A stretch of 64,000 bases of DNA from Geosiphon pyriformis (taxonomy: Eukaryota; Glomeromycota; Glomeromycetes; Archaeosporales; Geosiphonaceae), in the NCBI GenBank assembly GCA_016748015.1, contig JAAOMT010000175.1, positions 532,212 to 596,211 on the forward strand, in the 5' to 3' direction. Numbering within the stretch: the first letter of the stretch is position 1; every line of letters begins with the position of its first letter. The notes under the pieces were generated by a model. The model did no database searches. It was not told where the DNA came from and was given only the letters and a program-made list of their open reading frames with translations. A program made the translations under genes and the position numbers. Of this stretch, positions 1 to 64,000 are shown one piece after another.

Positions 1-1340
1 TTGGGGTTAGAGTAAATGGACTTTTGTTTTCTACTTTGGTTGAGTTACAAGTTCTTGCTTTGGCTTTGGAATGTGTTTTGTTTTCATGTACTGTGATTCT
101 GTATTTGAAAAGCCAATCTGTAATTGATACATATGTGTCTAAAGCTTTGTTTTCTGTGCTTAATTTTTACAGTTAATGTTGAATTAAAAAAAGACATGTA
201 GCTAATCTTATTAGAAATAAAGATATTTTAGTTAAGTGGGTAAAAATCAAAGAGCATTCAGAAGTTTTGAACAATATTAAAACTGATGCATTGGCTGGTA
301 AGGCCACTTTTTCTTTTTTTTTTGCCAATTAAGATTTGGAAATGGTTTTTGGTGGCCGAAAATACAGCTGTGTTTAATAATGCTCATTATTTTGTTTGTA
401 ATCTGTACCAGTTGATTTGCCATACTTGTTAGAAAGCCAATTCTGATTATGACATAGTTCTAAGTATTATGATTAGAAAGATAGATTGGGCTGCTACTAT
501 AAAAGTCTAACAACCTGATTTGTACATGCTCTTAGAGTTTACTAACAAAAAATTGGCTAATTTGCATATGTATTTGATGAAAACAGTACATAGATGACTA
601 CCAATAGCAGTTAAGAAGAAATTATATAACAAAAATTATTCTGGAATGCTGTGTTTGCTGTATAGTAAAGTAGAGATGTCTTATCATGTTTTTATTTGTG
701 CTAATAATATTAGTCTCTGTGAAAATGTTTTGGTTGAGACTGTTAAGAAATAAGTGTTATTGACAAACTCTTTTTGCTTATTAATTTCTATTATTTTACA
801 TTCACTTTTGTTGTATTTTTCAGACATAGATCTGTATACTGCAGTTTGCAAAGATTTTGTGTTAGAAGATTAGTATGTTAAAGCTGTTTTGGTTTTTGAT
901 AAGAAAGAAAAGACTGCTTTGGCTCTTGTCAAATATGTATAGTTTGTAGTAGAGTTGCATTATATTAAGATATAATTTGTTAAGTCCAAATATAGAGTAG
1001 ATATAGAGAAAACTAAGTTGGTTAAAGATAATAGTGTGATTTTGGACTTGTCTTATTGTGTAGTGTTTTTATTGTTAGATGGGTGATTTGTATGCTTAGT
1101 ATTATAGAATCTTTTACTGTTAGTTTTGGTAAATACAAAAGGTGTCATTTTTTTTCTGGTTTGAACAGTATTCTTTTTGTTGGCATAGATGTGTAATGTT
1201 GTCTTGTTTGGCTTAAATGGCTAGCCACATATAATAAATACATAAGTGTGTTTAGTTTGAGCCACTTAGTTTAGATCTATGTATTAAATAGCAGTTGAAC
1301 TATACTTGTAAATCTTATAATAATAATAAAAAATACAAAA
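1..1340 (+). mobile_element. Decayed LINE 3' end (RNase H, ORF2 C-terminus, 3' tail)
   Basis: The plus strand opens inside the RNase H region of a non-LTR retrotransposon. Residues readable near position 10-110 (GLVFSTL.ELQ.LALALECV) match the same segment of the better-preserved LINE at 23.1-30.0 kb (read there on the minus strand). Stops and small indels break the frame throughout. Positions about 1130-1340 correspond to the 3' untranslated tail of that LINE (shared TTGGCTTAAATGGCTAGCCAC-like core, then an A-rich end). The element is cut by the window edge and is not functional. Confidence 0.75.
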
Positions 1341-1399
1341 AAAACAAAAAACAAATTAGAACTCTTTGTCTTCTTAATTTTATAATTACAATTAAACAA

Positions 1400-3640
1400 A
1401 GAATAAAAAAGCTATATTTATTATCTCTTTTAAGATATCTAATAAAGTTTTAATTAAAAAAGTTTTTTCTGTTATAGAAGCTGTTAAACAAAATGTCTTA
1501 AAAGTTTTCTCTTTAAATATTAATAGTGAAAAACTGTTTTTGATGACCACTAAAACATTATTTTTATCTTTGGCTGGTTTTTTTTCAGTTAAAGTTTCTT
1601 TGAAAAGATATATTTAAATTAATTTTAGTATTGTTTTCATTTTTTCTAAGAGCCCAAAAATTTTTAATAACAAATTAGTTAACAAACTGATTTTTTTTTC
1701 TATAGCTTCTATATCTAATATTGTTAATATTATCTTTTTAAAAAAAATAGTTAAAAAGACCAAAAATTCAAAAAAGTGGAAGCAGTTTTTTATCTTTGCT
1801 ATTGTTACACTAAATTTTTTTGTGATTTTTAATAAAATCTTAAATAAAATCTCTGTTGTATTGTTCAACATATTATCTAAGATAAGCCAAAATCAATTAT
1901 TAGTTGTGTTGCTAAATATAATATTTTTTATCAGATTTTTGTTAGTTTTAGAAGCAAAACAATTATTTTTTGTAAAGTCACTTGTTTTTAAGAACTAAGC
2001 TGACCAAATAAAAGCTGAATTATTTTCCTACTGGTTTCTGATGCTGTCACTAATAGTACTTGGAAAATTATTACTAATTATTAATGATTTGCTGAATAAG
2101 TAGCCTCTATTCTGATATTTAATACTACTTTTAAGTTTAAATTGGTTTATATTAAGGCTGTTTTCCAGTCTGTACATAGTTTTTTAAATGCAAAGTCAGT
2201 GTCAAAGAACAATATAAAGCTTTTCTGTATGAAGTTTGTTTCTTAAAGATTTTTGGAAGCTGTTTTTCTGGTTGAGCTTATGAGCTTTGTTTATTAGTTA
2301 TTCTTAAAATTGTTAAGTTTTTGGTAATTTCTAAGTCTGGTTTTTCTTTTGTTGTTGTTATGCTGTATAATATGTTTTTGAATGTATTTACTGTTAATAT
2401 TAAGACAGCTCTTAATATGTTTAATAAAGTTGTTTATGTTATATTGAAGTCTGCTAATGTTTGACAATATATGATTGTTTACTTTAATAAACTGAATTTT
2501 GCTGTATTTGTTTTAAATTATTGATTAATTTTGATAAGTAAGAATAGTGTTAAGATTTTCTCTTTTATGAATTAAAATAAGGCTATTTTGTTTTGTAATA
2601 AGTTTAAAACCAAATTGGTTAACTTTTTTTCTAACTATATTGCTTTTAAAATCAATAATATGATTTTTTAAGTTGGTGGTTAGACATGTTTTATTTTTTG
2701 CTTTCATAATTTTGGTCATTATTTTTAGTTTGCTTTGGTTATATTGGATTTCAAATTAATTTAGATATTATAGTTCTTAAAATTAATATATTAAGAAAGT
2801 ACTATATCTGATAGAAAACTTCTAATTGTTAGCATTGTTTTAGGTATTAAGAAATAAACTATTTGTCTGTAAACTGTAAAATTTTTCTATCTTTTTTTTT
2901 TAAAACTTACAAGGTATTCAAATCACAATTTATAAGTAATGTTTTTTATGTTAAGACATTTGCTCTTTCAGATTCTTCTGAATTTTTTTTTGATGGCTTC
3001 TGCTTTTTTTTTTGTATTTGTTGATAATTTTTTAATTTTTTTTTAACTGGCATTTCTGAAATTTGATTTGATTAAGTTGTCAACTTTAATTAATTCAATT
3101 ATTAAGCCTATTAGTGTATTAATTACTGTATTTAAATAATTTGTTCAAAATAATTTTGTATTAAGCAGTATTTTTAATTTCAAAGTTAATAAAATTATAA
3201 TACATATAAATACTTTTAATAAAACTGTAAATAAACTAAAGTAAGATATAATTGTTTTAAAAAATAAGTATAGTTATAAGAACATTAATATATTTAGTTC
3301 TTATGTAAATTTGTCTGTTATTAATAATAATATGTTTTCTAATTTATTATTACTTTAAAAATATAAACTGGCTGATATTAAGTTTGATGTCTTTAAAATG
3401 GCTGGCTGGTTGGTAGACTTAATTTTTAATAGTGTTATATTGTTTAAAGTTGTTCAAAAGATGCCTTCTTTAAATAAGTTTTCTTCTAAAGCATTAGTAT
3501 AAAATGTTCTTGATTGGTTTGAGTGACTGGTTACATGTAGAAAGAACATAAATTGTGTTTAATTAAGATCCTTAGTTTTGGTTCTATATACTAAATAACA
3601 ATTAAGCTATATTTATTAAAAAATAAAAAAAATAAAAAAA
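1400..3640 (+). mobile_element. ORF1-only LINE derivative (half-LINE), decayed
   Basis: A plus-strand reading with many stops resembles the ORF1 (nucleic-acid-binding) protein of the R. irregularis LINE family. Recognisable stretches include SKSPKIFNNKLVNKL near 1650, VVMLYNMFLNVFT.NIKTALN near 2370 and VWQYM..YF near 2460. A degenerate zinc knuckle (C..HCF.Y......VNC) lies near 2830-2880. The ORF1 C-terminus leads within a few hundred bases into the family 3' tail (3500-3620) and an A-rich end, with no endonuclease or RT between. It therefore looks like an ORF1-only derivative rather than a truncated full element. Many Cys and His codons have become Tyr, consistent with transition decay. Confidence 0.6.
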
Positions 3641-4490
3641 AAATAAAAACTTTTTAATTTAAATTAAAACATATATATTAAGTTAATAAAAAACAACAAA
3701 TAAAAAATTATCAGAAAAAACCAATATTTTATGTTTTATTAAATTAAAATTTTTAAAAAAATATAATCTATGTATTTATTGTATATTATTAATTAATTAA
3801 ATTTTTTAAATTTAAAACTTTAATATTTTATTAATTACAATAAAAAATTTATATATATTAATTATATAACATATATAATACAATTTTATATTTTGATTTA
3901 TAAAGTTTAGAATTAAACTGTTAATTGGTTTTTAAAGAAATTACAAAAATATTGTTTTTAATTAAGTTGATAAATTTTAAAATATAAAATAAATAAATAA
4001 AAAATTAATTATGACAATATTTTGAATTTAAGAAATATATTTTAAAATTAAACAATTTTAAATTTTGGAATTTTTTCAATTTTGGCAATTACTTAAAAAT
4101 ATATAAATAATATTTGTTTTATTTATTACTAATGGTAAAAATATTTAAACTTAAAAAATTCAAAAAACACAATTGCTTACATTAAAATAATGTAACAATA
4201 AATCAGTTTTTTATTTTAAATGATATATTCAACTGAAAAAATGAAATACTTAAATGTTTGAAGAAAAACTAGATCTCTGAAAGTTTGTTTAAATATTATT
4301 TATTTAATTAATTAATTGGTCAAATTTATTAGTTTATATTGTTTTAAGAGTTTGAAATTTAATCAAATCTAAAAAAATTTAATAGTAAAATAAAAACACC
4401 AATTTTGAAACCTGTTGGGTTTGTGTGTATTATTTAAAACGCACAATAAACAAATAATTACCATTTTACATTTTTTAAGATAAAGTTTGA
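3641..4490. other. AT-rich intergenic DNA
   Basis: About 850 bases of A/T-dominated sequence with no credible coding frame. It is probably decayed repeat. The composition changes abruptly near 4500, where the promoter of the acyl-CoA-binding protein gene begins. Confidence 0.6.
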
Positions 4491-4574
4491 AATACAAAGA
4501 TGAAAGATAAAGGTGTTTATCAATTTATCGGAGATTTTTGGGGATTTTCGCATGAGATCGCTAAAACTTTCGGG

Positions 4575-4590
4575 CGCAATCATGATTGCG
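4575..4590. promoter_or_regulatory. Perfect 16-bp palindrome upstream of the ACBP gene
   Basis: CGCAATCATGATTGCG is its own reverse complement. It lies about 145 bases upstream of the ACBP start codon in a locally GC-rich promoter patch. It is a candidate binding site for a dimeric transcription factor; the factor is unknown. Confidence 0.4.
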
Positions 4591-4614
4591 AATGCTTTGG
4601 GGCATCTGAAATTT

Positions 4615-4622
4615 TATATAAA
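4615..4622 (+). promoter_or_regulatory. TATA-like box of the ACBP gene
   Basis: TATATAAA lies about 115 bases before the ATG. A second TATA-like site (CATATATAC) lies at about 4685-4693, closer to the start. Either could position transcription initiation; no transcript data support a choice. Confidence 0.35.
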
Positions 4623-4735
4623 TCTAATCGGTCTCTTGTCTTAACGCGCCACCTCGCCCCAAATTTGCGTCCATCTTTCTATAGCATATATACTCTTTAA
4701 AACCTAACGACACGTTTCCACCTTAATTAGCAGAA

Positions 4736-5279
4736 ATGTCAGAAACCCCCGAATCCACTGGTAACGTAAGTATGAGTGAAAATACTTTTACAACTTTATT
4801 CCATATATATGTACCCATACTTCTCTCAATAACAGACATATTTATATGTATTTAACAATAGGAAGCTTTCGTAAAAGCCGCCAAAGAAGCCAAGGACTTG
4901 AAATCTAAGCCTAAAGACGGAGATTTACTAAGTTTGTACGCTTTGTACAAACAAGGTATCTTGGGTGATAATACTACATGTGGGTGTACTCAAGTTTAGA
5001 TTCTATCATTATTCCGGTAGAATTATTTAAATTTTTAATCCTTTTTAACAATTAAATGGTATAAAATAGCCAAACCTGGCTTCACGGATTTTAAAAATAA
5101 AGCTAAATGGGATGCTTGGAACGAGAAAAAAGGCAAGTATACCAAATATTTCTTAATCCCAATTTCTATTCTGTTGTTTCGAATGGTTGTGATGAATTTC
5201 TTATATTTTCAAAGGATTGTCCAAAGAAGAAGCCCAAACTCAGTATATTGAACTTGTCGCTAAGCTTCAGGGGAATTAG
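4736..5279 (+). CDS. Acyl-CoA-binding protein (ACBP/DBI family)
   Basis: Four exons: 4736-4765, 4862-4979, 5070-5132 and 5215-5279, giving 91 residues, the usual length for a soluble ACBP. The family binds C12-C22 acyl-CoA esters in the cytosol and buffers or delivers them to lipid synthesis. Visible landmarks are LLSLYALYKQ in exon 2, the KPGFTDFKNKAKWDAW block in exon 3 (acyl-CoA-contacting Lys and Trp) and LSKEEAQTQYIELV at the C-terminus. The start is the first ATG after the TATA-like boxes and yields a short acidic N-terminus. Exon 3 to exon 4 joins in frame only if the intron starts with GC (G|GCAAGT...AAAG|GA), a GC-AG intron. Introns 1 and 2 are GT-AG. The gene is convergent with the E2 gene on the other strand. 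Confidence 0.9.
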
Positions 5280-6003
5280 TAATTCTGGAATTTCTTGAAA
5301 AAGCTATATGTTAATGATATAAATGAAATTTTATTTAGCTTTAACATTTATCATTCAAATTTACCAAACATCTATTAAATATTGACTATTGTTCTTTTGA
5401 TCAAGTTTGGCCATTTTAAATTGAGCAAAATTAAAATATTTAGCCTTCGCTTGGAAAGAGGGACCAAGTAGCTTAAATATCTGTTAAATTTAAAGTCACA
5501 TGATATGCGGGAATTTAAACTCGGAGATAATATCCATCTCCAACTCTTACCTAATCGCCTTTTAAGGTCAGGATAGATAACAAATTTAAGGGAAATAAAC
5601 GGGATTCCACTAATTTTAAATTCGATTTCTGTCATATGAACTCGTCTATCCACCATTAATTTATTACAACGATGTAAGAAATGAGAATAGAGGAAAAGTT
5701 AAAGTTTGCCAAAAGGGGATAATTTCAGACTAAGGGAAAATTTGCTTTATGGAAACACAGGATAACAAAGTGCTCCAATTTTGATAATGATCTCATTTTC
5801 AAAGCATGTGTTTTTTGCCTCTCAATTTCTAGTAATGTATTCATTGATGATTGAGCATGCTTTTAAATATTAGGCGAAGAAGCATTTCTGATATCATAAA
5901 AATTTGAAAAAGCAGAAAATAATTACAACTTTTAAAATATAACTGATATGATTGAGGCAGATAAAAGGATTGTTGTGCGATTATGGATGTGTATGATTTT
6001 TGA
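5280..6003. other. Intergenic spacer between convergent genes
   Basis: The 3' flanks of the ACBP gene (+) and the E2 gene (-) meet here. I see no coding frame with family similarity; the short open frames have no start or splice context that supports a gene. Confidence 0.5.
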
Positions 6004-7232
6004 TCAAAGCCTCTTCAAGCTTCTTTTTTTGTCGTTTTGTTTCTTATCAAGTTTCTTCTCAGCGACTCGTTTCTTAGGTGTCACTGTTGGACTTGGTTGA
6101 ATGTTTGCCAATTGATTCTTTTTCACGTTAGTCAACAGCTTGGTTTCATTCACATGATGGGAGTCCACCAATGGTGACATTAATGTATGAGCTAAAGCTT
6201 CATCCGATTTAGCTTCGATCTCCGCTTTGGGTTCATCATCAATTTTTTTTGAGGAAGAGGTTGAAGGGGTAGCTGAAGGTGACGTTGTGGTCATGGTGGT
6301 GTTAGTGATATTGGTGGACGTTATGATAGTAGGGATGGAATTGTTAGCGTTAGGTTTATTAAATACGGATGCGACGTTTGACGCGTGAATATCCGTTAAA
6401 AGACGTGCATGTTTGGCGTAATGATCATAATCCTCCAAGAGTAGCTTCCCGGCTTCTTCATTAAGTGCCGATTCTGCATTTGGAGCAATCAATAGACATT
6501 TCACCGTCTACGCGCAACAACTACTTGTTAAAAGGCGTAATTCTTGTTATGTTTCAGATACCAATGAATGGAAATCAGAATCCGAACCAGTAAAATATGT
6601 TTAATGCCCAAATCCTTTTTCCAGTCCTTCTTTAAAGTATTTACACACACATCTCCACCTCGCGAAACATTAGGATGGAAAATCTTTGTGACAAAGTAGC
6701 CTATTTTAGGTGTCCGATTAGGTTTCACAGATAAATTTCAGAATAATGAGAAAATATTCTAAATAACGAAATCATGTTTCTTACATTTTGGAGGCACGGC
6801 AGGGAATTCCGCGCCAAGGACAAGTTTCACTCTAAAACAACCGTTTTCATATGGTGTGCTCTCTATCATATGTTTTATAATCACATGGATGAGAAAGATC
6901 AATTGTTATAAGAATGTCTGAATACATTAGTTAAGGATAGAGTGCCGGATGTTTCGACAAAGTGACTGTGACATAGAAACTTTAATGATTGAAAAAAGCG
7001 ATAGAAAGAACCAACCGGGTCCTAAAATCCAAGCTTGAACATCACAAATATCTTCGTAATTTACGATTACACGAATCCCTTCTGGTGGGTCCAATTCTAT
7101 GTCTTGTAGCTCTTTAGAGATCCTTTTAATCACAGCCGGTGAAATGTTTTCTATAGAAGACTATAAAAGAAAATTTTGTCAGAGTAATAAAAGGCAAGGT
7201 TGATGCGCATAAGGTATCACTGAATTTTGCAT
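6004..7232 (-). CDS. Ubiquitin-conjugating enzyme E2 S (UBE2S-like)
   Basis: Five exons, complement(6004-6507, 6588-6700, 6785-6862, 7016-7160, 7221-7232), giving 283 residues with consistent phases. The order matches UBE2[10 protein letters not shown] near residues 28-36, [20 protein letters not shown] with the catalytic Cys at about residue 97, [10 protein letters not shown], and [15 protein letters not shown]2S is the K11-chain-elongating E2 of the anaphase-promoting complex. It has a long polar Ser/Thr/Lys-rich tail, here about 130 residues, ending in basic residues and LKRL, like the APC/C-binding C-terminus of animal UBE2S. Exon 1 is only 12 nt (MQNS). The join at exon 3/4 gives PPKC where relatives have PPKG. 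Other E2 families are excluded by the ICVN-type active site plus this tail. Confidence 0.88.
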
Positions 7233-8097
7233 TTCTTCCCACTCTTCAAAACAAACGATTATAACAGCTTTCACACAAAGTCTTGACCAAAATCATCTTA
7301 ACTTTTCAACCTGTAACCCCCAAACAAGGCTACCATACCATGTTTTATAATTTAGAATATTAAGATCGTATATAGGTAGGGCAAGCGTGAAGAAAATAGA
7401 AAAGCAGGATCACTTTTTTTTGAGTACAAAACACTAGAGCAATAAATTCGTCTTGGAAGTTTATGTGTTGGTAAGAAGTCCTTTTATTTTAATATCCCTA
7501 TGAATCTTATGATATCAGAGGCCACTGTTGGAGAAACTGGCTCGGGGAATTATGAAATTTGTCTATCAGGTCACCAATATCAACAAACGTGCCACAATTC
7601 TGGGCCAAGTGTGGCTCAGTGGTAGAATTATTCTAAGTTTCTACGGACAAGACAATGATCGAGCGAAAACATATCACAATGATGTACTTAGTTGATCTCA
7701 CTGAGGGCAAGATTTTAGTTCCCACATATTGCAGTGATAGGAAATACATATACGAAAAGCTTTCTTATCTGACCAGTGCCTCGCCGTCCTTCTAAAACCA
7801 AGAGAACAAGTCCTATTTTTTTCACAATCTTTCACTCAAAAAGTGGTAAGGTGGTACTACATCTTATGCCAACTATGATCGATATTGTATTATTGTAGAT
7901 CTGTATTACTAAGGCACACCTATACGTAACGCGTCCTTGAAGACGCGTGTTGAGACTTGAAAGGGATGTGACACAACTGTACTACCTTTGCATATTTACT
8001 GCGGTCCTGATCAAGGATAATTGCTTAAAATTGGTTAAATTGAAAATGTAAATATTTCACATTTATTCATTGAACATCATTAGTCAATTGTAAAGGT
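7233..8097. other. Intergenic region upstream of the E2 gene
   Basis: This contains the 5' flank of the E2 gene and the 3' flank of the aldehyde dehydrogenase gene, both on the minus strand. Only a tRNA A-box-like patch near 7612 was noticed, and it lacks a matching T-arm. No gene is seen. Confidence 0.5.
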
Positions 8098-10162
8098 TTA
8101 ATCCCCCAAGTTGATCTGGACAGTTTTGACCTCAGTATAATTTTGCAACCCATATTTTCCAAGCTCTCGACCAGTGCCCGATTCTTTGAAGCCACCAAAA
8201 GGGCTAAAAAACAAAAACTAATATTAGCCTGGTTTTTTGGAAAATAGAAAAATCATAATGAATTCTACTTACGCGCTTGTACCAATAATATTATAACAGT
8301 TCACTAAAATTTTGAAATAAAAATAAATATTATGATATATTTATAGCAATTCGAAAAAGTCGACTAAAGCTTACCCCACACAGTTCCAGCCTTGAGAGCA
8401 TTAGAGATCTTAATGGCTCGCGTTATATCTTTGGTAAAGACTGCTGCAGCTAGACCATATTTGGTCAAATGTGCCTTCTCGATTACCTCTTCAGCCGTTT
8501 TGAATTTTGCAATAGCCACTACAGGACCAAATATCTCTTCTTGCATGATTTTCATATCCTCATTCTTGGAAAAATTGAAATTTAAGATATTTAATTTGCG
8601 ATTATGAAAATCTGATGAAAGAGATAACATTTTCATACCACATTTGTGAATATAGTAGGTTTGATGAAATATCCTTCAGTCCCATGTCTTTCGCCGCCCA
8701 AGTATAAGGTAGCTCCATCTTTCTTTCCAGCTTCAATATATGACATAATTCTTGGGAACATATAACAATATGTTATCAGCAAGGAAAATCACTTTGGTAA
8801 ATAAGATAACATATGTTATTATCTACTTACCTATCAAATTGCGCTTTTGATACTTGAGGTCCCTGATATGTATCAGGGTCAAAGGGATTACCCACTTTTT
8901 TTGATAAAACAAATTCTTTGTATTGTTCAAGAAATTTGTCATATACTGATTCTTGAACATATACACGAGAACCAGCACAACAATTTTGGCCATGATTAGC
9001 AAAAATTCCATCATGGGCCCATCTGATTGCTTGATCAAGATCAGCATCTTCAAAAATAATATTCGGTGATTTTCCACCCAATTCTAAAGTGACTTTCTTG
9101 AGATTACTATCGGCCGCGGCTTTAAGAATGCTTTTGCCAACTGCGGTTGATCCTTTGTAAAATATAAATTTAGAAGGGAGCATCAAGTTAAATCCAATCT
9201 AGAATAATGGAGAAAATATCTCAGAGCTTACCAGTAAATGCGACCTTTCCAATTTTCATATGACTAGCGATCGCTGCCCCTGCAATGGGGCCAAATCCTG
9301 AAACAATGTTTACAACCCCAGGTGGAAATCCAGCTTCTCGAATCAAGGCAGCAGCTTTTAACGCACTAAGTGGAGTTTGCTCAGCCGTTTTGAGGACAAC
9401 CGTATTGCCGCAAGCAAGAGCTGGGCCCAATTTCCATGCTAGCATCACAAGAGGATAATTCCATGGAATAATTTGGCCTACAACACCAATTGGTTCATGA
9501 CGTGTGTAACAAAATTTGTCATGCTTTGTCTCTATGACCTTACAAAATCCGAGATGCATGATGATTACAAGAATCAGAATAATTTTCAAAATAATTGATC
9601 CTTATTTCACAATTAATGCCATTCATACACACTTTTCCATGTATTTTATCGGCCCAACCGGCATAATAACGAAAAACATCGATCGAGCCCGGAATGTCTC
9701 CATTCTTTGCAGAATTAAATGCTTTACCGCTATCTAATGCTTCCAACTCGGCTAACTCTTCGCTGTCACGTGTCATCAATTCGGCCAATTTATACAAAAA
9801 TCGCCCACGTTCTTGTCCGTCGACATGTTGCCAAACTTTGTCAAAAGATTCATTAGCGGCATCGACTGCACGATCAATATCTTGGGGTGATGCTTCGGCA
9901 ACTGTGATAATAGGTAATCCAGTGGCTGGATTGATCGTTTCAAAACGTTTGCCACTGACAGACTCAACAAATTCGTTATTTATGAAGAGACCAGTTTGAA
10001 CTTTGGAATTTTATGATTAGGAAGATCATCCAAAATTTAAAAGTCGTACAAAACTTTAACCAAACATGCGTGAATTATACATTTTATCATGAAGAAAATA
10101 ATAAGAATTCACACACCCTCCAAAGTCTTCCCAGTTGGCAAGGTTATCTGTTTTACCGACAT
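8098..10162 (-). CDS. NAD(P)-dependent aldehyde dehydrogenase (ALDH superfamily)
   Basis: Eight exons, complement(8098-8203, 8273-8303, 8375-8564, 8639-8750, 8831-9152, 9232-9538, 9633-10000, 10117-10162), giving 493 residues, the normal ALDH1/2-type length. It oxidises aldehydes to carboxylic acids with NAD(P)+, probably in the cytosol as no targeting signal is obvious. Visible motifs: IIPWNYPL for the Rossmann entry, FTGSTAVGK, the LELGGKSPN block with the general-base Glu at about residue 264, GQNC with the catalytic Cys at about residue 298, EEIFGPV, and [12 protein letters not shown] near the C-terminus. The first exon (MSVKQITLP...) was found by splicing to the [11 protein letters not shown] block. 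Closest types by eye are ALDH1/ALDH2-like enzymes; substrate is not determinable from sequence. Confidence 0.93.
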
Positions 10163-10827
10163 TTTTATGAAAAAGCGAAATTACAAGGAGAAAAGAGGGA
10201 GAATTCAATCAAAGGACTCTGATATTTTCTCATTATTTATTTGTAATCTCACAGCATGATTGGTATTTTTCTGATTGACGCCTTACCTCACCTTTGGAAG
10301 CAGTCTTCTGATTGCTTGTGCTGTCATTGAATGTAAAAAGTTTAGTAATAGATCAGTTCGGAATAGACATTTCAAGTTAAATTATGATTAAATCTGATCA
10401 TTTTGGTCTAGAGGTGAATAATGACTCTTTATACATTAAGTTAATCTACTAACGCTTATTGAGTAGCCAATTAAAGGTAGCCTTCGTATAATTTGGTGAA
10501 TTTCAATCTAATGAAGATAGAAAAAATTTTTGGGGAAAATAAATCCTCAAATCCTTCTAAAGAATCGATCTTTCACTAGAGTAATTGGATATTTAACCTT
10601 AAAGTCAACTTTCTTTTGATGGTTAATATTTTGTCTCGCTAGGTTTTACCTTATTCAAGCTCACATAAATATCAAAACAAGAAGCATAAACGCTAAATCG
10701 ATTACTAATGCTGATTTAAATCGATTAATAATTGTCCTGATGTATCTTCCATTAATATTACTGAAGCTAAATAATTTTAGGTCCACTTCATCCAATAATA
10801 ACTAACGCCAGTTTTATTTAATATAAT
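10163..10827. other. Intergenic region between RPL11 and ALDH genes
   Basis: Upstream flank of the ALDH gene and 3' flank of the RPL11 gene. No coding frame or RNA gene is recognised. Confidence 0.5.
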
Positions 10828-11607
10828 TTAACGGTTGGTCACAACACCCTCAAACTAAGAAAAAATGTAAGAAATTTTAATAATCGGCAAAAAAAATTTC
10901 TAAAGATTGATGGAAATTTCATCTTACCCGTTGCTTGAACCATTTAACAGTCTCATCCTTGGTCACACGATGATTAAAGCCTACTTTGGTAACAGCACGT
11001 CGTCGTCTTGATACGCGTTGTCCAGGTCGACCAAGCACCACGTAAAAATCCATCCCGTAAATGCCAATGGACGGATCATACTTGATTCCCAAGTCAATAT
11101 GTTCCTGGATACCAAAACCAAAATTGCCGGTCTCTGAAAAATTACTTCGTTTTAACTCGTATTCCTTCACCTTTAAACCACGTTCTAGAATCTCTTCGGC
11201 TTTTGGTCCACGGACAGTGACATGCACAGCAATTTTTTCGTTACGTCGAATACCGAACGAACGAACCGTGTATCGAGCCTTGGAGTAGACGGGCGTTTGA
11301 CCGGTGAGTTGCTCAAGGACCTTAGCAGCACGGGTCAATCGATCGCCAGATTCACCCACACATATATTTAGCACCAGCTTCTCGATACGGAGTTCCCGCA
11401 TCGCGTTTTGGGCTGGTGCCTTTTCTTCTTCAGACTAGTTGGTCAAAAATTGGTAATCGTTGAGTTGACAGGCAACTTTGATTCAAACGATATAATAGCC
11501 AAAATTTAAGCATTTCCCATGGCGAATATTCCCTTTCATTATTTTACTTTTAAATGGGAATTCAACCCGTTGAATAGATTGATACCTACCTTCTTTGCGT
11601 TGACCAT
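10828..11607 (-). CDS. RPL11: 60S ribosomal protein L11 (uL5)
   Basis: Three exons, complement(10828-10854, 10928-11434, 11590-11607), giving 183 residues, close to yeast and human uL5 (174-178). The core is nearly invariant: [76 protein letters not shown], and [17 protein letters not shown]. It binds 5S rRNA and helps form the central protuberance of the large subunit. Exon 1 encodes only MVNAKK and the last exon only eight residues (FEGVVTNR), so both ends are set by short exons. The C-terminal [10 protein letters not shown] and WFKQR segments match fungal homologues. Confidence 0.95.
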
Positions 11608-11699
11608 GTTGGATGGATGAAAACCTCAAAAGATAATAAATCCTAACAGAAAGAAGGTTTTTTTCATCTTTTATTTAATGTCCAATCGACTAATATCCA

Positions 11700-12950
11700 T
11701 TGGATATTTATTTCACGTGACTTAAGAAGAGTTATCCTTATAAATATTATTTATTAATAATTTTTTGAACCAATGAAAAAATATATATTAATAAAATAAT
11801 AGATTTAGCAAAAAATAAATAATATGTTTAAACAATTGAAAAAACTAAAATAATTAGAGATAAGATTTTAAATATAATAAATAAATTAAAATTAATTATA
11901 CTTATGTAATTTAAAATATTATATTAATTATAACTATTTTAAAAACAGATTTAAACTTTTAAAGATACAAAACATGTATTAATATTTATAAGTAGATTTA
12001 TTTAACCAGTTACCAAAAAACAATAAATTTAAATTTTACAACTTAAATTTAATGAACTTAATTTAAATTCATATATTTTATTAAAAAACATGTATAATTA
12101 AAAAATAACAGTTTTAATATAAAACATTAAATCAGTAAACCAGTTAAAATTTAAATATAATAAAACCAAAAAATACAATTTTATAATTAAAAACCAAATA
12201 ATTTAGATTTTTACATTTATAATATTATTAATATTTAAAATTTTTTTACTAAATATCAACTTTTTTAATCTAAAATTAAAAAATTAAAAATAAAACAAAT
12301 TTAATTATTATTTTAAAGACCCAATTTGTTAATTTTAAAGACATATAACCAAAAAAACCAATTAATTTAACTTTAAATTTATTATAAAAAACAATTTTTT
12401 TAATTAATAATAAAAAAATTTTAATATTATACTTTATTTTTAAACTTAATTAATTAACAAAAACAATTTTATATACATAATAATATATTATTACAAATTA
12501 ACAAACTTTAATTTAATATTAAAAATTTTATTAAAAACATTAAAAATATTTTTAATTCTATTAAAAAAAATATTTAAAAACTATTATACAAAGTTATAAA
12601 AGCAAAAACTATAAAAAAATAAGAAAAATAAGAAAAAATAATTGACAAATTTTAATTTTAATAATAATACTTAAAAAAACAAACTTTTTACAAAAAAATT
12701 TATTATTTTTATATTAATAAATTTATTTAAAAATTAAAATATTATTTTAATATAACTTAATTTAATCCTATTAATTTTATTAAACATAAAACAAAAAATA
12801 ATTTAATTTTTATTTTATTAGTTTTATTTTTAAAATTAAATAATTAAATAAGTTAATTAATATTATAAATATTTTTTTAAATATTTTTTTATAATGTAAT
12901 ATTTTATTATATTTGAATATTTTTAAAAATTTTGTTAATTTAAAAAGTTT
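11700..12950 (-). mobile_element. Extremely AT-rich decayed repeat, probably a third ORF1-only LINE copy
   Basis: This is near-pure A+T sequence. Segments at about 12310-12440 and 12480-12560 align by eye with 13900-14040 and 14110-14200 of the neighbouring half-LINE in the same (minus) orientation. No open frame survives. It is either an older copy of the same ORF1 or a tandem fragment. Boundaries are approximate. Confidence 0.4.
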
Positions 12951-12959
12951 TATGATTTA

Positions 12960-14500
12960 ATTTTTTTTATTATGTGTTTAATAAGTATAATTTAACTACT
13001 ATTTAAATATTAAGCACAAATTAAATATACTAAAATTAAATGTAATTTATGTGCTTTTTATATATAATTAGCTATTTAAGCCAATTTAGACTATATTATA
13101 TTAATGCTATTAAAAGAAAACTTACTTAAAAAAAACATTTTTTAAACAATTTCAAATAGTATAGTACTATTACTTATTCTAACCAGCTATTTAGCTGTTT
13201 TTAATGTTTTAATTTTTTTAATAATAGATTCATATTTTTAAAATAATATTAAACTAGAAAATATATTATTATTTACTGTAGACAAACTTATTTAAAGACT
13301 AGTTATGTCAATATTTTATAGTTGTATTTAGTTTTTAAAACAACTATCTTATGTTTTAGCTTATTAAAAATATTTATATATATCAAAATTTTATTAATTT
13401 TAAAGCAAAATGCTTTACTTGAAACCAAATTACTATTGATAAATTATTTAAACACAATAATAAGACAACTAACAAACTTAATAATAAACTTAACCAATGC
13501 AGAAAGTTTGGCCAAATTAGTTTTTAAAAAAATTAACTGAAAAAACACTATAAAATTACTAATTAAAATTACAACAAAAGAAGCAAAATTAATTAAAAAC
13601 ATAAAAACTAAAGATAATACAGATATAGCAATCTTAACATAAAATTTAGTACTAATAAAACAAAACACAAATATCTTAAAAGTTTTAGGAAAAAAAAATA
13701 AAAACATATTATAATTAACAGTTAAATAATCTAAACTTTGATATTTAAAACAGTATTAGTATTCAAAAATTTTTTATTAAATACAATATTTTTTTAAAGT
13801 AACAGTTTTAATAATAATAGTATCCAAATTACTTTGTAAACTAAATTTGATTAGAGCAAACTAAAAGCAATAATCAGAATTAAATAAACAAAAAATAAAA
13901 CAAGTTTAACTATTAACTTAAAAAATTATATTACTAATTTTAAAGACAATACAGCTAAAAAAAAGTTAATTAACTTGGCTTTAAACTTATTATAAAACAA
14001 AATAGTTTTATTTTAATTTACTAAAAGAAAAATCTTAATATTATTCTTATTTAATAAAATTAATAATTCAAAACAGATATAGTAGTATTTAAATTTTTAA
14101 AATAAATAACTACATATTGCCAAATATTAGTAAACTTCAGTACAACATAAATAACTTTTTTAAATGCATCAAGCACTATTTTAATATTAGCAGTAAACAT
14201 ATTTAAAAGCATATTATATAATACAACAGCAGCAAAAAAAGAACCAAACTTAGAAATTATCATAAATTTGGCAATTTTAAGAGTAATCAAATAAATAAAA
14301 CTATCAAGTTTAACCAAAAATACAGCTTTTAAAAATTGTTAGAAAGCAAACTCTATATAAAAAAGCTTTATATTGTTTTTTACAACTGAATTTACATTCA
14401 AAAAATTATGTATAGACAAAAAAACAGTCTTAATATAAAAACAATTTTAAATTAATCTTTTTTAACAATTTTAATTATAAAAAAAAAGTTGTTATTTTCT
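12960..14500 (-). mobile_element. ORF1-only LINE derivative (half-LINE), decayed
   Basis: The minus strand carries an ORF1 remnant. LKIAKFMIISKFGSFFAAVV, NMFTANIKIVLDAFKKV and NIWQYVVIYF (about 14120-14310) match the plus-strand copy at 2280-2520 and the known LINE ORF1 family. A C-terminal segment (LSALVKFIIKFVSCLIIVFK, about 13440-13560) matches the plus-strand copy near 3080-3140. The 3' tail follows at about 12960-13110 with the TTGGCTTAAATAGCTA-like core. As in the 1.4-3.6 kb copy, ORF1 joins the 3' tail without endonuclease or RT. Confidence 0.6.
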
Positions 14501-14640
14501 AAATATTGTAAATAATATCTTATATTAATTTTGTAGACTTTTTTAGTTTGATTTTTTGTTTATTGTTATCAAAATATTTAAGTTATAAAGTAGATTAATT
14601 TTTAATAAGATAAATTAGAATTGTTAAAATTTTTAGCTGT
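14500..14640 (-). repeat. Short pol fragment homologous to 18840-18960
   Basis: About 120 bases directly left of the first LTR align with an internal stretch of the LTR element at about 18840-18960 in the same orientation. It may be flanking debris of another copy into which this LTR element inserted, or the edge of a deleted array unit. Confidence 0.5.
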
Positions 14641-15550
14641 TGTTATCAAAAGTTTTTGTTCTTTTTTTTTGATTTATTATTATTATTATTATTATTAATT
14701 CATAATTATAAGAAGCAGTTAAATCTTTAATGACTAAGTTTATCAGCAAATTATTTTCTATAATTTGATTTACTGGATTTATAAATAGAATAACCAATTT
14801 TGTAACAGTTATTTGTATAGTTACTTTATAGTAAAAGTTAACTTTTTTTAAGAAATATTTATCTAAAAACTCATTAAAATATGTAGTTATTTTGTTGTAA
14901 AAATTAACTTATTACAAAATCTTATTTGTATCTTAATTTATATAATAAAAAAATAAAAAAAAATAAAAAAAAGGTAAAAAAAAAAATTTTGTTAAAGAAA
15001 TTGTTTTCTGTTTACCTAAAATTCTTAACAAATTATTGAAATTAGTTGGAATTTAGAAAATTTTAAGTATAATAATTAAAAAATTTATTGTTTTCTAAAT
15101 TGTGATTTTTATTTAACTTGTAAAAATATAAAGAGATAATTAATTTTAAGAAGATTAATTTTAAGTAAGATAGATTTTTTTAAAGAGAAAATTTTTTTTT
15201 ATTCAACTTATTGTAGTATTAGTCTGTAAATTTGTATTTTTTTTTAATAAACTAAAGATATATTTTGGCAAATTACAAATTATTTTTACAAATTATTAAA
15301 TATTTTAATAAACTATTTGTAATTTTGGTAAATTTTTACAAATTTTTGAATATCATTTAGTTTGAAATATTATATAATTTGATTATTTTATTTGTGTATT
15401 ATCCAAATTAGATTATTAGTTTTGTAGTAATATTTAATAATTTGATTAATTTAATAAGTAATAATTGATAGTAATAATATATATTAATTAATAATATAAA
15501 TTATAAAAGTAATTTTATGTTAAATAATAATTTAAATTCTACTAATAACA
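14641..15550 (-). repeat. LTR 1 of a Gypsy-like element (3' LTR on minus strand)
   Basis: About 910 bases beginning TGTTATC and ending ATAACA on the plus strand, the inverted TG...CA termini of an LTR. It aligns along its length with 22329-23114 plus 30014-30180 (LTR 2, split by a LINE). On the minus strand a purine run (GAAAAAAAGATTA, 15551-15563) directly precedes it, in the position of a polypurine tract. Confidence 0.7.
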
Positions 15551-16649
15551 TAATCTTTTTTTCAAAACTGAGTTTTATTAAAATCTAAGTATTATCTGTA
15601 ATTTGTTCTGAAAATTGTTGAAATTTTAGTTTTATAAGCTTTTCAATATATTAAATCTTTAATGTTAAAAGTATTGAATTTTATAGAATATTTTTACAAA
15701 TATTGAATAAATTATAAAGTTTAAAAACTGTTCTAAGTTTGTAATAAGTGTTTGTTAGTCTAACTGCTATTTTGAATTTATTGTAAATTTGTTTTTGTAT
15801 AGTTTTTGAAATAAAATTTGTTGCTTTAAGTTTTAATTTTTATTTATAGTGTCTTTTTAATATAAAAATATCAATAAATAAGAGTATGTTTATTGTTCTG
15901 TTTATTAATACATAGTTTAAATTTTTGTTAAATTATAATATTTGGTGAAATATTAATAAAAATAAATATTACATTTTTTTTAAATACTTGTTTTAACAGT
16001 TTTAATAAGTGAATTTCAGAATAATTTCTTGTGTTTTTTCTATAAAAGTAATAATTTTGTAATTTGTTTACTATTAAGTCTGTAGTTTTTTTTTAAATAA
16101 CTAATTTGATTTTTATTAATAATTATAAATAAGTTAAAAAGTGTTTTTAAAACTAATATTAATTTTTAAAATAGTTATTAAATATTCTGAAAGATAATTA
16201 TAATAATTAAAACTGAAAAAGAAGATTTTTTTTTGCAGAATAGAAAAAAAATAAATAAAAAAAATATTTTTGATATAAAGTTTTTATTTATTTTTGAATA
16301 TTGTAGATATTTGTAATTGTTTATTATTTTGTGTTTTTATTATTAAAAAACTATTAATATAAATAAATTAAATATTTTAGTTCAGTTGTTGTTTTATTAT
16401 AACTATTGGTTTTAAGTTTTAAAAAATATTTTTGAAATTTATTAAAGAGGAATGTATACTAATTTGTGTAATTAATAATTTCGAATTGGTTTTAAAATAA
16501 TAGTATTTTAATCAAACTTTATGTAAACTTTTGTTAAAACTTTGTTATTAGGTTTAACTTATATAATTTATTGCTTAAAACTTTATGAATATTAAATGGT
16601 CTATTTTATTTATGTTTAAATTTTCTATTACTATTGTTTTACAGTCTTA

Positions 16650-17500
16650 GTTCTGTATAAGAAAACTTTATTTTTAACTTTAAATTTATTAGTAATTTAT
16701 GACAATTTATTCTTATATCATTTTTTTTGTTAAGCTTAGAAGTATTTAATATAAGTAACTATAATTTGTTGTTTTTTTTAATATGTTTAAAAAAATATAG
16801 ACTTTTAATTAAAGTGTTTCCTAAAAGTTTTTTTTTGTAATTAGTTGTACTAAATATATTTCTATGATAAAATTAATTAATAATATTGTATTTTTTCTAT
16901 AAATCAAGTTAATTAGTATATGTTTTATAATGTTTTGTTTTAATATTCAATATATTAATAATATTAATAGATAAAAATATTTTATTTCTGTTTAAAATTA
17001 GTTGAAATTTTGGTTAATGATTTACATAATGTTTAGTTACAAATCTATTTGTTTATAAATAATAAGATAATAAGAATAATTTCTTAATATTAAATTATTT
17101 ACAAATTTTTTGTATTAAGTTATTTATAAAATATGTTTTTGATTAAATAAAAGTTTAATTAAGTATCTATGTCTACAAATAATGTTTTTATAAATAAAAT
17201 TTGCTATTAATTTTACATTTATTTTTTATTAACTCTAACTTCAAGCCATTTAATATAATAATTTACTACTATTATAATATAATAATTTTTTTTGATTGTA
17301 ATAAATAATAATCTGATTAAATTAATACCAACTCTATTAAAAGATTATCCAACTTTAATTGGATTTAAAGATTTAATAAAGCAAATTTCTTTTTTTTTTA
17401 ATAACTATTACAAAATTTTACATATTTTCAAATGTTTTTTGCATATAAAACCAAAAATAATGTTCAAGTATTCTTTAAATTGGTTTATTTCTTCTTAAGT
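16650..17500 (-). pseudogene. Retroviral-type integrase remnant
   Basis: On the minus strand the stretch near 17300-17220 reads IIVVNYYIKWLEVR, a decayed form of the integrase core start (..VV.DYYTKWPEAR). It is preceded by a segment resembling the HHCC-side linker (KYVKFCNSY.KKKKF). It is followed near 17100 by IICRH.Y.IKLLFDQ, matching the second catalytic block (..RHG.P..LLSDQG). The first catalytic Asp is Asn here. Several stops interrupt the frame, so the protein is dead. It confirms the element as Metaviridae-type. Confidence 0.6.
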
Positions 17501-20500
17501 ATACTGAAAAAAATTTGTATACATGTTATATAATATTGTTTTTTTTTGTTTTGTTGTATTAATTTGAGTAAATTGGTTGAATTTCTGCAATTTAAATAAT
17601 AGATTTTATTATAATATAAAAAATATTGTTTTAATTAATGTTATAACTAATGTTTTTTATTTGATAACAAGTTTTTGGGTATTATAAAAGTTTTCAAATA
17701 GTTTTTGATATTGTTGTAATTTTCAAGATTTATTGTTATTTGCTTGTTGTTTTTGTTAATTAATAATATGTTGTTAATATTTTTGACTTAATTTTGTCTC
17801 ATTTTTAAAAGATTATTAATATTAAAATAGTAATTTTTTTGGTTTATAATATATAATAAATTTGTAATCAGCAAAAAAGTCAGTTTATCAAAATTGCTTT
17901 GTGTTAAGTTTGAAACTTATTTTGCTGAGTTATTTAAAACCAATATTATTTGTTATAATGTCAAATTTTTTTTTGTTTTATAAATATTGTTAAAAATATT
18001 TGAAAGCCCAAATAACAACTATAACTTTTAATTTTGTTAAGCCATATCTGAGTTTTGTTAACTTAAATGTTCTGTTAACATAAACAATAACTTACTTATT
18101 GCTTTAATTATCTAATTGTAATAAAATAATACTAAATGCTATATAAAAAATTTCTATAAATTTAAAACAATTTAAAAGATTTCTTGTTAAAAAATGTTGC
18201 TATGTATTATTTCAATTTCTAATCTATTTAATAAAATAATAAGATGGCTATTAGGATTATAGAATATGATTATAAACTTTTTTATTTCTTTGGATAGATA
18301 AATATTAAAAATTGAAATATTGTGTTTACTGTAAATTTGTTTATTAAATTCGAAAATTTGTTGAGTAGTAGTGAGTTTTGAATAGATGCAAATTTTTTGT
18401 TTTTTAAAAAGTGGAATAATAATTGGTTAGAAAAGTTGAAAAATCTAATAAGATTTATTTTGTATATTAAGAGTTATATTAACTGGAACTGTAAATTGTC
18501 TGATTAAACTAAAATCTTGTGTTTTTCTTTCACTTTTTCCTAATTGTTCTCTATTATTTACAAATTGTAAATTCGAAATGTTAATTAAAAGTAAATAAAT
18601 AGCTTGGACAATTTTTTTAGCATATTTAATCTTAAAAGACTTTTTAATTTCGTTTTCTAATATTTCCAGTATATTCTGTATTGATAATTTCTTTTCTAAT
18701 ATTAATTTTTTTGTTTATTAATAATGATTAGAAAGCAATTTGAATTATTGTTTTTGATGGTATTTTAAGCGCAATTTTAAGACTAATTTTTGTTAGTAAC
18801 TTTGGTTAAAAGACTAAAGTGTTTTTGCCAAAATATTATAAATCATATTTTGTATCAATTTCGTGAACTTTTTCTGGTTTAATCCTTGTCTATTGTTGTT
18901 AAAGTATTTGAGTTGTATTGCTAACTGATTTTCAAAAAGATAAATTAAAATTGTTGGTATTTTTTCTTGTTTAAATTTTTCAAATTCAATTTTATATTTA
19001 TTATCTTTAATATATAATAGTATGCTGAAAGCATAACATTTTGAACATTATTGGTTATTACAAAATATAATGTATTTTTTACATAATTAAATGTTTATTT
19101 GTATTAATTATTGAATTTGGGTTTTTTTTAAAAAATAAATATAACTAAAAATTAAATAGTAAAGTTCAATTTTATTTTTATAGTCGAATCCAGTTAATTC
19201 TATTGTGTATTTAATATATTCTGCTTTTTTCATTTGGTAAACATCTTCTTTTGTTCTTCTATTAATCAAAATTATAGCTAATTTATCGATTATTTTAATA
19301 TTATGTAAATAATAATAGAGTTTATTAAGAATATTATTGTATACTGCATTAAAAAGTGTTTTTTTTCAACTTTTTGAAAATTGGTAAAACATATTGGCAG
19401 ATTTGATTACAAATTTTTTTTCTTATTGAAATATTATCCCAATTACATTTTTTAGATAATAATACTTTATATATAAGACAAAAGATTTTGTTTTATTTCC
19501 AGTTCTTTTTGAACTGCCAAATTGTTTTTGGTAGCAGGTTTTACAATATTAAAAAATGTAAGTTTTGTATTATTTTTTTGGTAATATATAAGCTTCTATA
19601 GATCAAAGCTTTTTATTATAATCTTTATATTTAAGTAAAATATAGAGTGGTTGTTTTTTTGGTTCTAGTTTTAAGTATAAAACATACTAACTATTAACTA
19701 TTTTAATTATAAAGATAGATTATTGGTTGATTTTTTTAGATTATAATATTGTTAATTATGATATAAATATTTCAAATAATTGTTTAGTTTCTTTAACTCA
19801 ATTAAACTAAGAGTTGAGTATCATGTAGGTTTTAGTAATTGGTTTTTTTTTCTCTTTAAATTCAAAAACTGGAACTTTTTTGAATTGTTTGTTAAAAGTA
19901 TTATAAGTAACAAATATTTTAGTATATTGTTTTTAGTATAAAATTTTGAATTTCTGAGTTTTTCAATCTAAATTTACATTTGTTTTAAAGAGTTAATTGT
20001 TTTTAATAAAAGCTTAATATTAAGATACATTTATGATTAAACATTAACTAAAATAATAATTCTATTAATTGTAAAAAAAATTTGTTAATTCTTCTTACTA
20101 AGATTTTTTTCATATTATTTGTTATAACAATTATAGTTAAGCAGATTAATTAATAGTTTATTAAAGCTATTGTATTAATTAGTAAATAATAATATTTTTA
20201 GTAAATTTACTGTTTAGAATTAAGTAAATTGGCTTTTTTTTAATTTTTGTTTTAGTTTACATAGCTATAATTATTTTTTGTTTAGTAATAGCTATATTGT
20301 TAAGCAAAAATAATAATTTGTTTATTTCAAATTTGAATAAAAAGATTTAAAAAATTTGCATTTTCAGTAATTTTGACTGGTAAAATAGTATGATTATTGT
20401 GAGATAAGTTTTGTTTTTGTGTTATATTTTTACTTTTAAAAAGTATAGTTTATTAACAACTCTGTTTTTAAACATAGTTAAATAATTTAATCAGATGTTA

Positions 20501-20779
20501 TAATAATTAGGTATTTGTTAATTAGAGTTTTAAGGTACCAATTAATTATTGTTAACAAAAAACTAATTTTGTGATGTGAATTGGTTTTATTAAATTAATC
20601 TGTAAACAAAAACTTAATACTATTGAACTGATAATAATTATTTGTATTATAAAGATTGTTGATACTACTATTATTAACTTGGTTGTAAAGTTAGTTAGTA
20701 ATAATTGTTTTGATATTAGAATCTTAATAAGTAATATGTTAATAGCAAAAATTAATAATAAAATTGCTAAGATTAGAAA

Positions 20780-21400
20780 TACCATTAATTATTTTTTTGT
20801 TGTTAATCTTTCTGTATTTTTTGGCAGTTTTATTTTTAGTGTTTTGAAATTTTATAATAATAACAACTTTAAAGTTGATTGTTAGGTAATAAAAAGTTTC
20901 TTTGGTTTTAATATTAAAATAGTTGATATTTTTATTAATTAATAAAATATGTTTCAACTTTTTTAATAAGTTAATTAATTTTTTTTTAGCAGTTGAACTG
21001 GTTTTTTTAATTATAAAGTTGACATGTTTAATATAGTTGGTTTTTTTTATAACCATTTTATAATTTTAAATATATATTATAACAATGACTAAATTTTTAT
21101 ATGCATATAGTCAAATTTTCTTAATATATTTATCTTTTAATTTAGCAATAAATTGATTTAATAATTGGATATTTAAATAGTAATTATTGCTTCTTAATTG
21201 TTTAATTTTTTAGAAAAGTTTATTGAATTTTTTAAGATAAATTATAATAGATTAAGCAAATTTCTGTTTAATATTTTGAAAGTGATTTTAGAGAGTAATT
21301 GAAGTATTATTGTTAATAAACTATTTAAGAAAAGCAGTTTTAAAAGCTGGCCAATTAGCAAAAAGTGCTGCTAAGTTTTTAAATTATTTGGCTGCAGTTT
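20780..21400 (-). pseudogene. Gag remnant with degenerate zinc knuckle (array unit 1)
   Basis: The minus-strand reading resembles Gag of Gypsy-like elements and ends in CYYYKISKH.K.NC near 20875-20823, a CX2CX4HX4C knuckle in which the second Cys has become Tyr and a Trp codon is a stop. It is paralogous to 31970-32600, where the knuckle Cys residues survive. Confidence 0.55.
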
Positions 21401-22310
21401 TTTATAAAAAGTAAAGAATTGTTTTTAGTATTTTAATTGTATTTTATTTATTGATATCTTTGACTTTAATGACTTTATTAAACTATTTTTAAAGACTGGT
21501 TTCAAAGTTTTTTTTTTAAAATTCAGAAATCTTTACAATATAAGTAGTGGCTATTTTTTTGTTTCCATTATTACTAATATGTTTTTTATTGTTTTTTTAT
21601 TGTTTTTTTTATTGATTTAAAAACATTTTTTTTTATAAGTTAGTGTTTTTAAATGTTTACTTAGGTTTTTTGCTAAATAATTAAAAAGATTAGTGTCAGT
21701 ATGAATTAGTTCTGACTGTTAAATTAAATTTTTAGTAAAGTTTTTTAGTTTTAAAAATTAATTGAGTAGTAAATTTGGTATTTGTACTTAAACAAGTAAA
21801 ACTAAAAAAAATGTGATAAAAAATGGTAGTTTAGAATTGACTTTTTGTTTAAGTATTTATAAGTATTAAAAAATTGTTTTTAATATATTAAAAGTTATAT
21901 AAACTAGTTGATTGTTTTTTTTTGCTTTTGTTGTTTATTTCAAATTCAGACTTAAATTCAAGAATGAATTATAAGTTAACAGAATATTTTTCTTTACAAA
22001 ATTTGATAATATTGTAGTCAAATTTTTCAAAATAAGTAATATAAGCATTAGTATTAATATTTTTTAAATCTCTATTTGAGTAATAAATAAGGTTTTCAAG
22101 AAAATTTTACTTAATTTCTGTAATATTATAGTCTTCAAAAAAATAATTATTGATTTGGTTTTTAATGTATTAAAAAAATATTTTCTTAAATGTTGTAATT
22201 TTGTTTTAAATTCTAAATATTGTTTGTAATAAATATAAATTAACTGATAGTATTCTAAAGTTGTTTTGTTTAATATAGTTACTATTTTGATTTAATTATT
22301 ACTGTATTAT

Positions 22311-22326
22311 TCTTAAAAGAGCACCA
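22311..22326 (-). promoter_or_regulatory. Primer-binding site of the LTR element
   Basis: On the minus strand, directly after the end of LTR 2, the sequence reads TTTGGTGCTCTTTTAAG. TGGTGC is the usual first six bases of a retrotransposon primer-binding site, complementary to a tRNA 3' end ...GCACCA. Its position two to three bases from the LTR end fits the model. The priming tRNA is not identified. Confidence 0.55.
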
Positions 22327-23246
22327 AATATTATTAAAAAGTTTTGGTCTTCTTTTTTTGATTTGTTAATGTTATTATTGTTGTTAATTCATAATTATAA
22401 AAAACAGTTAAATCTCCAATAACTGAATTTATCTTTAAATTATTTTTTATAATTTGATTTGCTAAATTTATAAATAGAATGATCAATTTTGTGTTAATTA
22501 CTTGCATAATTATTTTATAGTACAAATTAACTCTTTTTTAAAAAATACTTATCTGAAAATCCATTAAAATGTGTAGTTACTTTGCTGTAAAAATTAAATT
22601 TTTTACAGAAATTTTATCTATAAGTTATCTTAATTTATATAAAATAAAAATAAAAATAAAAAAATTTTGTTAAAAAAATTGTCTTCTGTTTAAACTTAAA
22701 GTTACTAATAAATTACTAAAATTAATAGCTAGTTAATTTCAAATTATTAGTTGAGATTTAGAGAATTTTAAGTATAATAATTAAAGAATTTATTGTTTTT
22801 TAAATTGTAATTTTTATTTGATTTGTAAAACTATGAAAAAATAATTGATTCTAAAAAGACTAATTCTAAATAAAATACATTTTTTCGAAAAAAAAAAACT
22901 CTTTTTTTATATAATTTGTTGTAATACTAGTCTATAAATTTGTATTTTTCTTTTTTAATAAATTAAAGATATATTTTGGCAAACTATAAGTTATTTCTAT
23001 GAATTATTAAATATTTCAATAAACTATTTGTTATTTTGATAAATTTTTACGAATTTTAACAAATTTTTGAATATTATATAGTTTAAAGTATTACATAATT
23101 TGATTATCTTATTTTTTTTTTTTTTACATTTTAACGAGTGAAATCCAAATGCTACTTAGTACTATACATCATACAAATGATCTAAACTAGGTGTGAATCA
23201 TGCATTTTCTACATGTGACCAGCCACTCAAGCCAATCAGAACAACA

Positions 23247-26200
23247 CTAGACACCTATATAAACAGAAACCATATCACCTACACTAGAAAAAAACAGACA
23301 AGATTTATGAAACCCAAAGCTAATACCAAAGGCATCAGTAACACCTAATAATTTAACCACACCAGCCGAAAGTAACTTAGAGGGGCCTATAATAGGAAGA
23401 GAGAGAGAACCATTACGTGGAATTAAACCATTTTTCTCTATAAGAGACCTGTGTCTAGCACGAACCAGCCAAACCTCCTCCCAAAAAACAAGACAAAATT
23501 TACGCACAAAGTCTACAACGATCAGAGCTGCCACTTTGGAATCCTTAAAAACAGTAATTGATTCATGGTACCAATCATTAAAAACAAAACCTTTACACAG
23601 AGCCATGCCAACTGCAGCACCAAAAACACAATTTGACAACAATTATAAGACACACAAAGAAGAATGAGAAAAACCAGTGTGAACCTCCCAAGCAGATGCA
23701 TGAACATCAACCAACCAAGTGCAGGCAAAAGCATCAGATGGGCAAGAAAACACATGGTCAGAGATCTCAACATCACCACAATAAAGACATATTATGCTGG
23801 GATAACATCTATCATACAAACGTTTGCATACAGCTACAGGAAGCCAGTGATACAACACCTTTATGAAATATGTTCAACAGTTGGCAGTATGTTTACTAGT
23901 AAAACCAGCAGCCAAATAAAAATCTGGATACCAACCAAAGAAGATCTGAACCAATCCACGTCTGAATACAAGTTACTCAATATGACCCAAGAGCTTGAAT
24001 CCACTTCCTAACCCACACAATAAACTGATTGGAAAACATTATGGACAAAGTGTCTAGAACTACCAGAGACCATAGTACCACCAGCTTTTAGAAACTGTTC
24101 ATTGATTGAAAGAGACAGACAAAAATCAGAAAAAGCAGCAGCCTTAGCAAACTTATCAGCGCACTCATTGCCCATAATGCCAGAATGACCTTTGACTTTA
24201 ACCCAATTCATGTCCAACTGTTTATGACAAATGATGTTAGCAATGTGGTGGTGTTCAATCCAGCACTGATTTCTGAAATCCAGATAAAACAAAACGGATT
24301 CCAAAACACACACATTCAAAGCAGCCTGACTGTCTGAGAACAAATTAACAGAACTAAGAGAGACACACACTCAAGAGCCAGAGCAATAGCCTGTAATTTG
24401 GCCAATGTAGAAAAAACCAAGCCAGACACACTTATACCCAAACCCAAATTAATGTCCTCAAAAAACACTGCAGTACCAGCTTTCATATTGTGAGTTCCCA
24501 GCCCACACAAAGAACCATCCGTATACACAGAAAAACAATTAGAATTAGCATTCAACAGACTGGAACTGACCACATCAAACTCACAGGACCAAAGAATATT
24601 ATGAAGTGCACTGCCATCCAAAAACGGCAGACCAATAAAAGAGAAAATTGTATCTGTAATAAAACAAACAGCAGTATCATACCAAAATGGAACCAGGCCA
24701 CAGAGATCCAATTTCTTCCACTGCTTAAAGACTAACCAACTAAAAACAGCACCATTACAGTCTTGAAATTGTTTCACAAATGCAACACCATACTGGCGGA
24801 GTGAAGAAACACACTTGAAAAATGTCCTATCATCAAGCACAAGAGACAAAAGAGTACCAGACTGAAGGCAAAAGGCACTGGCCACTGAGCCACCCAAAAA
24901 CAAATCCAAATCTGAAAAAATACAGACCATACCAGCCAAATGAATATTGCAGGCACCAGCTGAAAACCTGGAGATCATGGGATCTGTGAGAAAACAACCA
25001 ACCCAAAACACCAACCGAATTCGCAAAAGAAACAATAGAAGCTGATTTACTTTCAGCCTGAATCTGCTTGAATGTTTTTAAACCATATAAAGAAGGATAA
25101 TAGAGTGCATCATTGGGAAAATTGAGAGGCAGACCAGACTTAGATTTTAAACCCTTTTGAATGAAAGCATTCCATTTGTTGCACACACTAGTAGGAACAA
25201 AACTGAACTGAGTTTTGTAACTGATGATAAGAACAAGAACTGCTGACACTAAATATGCAAATTATTTATCTGAAATTGCTTTTTTCAAGACAAGATTGGT
25301 AAAAAACTGAACATTTGAATGCACCCTAATCAAGCTAGGCCTAGACAAACCTTCAGAAGAAAGAAAAATTCCCAGATAATGATGAGGTTCCCCCTTTTTA
25401 GCAACAGAGATAGGCAAGCCACTGATATTAAGAGTAGAGTTTGCTACCCAACAGTTAATAGGGATGGCCACAGTCTTTTCATTATTTATTGAAATGTCAT
25501 TAATCCTGAAGAAATTACTAGCAACATTGAGAATGTGTTAAGTAGTCAACTGGCTATTGCCTACCCAAATTGTATCATCAACAAAAGCACCGGCAGCCAG
25601 AAATAATGTCAGTCCAGCTTGAGATTCCACCCAGCCAGTTTTGAAAATGAAATAAGAATTTAATCTATAGCCACATACAGCCTCCTGCCTCTTGACCTCA
25701 CAAAGAAATGAATCATAAAATATGCACCACAAAAGTGGCAAGAAAACTTCTCCTTGATTTAAGCCATTACACACATGATATCTGTCTGTCAAACCAAAAT
25801 TTGTCATTATCTTGTTAGTGCGACTATTGTAAATGAAGCCAAAGAACCTAATAAAACTGTCACACATCTTGATTCTAACCAAACTTCTCTTAAAGTGTTC
25901 CCAACCAACAGAATTATAGGCTTTGTGCATGTCCTGCAAAACCAATCATAGTTTATGGTTCTTCTCCAAAGCATCTTCAATCACAGAACCAACAGCAAAA
26001 ATTAAAGACTGTATTGTTGTACCCTTCAAAACCGAGAAATTGTCCCCATGCAAAACGTCAAACTTACTATAAGCCAAAGAAATTCTATCTGACAGAATCT
26101 TGGACAGAACCTTGTGGGCTGTTTCAATTAAAGCAATAGAATGGGTATTTATGAAAACACTCTCCCATTTATAGGGTTTAGGAATCATGAAAACCCAAGC

Positions 26201-27888
26201 TTCCTTCTAAAGTTCAGGAACTAATTCACAAACCAAACAAGAGTTCAAAAAAACCAACAGCATATTCAAAACCGACTTGTTACAGTGCTTCTACAATTCA
26301 TTTGAGATACCAAAAAGACCAGCCACCTTCCCATCAGGTAAATTTGAAATGACTGCAGACATCTCATCAAAGCTGATTAAGCATATAACATTAGAGAAAG
26401 TGCCATCAAAAACGTAATCCAGAAGTTGTATTAACAAACTCAAACATTAAACATATCAGAAACCACCCCACATGTTCATGTTCAGCCTTCCATAATCACA
26501 TCTACCCTAGATTTTACCAACTCAGGCTCCAAGACCAGCTTATTACTGACCACCAGATAGTCCAACACCACCTTACGAAAGGAACACTCCAATACACTCC
26601 TGATAGTATAACCTTTATCTAATACAAAGTTCTCCATACACCTGGTAATAGCCTGTCTGATCTGGGATTCTTCTGCACACTTGGATTCCAGAAGCTTGAA
26701 AGAGTGATAAAATTTCTTTGCTTTAGCCAGCACAGACCAAACAGCATCAAAATTAGCACTTGAAAGAAAGACCAATTTTGTTGCCAAGGCACCAACCAGG
26801 TCGAGCTTATTCCACACCTCCAACAGTGACACAAAGGCATCACTGGACACCAAACAAGAAGCTCTCACTAACTTGGAGACCAGCAACTTCAACTTATGAA
26901 ACCTAGAAGATACTTTGGTAAAAACACTATCATAACCCTTAAACCATTTTTTTTTGAATGTTTTATTAGCAGAAAGAACCATAATTCTATGAATGACATT
27001 CCACATTAAATCCAAATTCGTGTAATCCTTAGTCACAGCAAACTCATCTAAAAACACAAAAGCATTGGCAGCTAACATGTCCTAATACTTGCCCCATTTC
27101 AAAACATTAGCACTTTTGACGTCAAATTTCCAATGATTTTTGTTGGCCTGTTTGTGCATAGCAGAAAGCTGCATGTTCAACAAGCCACCCAAGCCCACAG
27201 AAATGGAAACAGCCTTATAATCAGTATCGAAAAATTTCACAATATCCATCACACTGCAATCCACAATTGCATTGACCAAACCAGAAGAGATGAACATGTA
27301 ATCAATCGTTTTAGCTACACCACAAAAATTGCATCAGATAGGTAACTTCGAGAACAAACTCCCACCCAAAGTATTGATCAAGCCCAAGTCGAAACACTTT
27401 TTAAAACTAGCACACCTACAAGAACTATTTTCATTAAAATCACCACCAAAAATGACAAAAAAGGAATCATTCACTGCCTTAGTGACAAAAGAATTGATTT
27501 CACTGGCCTAGAAAAAACAAGCAGCCAAAGAAGTGCCAGCATACAGCCCTAATACAGACACAGAAAGTTTATTCCTAAAGAGCAACTTGATAGATAAAAG
27601 TCGACTAGGAATCTCAGAAACTTTGCACACATGCTTGGCTAGAGAATTGTTCATTATGATCACCACACCAGAACCAAGATGACCAAAGCCCAAACCAGAG
27701 ACAAATACACAAACACCATCAAATTTGTTAGCTATCCAGGGATGAGCATGCCCTTTGAGCTTTGTTTTTGTAAAAATCGAAACCAAATTGTTCATAGAGT
27801 TATGCCAGTACACAATGTCTTCTTGCTTTGCCACATTGTTCATACTTCTGATATTGCACGTGGCTATTTTTCAGATAAGATCTGTCAT
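23247..27888 (-). pseudogene. LINE ORF2: AP endonuclease / reverse transcriptase / RNase H, disrupted
   Basis: Starts at ATG 27888, overlapping the ORF1 stop by four bases (ATGA). The endonuclease is seen in CNIRSMN near the start, the GGDFNENS block (about 27440) and TIDYMFIS (about 27300). RT blocks: VLQDMHKAYNSV (about 25930), GLNQGEVF and AFVDDTIWV (about 25570). RNase H: VYTDGSL (about 24510), LFSDSQAAL and KGHSGIMGNECAD. A C-terminal CLYCGDVEISDHVFSC zinc motif lies near 23760. In-frame stops occur at about 27873, 27508, 27082, 26482, 25946, 25538 and 25262, with frameshifts near 26430, 25000, 24370 and 24000. Most stops replace Trp or Gln of the family, so the copy decayed by C-to-T changes on either strand. 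Confidence 0.85.
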
Positions 27889-29858
27889 TGGGAAGGAGAG
27901 TGTTGAGGGGACCCCAAATCTGTACCCAGCTGATCCAATTTTGCTAATATGGAACCAACAGCAACATCGAGAGCCATCAATTTAGATTCAAGCCTACCAA
28001 CTTTAAAGGTGAGAACCTTTGAACTGCACAAACTTAAATCAGAAACAATGTTTTCCAAAACAGAAACTGAGGAAGAGAAATGAGAAGAAGAAAATAGAGG
28101 ATCCAAAGCCATGTCCTGAACAGAGAGCACTACAGAAGAAGCAGAGATGACAGAAGACACAACAGGAGAAACAGAAACCAGAGAAACCAAATCCACACCA
28201 TTCAGTCTATGCACTATTTCAAACACTCAGTTAGACAAAAGCTCGAAGGACCATTCCAATACAGCCAGACAATTAACAATACAAGAAACATCTGAAACTT
28301 CTGTCAGTAATCTACCAGCAGAAGGGGCACCAGACACAAGAGCACCAGGACCAGAGACAGGTTGGGCACCAGTACCAAAAGGGGCAGCAAGTGAAGCAAC
28401 CTGAGCCCAAGACTTGCCACCAAAAAAGACAGGGCAAGCAACTGAAGCATGTCTTTTCTTATATATATTTGCCAAGCAAACCTGATCATGAACAGATGCC
28501 ATCTTTCTCCCACAACTACCAGAGAAACCACCTACTGAACACATATCTGAAACATAACCAAAATGTTCGCACTTGGCACAACAAGTCAAAGAGAGACTGG
28601 CCCAACGTAAACTCACACCCTTGAAGACTGGAACTGAACCAATAGCAGCCAATCTGGTTGTTTCATCATCAAAACAAACAGTCGTACACCTATCATGAAT
28701 GTAAGAAACAGGATTATGACCAATGAAATATGTCTTCCCACCATATGATTCCAACAAATCAGAAAAATTATGGGCCATTGTTCCCATTGGCAAAATATAC
28801 AACAAAGCCCGATGCTGATTCCTGAAAACTCACAATTGTTTATTTTCAGTTGTCAAAGCCACTCGCACAGAATTCTTATCCATGAGAACTGATCACTTAA
28901 AAGCAACCATGCCGGCTATCTTAGCTGACTCAAACTTCACTAAGGCCTTTTGCCATAGACCAATTAGCTGCATTCTGATTGAAACAATCTTACCAAACTT
29001 GAAAAAAACTGATTCTACAGCCAATTTGGGAAGATCAACTGGAATTTTCTTGACCACAATTTCTTAATTTGAATGACTGTTTACTTTTCTTAGTTCATCA
29101 TTAACTAAAATCTTCCCACTGATAGCCAAACTCTTTGCCTTATTCATACTAGCTTCTGAAGTAAAAGTAAATCTGATGATTTCAGGGAACTTTGAAGGAG
29201 TAGAGGCCCCCCCCCCAAAACTATCAACATGATAAAAAATTTTTTTAATTGAGACTAACTTATCACCATTAGTTTTGCCAGGAATGGCAGATAGCTCAAT
29301 ATCTAATGCAAACAATTTTGACGAATTAAAATTCCGTTTCTCTGGTGCACATGATCTGACTGAAGGAGGGCAATTAGATCCATAAAATTTGGGACTTGAA
29401 AGAGGCAAAGTATCTTCACCATCACTTGGAACATTAAAAAAAAAAGATGGTGGCTTACTGTCCAGAATATAGGTACAAGTATGCGTCTTCCTTGGTATGG
29501 TATTGTTTATGTTGTCATCTAAACTCGAAACATCTGACTCTGCATAGCTAGTTTCCTCAGTGATAACATTTTCCAAGTTATTCAAGTTCGAGATACCACT
29601 TATGCTGTCCACTTTACTGTTGACTTTGCTAGCCCACAATCTTCCAATGTTAGGTCCGTCATCACTTTCATCTATAATGTTCAAGACACCAGCAAACGGC
29701 TCTACCAAACTATCAACCACTACAGATTTTTTTGGCTTCTTATAAGATGAACTGCAAGATTGAAGACCAACCGAATGCTTATTTTTGACACCAGACTGGG
29801 TTCCCAATCCAGCCGAAATGGACTCAAAACTACCAGCAGCAAAGCCCACCAGTTCCAT
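27885..29858 (-). pseudogene. LINE ORF1 (nucleic-acid-binding, CCHC knuckle), disrupted
   Basis: A single frame of 658 codons from ATG 29858 to the stop at 27885 is interrupted by three in-frame stops at about 29064, 28830 and 28227. The N-terminal part is Ser-rich and low in complexity. An RRM-like region follows (SIRMQLIGLW....VKFES, about 28960). Next comes a zinc-knuckle-like CCAKCEHFGYVSDMC (about 28570) and a C-terminal heptad-like region (about 28100-27950) that could form a coiled coil. ORF1 proteins of this class coat the element RNA. This ORF1 belongs to a different subfamily from the two half-LINE ORF1 remnants. Confidence 0.75.
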
Positions 29859-30180
29859 AGCTACAAAAAGGGAAATGTCTGAAGAAATAACTGAAAAAAA
29901 TTGAAGGGGAAAGGGAAAAAGAAGGCTATTTTAGTAACGACTCAATGTTCTCGTCATGACTGGGGGATCAATGAAAAAAAAAGTTTTTTTTTGTTATTTG
30001 ATTTAATAATTTTATCTTATTTGTGTATTATCCTAATTAAGTTATTAGTTATATAGTAATATTTAATAATTTAACTAATTTAATAAGTAATAAATAATAG
30101 TAATAATATATATTAATTAATAATATAAATTATAAAAATAATTTTATATTAAATAATAATTCAAATTTTTACTAGTAATA

Positions 30181-33150
30181 CTGTGCTTTTTGTGATCTAA
30201 ATTTAATTTTATCTTAGTTATTTTTAATTAATAATAATATACTAAAGACTTAGTATTTAGAATACTATTGGTTATTATAAAACATAATATATTTTTTATA
30301 TAATTGAATATTTTATTTGTTTTAATTATTAAATTTGAATTTTTTTTAAAAGATAAGTATGACTAAAAGTTAAATAGTAGAATTAATTTAATTTTTATAA
30401 TTGAATTAAGTTAATTCTATAATATATTTAATATATTTAATTTTTTTTATTTAACAAATATTTTTTATGTTTTATTAATTAGAATTATTATTAATTTATA
30501 GATTATTTTGGTATTATATAAATAGTAATAAAGTTTATTAAAAATACTATTATAAGTTACTATAAAAAAAGTTTTTTGTTTTACTTTTTTAAAAATAAAA
30601 AAAGTATATTAACAGATCTAATCACAATCTTTTATTTATAATAATATTAATTCAGTTGTATTTTTTTAATAATAGTTTTCTACATGTAAAACAAAATATA
30701 TTTTTTATTTTTTATTTTACTTGAAACTGCCAAATTATTTTCTGTAACAAATTTTATAATATAAATAAATATAAGTTTTATATTCTTTTTTTGATAATAT
30801 ATAGACTCTTATATATAAAAGTTTTTTATTATAATTTTTGCATTTAAGTAAAATATAAGCTAGTTGTTTTCTTAGCAGTAGTTTTAAATATAAAACATAC
30901 TAATTGTTGGTTTGTTTATTATTTAATATTAATAAAGTTTATTAATAAAAATTTTCAGATTATAAAAATATTAATTGTGATTTAAGTTGTTTGAATAATT
31001 GTTGTTTTGTTTTTTAGTCTAATTAGACCAAAAATTAAATATTATGTAAGTTTTGATAATTGGTTTTTCTTTTTTTTTCGAATTCAAAAATTAGAGCTTT
31101 TTTAAATTATTTATTAAAAATATTATAAATAGCAAGTACATTGGTATATTGTTTTTAATATAAAATTTTTAGTTTTTGTATTTTTTATTTTAAATTAATC
31201 TTGGTCTTAAAAAGTCAATTGTTTTTAACAAAAACTTAATATTAGAGTAGATTTATAATAAAAATTTTAATTAGAATAGTAATTTTATCAATTATAAAAA
31301 AAAAATTGTTAATTTTTTTATTGATGTCATTTTTATATTATTAATAGTAATAATTATTATTTAAGCAAATCAGTTTATATTTTATTTTAGTTTTTGTATT
31401 AACTAATAAGTAATAATGCTTTTAGCAAATCTACTATTTAGAATCAAGCTAATTAATTTTCTTTTAATTTTAATATATATAGCTGTAATTGTTTTTTGTT
31501 CAAAAATTGTTGTATTATTAAGTAAAAATAATGATTTATTTGCTTTGAATTTAAATAAAAAGATATTAAATAAGTTGGTATTTTCAGTTATTTTTGCTAG
31601 TAAAATTGTTATATTGCTAAAAAATTTTTTTTGTTAAGTTATAATTCTATTTTTTACAAATATAGTATAATAAAAATTCTGGTTTTTAAGCATTGTGAAA
31701 TAATTGGGTTGAGTATAAAAATGTTTAAGTAGTTGTTAATTGTTATTATAAAATACTAATTAGTTATTATAATTGATTTTGTTGTTGTTAGACTAAAAAC
31801 AATTTGGTAATATAAATTAGTTAAATTAATAATACTGTTATTTTTGTGATAGAACAGATTAATAATAATTGGGTTGTAGTCTTAATAAATAATAAGTAGA
31901 TGGTAGTGAATTGTATAATTGCTATTGTTAAATAAAATAACATTAATTATTCTGTTTTTGTTGATTTTTTTATATCTTTTAGCAATTATGTTTTCAATGT
32001 TTAGAGATTTCACAATAGTGGCAATTCGAATTTTGGTTTTGATTATTATTTAATAATAATGTATTGCGAGAGTTTTATTGTTGTAGTGACTAATACTTTT
32101 GTTGTTAATTAGCAAAATAAGTTTTAACTTTTTTAGTAAGTTGGTCAATTTTCTTTTCAGCTGTTAAGCTAGTTTCTCCAATGACTAGATTAACAAATTT
32201 GGTTTGGTTTACTTTTTTTATAATCAGCTCATAATTTTTTACATGTAAATAACAATAGTTAAATCTGCTAAAGCATGTAAATAAACTTTTTTAATAAGTT
32301 TGTCTTTAAGTTCAGCAATAAATTGATTTAAGATTTGAGCATTAAAATAATAAGCATTGGTTTCTAGTTGGTAAATTCTTCTGAAAAGTTTGTAGAATTT
32401 CCCAATATAAGTTATAACAAATTTAGATGGTTCTTGTTTAATATTTTAGAAACAGTTATGAAAAGTAATTGAAGTATTGTAGTATGTAAATTGCTTAATA
32501 AAAGCAGTTTTGAAAGCTTATCAATTTGCAAAAGATTCTTCCAAGTTTTTGAACTATTTACTTGTGGTTCTTTTATGAAAGTAAAGAATTGTTTTTAATA
32601 TTCTTATGGCATTTTATTTATTTATATTTTCTGCTTTAGTAACTTGATCAAGCCACTCTTAAGAACTGGTTTTTATATTTTTTTCAAAGAAATCAGAGAT
32701 TTTTGTAATATAAGCAATGGCTATTTCTTTATTGTTTTTTTTTATTGTCTGTGATTGCTTTTTTATTTTCTTTATTTTTATTTTCTACTTTTTCGATAAG
32801 TTCAGAGACATTTTTCTTATTGATTAGTGTTTTTTAAAACTTCTTAAATATTGTTACTAAAATTAAAGATATTAATTTAATTTGTTATAATTTCAAAAAT
32901 TACAATTTGTGCAAAAAAGTTTCAATGTTAATTTATTTCCTAGTTAGTTGATTTATGTTTTTTTTTCAATAAGTATTTTAAGATTTAAAGAATAAATAAA
33001 ATTTTGTTTGAAAAGTATTTTAAAGATTTTAACGTGTTGAAAACCAATTTTTTAACAAAAGTTGGTAAATAATCAGCTTTGAAGTTATTAATTTATAGTG
33101 CGATAAAATAAATCTTAAAAGAAAATTTTAATATCGTGTTACGTTTTATT
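30181..33150 (-). mobile_element. Second internal unit of the Gypsy-like array, internally deleted
   Basis: Aligns in the same orientation with 19020-22200 of unit 1 (for example 31410-31460 with 20190-20240, and 32580-32650 with 21400-21480). The equivalent of 15.6-19.0 kb, including integrase, is missing, so this unit is deleted in pol. All frames are broken. The upper end fades near 32.9-33.15 kb, where a LINE 3' tail begins. Confidence 0.6.
31970..32600 (-). pseudogene. Gag remnant with CCHC zinc knuckle (array unit 2)
   Basis: The minus strand reads FVNLVIGETSLTAEKKIDQL, then a knuckle CHYCEISKH.KHNC at about 32025-31981, i.e. CX2CX4HX4C with a stop where Trp is usual. This is the best-preserved diagnostic for the element's Gag. 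The frame has several stops. Confidence 0.6.
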
Positions 33151-33179
33151 AATAAATTATTTAATTAAATATTTTTTTT

Positions 33180-33330
33180 GCTTTATTTATTGAGCGTAGT
33201 TTTTTTCCCAATATATTATTTACAACATATACGTGTTTTAAAATAAGCATAATTACACATTTTTTATATGTGAATAGCCACCCAAAATGATCAAAAATAT
33301 TTTACAACACCTAAAGCCAATTTAATTGCT
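33180..33330 (-). mobile_element. LINE 3' tail fragment
   Basis: On the minus strand the segment carries the family tail core (GGTGTTGTAAAATATTTTT, then GGGTGGCTATTCACATA), parallel to the tail of the nested LINE (TTGAGTGGCTGGTCACATG). An AT-rich end lies toward 33160. No coding part of a LINE is recognised beside it, so it is a heavily 5'-truncated insertion. Confidence 0.5.
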
Positions 33331-35475
33331 TATTTATTAACTTTGTATTTTTTTTTAGGCTTTTGGAGCAATTTAGCTTCATTTTCTGGAATAAAAAATT
33401 CAAAGTTTGCACAATGACACTCAAAATGCCGCTTAGACTAACCATCTTGGAAATTAGCAACACAGAATTTTTTCAAATTTAATTCTGTCAATTGCAACAT
33501 CAGTTGTAAAAATATCAAAAAATAAATCTATATTTTGCACCACATGAGATTACAATCATGACTGATTCAAAGAAGTTATCAGCTGTTCAACAAAAAACAG
33601 TTGTCATTAATTGAAGAGATCAGTTTTGGCAGGAAAGTGTTGTTTTCAGCTGCTAATAAGACTGAAATTTTTTTTTTGGTCACAAAACTTGACAATTTAT
33701 TAAAGATAGTAAAATTTTTCGATATTAATACTGTATATAATATTTATTCTTATTTATTTCTGTACAAAATATTATAAATTGTTTCGATTTTGGTTCAATT
33801 TTTTCTTTTAGATTATACCATCACAAAAGACAGTTTTTTTTATGTGTCATTGAATCAATTCAGATACACGTATAATGAAACCATTAGAGAAATACTTGGG
33901 AAAATTTATTTTAAAGATTAATTAATTGTTTGTTTGTTTGTTTGTATTAAAAATTTTTTGATGTCACTAGACTCTTGGGTCTAAATTGTCATAAAACCAT
34001 GAATTTCACAATAGATCAAAATGAACATGAAGATTAGTTGTTTCAGTTGTATCAAAATTATTAATCATAAGCCTAATGAATCAGAATGCTAAGATGCCAG
34101 GATATATTACAGCTTCAAATCTCTTCAATCAGTAAAAATTCCATATAAATTACAAAAGAACTCAATATAATAGTTAAAAATGAATGATTCACTTGTATTA
34201 GCATTCATTGACGTACCGGTTTTATAGATGAGATTTTTGGGCTTCGAGTTAAACGTGAGTGAGTATAATTTAATTTTGAATATTATCTAATATTTACACC
34301 ATTTTTTATCCGACATTTAGAAAGAAACTAAATATTCAGTTATATTACTATTGAATTCAAAATTACTATTATTGCATTAATATTAATAACTCTATATTTT
34401 AAAGAATTATAATAATATCCAAGCATTTAATTTTTTTGCAACTATATTGATAATGATTATTATTTTAAATTTAGAATTAAATAAAAATTTGATCACTCTT
34501 TATTCATTTAAGGTTAATAGTTTTGCAGTTGTTTTCGTCAGATTGGTTCTAACCAAATATATATATATTACCAACATAATTAATTTTTAACTTTTAATTT
34601 TGTTGAAAAGTTAAAAAGACCCAAGATAATTGATTTGTATATATATTTCTTAACCAGTATTATTTTTCTAGTGAAACCTTTTCTTTCAACACTGGGACTG
34701 ACAGTATACATCGTAAATATCATCAATAATAAATATATGGTTTTGACAATATGTAAAGCCCGCTGCTTTACTCTTTGCCGCTAATATCGACCCTCTAAAT
34801 CTTCTACATTCGAGAGATGCCTAATGTCCAAAAAAGTTGAAGATTTAATTTTCTATGAATTTATTTGTATAAAATACAAATTAATAAATATTTTTTAATG
34901 AATTAGCAAATCGTTAAGTGCTATTAATATTTTTATTGAGAATATTCCATAATTCGTGGCTTTTTTTTTATAATTTTGGCTTTGAATTTAATGACTTTTT
35001 ATTTAACATATGTTAGATTATAGATACATTATAAATATACTTTTGTTAAATAAAATTTGAAATTATTTAACATTAATATTTTTTTAAGATCTGATAGCAA
35101 GCATAATTCATTTAAATTGGGAGGGTGATTCAAAAATCTTATAAGAAAGAAGACTGGTTGGGCTAAAAAAATTCTTTTTGAAATTTATTAACGACCTATT
35201 GAAACCGATCAGAGCATTAGATTTTTATTTAAACTAAAAATAGAAATATAAGACCAGGACAAGCATAGTTAGTATTTTTGCGCCTTTGATCTCTATCCTT
35301 TTAAGAATGTAAATGAGGGAATGTAATGAAGTGGGCGTCTACTTTCACGTTCTACCGCTTCAAGACTTAGCCTTCTCGGGAATGTGATTTAACAAATTAC
35401 TGGTTGAAATTCTTATATATTTAGCGTTAGCAAGACGAACTCCTTGAAAATACCCATTTTTGTTGCTTGAAAATC
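33331..35475. other. Intergenic region, no recognised gene
   Basis: Mixed-composition DNA with many stops in all frames. A short frame at about 33558 (MTDSKKLSAVQQ...) is broken after about 16 codons and is not assigned. From about 35280 the composition is more gene-like and contains the upstream region of the Sel1-kinase gene, with a TATATAT patch near 35415-35420. Confidence 0.4.
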
Positions 35476-37858
35476 ATGTCTTCAACTGCATCAATTGAAA
35501 ACGCAACTTGAACCCTCGACTGGCTTGAAGAAGCATTTATTGTCATTAGAGAAAATTTAGCTATTTTTCCAGCTAGTGAATATTCAAAAATTGCTGACTT
35601 AGTTAAAAATCATCTTGTGCGCAATCAGAAAACACCGGAAGATTTATTCAATTATTTGGAAAATAAAAGTTCAAAGCGTTCGATAGATCATATTTTACTC
35701 GGCTTTTCTTTAGAACATGGGATTGGAACTATTCCTAATTTAAAAAAAGCATTTTTAGAATTTCAGGAAGCAGCGAATGCAAAAGATTCCTTTGGACAAT
35801 TCTTCCTACGAAATTGTTATGATAATGGAATCGGTACTTCACAAGACCAAAAAAAAGCATTTGAACTCTATTCAAAAGCAGCAGAGGCGGGTAATACAAA
35901 TGCGCAATACAATCTTGCACTTTGTTATGATAAGGGAGAAGGAACGACGAAAAACTTGGAAAAAGCATTTGAACTCTATTCAAAAGCAGCAAAGGCGGTA
36001 TATACAATTGCACAAATCAGCCTTAGAAAATATTGTCTAAATGGACTGCAAACAATAAAAGATATGGAAAAGGTGGAAAATCCGAGTCCTCAAACCAATA
36101 TTGAAATGTATTATCGAAATGGATGGGGAATAGCGAAAAGTTTAGAAGAAAAGTTTGAGTTTTATTTAAAAGCAGTATAGATAGGAAATTAAATTGCACA
36201 GTACAACCTTGGAATGTGCTATCAAAATGGATGGGGAAACATAAAAACTTAGAAAAAGCATTTGAAATCTATTCGAAAGCAGCAGACAAATTACTCAAGT
36301 TATCGAAATGATTTTCCTGATTTGAATGCCCTTTATCTCACTTTACACGATCAAAATGACCTTGAACGTTTCATTTTGCAATTTTAAAATCGAGGATTAA
36401 AATTCCCAGGCAATTCTAAAGGAGATTTTTTAGATTTTGAAGCTTTTTTTGACCACCTTTCAGATGAATTCAAATGTCTTAAATTTGGTAACTTGGGTAT
36501 AATCATTACTGGATCTCCTATATGTCCATTTTGCAATACGGATAATGTATTTGAAGCCGGCTTGCCGAAATGTCCGGAATGCTATAGCACATGAAAAAAT
36601 CCACTTTGGTGTAACTCTTGTGAAAAATCACGATTATCAACCATTTGGGGAACATGGAATAGCGGAAATGAAGATATTAATCAGTATATATACCATACAC
36701 AGGAGATTTCTAAAAGCTCCAGAGCATGTTTAGAATGGATTTCTCCCAACGAGATGAAATTTTTAGAAAAGGTGGGAACGGGAGGATTTGGCATTGTTAA
36801 AGAAGGTATATGGGAGAGAGGCAAAATTCTATTTTGGGACGAGAAAAATCAAAAGTATAAAAGAAGTGGAGCTACGAGAGTTGCTTTGAAATGTCGCAAA
36901 TATAGCCAAAACATAGAATATGTCAATTCAGTTGAGGTATTTCCTTTTAAAAAATCCATGTGATTTTACTATTCTGATTTCTTTCTCTAACACTCGAAAA
37001 CGCATTTCAATAGTTTATTGCTCATCTTAACTGTGCTTCTTGCAAATACATTCTTCAATGCTATGGAATAACCAAAGACGTTACAACCAATGAATTTGTT
37101 ATGGTTTTACCATTTGCAGAACACGGGAACCTCAGAGCTTTTCTAAAGATGAACGAAATCACTCTTACTTGGGAAATGGTTCTTCGTGTTCTTCTCCAAA
37201 TCGCTACTGGTCTAAGATTTATACATGATTTAAATCTGGTGCTTGGGGACTTACATCCTGGAAATATCCTTGTTTTGAGATCAAACCCCTTAAAAGTTGC
37301 CATTGCTGACCTAGGATTATGTCGTCCTGCCAATTATTCTCCACAGCCTGGCGAAATTTTTGGTGTTGTTCGATACTTAGCACCTGAAATTTGTAACTTG
37401 TCGCCTCACACCAAATATAGCGATATTTATAGTTGTGCGATTATTTCCTGGGAAATTATTTCAGGAGAAAGACCGTGGAATGGTATTAAAGATCCTATCT
37501 GCATTCAATTTTATACAATTCAGGGAAGGCGCCTCCCGATCCAAAAGCATACACCTCAATGTATTCAGGAAATGATTGAAAAGAATTGGGAGGATAAACC
37601 CCATTGCCGTGATAGTGCAGAAGAACTTCAAAAAAGAGTGATTGCTGCTCGCGACGACTGTAACTTAAATGAATTTATCAGTAGAAAAAGACTTAATTAC
37701 AAAACCATACAAGTTGCTAACCATGATAAGAGTCAAAAAATATTAAGCCCTACAATTTCTCAAAATGGTAAGCCTTTCATTTGTTATATTTAATATCTTT
37801 AAAAAATATGTGGTTTAACCAACTTTTTCCAGAGGCAAATTTGGCATTTGGTAGCTAA
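35476..37858 (+). pseudogene. Sel1-repeat / zinc-ribbon / TKL-like kinase gene with broken 5' half
   Basis: From ATG 35476 the translation shows Sel1-type repeats (AFELYSKAAEAGNTNAQYNLA and neighbours, about 35720-36180). A zinc-ribbon pair (CPFCNT, CPECYST.KNPLWCNSC; 36520-36630) follows, then a protein kinase. In-frame stops lie at 35509, 36178, 36190, 36385 and 36592, and a frame slip lies near 36240-36290. The first and last stops sit where the sequence expects Trp (TGA for TGG). The kinase part is intact if translation starts at 36754: exons 36754-36936, 37014-37767 and 37833-37858, 320 residues, with GTGGFG, VALK, LGDLHPGN and ADLGLC. The HRD-type Asp and a DLG in place of DFG are kept. 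This architecture is expanded in Rhizophagus. The 5' part is a pseudogene; a short kinase may still be made. Confidence 0.75.
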
Positions 37859-38670
37859 TAATAATGGATTAATGAATGGTATGTACATAATCGATGAATG
37901 CAAGTTCTGATTAAATCTACGACGACATCAGTAGGCACTTTAATAATGATATCAAGTATTTGTATTAATATTTAGCTTGAAAAAAATGAAAGAGTTTAAA
38001 GAAGGAATTAGCTCTTAATTTATGTTTAAAAATATAGTATACCCTATCATATATAGGTTTATTTTTAAAAGAAGTTTTCCTCTATTTTGAGTGTGAAGGT
38101 TATTGACTGTGAAGTGAACATGTGACGTTACCAGCGGCTTTTAACCGCTTGCAACGTAAATAATTATTGCTACTCCATATCCGACTCTATTTAACTTCAT
38201 TTACCTCATTACCTACATTTCAGTAAAATGGATCATATGTAACACACACACTAATGTATGTGATGCAATAAAAAGATAGCCACGCACTGAATAAGTATTT
38301 TTATAAATGACTCACATATTACAGCAAAAAACCTTATATCTTAGAAACACATGTTTATACTTCCATTAAGTGGTGTAAAGAAAATAAAAATATAACCACT
38401 TATAATTAAACAAAGTTATCTTCTCTGATAAGATGAGTGTAGAAATTGGAAAGCAATTATGACAGCCAAGAGTTTAACAGCATATTAGAAAAAGATTTAG
38501 TGCTAATTGCTTAGTTCTTACTTTTTAAAGTAAATAAAAATCCATATTAATTTAAAGGTGCTTTACAGAAAAATTATAAGAACCATTAGTATTTAGAAAT
38601 AAACACAAAAATAAACAAATTTAAATACTTAATTTGAAATCTTAAAAGCCAATTTGTTTTAATTTCAGAG
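37859..38670. other. Intergenic region downstream of the kinase
   Basis: No coding frame recognised. The segment leads into the transposase remnant that follows and may include its decayed 5' part. Confidence 0.4.
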
Positions 38671-38679
38671 TGCAATTAA

Positions 38680-38970
38680 GCTTTTAACTAGAACTTATAC
38701 TGGTAAAAGTATCAAAAAATAATTAATTAAAATTAAAATTATAACTATTAATGAACTAGCAAATTCTCTAAACCTGAATCCAACTGAGAATATTTAAAAG
38801 CTATTGAAAGACAATATTCAAAAACATGAAGTCTTTTCAAAGTCTTTGGTCAAACCTAAAGTAATAATAGGAGGAATTTAATGCTTTTGTTCTCAAAAAA
38901 GTTATTGTCTCAACGCCAAAGAAGATTAAGGCATTCGAGTCAAATAGAGAGCTGACAAAGTATTAATTAG
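38680..38970 (+). mobile_element. Tc1/mariner-type transposase remnant
   Basis: The plus strand near 38755-38830 reads LANSLNLNPTENI.KLLKDNIQK, a decayed form of the C-terminal catalytic block of Tc1/mariner transposases (W..NSPDLNPIENLW..LK...), where the Glu is the third residue of the DDE/D triad. The Trp codons are lost, and stops and indels surround it. Terminal inverted repeats were not found by eye. Confidence 0.6.
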
Positions 38971-41447
38971 GTCTAACTTTTCATTTTGTGTTAAAATTAA
39001 GTAAATTGGGAAAGTATCAGAATTTTTGTGTTTAATTTTGAATCAGGCTTTACCTTCTGAAGGTACTGTACATGTAGTAATTAGATAATATTTTTTTGAC
39101 AGCGAAAACTAAGTTTTTCAGCAAGAACCATATAGAAAAATAAATGAAGTATGAAATATGTATAACAACTTTTATAATTGCTAACAATTAGAAAGACCAA
39201 AGTTTAAGAAGTTCAAAAAGGATAAATGAATCTAAATACATGCATCTATATTTTTAGAAATCTCTAATCGTATTTATAAGGGTTTTTTCGTAATACCGAT
39301 TATGTAGGCTATTTATTATAGCTCTTGAATACTTATTTATTCATTTTTGGGTGGGTGGAATATAAATTAATTTTGACAAAGGATCATACAAAATCACAAT
39401 TTCATAGAATGAAGTCTGGAATTGTAGGGTACATTTGTGGCAGTTAACAAACTTAAAGTGTTAACAATTTTGCGAAATGACATATGTTGTTTTTCTTTGA
39501 CTTTATACATTAGTAAATCTTTTTGTGGGAGAAGTTTTCACTTTTTCCTATTTTTTGGTACTTGTCAACCATTTATGATTTTTATGTATACCAGGATCTT
39601 CTTTTTTGTTAATCTTGTTTAATTGTGTAAGTTTTAACACAATAACATTATAAGATTAGAGAGTCATAAAAATTAGTTACAAATACAAATTGGTTGTTTG
39701 CGATTAGCTATCAAGTTTTTATATTTAAAAGCAAAAAAATGAGGAAACATCGAAATATTGACATAATTTTGTTAATCCATCTACTGTTTCGTCAAATTCT
39801 AATAAGTTTTTAACCTTGATAGGGTTTTTCGAATAATGTAAACAACAGAATTCCCAATGTACTAATACCAATCTCGAATCTCGAATCTCAATTTCTATTC
39901 TGATTAAATAATTTTTTTCATTTTAACACATAAATTCTAATGATTAATTTTTTTTAACATTATAATTTACAAAAACTACATTTTGAAATTTTAGTTAAAA
40001 TCTGATTTAATATTAATTTAATTTTAATACTATTTCATAATATTTTATAAATAATTCAAATTCTTGAAATAAACCCAAACAAAGCATTAAAATATAATAA
40101 AATGTTTAATTATTTACTAAGACTGTAAAAAAAAGATAAAATTTAATGATTTATATTATATTAAAATAGGGTTAAAAATCAGAAAAACTGTTTTTATTAC
40201 TTGAATAATTATTTTGAATTTAATATTATGTTTTTTAGATTAATTAATGTTTTTATAAATACTAATTTGTAACAAATTAATTAATTAAAAATACATCATT
40301 TTAAATAAATTATAAATTTCCAAGTTTACAAACACAAAATACATTAATACTAATAATTTGATTTAAAAGAAAAATTTGTTAATCAAACACTTTTCAATGT
40401 AAACATTAAAATATTATTTTATTTAATATTTACCAAATTTTCAGTTTTTAAGTAAATTATTGCATATTAAACCAATAAAAAATTTAAAACCAATATTTTT
40501 TATTCTTAAAATAATAATAATAATTTTTGAGAAAAATTATAAGGAACAATTATTCTTTATTTTTAGAGTTATAAAATATTAAATTAAATTAATTAATTTT
40601 TTTAAAGCTGATTTTTATTATTGTATTAAATTATGTTTTATATTCAATAATTTCAAATACTTAAAATTTACATAAAAATTATTTAAATTATAGATTTTTT
40701 AAGTTTTTTTTTATAAAAAAATTCAAATTAATAAAATTGTAAAACTTTTTTAATTCAAAAACTTATTGTTAATAACAAGATTAAAAAATTTATATTTATA
40801 ATTTTTAATTGACATAAAAAAACATTGAATTATTTATAAGTTTTAAATTGATTTAAATAAAATTTAATATTATTTGTCAAACTTTTTATTATTACTTTTG
40901 CTGAATTGTATCAGGTTTTTTTATTTAAATTAAAGCTGATTCTAAAAATGTTGTTTAATCTTCAGAAAAATTTAAAAATATTTAAAAGGGATTCTTAGAC
41001 AAATTTTGTATTTCTGAAATGACTTTGAATAATTGTGATAACAAGTTTTTTTGGTCGTTTGAAACTTGTTTTAAAATTTTGATCTTTTATCTTTTAAAAA
41101 ATTCAAATTCAGTCAAAGTTTATTCTTGTTAATGATATTCATTTTTTGAATTCTTACAGTTGGTTATTTAAATTCAGAAAATTAATAACTAAATAAAAAA
41201 TTGAAAATGCTTTATCATAAATTACTTGGAAATTTTCTAAAATAAATATATAAATTTTTTACATAAAAAATCAATATAATATTTCGAAATCATTTTAGGA
41301 TATATTCGTTTTTTTTTTCATTTTTAAAGTCACAATACACGAATTCTATTTTTGGAAAATTGAGGATCAAAAGGTTTTCGATACTACAAACAATACAAAA
41401 TCGAATACATTCAATACTCCTTTTTAAAAAGGCTTAATATGATTTTC
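38971..41447. other. Gene-free DNA, very AT-rich from 39900 to 41300
   Basis: No family resemblance in any frame. The 39900-41300 part is almost pure A+T, like the decayed LINE copies at 11.7-12.9 kb, and may be another unrecognisable repeat. The 3' flank of the dioxygenase gene begins near 41400. Confidence 0.45.
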
Positions 41448-42107
41448 TCATACTTTATACATAACATCAGTTCTAATCACATACTTTCTTCCTTTTAGAA
41501 CCGCTGAGCCTTCATGCAATAAAGGATGTTCAAAAACCAAAACCATCCCTGTTTTTGGCACAACTTTAATTGCTTTTTTATCTAATCCAAAACTAAAAAA
41601 CGTAGTTTCACCACCTTCAAAACCTTCATTCAAATACAATTGTATGGTCACGTAACTTTTCTCCGATCCATCAGGTCTTGTATAACATCCATCACAATGT
41701 GGTGCAAATTTCTCTCCAGGGTCATATCTTAGAAATCTCAAACGTTCATTTAGGCCCGACACTGATTTATTATTCCAAATCGCGGGAACAAATGGTTCAA
41801 TTCGACTCCAAATCTCGGCAGCCAATTCCGTGTCATCGCGAATATATCGAGAATTATTTCGAACGTCGGTCATTAATTTTTGTTGATCCAGGCCTACGTT
41901 GACAAGTGCCTTTTCATAGTTACCATGTTCTGAAAGGTAGATTAGTTGTTGACATTCTTCTGAAGTACACACATTCTCAATGGTTAATGCTAATGGCTTT
42001 TTTACACTCTTGCTGCTTAAAAGATTGCCTAAAAATAATGGACTTAGGTCTAATAGCTCAGGGAATAACTTAGTATTAGGTGGATTATTACGAAGAATTT
42101 CTGCCAT
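41448..42107 (-). CDS. 2-oxoglutarate/Fe(II)-dependent dioxygenase (prolyl 4-hydroxylase-like)
   Basis: A single-exon gene of 219 residues. The double-stranded beta-helix metal site is visible: the HxD pair in FAPHCDGCY (about residues 139-147), the distal His in HPLLHEGS, and the 2OG-binding Arg in YVIRTDVMY near the C-terminus. LRFLRYDPGEKF precedes the metal pair, as in the P4H-type (P4Hc) domain, and LNEGFEGGETTF is the usual strand after it. No signal peptide or membrane segment, so it is probably cytosolic or nuclear. Substrate unknown; relatives hydroxylate proline in proteins or act on small molecules. The start is the first ATG of the frame, and the length fits compact fungal members. 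Confidence 0.85.
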   Translation of the reverse strand: MAEILRNNPPNTKLFPELLDLSPLFLGNLLSSKSVKKPLALTIENVCTSEECQQLIYLSEHGNYEKALVNVGLDQQKLMTDVRNNSRYIRDDTELAAEIWSRIEPFVPAIWNNKSVSGLNERLRFLRYDPGEKFAPHCDGCYTRPDGSEKSYVTIQLYLNEGFEGGETTFFSFGLDKKAIKVVPKTGMVLVFEHPLLHEGSAVLKGRKYVIRTDVMYKV

Positions 42108-42146
42108 TCTTTTGAGATTTAAAAAATTGTAAGGAGAATCTCACAG

Positions 42147-42168
42147 TATATATATATATATATATATG
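42147..42168. repeat. (TA)n microsatellite
   Basis: About 22 bases of alternating TA just upstream of the dioxygenase start, within about 60 bases of the ATG on the minus strand. It may act as a TATA-rich promoter element. Confidence 0.7.
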
Positions 42169-43314
42169 AGAATTCAATAATAAGAAAGTTCATGAATACT
42201 GCGTTTGAATATATTCCGATCGCTAGTTTCTTTTCGGAAATTCTGGTAACCTCCCCTAATAATGGTGTAACGCACATGTAAAAATCCCACAATGCATCCA
42301 TTCTAAGGAATAAATATTGTTTTTGAGTAATTTAATGTGGCGTTGCTAATAACTAATAAAGTTTGCGCAGTAATATATGTACATGATTCAAATGTGGTTT
42401 CTGTAAACCTTTGCTTGGCAATAATATATTCTAAAATTTATAGTGCTATTATTTAAAAATTGTTTTTTCAAACAAACTTAAAAAATTTTTTTTTAATCAT
42501 TTTCAATTCTCAGAGGTGACTTTCGATACGATAAAGAAATCTTCAATTAAGTGCCGCAAATTTACGGGCTCCATTAGGCACACTCTCAGTTTTAAAATAT
42601 CGTGAAAAAATTCTTTTGGAAAAAGGAATTTTCGTAACAATCTTTCTCGTTACGAATTCAAAAATTTTTAAATCTCAATTAATAGAATAAAGAACCTACA
42701 AAGTCTTAAAATTTACGTTTGAGCATTATGAAGCATTCCTGAATTATGGACTAATTAGGTCTGGTAAGAAATACTTTATTTAGTTTAGAGTTGAAAAAGG
42801 ATTAAATTGAATTGAGATGGTTTTTAGAATTTATTAATAAATTCTAAATGTATCAAGACTTTAAAGCAAATATAATCCTTACTGCATTAGTTAGAAACTT
42901 TCGAAAATTTCCATTACTCGGAATTCCTATTATATAGAGATTGCGAAACCGTTTTTCTTTAAATTTTAATGACTGTTTAAGAAAAAACTGAGGTGATATC
43001 ACGAATTCATCATCATATCATCCAGAATTCTATCATGCCAACATTATTCGGTTAGTTCAGAGTGATAAAATCTTGAGATCAGTTGGAAGATAGACGCCAT
43101 GTCATTTGATAATAGCCGATTTCTCAGAGCAAGATATATTTAAGCAAGCAACTTTTTCGCGAGGGAATCTTGTTGTTAAAGGCACTATCTAACTATTTTT
43201 ATCAATTCAATTTGTAAGCTTCCTGCGAAATCTTAAAAATCATTTTCTTATTCCCAAGTTATCTTAATAAAACGCTTGTTTTCCCTCGACGAGAAACTTG
43301 CCTATGATTCCATC
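42169..43314. other. Divergent intergenic region between dioxygenase (-) and MFS (+)
   Basis: About 1.1 kb shared upstream region of two divergently transcribed genes. No coding frame or RNA gene seen. Confidence 0.5.
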
Positions 43315-45126
43315 ATGTCACATTCTTACACTTTACTTCTAACCCTCTCATTCTTGGCTGCAATATTAATATCTGTGAATAGCGGTACTCAATACTTGTT
43401 CTCGGTATATGGTCCTGCCGTGGGAAAAAAACTAAAATTTTCATCAGTGCAATTAAATACAATCTCAAGTGCTGCGAATTATGGCATGTTTCTTTCAAAT
43501 CCACTCTTTGGCTGGATTGTAGATAACCATGGTCCAAGAAAGTTAGTTTAGGTTTCTTATATTAATTTTTACGATTTAATTGTCACGAAGAATCTAATCA
43601 ATTAATATTTTTTTCGTCAATGAAATTATCAAAAATTCTAGATCCACACTCATTGGTGCTGTGGGTTTATTTAGTGGCTTCTTTGGTCTTGCACTAAGTT
43701 ATAATAAAATATTTCCACCTTTCTTTGGGCTTTGTGTGTTTTATCTCTTCTTGACTGGGGTTGGATCCTCAGCAGGTACTTTCTTCACCATCTAAAACTT
43801 TCTTTTATACGACATTTTAATTTTCAAATTTATCGAGCTCGTACTTTCCGAACCATTTTTCCAAGGCTTCATCGCAGCTCTTACCACTCAAGCTAAGAAT
43901 TTCAAGCATCGAGGAACCGCGATTGGTGTTCCAATGGCTTTTTTCGCCATCTCTGCATTCATTTTTTCCGTAACACAAATGATCTTCTTTCAAGATGATA
44001 TATTTCATTTCCTCGTGTTTCTCGCTTTGTCTACTGGAATTGGAGAACTTGTTGCAAGTTATATTTTGCGAGTCATACCTGCTGATATCGCGGAAATCGA
44101 AACTGAAATGGGAACCGAAAGTGAAATTGGGAGCATTTTCGAAGTTAATATCGAAGAGGCAATGATTAGTGAATCATCATCACCATCATCTTTACAAGGA
44201 ACATCAACAGCCCCAATTCCGAGTGAACATCGTCATAATGAACAAACACCATTGCTTCATCGTAAGCAAATTCATAGCCAAGATGAGGATATTGGAGGAT
44301 GGGAATTCTTCAGGAATAAAGATGCACGTTTTTTATTTCTAATCATCTTCCTTTTGGGTGGATCAGGACTGATGTATATAAACAATGTCTCGTCCATTAT
44401 AAAATTTCTTTATAAAAGCACCTCAGCACAACCATTTAGAGATAAGATGGAAGGATTCAGAGCTGAAAATAATTTACAAATATTTCAGAATTTCCATGTA
44501 TCATTGCTTTCGATCTTTTCTTGCTTTGGGAGAATGTCGGTTGGATTCATCTCTGATCTCACAAAAAAAACCTTTCAACTCGACCGTCTTTGGTTCTTGA
44601 TCCTCGCAAGCGTTAGTTTGTTGTCAGGTCAAGTGTTTGCTGGGTTTTTGGTTGAGAAATTAGAAACACTAGGATTAGCTACGGCATTGATTGGATTTGG
44701 TTATGGCAATATGTTTGGAATAGTTCCTACGATCACCAGTGAATGGTTTGGCTTGCGTCGATTTGGCTCAAATTGGTGAGTGGTATTAAAGTCAGGGTGA
44801 GCTGGACAAAAATTGAGACTTGAGAAAACCAAAATTTTCACACATTTGAAAACTTTGTAGGGGTTTTCTTTCATATGTAGGTTAATTCAATCTATCGATC
44901 TAGTATTTTTCCCGAAATATTTTCACGTAAATTTTAAAATTTTTAGGCGATCCCGATTGGAGGTCAAATGCTATCCCTTTTATTCGCGCTGAACAAAGAT
45001 TTTCAGAACCCACATTGTGCCGGACCGAAATGCTATAATCGTGTATTCTGGGTAAGCGGATTAGGATGTATTCTTAGTATGTTTGCAACATGTTATTTGC
45101 TTTTCAGAAGAGTCACGCGAGATTAA
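43315..45126 (+). CDS. Major facilitator superfamily transporter, NFD4/nodulin-like type
   Basis: Exons 43315-43541, 43642-43775, 43866-44775 and about 44947-45126. Membrane segments begin directly at the N-terminus (YTLLLTLSFLAAILISVNSG), then GTQYLFSVYGPAV, NYGMFLSNPLFGWIVDNHGPRK (the loop 2-3 MFS signature), TGVGSSAGGFIAALTT, and a long acidic cytosolic loop before the second half (FLFLIIFLLGGSGLMYINN). This order fits nodulin-like/NFD4-type MFS proteins. The substrate is unknown. The last junction is odd: the only good donor (TTG|GTGAGT, 44775/44776) and acceptor (TTTTTAG|GCG, 44946/44947) put the last exon one base out of frame. The frame giving AIPIGGQMLSLLFALN and a final membrane segment clearly belongs to the family. 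ATG 43315 is the first in-frame Met. Confidence 0.78.
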
Positions 45127-45657
45127 AGAAAAGAATGTTCTGATGAAAATTAATTTAATGAATAATCTGATGTAATGATAATAATAATAATAATAATAAT
45201 AATAGAGAACTGATGAGTCTTGTCATTGACTTTTGTACTGTAAACTTCATCAATTAGTGAGTTGAAAGCTTGAATTATTTAAAGTGAAAAAAAAAAGATA
45301 ACCTTTACAGTAACGTTCTTTTAAAGATCTAACAAGAATTTTTGTCGGAACGTGAAAGCAGTATGGTTTATAAAATTAAAATGAGTGCAACTAATAAGTT
45401 TCATTAAAAATATCAGGATTTAAACTTCATAACCTATTTCCCTCTTAATTATAAAGCTACCTCACTTTTAATTCGCCTAGCCAAGATGAATTGGAATTTA
45501 AAGCGTAGATTGTAAAAGTGAGTAATTTATTTAATTTATACTAATACAGGTTGAACAATTATCTCGTATTTTCTAAAACACTCATGTATCAATTGAAAAT
45601 TGAAGCAAGAAACATAATATTGGTACAGCTGAACGTGAATTAGTTCGATTTGACCCA
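45127..45657. other. Intergenic spacer with a short (TAA)n repeat
   Basis: 3' flanks of two convergent genes. A (TAA)n microsatellite lies at about 45178-45203. No gene seen. Confidence 0.5.
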
Positions 45658-46320
45658 TTATCTTCTGGTAAAAACATGATTTCCATTTCTACGTCCATTA
45701 CCTAAACGATATTGTTCGGCTGTAGCACTTGCGGTATCATTCGATGATAATCCGCTCAGTACTTCACCCCGTTCTCCGATAAATCCAACAGCCCATAACA
45801 AACCTCTAACCAATCTGAATATTCCATATCCCAAGACCGCAAATAGGAATGCAATGAAAGCAGCGAAAAGAGCAAATCCAATTACAGGTAATACGACACC
45901 ACACCCGAGTAAAACAAAGAATCCTTCGACGAAAAAGATAAAACCCCCTGCAATTGCGAAACAAATCAATGTCGTAATGGCCAAATAGCCGAGCATTAGT
46001 ACCACAGGAACTGCGTTTAACGCCGCAGCACCATAAAGGAACCATGCCAATGGTGGGAAATAAGATGATAGAGCTTTGTAGATATCAATTACTGGGTAAG
46101 TCATATGGTATAAAGTGCCGATGAATCCTTTATATTGATCTCCACCATCGTAACCTGTCGTACTCTTGAAAGTTTCCGCTGCTTTCTCAGTAAATCTTGA
46201 TGCTGTTTCGGATACTTTAGCTCTAGCTTCTCGGGCTTTCTCCATAGTGCTTTCGATTAAACCTTGACCATCTTCCCCAATAATGTATGGAGTTCCTTTT
46301 GTAGCATCATCGTCACTCAT
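45658..46320 (-). CDS. Small integral membrane protein, promethin-like (LDAF1/LDO-type) candidate
   Basis: A single-exon gene of 220 residues. Residues about 1-70 are polar and helical (MSDDDATKG..., KAREARAKVSETASRFTEKAAE, amphipathic). Residues about 78-175 are almost continuously hydrophobic with Gly/Pro breaks (YPVIDIYKAL, AVPVVLMLGYLAITTLICFAI, GFALFAAFIAFLFAVLGYGIF), giving four or so hairpin-like segments. The C-terminus is polar and basic. This topology resembles promethin/lipid-droplet assembly factors of the ER-droplet junction. I recognise the layout rather than a signature motif, so the assignment is tentative. No signal peptide. AM fungi are oleaginous, so a droplet role would be plausible (inference). 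Confidence 0.6.
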   Translation of the reverse strand: MSDDDATKGTPYIIGEDGQGLIESTMEKAREARAKVSETASRFTEKAAETFKSTTGYDGGDQYKGFIGTLYHMTYPVIDIYKALSSYFPPLAWFLYGAAALNAVPVVLMLGYLAITTLICFAIAGGFIFFVEGFFVLLGCGVVLPVIGFALFAAFIAFLFAVLGYGIFRLVRGLLWAVGFIGERGEVLSGLSSNDTASATAEQYRLGNGRRNGNHVFTRR

Positions 46321-47641
46321 GATCTCGAGAGGATTGGAAGATAGGAATCAGGGCGTCCTTTGTTAATTGATTTCCTTTAAATTTTTTTTAGAGTATATAG
46401 GAATAGAAGGAGAAAATGACTTGTTTCATTCGATATTGAAATATTGAATAATTTGTGCCGTATTTTATAAGTTTTTTTAATCATGATAGCTATCAATGCT
46501 GATTTGATTTTACTAAGTTTCATGCGAAATGTATTTTGGAATGACGGAAATTACGAATTATGATAAAACCATCAAATTATGAGATGATATAATGTCGCCC
46601 TCATGTTCAGGAACCCTAAAAATTATGATCATATAACAGTTTTGTTGCCCCAAGATTTCATGATTAGGAGTTAGCAAAATTAAGCGACCTTAAATCTTGA
46701 TTTCTTGGCAATTATAAATTGTAATTTTGTGATCTTTGACGAAACAATAGCAAGGAATATCAAGCTGATGATGCGACAGTTTTGACCGAAGAGATAATTG
46801 AAAATCTTGTTTAAAAATTTAGAAATAATTTTTAAGTGAAGTTATAGGTTTATATTAGAATTTTAAGGTAAAATATTGTTTGATCACCCATCATCAAATC
46901 ATTATTTTTTACTTAATCACCTTTCAAATATTGTGTATATGATTGAGTTTTTTTAGATGAGTTTAAAAATTTTTAAAAATACATGAAACTGATTTCAAAT
47001 TTAATTAATTGATTCAAATCAACTACAATGACTAAAAAAATGTTTTTTTTTTAACTTTCTTATTGTAGATAAAAAAAAAATCAAAAGAATTTTCTAGGAG
47101 ATTCTCAACATAAAGATATCTAAATTGGTTGAAAAATTCTTTACTAGGAATTCTAATAACAATTCATGATTTTTTGAATGATATTTAACTTAAAATTAAG
47201 TTTGTGTAATTTTTTTGATCATTAATTATTAAATCAGTTGTTTATTATTTATATATTTGTAAAATAAAATTTATTCAACCGTGAATGTGAGACTTTAAAA
47301 GTTTTATTATGAGTTGTTTTTAAGAAGGTTTTGTACATTTATTGAGTAAGTTTTAGACGAAAGTATTTTAAATTTCAAAGAATCGTACAACAAAGAAAAC
47401 GCATATTGCATATAAAATTAAAAATTCAACGTTATTTATCTTTCCAAAGAATCAAAATCTTCAATTTTAATGAATAAGGCTAAACTGGCGATAGCTGAAG
47501 ATATTAATCCTCATCAAATTCAAAGAGAATCTAAAAAGATAGAAGGGAAAAGATATTAGCAACTGGTAGATTATTAAAAATTCGATCGAATTAATTCCTT
47601 GATTTTTTCTTTTTACCTTCAGGGAGGTACAAAAATTCTTT

Positions 47642-47684
<43 letters not shown>

Positions 47685-47762
47685 GGATTGAGAAAAATGG
47701 TTGTTAAATTCGTAAAAAATAAATAAATAAATAAATAAATAATCTAACATAGAAACAAAAAA
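46321..47762. other. Intergenic region with microsatellites
   Basis: Upstream of the membrane-protein gene and downstream of the kinase gene, both on the minus strand. An (ATA/TAA)n tract lies at about 47644-47684 and an (AAAT)n tract at about 47718-47742. No gene recognised. Confidence 0.5.
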
Positions 47763-49129
47763 TTACGAAAGAAAACCTGTTGATAATCCACTCGTTTGAA
47801 GTGATAAAGGACGACTTGAATAGATTGCTTCGGAATGAATTGGTTCAGAAATGAATGATTCGTCGATTTCACAAATATCTTCTACATGGTTTTCTGCTTC
47901 TAAAAACTGTGCAACTTCGGGTGTAGACTCATTATACTCAAGGGCATTCATTAATCTTATAAGCGTAAACTCTGCTTCCTTAGCGGTAGGTCGATTTGAT
48001 GGGTTGGGGTCCCAACATTTTTTAATTAGTTCAGCATAGCAAGATGGAATTGTATTAGGAATCTGAGGTCTGACACAATTCAAAATATCCATTATGAGAC
48101 TGATGTTATGAGGACGATTATGAAAGGGAGGCTTTAACGTTGCCAGTTCCCACAATAACATGCCAAAACTGTAAATATCACCGGCTGTCGAGTACTCTTC
48201 ACCTCGAAAAACTTCTGATGGAATGTATGGAACCACTCCAAATATTTTTTTTTCAGCCAACTTTTTATTTGCAGGTTGACATAATCCAAGGTCACAAATT
48301 ATTGCGCTGCCAGGATAATATTGTAAAATATTGCCCGAGTGAAGGTCACGATGAACCATACCCGATTCATGAATTTCAACTAATCCCTCGGCAATACTTT
48401 GGGCTATTTTTAATTTAACATGCCAATTAGTAGAATTTGTCGACAAAAATTTCCTCATATCTCCGTATTCGGCAAAGCAGGTTACGAAACCGAAATCAAG
48501 GGTTTTTGGATTTTGAGTGATGCCAATTACTTGAGAAATCTTATCAATGTATCTATTGGAACTCACTATAGATCTTTCAATATTTATCTATTATAATGGG
48601 GAAAATTAATTAAAAATTGAGCGGTTTGAATAGTATTAAATTTTATCGATAACTGAGTAAAATAGAAATATTTGATTGCCTCTTTAAAGATCTCTTCACT
48701 CAATTCTGGATTATTCATGAATTTTATAGCCACATCTTGGGGTCCGCATCTCTTATGATCTAATTCACCATGGTGTTTTATACTATAGGCATTAAGCTTT
48801 CCATCAATCCAGGTTGCTTTATGAATTGTACCAAATCCTCCCTTTGCAATAAAAGAAATATTCTTGAAGCGGTCATAAGGAATCCATTCATAATAAAAAA
48901 ATTTCGCAGAATCATTTTCATTCATGGGTGGTATATAGATTGGATTTTTGACGATATCGTCAACAGTTGCGTTTCCGCTCGAGAAATCTTTATGAAGCTT
49001 TTCAAAAAATAAGAAACGACATGTTTCACACACATTTTTTCCATTATTTCGGGCACTTAATTTGCACTTTGGACATTCGTTGCAATCATGATGATCGGGT
49101 CGAATTCTATTAATTTGAGGTTGTTCCAT
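47763..49129 (-). CDS. TKL-like protein kinase with N-terminal zinc ribbon
   Basis: Two exons, complement(47763-48573, 48654-49129), 428 residues. The N-terminus has paired CxxC motifs (CNECPKCK, then CETC about 15 residues on), a zinc ribbon seen in many Rhizophagus kinases. The kinase domain follows: the Gly-rich loop AKGGFGTIHKA, VAIKFM with the ATP-anchoring Lys, HRDLHSGNIL (catalytic loop), CDLGLC (metal-binding DLG), and GDIYSFGMLLWEL. The order and the DLG/SGN variants fit the expanded TKL-like group of AM fungi. It is probably active because all core residues are present. The intron (CA|GTTATC...TTGAAAG|A) was chosen because it keeps frame and restores the alpha-C region. It is a relative of the broken kinase at 35.5-37.9 kb but lacks Sel1 repeats. 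Confidence 0.87.
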
Positions 49130-50465
49130 TGGTTCAATTGAGAATATGAATAATTATGAATAATAGGCTAATTTTACGGGTCTTTGTCAATAAATTTGTT
49201 TTTGAACCGCTAATAATGTGCGTTTAAACTTGGGGATCTTTTATATATTGTTTTTATTCTGTATCCGCTAAACCAATTTTGTTTAATAGACATTCTAGCT
49301 TCACATTTAGTTTTTTTCTTGAAGATTAATTTGAAACGGCTGAAAACTTTTTTCTGCATCAAAAATGTATATAGAATTTTCTATAGAAGTTCTTTGTTCC
49401 AAAGATAATCTAACCTAGTCAAATTAAAAACATCCTATTCTTAAGCTTTTGATTGTGATCAAAGATGGTGTAATAGCATTCAAAACTGCAAGCGACTGAA
49501 ATAAGGAAAGAAAAACGCCATAGTACATATTGTACAATAAGAAATCAAATCAAAATTTTTTCATTAAATGTAGTTTATTGTTTTTCTTGATGCAACATTG
49601 AATCGAGAAAAAACCTATATTTTCTCAAGTTTTTAAAATGTCGAGTAATGCGTGTTTTGAAATTCTTTTTAAGTGAAAGATATCTTGTGAATTTGAAATA
49701 AAAAAATATAAGCAATTAAAAATTTTGAAAAAGTTTTATCAATGAGATATCTATCAAAAAAAAAAACTTTGTGTCATGTGATGATTAAGAATAATCAAAT
49801 AAATTATATCTCCAAAAAGTTTTTTCTATCCAATTTTATTAATAATGAAAAAATGCATATTATTTTTAACCTTTACTTTATTAATAAAGAAATTACAGAT
49901 CCAAGTTATTAAGAAAAATAGATATTTTGAGGGATTAAAAATTCAAACTTGAATTGAACTCTTTACAAAAATGTTATGAACTATATAAATCCAATATTTA
50001 ACTCTGATTAAAAAATTACAATGGGATTTATGCATCCAAAACAATGTATATAATGAATTCTAGTCAAGTTTCAAATTTTTGTAATGGCATCCATCATCCA
50101 TCCATCCATAGATATCATAATCTAAAAAAAAGTTTTAAATTCGAATGATAGGTTTGTTATTGACAAAATATTGAAACTATCATAAATTGAAAAATAACAG
50201 ATAAGAATTAATCACTTATCAGTTATCATTTATTTTGATTTATTTCGTATTAGGATCAAAATATAAATGATCATTGATTGATTAATTTTTTTGAGGAAAA
50301 AAAAATATTCTCTCGTTTTTGTTTAAAGAGGTTAGCTAATAGACTAGCTAAAAAAAGTCATAGACTTTTGAACCACTTGACGAAAGAAAATTTTATAAAC
50401 ATAATATATATATATATATATAATCTTTATAGAAAATAGTGATAAAAAAATTATTTAGGACAAAA
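49130..50465. other. Intergenic region between kinase (-) and GDSL gene (+)
   Basis: A divergent promoter region of about 1.3 kb with a (TA)n tract at about 50405-50420 just before the GDSL gene. No coding frame seen. Confidence 0.5.
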
Positions 50466-51892
50466 ATGTATTCCCAATTAATCTTGACTATTTTTATTTT
50501 CTTGGGATTTGTTCAAGTGGTTCGATGTCAAAATAAAGATAACAGCACTGATAAATTTGACAAGTTTGTAGTTTTTGGTGACTCTTGGTCTGGTAAGTCT
50601 GTTTTCATATCTATGAAAAGTTGATTCAAAAGTTCTTCGAAAAAGATTTATATAATCATATTTTTCATTCCTTCATAAATTTTTATTTTAGATAATGGAA
50701 ATACATTTCGTTTGACAGGTGGGAACTTTCCATCACCTACAGAATTTTATTATAGTGGTCGATATTCAGATGGCCCTTTATGGTCCGAATTCTTATCAAA
50801 TGTGCTGGGTACCACATTTTTTGATTTTGCATATGCTGGGGCTTCGACAGAGTAGGTGATAATTAAAAATTTGTAGTCAATTTTGTAATGGTGAATTGAT
50901 TCAGACAATGAAAAATTGAAAATTTGAAAATTTTGTAATTCTTCTAATTTTATTTTATAGCAATAATCAAATTCAAGGTAAATTTAGTCAAACATGTGTT
51001 GTTAAATATATAAATTTTTTTTGGTTCTAAATTCCAAGATTTAAATCTTAAAAGCTAAAACATATTTTATTTCTAATCAAAGGATACGTACCAGGAGGTG
51101 GTCTAGAAAATAATGTTCCATTAATTTCTGTTCCAGGATTGATTCAACAAATTGAAAAGTTTAATGAATTTCAGGCGAGTAAAAATGGGACATTGGATTT
51201 AAGTCGTACTTTGGTTTCGGTAAGTTATTTTTCGATAAAGTTTTTGAATATATAAATTGATAAAATCAAGAATAAAATTTTTAAAATAAACCTACGAATT
51301 AATTTTTTATTAGACCTGGCTTAAGGGAAAACAATATTTTACATTTTCTTACACCAACAGTAGTACTGGTATCACCGTTGCCACCCCTCCTGAATTAGTT
51401 ATTCAATCTTTTCTAGAAGCTTGGAAAAAGCTTTATTCATTCGGTATTCGATTTTTCTTGGTTTTAACCCTTCCTTCTATCACCTCTTTTCCATTCTATT
51501 CCAAACTTCCTTCTTCTCTCTCAAGTTTACTTCAAAATATAACCCAACAACATAACGCTCTTTTAAGTAGCGCGATCGTCAATTTTCAAACAACATATCA
51601 AGGGGTGAAATTTTTCTTTTTTGACTTTGAAAAGTTTAAAATGCAATACGTAGAAAATAGACGAGGTTTCAATAACTTGTTTGATGAAATCGGGGTTTGT
51701 GTTAGAGAGGTTACGAAATATGATACCGAAGAAGTTGAAGGGGAAATAAGGGAAAAACAAGGGGTTGAAAAATGTGGAGATGAAGGACAAGTTTTTTGGT
51801 ATGATTTATGGAATTTTGGACGAGATATTCATAAAGCTTTAGCTGAAAGAATTGGAGGGACGTTCAAAGGAGGCTGGAGGGAACAGTTATGA
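50466..51892 (+). CDS. Secreted GDSL/SGNH-hydrolase-fold protein 1 (incomplete catalytic set)
   Basis: Five exons: 50466-50592, 50692-50851, 50961-50977, 51083-51219 and 51314-51892; 339 residues. A signal peptide (YSQLILTIFIFLGFVQVVRC) is followed by block I VFGDSWSDNGN with Ser at about residue 40. GRYSDGPLWSEFL and AYAGAST follow (block II Gly kept). Block III, normally GxND, reads GKQY. Block V, normally D-x-x-H, reads YDLWNFGRDIH, with Asn at +3 and a His only at +9. The fold is that of fungal CE16-like esterases/GDSL lipases, but two of four SGNH residues are changed, so activity is doubtful. Exon 3 is a 17-nt micro-exon. The ATG at 50466 was preferred because it starts the signal peptide. 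First gene of a six-gene hydrolase-fold cluster. Confidence 0.85.
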
Positions 51893-52500
51893 ACGAGATG
51901 TTTGTATTCAAAGGAGAGAGTGATAATTAATAATTTATTCGGGAAAATGAGATTTGAAATCTTGAAAATTTAAAAGAGTTGAAAGTTTAATAAGAATTTT
52001 AACCGTTTTCCCTATATCTATATATATATCTATATATGGTAACTAAAATATTTTCAAAGAGTTTTTTACCGTTACGAATTTAATAAAAGAATATAAAGTA
52101 AATTTTTTAAAATGTGTATTCTATAATCTAAAAAATCATTAAAAAATTCAAAAAGAAAAAAAAATGAGAATTTATATCTGAGGAATATATTCAATAGACA
52201 ATAAAGTTTCATGGTATTTCAATTTTAAATAGAATACGTTTTCTTTATCGAACTTGGTGAAAGTGGGGATAAATTTAAATGACAAATCAGAAAAAGAAAA
52301 TTTATTATTAAAACAATTTTCAACTTTTTCGAAGATGAAACGTAAAATATTTTGAGAATTTGAAAAGTCAAAGATTAATACTTAAAAAAATTAGTAAAAA
52401 AAAAAAATTCTTTGTAAAAAAAAAAAAAAAAAAAATGAAATCCAATTATTAAATCTGCTGAAATTGATACAATATACATGTGACATGTAAATTTAAAAAT
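51893..52500. other. Spacer between GDSL 1 (+) and lipase-like A (-)
   Basis: 3' flanks of two convergent genes. Homopolymer A runs lie near 52400-52435. No gene. Confidence 0.5.
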
Positions 52501-54105
52501 TCAGACGCTTGGAATCTTGTCCAATTCTTTACAATGACCCATTGTTGTCCCAAAATATGGACCAACGTGTGATTTGTTTTCATTATCAATAGAATGATCA
52601 CCGATTCCAGAATTACACTCCTAATAAATTAAATTATTTCAATTTTCAATTTCAATTTAAAGTAACACATCACATCAAAGATCTTACGGTACCGGGTGTT
52701 CGCCACTAGTTAACCCTTTCCATGGTCTATAACCAGCACATTCCCAAAGTGCTAATCCATTAGTTGTTTCATCAACCGGTAGATCACAATTACAATCCGG
52801 CTCAGCTAGCCAATATTCTAATTCATGATGGCGATATTCCTCGGGAGAATTATATAATCTTGGAATGAAATCATTAGTATGTGTCACACGAAAGACGCTA
52901 ATTAGTTGATTGGTTAAAGCGGCAAATGAAGGAGGTCCAATCCTTGGTTGTCCAAATGTGGTAACATGAATTTTTAGTCCCTGTGGTGGCCATTGGTTGA
53001 CATTTCCACGAAGATCAATTTCAAGTGCTAAGGCTGTTAATACTGCGTATGCTATAAAATTTCAGAATTGCGCGATTCCGATTAAAAGTGGAATATTTTA
53101 ATAATATATAGTAAAGAAATATTTACCCCCACCGATACCATGGCCGGTAAAAAATATTTTAGGATTTTTCCATTCACCCAGTACACCTGTTTTATTTAAG
53201 AGGCCTTTCATCAATTCCAAAAACTCTGGAATAAAAATTCCAACGGTAATCTGCAATTCATCGTCAACAAACGTATCGGTCGGTTGAGGAAATGGACTAT
53301 GATATGGTGCAAGTCTTTGCTGTCGTCTTTTCCATCTTTTAAAAGACATTAGTTTATTCTTGAAAAATCCAACAATACTTTTAGTATCATGATCTATATA
53401 TATATTCACTAAATCTGAATAAGAGAAAAAAAAGAAAAAGAAATTTGAATTTGAATTTGAATTTTTTGGAAGTTTTTTTTTAGTGTAATTTTCAAATTTA
53501 AAAGATTTAACTATTAAAAATAAACTTAAAAAACCTCGCCGATCTTTAGGGTCCTCTCCGAATCCTTTTGGAGGTCTAGTTTTAAAAGGACAATAACCAA
53601 AATTAGCAAAAACTGCTAAATGGCTCAAAAACTTGATTGTCCTTTCATCGGTTATTCGATGTCGTTTATAATAGGAAGGAATTTTTTCACGTTTTTCGTT
53701 TTTATTTTTCGATTGAAGATTTGGTGGTGAGTAATAATGATTGAATTTATCAAGATTTTTAGGGAATGAAAACGAAGGTTCTTGATTAAACTTTTCAAGC
53801 TCCAATTTCACGGAACCATCCAAAAGTGATTCAAGTGGAATCAAATGATCAGGAATACGGTAAAGTGTCTTATTATTTAAATTTTTTTGATATTTGGAGG
53901 AGTAAGAGGAGGAGGAGGAGGAGGAGGAGGAGGAGGAGGAGGAGGAGGAGTAGTTGTAGTAGTAGTTGTAAGAGGAGGTTAATATGATTGAAGTGATTTT
54001 AGATAAATAAATGATTGAAAGGAACAGAAAAATGATAAAGAAATATTTCAAATTATTCAGTCGTTTGAATGAGTTTACAATAAACCATTTATTTATTTCG
54101 TACAT
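52501..54105 (-). CDS. Class 3 lipase-fold protein A, nucleophile Ser replaced by Gly
   Basis: Four exons, complement(52501-52620, 52693-53051, 53127-53414, 53535-54105), 445 residues. An N-terminal membrane anchor (FFIIFLFLSIIYLSKITSIIL) is followed by a poly-Ser/Tyr stretch encoded by a (TCC)n tract. The lipase_3 core follows. The nucleophile elbow reads TGHGIGGA, where the family has GHSLGGA, so Gly (about residue 283, codon 53137-53139) stands for the catalytic Ser. Asp is kept in THTNDFIP and His in SHVGPYFG, aligning with the C-terminal catalytic His of Rhizomucor-type lipases. TTFGQPRIG is present. The oxyanion-loop RGT motif is not recognisable (GFFKNK). Intron 1 is 120 nt and open, so its retention would add 40 residues in frame. 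Predicted type II membrane or shed protein without lipase chemistry. Confidence 0.85.
53906..53950. repeat. (GGA)n microsatellite encoding poly-Ser on the minus strand
   Basis: About fifteen GGA units. On the coding (minus) strand they are TCC codons and make a Ser run inside the juxtamembrane stalk of lipase-like A. Length variation would change the stalk without breaking the frame. Confidence 0.85.
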
Positions 54106-55072
54106 TTTTTTTTCTAGAAAAAGAGGAAAAATATTTCCTTAAAACATATTTTCTCATTTAATGGTTTTTTTATTTTTTTTTGGATTTAGTACCAAAATAT
54201 TTTTTTACTTAAAAAAAAGATCTTCTTCTCCTACTCGTCCATTTATGATCCTCCTCCATTTCCCGATATGTAAATTCTAGTAAAAATTTTTTTTTTTTTT
54301 TTTTCGCAAAAATGTTCGGAGACAATACAAATGTTAATTATTTTTATGACTAAATTAGGGGGAAAATCTATCAAATTATTAATATGTTTAAAAATATATA
54401 TATATAAATGTGTGTAAAAGTAATTTTCTAAAATTGGAATTGAGAAAAATAATTTGTCAATTTTTTGAGTGTAAATTTGTTTTTTGCTAAATATGCGTTA
54501 AAATTTTTACTTTTAATTATAATTAATTATAATGGTAATTTTTTGAATAAATAAATAAATAAATAAAATAATAAAAATTATATATAGAGAAAAATTAAAA
54601 TGAAAAATAAAAATTTTATACTACAAGTCAGAAACAGTATCCCAATTAATAAATTGTATGAATTTAATTACTTTTTCTAAAAATTCATCTCTTTTAGAAA
54701 TTATGTATGGTTAAAATTTTAGACGACGATAATAAACTTTATGAAACGTGATAAACTCAAGAGTATAAGAAAATTTTTTTTTAACCTTTAAATGATAAAA
54801 TCATCTTTTATTTGAAAATACGAATATTTCATTATTTAAATTAATGTCTTATCAAGTAGTCAATAATCATTTAATGACTGTAAAACATATTCATTAATAT
54901 TTTATTTCTTTAAAAAGGTAAAATACCAGAAAAAAATGATAATTAAATTATTTGCAAAAAAAAATCCAAAAAAGTATTTTTAACATTTTTCTTTTTGAAA
55001 TTTCGCAATACGCTAATCATTTTTAATATATAATGATTAAATGGGTCGTCATTATTTCAAGCTAATCCGTAT
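54106..55072. other. AT-rich spacer between lipase-like A and B
   Basis: About 970 bases of AT-rich sequence with A and T runs and an (AAAT)n tract near 54547-54567. It is the upstream region of gene A and the 3' flank of gene B. Confidence 0.5.
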
Positions 55073-56856
55073 TTATATTGGACACACACCCATTACGTAT
55101 CCAAAATATGGACCTTTATGAGTCTCGATCGGATCTATTGATCGTTTCAAACCGTAGTGGTTTATGCAATGCTGATATACAAAAAAAGTTGAAGATTAAA
55201 GTTTGGTTATTAATAATATTTTTTTGGTGGGATTTTAACTCTTAATTTCTGCAACTCAAGTAGAAAATTATTAAAAATTTACCGGATTCTCAAGCTCATA
55301 TCCGTGAGGTAATACATCGGTTCTTTTTCCAAAGCATTCGTACACAATCCATGAATTTGAATTTTTTTCCACACACTCACAATCCTTTTCATTTGATATC
55401 CAAATTTCTCTTTGTGAATGCAAGTAACCAACATCTGTATGCGGGTATCGCGGGATATCGTCATCCTGATATGTGACACGATAAACTAAAGGAAAATTCG
55501 GAGTCCAGATTCGATTAATGTATTCCACTTGTGGTGCTGCCGCAAACCGGGGTTGACCGAACGTTACGATTTGAACATTTGAAGATGGATTTAAGCGTTT
55601 CCACATTAGCCCTGTTAGAACTGCGTACACTGTAGGGTATCAAAAAGAGGGGAAAAATCTGAATACGAAAAAATTTATCAAAAAAACCACAATCAGAAAC
55701 TTTTTTTCAATCACAGCAACATACCACCACCAGAGCCCCATCCAGTAATTCTTAATTTGTATTGTGTAACCCACATGTTATCCACAAGGTCCTCAATCAC
55801 TTTGATTAAATTTTTTTTAGCCTTTCTGAAATTTATTTGAAATACTTCATCAATGCCATCTGAATCTGGGCCGTAATATTTTTTATTTCCGATTTCCTCG
55901 TCGGTGTTGTTGATGATATTATTCTTACGATTTTCCCATTGTTTAATTGATAATTCTGTCCCACGAACGTATATTATTATTTCTTTAGGGTTTGAGTTCG
56001 GTTTCGTTATGCCCTCCGCTGCAGGATGAATGAATGGATGAATGGATGGATGGATGAATGGATGGATGGATGAATGGATGAATGGATGAATGGATGAATG
56101 GATGAATGGATGAATGGATGAATGGATGAATGGAAATGAAGAAAATAAGAGGGAGGCAATAAAGTTCAATCCTTCGTGTTGATATTTATTGATTAATTTT
56201 GAAAATTAAAAATTATACTGAAAAGCGAGAACAAATATGAAATAGGTAACCGGTAGTATACAAGTTTTTCTAACCTAATAAACAGCACTAAAATTATCGT
56301 TGACTGACTTATCTCTTTCTAAAAAAACAAAACACTCACCATAAATTCCTTCCCACATTCTACCACCCATCCCTCCACCGCTAAGCCAATTCATACAAGA
56401 ACTTTTTTGAGCATACTGGGCCATCTCTTTAATAAAATCCAAAAATTTCGGATCGTTTATCCTGTTTTTTTCAAAATTATTGTCATTAGTACTATAATGT
56501 CCATGATCAAATACGTTACTACTGATTACAATTTGTTTTTGACTTTTCAAATTTATTTCATTTGAAGAGATTTGTGGGATATTTGAACGAGGTTTATGAG
56601 TAAAGATCGAATTGAAATGATTTGATTGGTGGGTTGTGTTTAAAGTGAATGGTGGTGGTGGAAAGTTAATTGGTGAAGTGATTGATTTCAAACCAAAAGT
56701 GAGTTCGGAATCTTGATTTGATTTATCATTAATATCATTATTATTTAGTTGAAAATTTTCGTTATAATTGTAATTTTTTACAAAAGGTTTCGGTTTAGCC
56801 TCAACGAGAAATAATAAATAGTAAAAAATAAATAAAATTCCTAGAAATATCTTCAT
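55073..56856 (-). CDS. Secreted class 3 lipase-fold protein B, nucleophile Ser replaced by Gly
   Basis: Four exons, complement(55073-55171, 55283-55629, 55725-56018, 56340-56856), 418 residues. The start at 56856 gives a clear signal peptide (MKIFLGILFIFYYLLFLVEA); an upstream in-frame Met at 56919 would mask it. The central part has IIIYVRGTELSIKQW, the only copy here with a good oxyanion RGT motif. The elbow reads TGWGSGG: Gly at about residue 267 (codon 55735-55737) replaces Ser, but a Ser sits one residue later. IVTFGQPRF is present, Asp lies in TYQDDDIP, and His in THKGPYFG. Cys pairs (CDCEC-like, MGVCP) suggest disulphides as in extracellular lipases. Intron 1 contains the 8-bp repeat noted separately. 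Introns fall at the same places and phases as in A and C. Confidence 0.83.
56020..56135. repeat. (ATGAATGG)n / (ATGG)n minisatellite in intron 1 of lipase-like B
   Basis: About 115 bases of near-perfect 8-bp units interrupted by 4-bp ATGG units. On the gene strand it is a CATT/CATC pyrimidine-rich tract ending directly at the CAG acceptor (56019), so it forms the polypyrimidine tract of the intron. It also creates a spurious open frame of Ile-His-Pro repeats. Confidence 0.85.
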
Positions 56857-58267
56857 TTCTCTTCTATTATCAAATTTCCAAAAATTTTGTGAAAATATTT
56901 TTATTTCTTTTTGAATCATTTACGTCAACGAATTTTTCAAAAAAGATTGGTAAGAATCGAAATCAGATGTCAATCAAAAAGTGTATTAAATATGTGTGTG
57001 TGTACATTTACTTGTTTATATTTTTTTTTCATTCCTTTATAATAATATGGAAATCAGAGGTCATCTAACGATCACTAGAGCTTTTTAATAATTTTTGAGA
57101 TGAAATTTTTTTCAAAATATTTAGCATTTAATCCAAATGTTACTTATTTCTTCTTATTTTAGATGGGTATCAATATTGGGGGAACCCTTTTTTTTTTGTT
57201 AAATATCTTTAAAGTTTGAAACATTTTCAAAGTAGAGTAGCAGTAACATGATTTGAGAATAATTAAAAAAATTTAAATTCGTGAATATTAAAATTCAGTT
57301 ACGATAGGAGCCGAGATAACTCGTTTTAATATTTTTTTGAAAGATTTTTCAAAAAATAAATAAATCACATGTTATATATATATAGAAAAGATCCTGCTTT
57401 AAATAGAAATTTTCAATTTGTAATTCTTTTAAATAATAGAACATAATACATTAAAATTATCACTAATCAAACTCTTTAATTTTAGATCAGATCTCAAGAT
57501 AACTAGACTTTTAAGCCTTTATTTGGGAATTAATTTCTTTTTTTCAAAGCGAAAAAATTATTGTTATTCTAAAAAGAAGAAGCTTTATCTTTAATAATTG
57601 TTAACTTTATTCAGGATAGTCCCAATCTATTTTCTAATTATTCAACTATATATTTTTATTGGTACTCATTATTAGGAAGTTCTTTTAGTTATTATTTTAC
57701 CACCATCATTACCAACACCAACACCAACACCAACACCAACACCAACACCAACACCAACACCAACCACCACCACCACTACCACATTCATCCAAATAATAAA
57801 CTTGTCAATGAATTAACTTTGAAATGGCTAAGCTTTGTAACATCTTCAAATATGGATGGTTTACGAACATTTCCTTTCTCGGCTAAAGACTATTTTATCC
57901 GTAGTACTGATTGTCTCAACAAACGGAAGATGTTTGTCATATTTGAACGAATTTATTCAGGGCGAATGCTACCAGAAATTCCAAAAACTACTCATCATAC
58001 TGTTTGTAATACTGATCGAAGATTCGAAATTGAGGGGCATCAGTTTTGATAGATTAAATTGAGAATAGGCTAATAGTAACTGATAACAATGATGAATAAT
58101 GATGGCTAAAAAAAAAATAACTGCCACGCTAATTTAAAAAAAAAGTTTCAGTTGAAAAAAGTTTTTTAAAACCCAATTTTATTCTTACATTCCCAAAGAT
58201 TGAAACATCCTATTTTTTTTATATTTTTTTTTTTTTTTGATAATAAAAAAATTTAAAAGTTAACAAT
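56857..58267. other. Divergent spacer between lipase-like B (-) and GDSL 2 (+)
   Basis: Contains an (ACCAAC)n repeat at about 57711-57766 followed by an ACC-rich stretch to about 57780. A short open frame at 57819-58049 has no start context, splice continuation or family match. T runs precede the GDSL 2 start. Confidence 0.5.
57711..57766. repeat. (ACCAAC)n hexamer microsatellite
   Basis: About nine units of ACCAAC, followed by (CCA)n. It lies about 500 bases upstream of GDSL 2, in non-coding DNA. Confidence 0.85.
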
Positions 58268-59554
58268 ATGTTTTGTAAATTTTGGGTCTGCTTCGTTTTC
58301 ATATGTTTACCTTGTACTATCACCTGCCTGACCATTAACGTAAAACGTGATTTAAACCCAAAAACAAAATATAATAAATTGATTGTATTTGGAGACATTT
58401 ATTCCGGTAGATTTGAAATGGAAAGAATGAAAAATCTTTTATCGTCTTATATTATTTCTCAAAAATTAATCTTTATTAGATAATGGAAATACATTTAAAT
58501 TATCTGGTGGAAAATACCCGAATCCACCCTCACGTTACTATAAAGGCCGATACACTAATGGTCTTTTATGGCCAGACTACATACAGAAAATTTTGGATAT
58601 TGAGTTATTAAATTTCTCATATGGTGGTGCCACGGCAGAGTATGTATCTTTTCAATATTTAAAGTTTTCAATTGGATTTTTGAATTCAGTGAAAATTAAA
58701 AAAATTTTCAAATATTTTTATTCAAAGCAATGATTATTTTCAAGGTAAATTGATTGATTGATTTTTTTTTTTAAAAAAAAAAACTTTTGGTCTTTGAAAA
58801 ATTTTATTTATTGCCATTTTCTATTTTAAAAAATTTCATCTAAAGGAAAAGCAGGACATTATTTAATACCCGACTTTCCGGTTCCTGGATTCATACAACA
58901 AGTAAAAACTTTTAATGAAACTTATTCAGAAATTACTGATTTCAGCAAATCTTTAGCAGTGGTAAGTGAAAAATATTTAGTTTTCATATCATTTGAACGA
59001 ATCAAAAAATTTTTTTTGTTCAGAAATTTTTTATAATCTTTTTAAATAAATTGAAATTCCGAATATTTAACTAGACTTTTTTAACGGGAGCTGATTACGC
59101 CTACAATTTCAACAACCCTGATCCTAAATCTATCATCTCGGTCTTCCCGGAAGCTTGGAAAATTCTCTATAATAGAGGGATCACTTCTTTTCTCGTACCT
59201 TTACTACCCCGAATCTGGGAAGCACCATTCTTTGGTTCTTTAGACCCTATCGCTCGAGGAAATTTGATCGAGAAAGCTAATACACATAACCAACTTCTTC
59301 AGGATGCTATTGAAAATTTCAAAAAGAGCAATCAAGATGTTGACATGAAGCTTTTTGATACGCCAAATTTTCTCGATAAAAATAATTTTCCTGCAATTTT
59401 AAATTTCACCAATCCTTGTATAAATTATGAAATTGTACCACCAGTTGTATGTCAGGAGCCTACAGATTATTTCTATTATGATTTATACTGTTTATCTAAC
59501 AAAGTTCACTCAGATTTGGGCTGGGAAATTGCAGGTAGAATTGGGGAGTTATAA
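58268..59554 (+). CDS. Secreted GDSL/SGNH-fold pseudo-hydrolase 2 (GDS changed to GDI)
   Basis: Five exons: 58268-58406, 58480-58639, 58728-58744, 58846-58961 and 59075-59554; 303 residues. Signal peptide MFCKFWVCFVFICLPCTITC. Block I reads VFGDIYSDNGN: the nucleophile codon (58397-58399) is ATT, Ile, instead of Ser. Block II keeps Gly (SYGGATA). Block III reads GADY instead of GxND. Block V reads YDLYCLSNKVH, with Cys where DxxH needs His and a His only at +9. Thus S, N and H of SGNH are all changed while the rest of the fold is conserved and all splice sites and the frame are intact. That argues for a retained non-enzymatic role rather than a dying gene. Exon structure matches GDSL 1, including 160-nt exon 2 and 17-nt exon 3. 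Confidence 0.87.
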
Positions 59555-59559
59555 TTATA

Positions 59560-59563
59560 GTAA

Positions 59564-59596
<33 letters not shown>

Positions 59597-59710
59597 CAGT
59601 TATAGTAGTTATATTAGTTATAGTAGTTATAGTAGTTATAGTAGTTAGAGTAGTTATAGTAGTTAGAGTAGTTGTAGTAGTAGTTATAGTAGTAGTAGTA
59701 GTAGTAGAAT
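59560..59710. repeat. (AGT)n / (AGTTAT)n tract just after the GDSL 2 stop
   Basis: Starts within about ten bases of the TAA. Pure AGT units are followed by AGTTAT units. It would encode Ser or Ser-Tyr runs if the stop were bypassed with a frame change; most likely it lies in the 3' untranslated region. Confidence 0.85.
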
Positions 59711-60456
59711 CTTGTAAAGAAAATCTTTTTTTAAAAAGATTTTCTTGAACTGTTTATTTTTATTTTTTTTAGATTTGATTTGTATTTTAAATTTTTGTTT
59801 TTTAGAAGCTGTTTACTTGAAAACTCTATCATTTCATGAACATCATTATTTTTTAAGAAAGAAAACAAAATAAATTATATATTAAAAACAATCCAAATAT
59901 TTTGATGTAAAGCGTATTGGGATGTAGTGGTAGTTATAGTTACGAAAGCAATCAAATATTTTTTACCGATGCAACATGCTCTTCTCTCTTTTTAGTTACA
60001 TTAATTATCTTTATGAAACGATTACAAAATCAAAAACAAAAATTTATAACAAACATTCCATCGAATTTTATCCTAATATATCCTAATATATCCTAATATA
60101 TCCTAATATATATATAAATTTAGTTTATTTTAGCTTTAATAGTAAATTTAAGAATGGATATTTTTGCAAAAAAATATCCATTTTTATTATATTTCTTGAA
60201 ATCGTATAAATGAGTAATAAATTTCAGTTATTCATTTATTCATTTGGTTGTTTATTTATTTATATATAATGAGTAAGTGAAAAAAAAATTTCAAAAATTT
60301 CAAACTAAATATAAATTTAAAGGTTTGACAAAAAAATCATTTTTCAAATTATTATATATATATTTTCTAAATTGAAGGAGTTTCTTTTTTTTTGAAAGTT
60401 AATTTTTTTTTTCTTGTTCGATTTTGCAAAAATTTTTTCTAGATATATATTAAAAT
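59711..60456. other. Spacer between GDSL 2 (+) and lipase-like C (-)
   Basis: 3' flanks of convergent genes. Contains four tandem copies of a 10-bp unit (TATCCTAATA) at about 60070-60110. No gene seen. Confidence 0.55.
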
Positions 60457-62107
60457 TTATTGATTCGAACTTTTTAACATAAAATTTCGATTGGGAGGAT
60501 CAGAATGTTGACAAACTCCCATTTTGTATTGAAAATATGGACCATCGTGAGAAAAAATCCCGGATAAGTATCTTGTTTCATGAAATTGAGCATTGCAATC
60601 CTATTTTGGAATTTAAGGATGTAGATTTTAAAAAGAAAATAAAAAGTATAATTTTAAACCGAAATTTTAATAATTCTTTACCGGATGTTCATCACCAGTC
60701 TCCACATTACATTCCCATACAATTTCAGGGGGCTTACTACAATCACATGGGCTCTCTGGAATCCAGTACTCTGTTCCTGAATGGGCAAAACGTACACCTG
60801 ACACCTGATTTGGATACGATGGGATAACATCATCACTATTCGTGACTCGGTTGACCGTGAATTTTTGATTAATATACCGAGCCAATTTAATATCTCCCAA
60901 TCTTGGGGAGCCAAATGTTGTTACAATGACTCGTCGTGTTGAGAATATCTTTTGAAAAGATAATGCCGCTAAAAGTGCCCAAACTGAATCAATTAGATTC
61001 AGTCAGTAAAATACGTACGGTGAGGAAAAGAGATTAGACTAAAGGTAGAAATTTTAATACTGGGTTTATTCTAAAAAAAACTTGTGGGAAATACAAGATC
61101 TTAATATCAATAAAACTCACCACCACCTTCACCATGTCCAGTAAAGTGGAAAGGATAGGCTCGATAAGTTGAATTTCTTATGAACCGGTCAAAAACTTTA
61201 ATCAATTGATCCTCTGCACTTGTATACTCTTGTCCTGTTGTAATCAAATTTTTCCAAACATCAAAACCATTCGGGTCATTTTTCTCAAAATTGTTCGTTG
61301 TAAATTTGGTATAAAACCCTTTTTCGATTAATGGAGGTACATTCATTTCCGGTACTGGATATTGTTGGAATGTATTTTTCTGTTTAAGCAAATTGAGCTG
61401 GGTTAAGTCTTGACCTTTAAAAAAAAAGATAATTTTTCCTTCGATTTCCGTTGAAGGTGATTGTACGCGTGAATCAGCTAATTCAAGAATTTAGGAGCAA
61501 AAAGTTTTTCAATGCTTGAAATCTTTATTTTCTCAATATTTTTTTAAAATACAAGATGTGATTAAGTTCAAATTTTCTTACCATAAATTCCATCTCCAAT
61601 TTTTCCATTCTCATTATTTAGACAGTATGCTTCTTGTGAATAATAAGCCATTTCTAATAGTAATCTTAGTATTCTTGACGAGCTAATAGGTTTTTTCGTC
61701 ATACCAGATGTATTATCTAATTGGTTTCTTTTTACTATTCGCGTCGTCCTTTTAAAATTTAAAGAAGGATCTTTTAATTTATTTTTCCTTCGCATTTCTC
61801 GATAGAAACTATTTTTGAAATTTGATAAATGTGTTTTTGTATCATTTTTAGCGAAAGAGTAATTTTTAGGAAAATTACGTCCAATTCTAAAATTTTCATC
61901 AAGATTTGATGATGATGATGATGATGATGTTGTTGTTGTTATTGTTGTTGATTTTGATGTTGATATTGATGTAGAAAGTATCTTTGGAAATGTGTCCATT
62001 GACCATTTCTCGGCAGTGTATATAAAAATCTTGAAGAGTGTATAAAAAGATAAAACAAATATTATCCAAAAAACCTTTGAAGAGAGGAAATTTAGTTTTT
62101 GTTGCAT
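60457..62107 (-). CDS. Class 3 lipase-fold protein C, nucleophile Ser replaced by Gly
   Basis: Four exons, complement(60457-60600, 60682-60983, 61121-61477, 61582-62107), 442 residues. An N-terminal membrane anchor (VFWIIFVLSFYTLFKIFIYT) is followed by a Thr/Ser-rich stalk, so it is a type II membrane protein or is cleaved. The elbow reads TGHGEGGV, with Gly at about residue 291 (codon 61131-61133) for the catalytic Ser. VTTFGSPRLGD follows; Asp lies in TNSDDVIPSYP and His in FSHDGPYFQ. The oxyanion segment reads IFFFKGQDL rather than RGT. Introns sit at the same positions and phases (1, 1, 0) as in A and B. Closest neighbour by eye is gene D (shared CNAQFHETR and FSH.GPYF). Confidence 0.85.
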
Positions 62108-62623
62108 TGGTTCAAAAATTTATTAAAATTTATTTCATTGCTTTTAAGGAATTAAATCAAGGTTGAAAAATTTTCTAATAAAACCACAGGCACAACCATA
62201 GAGTTAATAAAGTTTTTCGATAAGCAAATTGTTTTTATGAAGTCATTGTAACAAAAAATCAATATTAGCAATCATAAAATCAAAACAAATTTATTTTCTT
62301 TAGAATATGGGTTTTTTTTTTACTTTTGAGGAAATGAAAATGAATCATCTAGATTGTGAAGGAAGGTTACCCGGCAATTAAGTTTTGAAAGGAATTTTAG
62401 TTGAATAGGAATAATTTTTAACATATAATTCATTTTTGAATAAAAAATAAATCCGTTTTTCCTACTCAAAAACTTTCCCAGATTGCTGATTTTCATGATA
62501 AATATTTTCAATTTGTTTCTTAAACTTTTATCATCGGGGTTTTAACCCCCGAAAATAACTAAAATAACTCCATTTTGTTGACCGAGATCTCGCGAAATGT
62601 TATTAATTTCATTGTCATCATTG

Positions 62624-62663
<40 letters not shown>

Positions 62664-63401
62664 TTACCGATGATCAATAGTATGATAAAATTGAAACTGT
62701 TTGTGAGGAGCCTCCTACATCTTTTGAATACGGTAATTTCTTTACTAGATTATTTTATTTTCTTCGATTTAGATATAAGGGAGCAAGGAATAGACTAATC
62801 GAGTTGAGTTCGAGTTAAAAACTTGATGATTTTTAACAAATAAAAATCAAGAATAAAGTTGACATAATAAATTTTATCATTTTTATAAAATAAATTCAGG
62901 GTTAGAAATATTTCATACAAAAAGATAATCAATTGATTTGAAGTAGAATCAATTAAAATATAAACCTATTGTTATTCAATATTTTTAATTTAGACTATCG
63001 AATGACAAAATTTAATTGATGTAAAATTCAAAATCTTTTTTTATCATAAAGTTTATTTTCATTTATAATAGATTCAGTAAGTTTTTACAAGTTTTATTTC
63101 GATCTCAAAATTCGAAATATTTCCTTTCAAGATTCATTTGAATAATTCATTTCTTGAATATTTGACCTGATGAGTTATTAAGTATACATAAATCAGTTAA
63201 AACATTTTTAATCAAATAAATAAATAAGTTAACAAAGAACCTTTTTCAGGTTTTAAACATTAATGGATTTTTTTGGAATACAAAAATTTTCAACATAATC
63301 TCTTTTCCAATGATTTTTTTTTCATTTAATTCATTGTAACAAATGAATGTTTTTGGCTTTTTCTTCTCAATAAATTTTAAAATGAAGTCCAGTTATAGTA
63401 T
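62108..63401. other. Spacer upstream of lipase-like C with (CAT)n repeat
   Basis: AT-rich, with an (ATC)n microsatellite at about 62616-62661. No coding gene recognised. Confidence 0.5.
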
Positions 63402-63612
63402 TCAATTAAGTTCAGGGGAAATAGGCCATGTTTTACTTGATGATCCTTCATAGGGACATCTGCCCATGATGTAACCAAAATAGGGACCATAATGTGAAAA
63501 CCTTCCTTGTAAGTTTCTCGTCTCATGAAACTGTGCATTGCATTCCTATTATAATTAATATTTCAAGAAAAAAATCAAAAAAATTTTTGAGCTCAATAGT
63601 TTAAACTCTTTT

Positions 63613-63653
<41 letters not shown>

Positions 63654-63988
63654 AACTAATATTATTTTCTTGTGTTCAATTCTACTCACTGGATTTTCTT
63701 GGCCAGACTCGGAATAACATTCAAATGCCACTACCCGAAATTTACATTCACACTCATCTAAGGGAATCCAATATTCTTCACGATGATGTCGATATTTCTC
63801 TCCACGATACTCTTTCGGGAATGAAGGAATAGTATCGTCAGCATGGGTAACTCTGTATGAAATCAACCATTCATCAACAAATCGAGCAAACTGGTAATTG
63901 CCAATACGTGGCTGACCAAAAGTTATCACTTCCACATTTATATGAGGGTATTTCCTTTTGAAAGAAATAGCAGTGAGGAGGGCCCAAA
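63402..63988 (-). CDS. Class 3 lipase-fold protein D, partial (C-terminal exons only)
   Basis: Only the last two exons lie in the window: complement(63402-63545, 63690-63988). The 5' exons, including the nucleophile elbow, are beyond the right edge. The third exon begins at acceptor AAAAAG|TTT and reads WALLTAISFKRKYPHINVEV, then FGQPRIGN, THADDTIPSFP (catalytic Asp) and YRHHREEYW. The last exon reads CNAQFHETR and FSHYGPYFG (catalytic His) and ends in a Cys-containing tail. It is the closest paralogue of gene C. Whether its nucleophile is Ser or Gly cannot be seen. The last intron contains an (ATC)n microsatellite. Confidence 0.85.
63616..63651. repeat. (ATC)n microsatellite in the last intron of lipase-like D
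   Basis: About twelve CAT/ATC units within the intron between the last two exons; read through it gives a poly-Met artefact. Confidence 0.85.
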
Positions 63989-64000
63989 CTTTTTAAAATA

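Follow-up and report, generated by a model that had tools for sequence, protein, structure and literature searches.

The 64,000-nucleotide stretch of Geosiphon pyriformis DNA analysed here (the window) carries three lipase-like genes, A, B and C, and the 3′ part of a fourth, D, all on the minus strand. Gene A (52501..54105; exons 53535-54105, 53127-53414, 52693-53051 and 52501-52620) encodes a putative pseudo-lipase of 445 aa with a hydrophobic N-terminal stretch at aa 24-42 that is probably an anchor. Gene B (55073..56919; exons 56340-56919, 55725-56018, 55283-55629 and 55073-55171), a putative pseudo-lipase of 439 aa, bears the signal-peptide-like stretch MKIFLGILFIFYYLLFLVEA, and gene C (60457..62107; exons 61582-62107, 61121-61477, 60682-60983 and 60457-60600), likewise a putative pseudo-lipase, of 442 aa, has a hydrophobic N-terminal stretch at aa 12-30. 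These features were derived from GT-AG splicing, Pfam matches and hydropathy; the frames stay open through all spliced exons, as an earlier sequence-only reading of this DNA had maintained. Gene C is identical (100%) to the GenBank model G9A89_022381 (P0001), which, at 247 aa, comes without the N-terminal part and last exon of gene C. Pfam Lipase_3 (PF01764) scored 57.6, 51.5 and 65.4 bits in A, B and C, respectively, against a curated cut-off of 22, no other family exceeded its cut-off in the scan of these three proteins, and superposition on solved class 3 lipases confirmed the lipase α/β-hydrolase fold. Gene D is represented in the window by its Asp-block and His-block exons (the latter reading SHYGPYFG) at 63377..63992, with approximate ends.

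Catalytic class 3 lipases carry a Ser nucleophile in a GxSxG elbow. At this position, gene A has GGT (53137..53139, elbow FTGHGIGG), gene B has GGC (55735..55737, elbow ITGWGSGG) and gene C has GGT (61131..61133, elbow FTGHGEGG), all on the minus strand and all encoding Gly, and each of the three proteins has both an Asp and a His block. Elbows, codons and alignment to solved lipases thus agree with the initial claim that A, B and C have Gly for the catalytic Ser and keep Asp and His. Its extension to every visible paralogue holds for these three and fails for gene D, whose elbow exon just beyond the window (C393, ~596300) reads GHDEGG and places Asp at the nucleophile position.

That the Gly truly occupies the position of the catalytic Ser follows from phmmer alignments, in which GWGSG of gene B falls onto GHSLG of feruloyl esterase A (1usw) and GHGEG of the paralogue P0012 onto GHSLG of the solved lipase 37cb; these alignments also speak strongly against the possibility, raised at the outset, that the true nucleophile might lie elsewhere. 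No alternative Ser was conserved at ≥85% across 15 GenBank domains, which rules out another conserved nucleophile (the accompanying conservation count used 92 of 96 Gly copies, four being dropped). Genome-wide, the splice donor lies in one identical register at 321 places matching the elbow pattern, ruling out a mis-spliced elbow, and splice sites, open frames and GenBank models do the same for assembly error and frame decay. Gly elbows with an in-register donor number 230, as compared to none for the reversed pattern, so that a chance origin is excluded.

Genes A–D thus appear to be part of a large radiation of putative secreted or anchored pseudo-lipases. Among the 321 pattern places—sequence matches, i.e. 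candidate elbow exons rather than confirmed genes—Ser occurs at 35, and these counts are a lower bound because the pattern misses gene B (Trp for His) and gene D (a different base before the donor). Of 141 copies read individually, 95 have Gly, 28 Ser and 18 another residue (Arg, Asn, Asp, Ala or Cys); six further copies read by eye (four Ser, two Gly) would give 147, with 97 Gly and 32 Ser. Hence, most elbows contain Gly, and Ser is found in roughly one in ten to one in five. The catalytic Asp is present in 140/141 copies and in 94/95 Gly copies (partly read by eye). Of 748 first-look candidates, 150 were scored, and since every copy had to contain the anchor motif TFGxP(R/K/Q), those lacking it are under-represented in the count. 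Loci representing one copy more than once were merged (L019, L093, L141-L143). No elbow was accepted at three anchors, namely L018 +5249 (broken), L029 4135 (wrong frame) and L068, and none was obtained at L006, L010, L031 and L076. Protein searches returned 42 distinct Geosiphon models of the family. The proposal of a conserved family of extracellular or anchored pseudo-lipases is therefore sound as to a large, real and probably extracellular or anchored family; Ser copies do exist elsewhere in the same genome.

How did Gly come to dominate? On the best tree (excluding L061, L110 and L135), Gly requires at least 23 changes, five of them forced by starred branches, and a single clade of Gly copies is weakly rejected (AU p 0.0445). 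The nucleophile residue thus seems to have changed repeatedly, and a simple fixation of Gly once before duplication is doubtful. Parsimony nevertheless places Gly at the midpoint root and counts more Gly-to-Ser than Ser-to-Gly steps, for which reason Gly may have been fixed early, with Ser regained later in some copies. The earlier verdict of ‘selected or fixed before duplication, not decay’ accordingly survives in its rejection of simple decay and is weakened, by the Asp of gene D as well as by the tree, in its notion of a single lasting fixation. Most copies are not decaying: all four Gly codons are in use, Asp is almost invariably kept, GenBank models exist and NG86 dN/dS lies between 0.35 and 0.65 in 29 of 37 Gly-Gly pairs, the dN/dS check on Gly copies suggested beforehand having come out in favour of constraint. 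The full range is 0.27-1.11, and given the few pairs near 1, some Gly copies may be drifting.

Some of the minority Ser copies are placed among Gly copies, and the tree contains several Ser/Gly neighbours (for example, L087/L097 and L017/L027). Constraint on the nucleophile codon is weaker than on the structural glycines that flank it. The nested Ser copies and this weaker constraint speak against a non-hydrolytic reading, as do the several returns from Gly to Ser read by parsimony, which one would hardly expect at a position without any remaining chemical role.

We consider it roughly two-thirds probable that A–D belong to a huge Geosiphon family with the class 3 lipase fold, mostly devoid of the catalytic Ser and maintained as secreted or membrane-anchored proteins that do not hydrolyse; for the Gly copies, a non-hydrolytic binding role is probably the best reading. 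At the tip of a nucleophile elbow, the backbone is held in a strained conformation that is most stable with Gly, followed by Asn and Asp. Once the catalytic Ser was gone, Gly would thus be favoured at the tip. The pocket with its Asp-His pair could still accommodate a ligand (acyl or ester) or dock onto the surface of a partner, and the many fast-diverging copies might act at the cell surface or at the interface with the symbiont, in recognition, sequestration or regulation.

Alternatively, the Gly copies could be altered enzymes in which Asp-His activates either water or a hydroxyl of the substrate where the missing Ser side chain has left room. Here, the His is informative: it is kept in 31/32 readable Gly copies and lost in 9/16 readable copies with Arg, Asn, Asp, Ala or Cys (Fisher p 5.7e-5, part of the Gly loci having been hand-picked before their His was seen), a pattern that hints at Asp-His chemistry and argues against a non-hydrolytic reading. 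His was read in 32/95 Gly, 16/18 other non-Ser and 20 Ser copies; of the other non-Ser copies, L011 is left out because its His was not found and L132 because it was not fetched, and among the Ser copies it was not found in L008, L024 and L101, the rest not having been fetched. However, the phylogenetically independent comparison of Gly and His has five pairs, too few to favour either reading, and Asp, being retained also in copies that lost His, may be structural. Moreover, the oxyanion strand carries Thr in 7/8 canonical copies whose motif could be read (10 in total), as opposed to Thr or Ser in 6/52 such Gly copies (of 95), residues picked by a text pattern with some spurious picks, including that of gene A. 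In the window, B reads RGT, C reads KGQ and A, reading IYIDHD, has no RG(T/S); residues other than Thr/Ser can serve this role in other lipases. DPP10, too, is inactive despite its Asp-His pair (PMC4350108), and altered catalysis is rather improbable.

We deem it no more probable that the family expanded under relaxed selection and lost activity neutrally, with Gly as the easiest stable substitute. The many changes on the tree, the variety of residues at the nucleophile position and the higher dN/dS compared to the four canonical Ser pairs (0.13-0.25, albeit at a dS of 1.5-2.4) would fit such drift. By contrast, divergent copies retain frames, Asp, cysteines and the GPYFG block, 42 models exist, and Gly, encoded by each of its four codons, persists and forms clusters on the tree (0/500 shuffles as low). 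Although GenBank models are predictions and the gene structures are known here from DNA, the shared donor register, the alignments and the missing alternative Ser make it exceedingly improbable that a nucleophile elsewhere or a mis-spliced elbow leaves these proteins ordinary lipases.

Compared to the class 3 lipases of filamentous fungi (Rhizomucor miehei, Thermomyces lanuginosus) and feruloyl esterase A, the Geosiphon family lacks the catalytic Ser and mostly the oxyanion Thr/Ser, has a C-terminal GPYFG block (described from Geosiphon copies alone) and comprises >300 elbow exons in one genome. The closest precedent for the Gly copies is DPP10, with Gly for Ser in its elbow (GKGYGG) and His and Asp kept. 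DPP6 has Asp for Ser, and both are single-pass membrane proteins whose activity is not restored by reinstating Ser (PMC4350108). As unrelated, inactive S9B peptidases with a β-propeller that are part of neuronal Kv4 channels, they are analogues only; the Pfam scan of A–C found neither an S9 β-propeller nor an S9 hydrolase domain. Among the lipase-like plant immune proteins EDS1, PAD4 and SAG101, EDS1 and PAD4 retain Ser-Asp-His and bear an EP domain (PMC9528080), which that scan did not find in A–C. NDRG proteins exemplify a non-enzymatic α/β-hydrolase fold as proposed for Geosiphon, yet NDRG3 has all triad residues replaced (PMC7022630), whereas the Geosiphon copies keep Asp and His.

Pseudoenzymes usually comprise few members beside active relatives. 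In Geosiphon, 230 pattern-matched Gly-elbow exons stand against 35 with Ser, and counting Lipase_3 hits as lipases in such a genome can overstate enzyme number several-fold. No other fungus is known to harbour intracellular cyanobacteria; as Geosiphon hosts Nostoc, its ecology differs from the one presumed at the outset, where a life on host-derived fatty acids was a premise. A digestive lipase might have become a several-hundred-member, fast-diversifying secreted or surface binding repertoire, with a Gly elbow and an intact Asp-His pair, that manages or recognises the cyanobacterial partner or exchanged lipids, an idea we regard as tentative and rather unlikely. If true, this pseudoenzyme repertoire would be comparable in scale to receptor families. 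The copies supply specific candidates for proteins secreted or displayed at the surface at the Geosiphon–Nostoc interface, and the Ser/Gly neighbour pairs let one ask what an α/β-hydrolase pocket does without hydrolysis.

Among the full-text literature matches listed, no report of a serine-less lipase-like family in Geosiphon appeared. A check for co-located GDSL genes, insensitive owing to exon splitting, gave five matches. Protein searches, which need shared 5-residue words and may miss distant relatives, listed no Gly-elbow relative in other fungi; the consensus search named just one protein from another fungus, an α/β hydrolase of Jimgerdemannia flammicorona (P0044, E 2.2e-18), which retains Ser (GHSLGG), unlike the Geosiphon Gly copies. 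The sole Gly elbow outside Geosiphon in those searches belongs to P0048, apparently bacterial, whose eight bacterial relatives have GHS in 8/8 cases.

Genes A (445 aa), B (439 aa) and C (442 aa), three minus-strand paralogues with GT-AG splicing, all match Pfam Lipase_3 well above its cut-off, and a protein search matched spliced gene C to G9A89_022381 of Geosiphon pyriformis (100% identity over the aligned part). At the nucleophile position their codons read GGT, GGC and GGT, respectively, all encoding Gly. Alignments place this residue where active lipases have Ser: the Ser of the feruloyl esterase A motif GHSLG aligns with the Gly of gene B, and in the paralogue P0012 compared with the solved lipase 37cb, Gly falls on Ser and Asp on Asp. 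As each gene also carries the Asp block and the C-terminal His block, the sequence-only reading of a Gly for the catalytic Ser, with Asp and His retained, is confirmed for A, B and C. N-terminal hydrophobic stretches further suggest secretion of B and anchoring of A and C, as predicted locations. The fourth neighbour, gene D (locus L009), starts at the right end of the window and extends into the adjoining flank; unlike A–C, its elbow reads GHDEGG.

The window (C393:532212-596211) is part of a 124.7 Mb genome, in which elbows were counted in two ways. The first count read the DNA around Lipase_3 matches drawn from the best Pfam scores and yielded 141 copies (95 Gly, 28 Ser, 5 Arg, 5 Asn, 4 Asp, 3 Ala and 1 Cys); six further copies read by eye added four Ser and two Gly. 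The second, made without Pfam scores, looked for GGN CAY NNN NNN GGN GGN with the in-register splice donor GGTR directly behind it and gave 321 exact matches against 2 in the control, these being pattern matches, i.e. candidate genes, that omit elbows without His (GFG, or the GWG of gene B) or with a different base before the donor (gene D). Gly occupied 230 of the 321 (control 0), followed by Ser (31 AGY and 4 TCN), Ala (25), Asp (10), Asn (4) and 17 others. The share of Ser was thus 20% in the first count versus 11% in the second, and sampling by best Pfam score may favour Ser copies. The Gly noted earlier in the three visible copies A, B and C is shared by most genome copies, but not by gene D, which has Asp, or by the 28 of 141 with Ser.

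Three protein searches, all dependent on shared 5-residue words, recovered 42 family members from Geosiphon, whose 44 elbows carry Gly in 38 cases, Ser in 3, Asp in 2 and Arg in 1. Eight proteins came from outside Geosiphon: one from Jimgerdemannia reads GHSLGG, and four metagenome-derived and two plant proteins have Ser as well. The eighth, the apparently bacterial Lipase_3 protein P0048 (236 aa), reads GHGIGG; as all eight of its bacterial relatives have GHS, its Gly probably represents an isolated Ser-to-Gly change. Two GenBank entries are probably merged gene models: G9A89_015066 (P0002) fuses a GYSLGG lipase part to a complete GHGEGG domain, and G9A89_018345 (P0004) fuses methyltransferase domains to such a GHGEGG domain.

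Decay had been doubted from the outset, and the wider sample agrees. All four Gly codons are used in the first count (36 GGA, 36 GGT, 14 GGC and 9 GGG), the catalytic Asp is present in 140 of 141 copies (129 recognised by pattern and 11 by visual reading; the one lacking it is a broken exon at L030), and Nei-Gojobori dN/dS lies between 0.35 and 0.65 in 29 of the 37 Gly–Gly pairs with a value (full range 0.27–1.11), pairs that come from a few subfamilies and are non-independent. Four canonical Ser pairs gave 0.13–0.25, but at a dS of 1.5–2.4. Parsimony on the tree indicates moderate constraint at the nucleophile codon: it has undergone roughly 44 synonymous changes and 36 non-synonymous ones, the corresponding figures being 59 and 3 at the motif's first structural Gly, and 38 and 77 at the residue after the nucleophile.

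The catalytic His is present in 31 of 32 Gly copies with a readable last exon (L067 has Asn) and in 18 of 20 Ser copies (two of the 18, L061 and L021 6840, in deviant blocks), while 9 of 16 readable Arg, Asn, Asp, Ala or Cys copies, a set including gene D, have lost it and 7 keep it. Gly copies differ from the other non-Ser classes at Fisher p 5.7e-5, although the copies are related and a tree-aware test of Gly versus His has five independent pairs only; the GenBank Gly protein P0004 has Arg at the His position. Four Arg copies (L029 6654, L029 4121, L030 1985 and L022 1050; GHRLAG, GYRLGG) show a paired change, with Tyr replacing the catalytic His (TYDG(P/S)YFG, AYFGPYFG); a fifth, L100, keeps His.

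On the tree (147 rows, i.e. 144 Geosiphon copies and three outside, over 123 columns, with 71 of 144 inner forks unresolved), two strata can be distinguished. Canonical GHSLGG copies group near the outside lipases and have the RGT oxyanion strand in seven of eight read, whereas a large expansion intermixes Gly, Ser and other residues. Of the 18 Ser copies nested in this expansion, eight were read at the oxyanion place and none has Thr or Ser there; with two nested copies (L017 6236 and L044) also lacking His, some Ser copies may be inactive as well. The Ser codon is AGY in 27 of 28 copies of the first count. The nested Ser copy L097 uses TCT, beyond one step from AGY or GGN, from which we infer passage through an intermediate residue. 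Gly copies cluster on the tree, none of 500 shuffles scoring as low, but at least 23 changes are needed for Gly, five of them forced by starred branches. Constraining all Gly copies together against Ser cost 75 log units (AU p 0.0445), which weakly disfavours a single Gly clade. The proposal that Gly was fixed before duplication is thus weakened in its simplest form; yet midpoint-rooted parsimony puts Gly at the root, with about eight Gly-to-Ser and about six Ser-to-Gly steps, and because step direction hinges on the root, early fixation with later returns to Ser is possible.

The simplest account is that loss of Ser would have abolished hydrolysis while fold, conserved cysteines and pocket were retained, the elbow tip presumably accommodating Gly best owing to backbone strain, with Asn and Asp also occurring. 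Hundreds of diverging copies suggest a putative binding or recognition role. It is unlikely that the Asp–His pair of the Gly copies still performs some putative chemistry. Loss of hydrolysis has a known counterpart in DPP10, an alpha/beta-hydrolase that, like the Geosiphon Gly copies, combines Gly in the Ser place with His and Asp; its elbow is unaltered, His and Asp are hydrogen-bonded, the role is non-enzymatic and the protein is still inactive after Gly-to-Ser replacement (PMC4350108). A Ser-to-Gly pseudo-hydrolase as such is already known; for a class 3 pseudo-lipase radiation of several hundred copies in one fungus, a targeted full-text literature search, with the genome paper outside its scope, gave no report among the papers listed.

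Between genes B and C lies a GDSL-type esterase gene (58247-59554, plus strand; Pfam 36.5 bits) with the motif FGDIYSG, in which Ile (ATT) replaces the catalytic Ser; the corresponding motif of its neighbour (50433-51892) is FGDSWSG. The cluster may hold a dead copy from a second lipolytic family too. Low-complexity sequence occurs as a poly-Ser repeat at the N-terminus of gene A (53896-53950) and a Ser/Thr-rich tract in gene C (61906-61972), and the first intron of gene B contains an array of the 8-bp unit ATGGATGA (56026-56134) with no stop codon in any of the three minus-strand frames.
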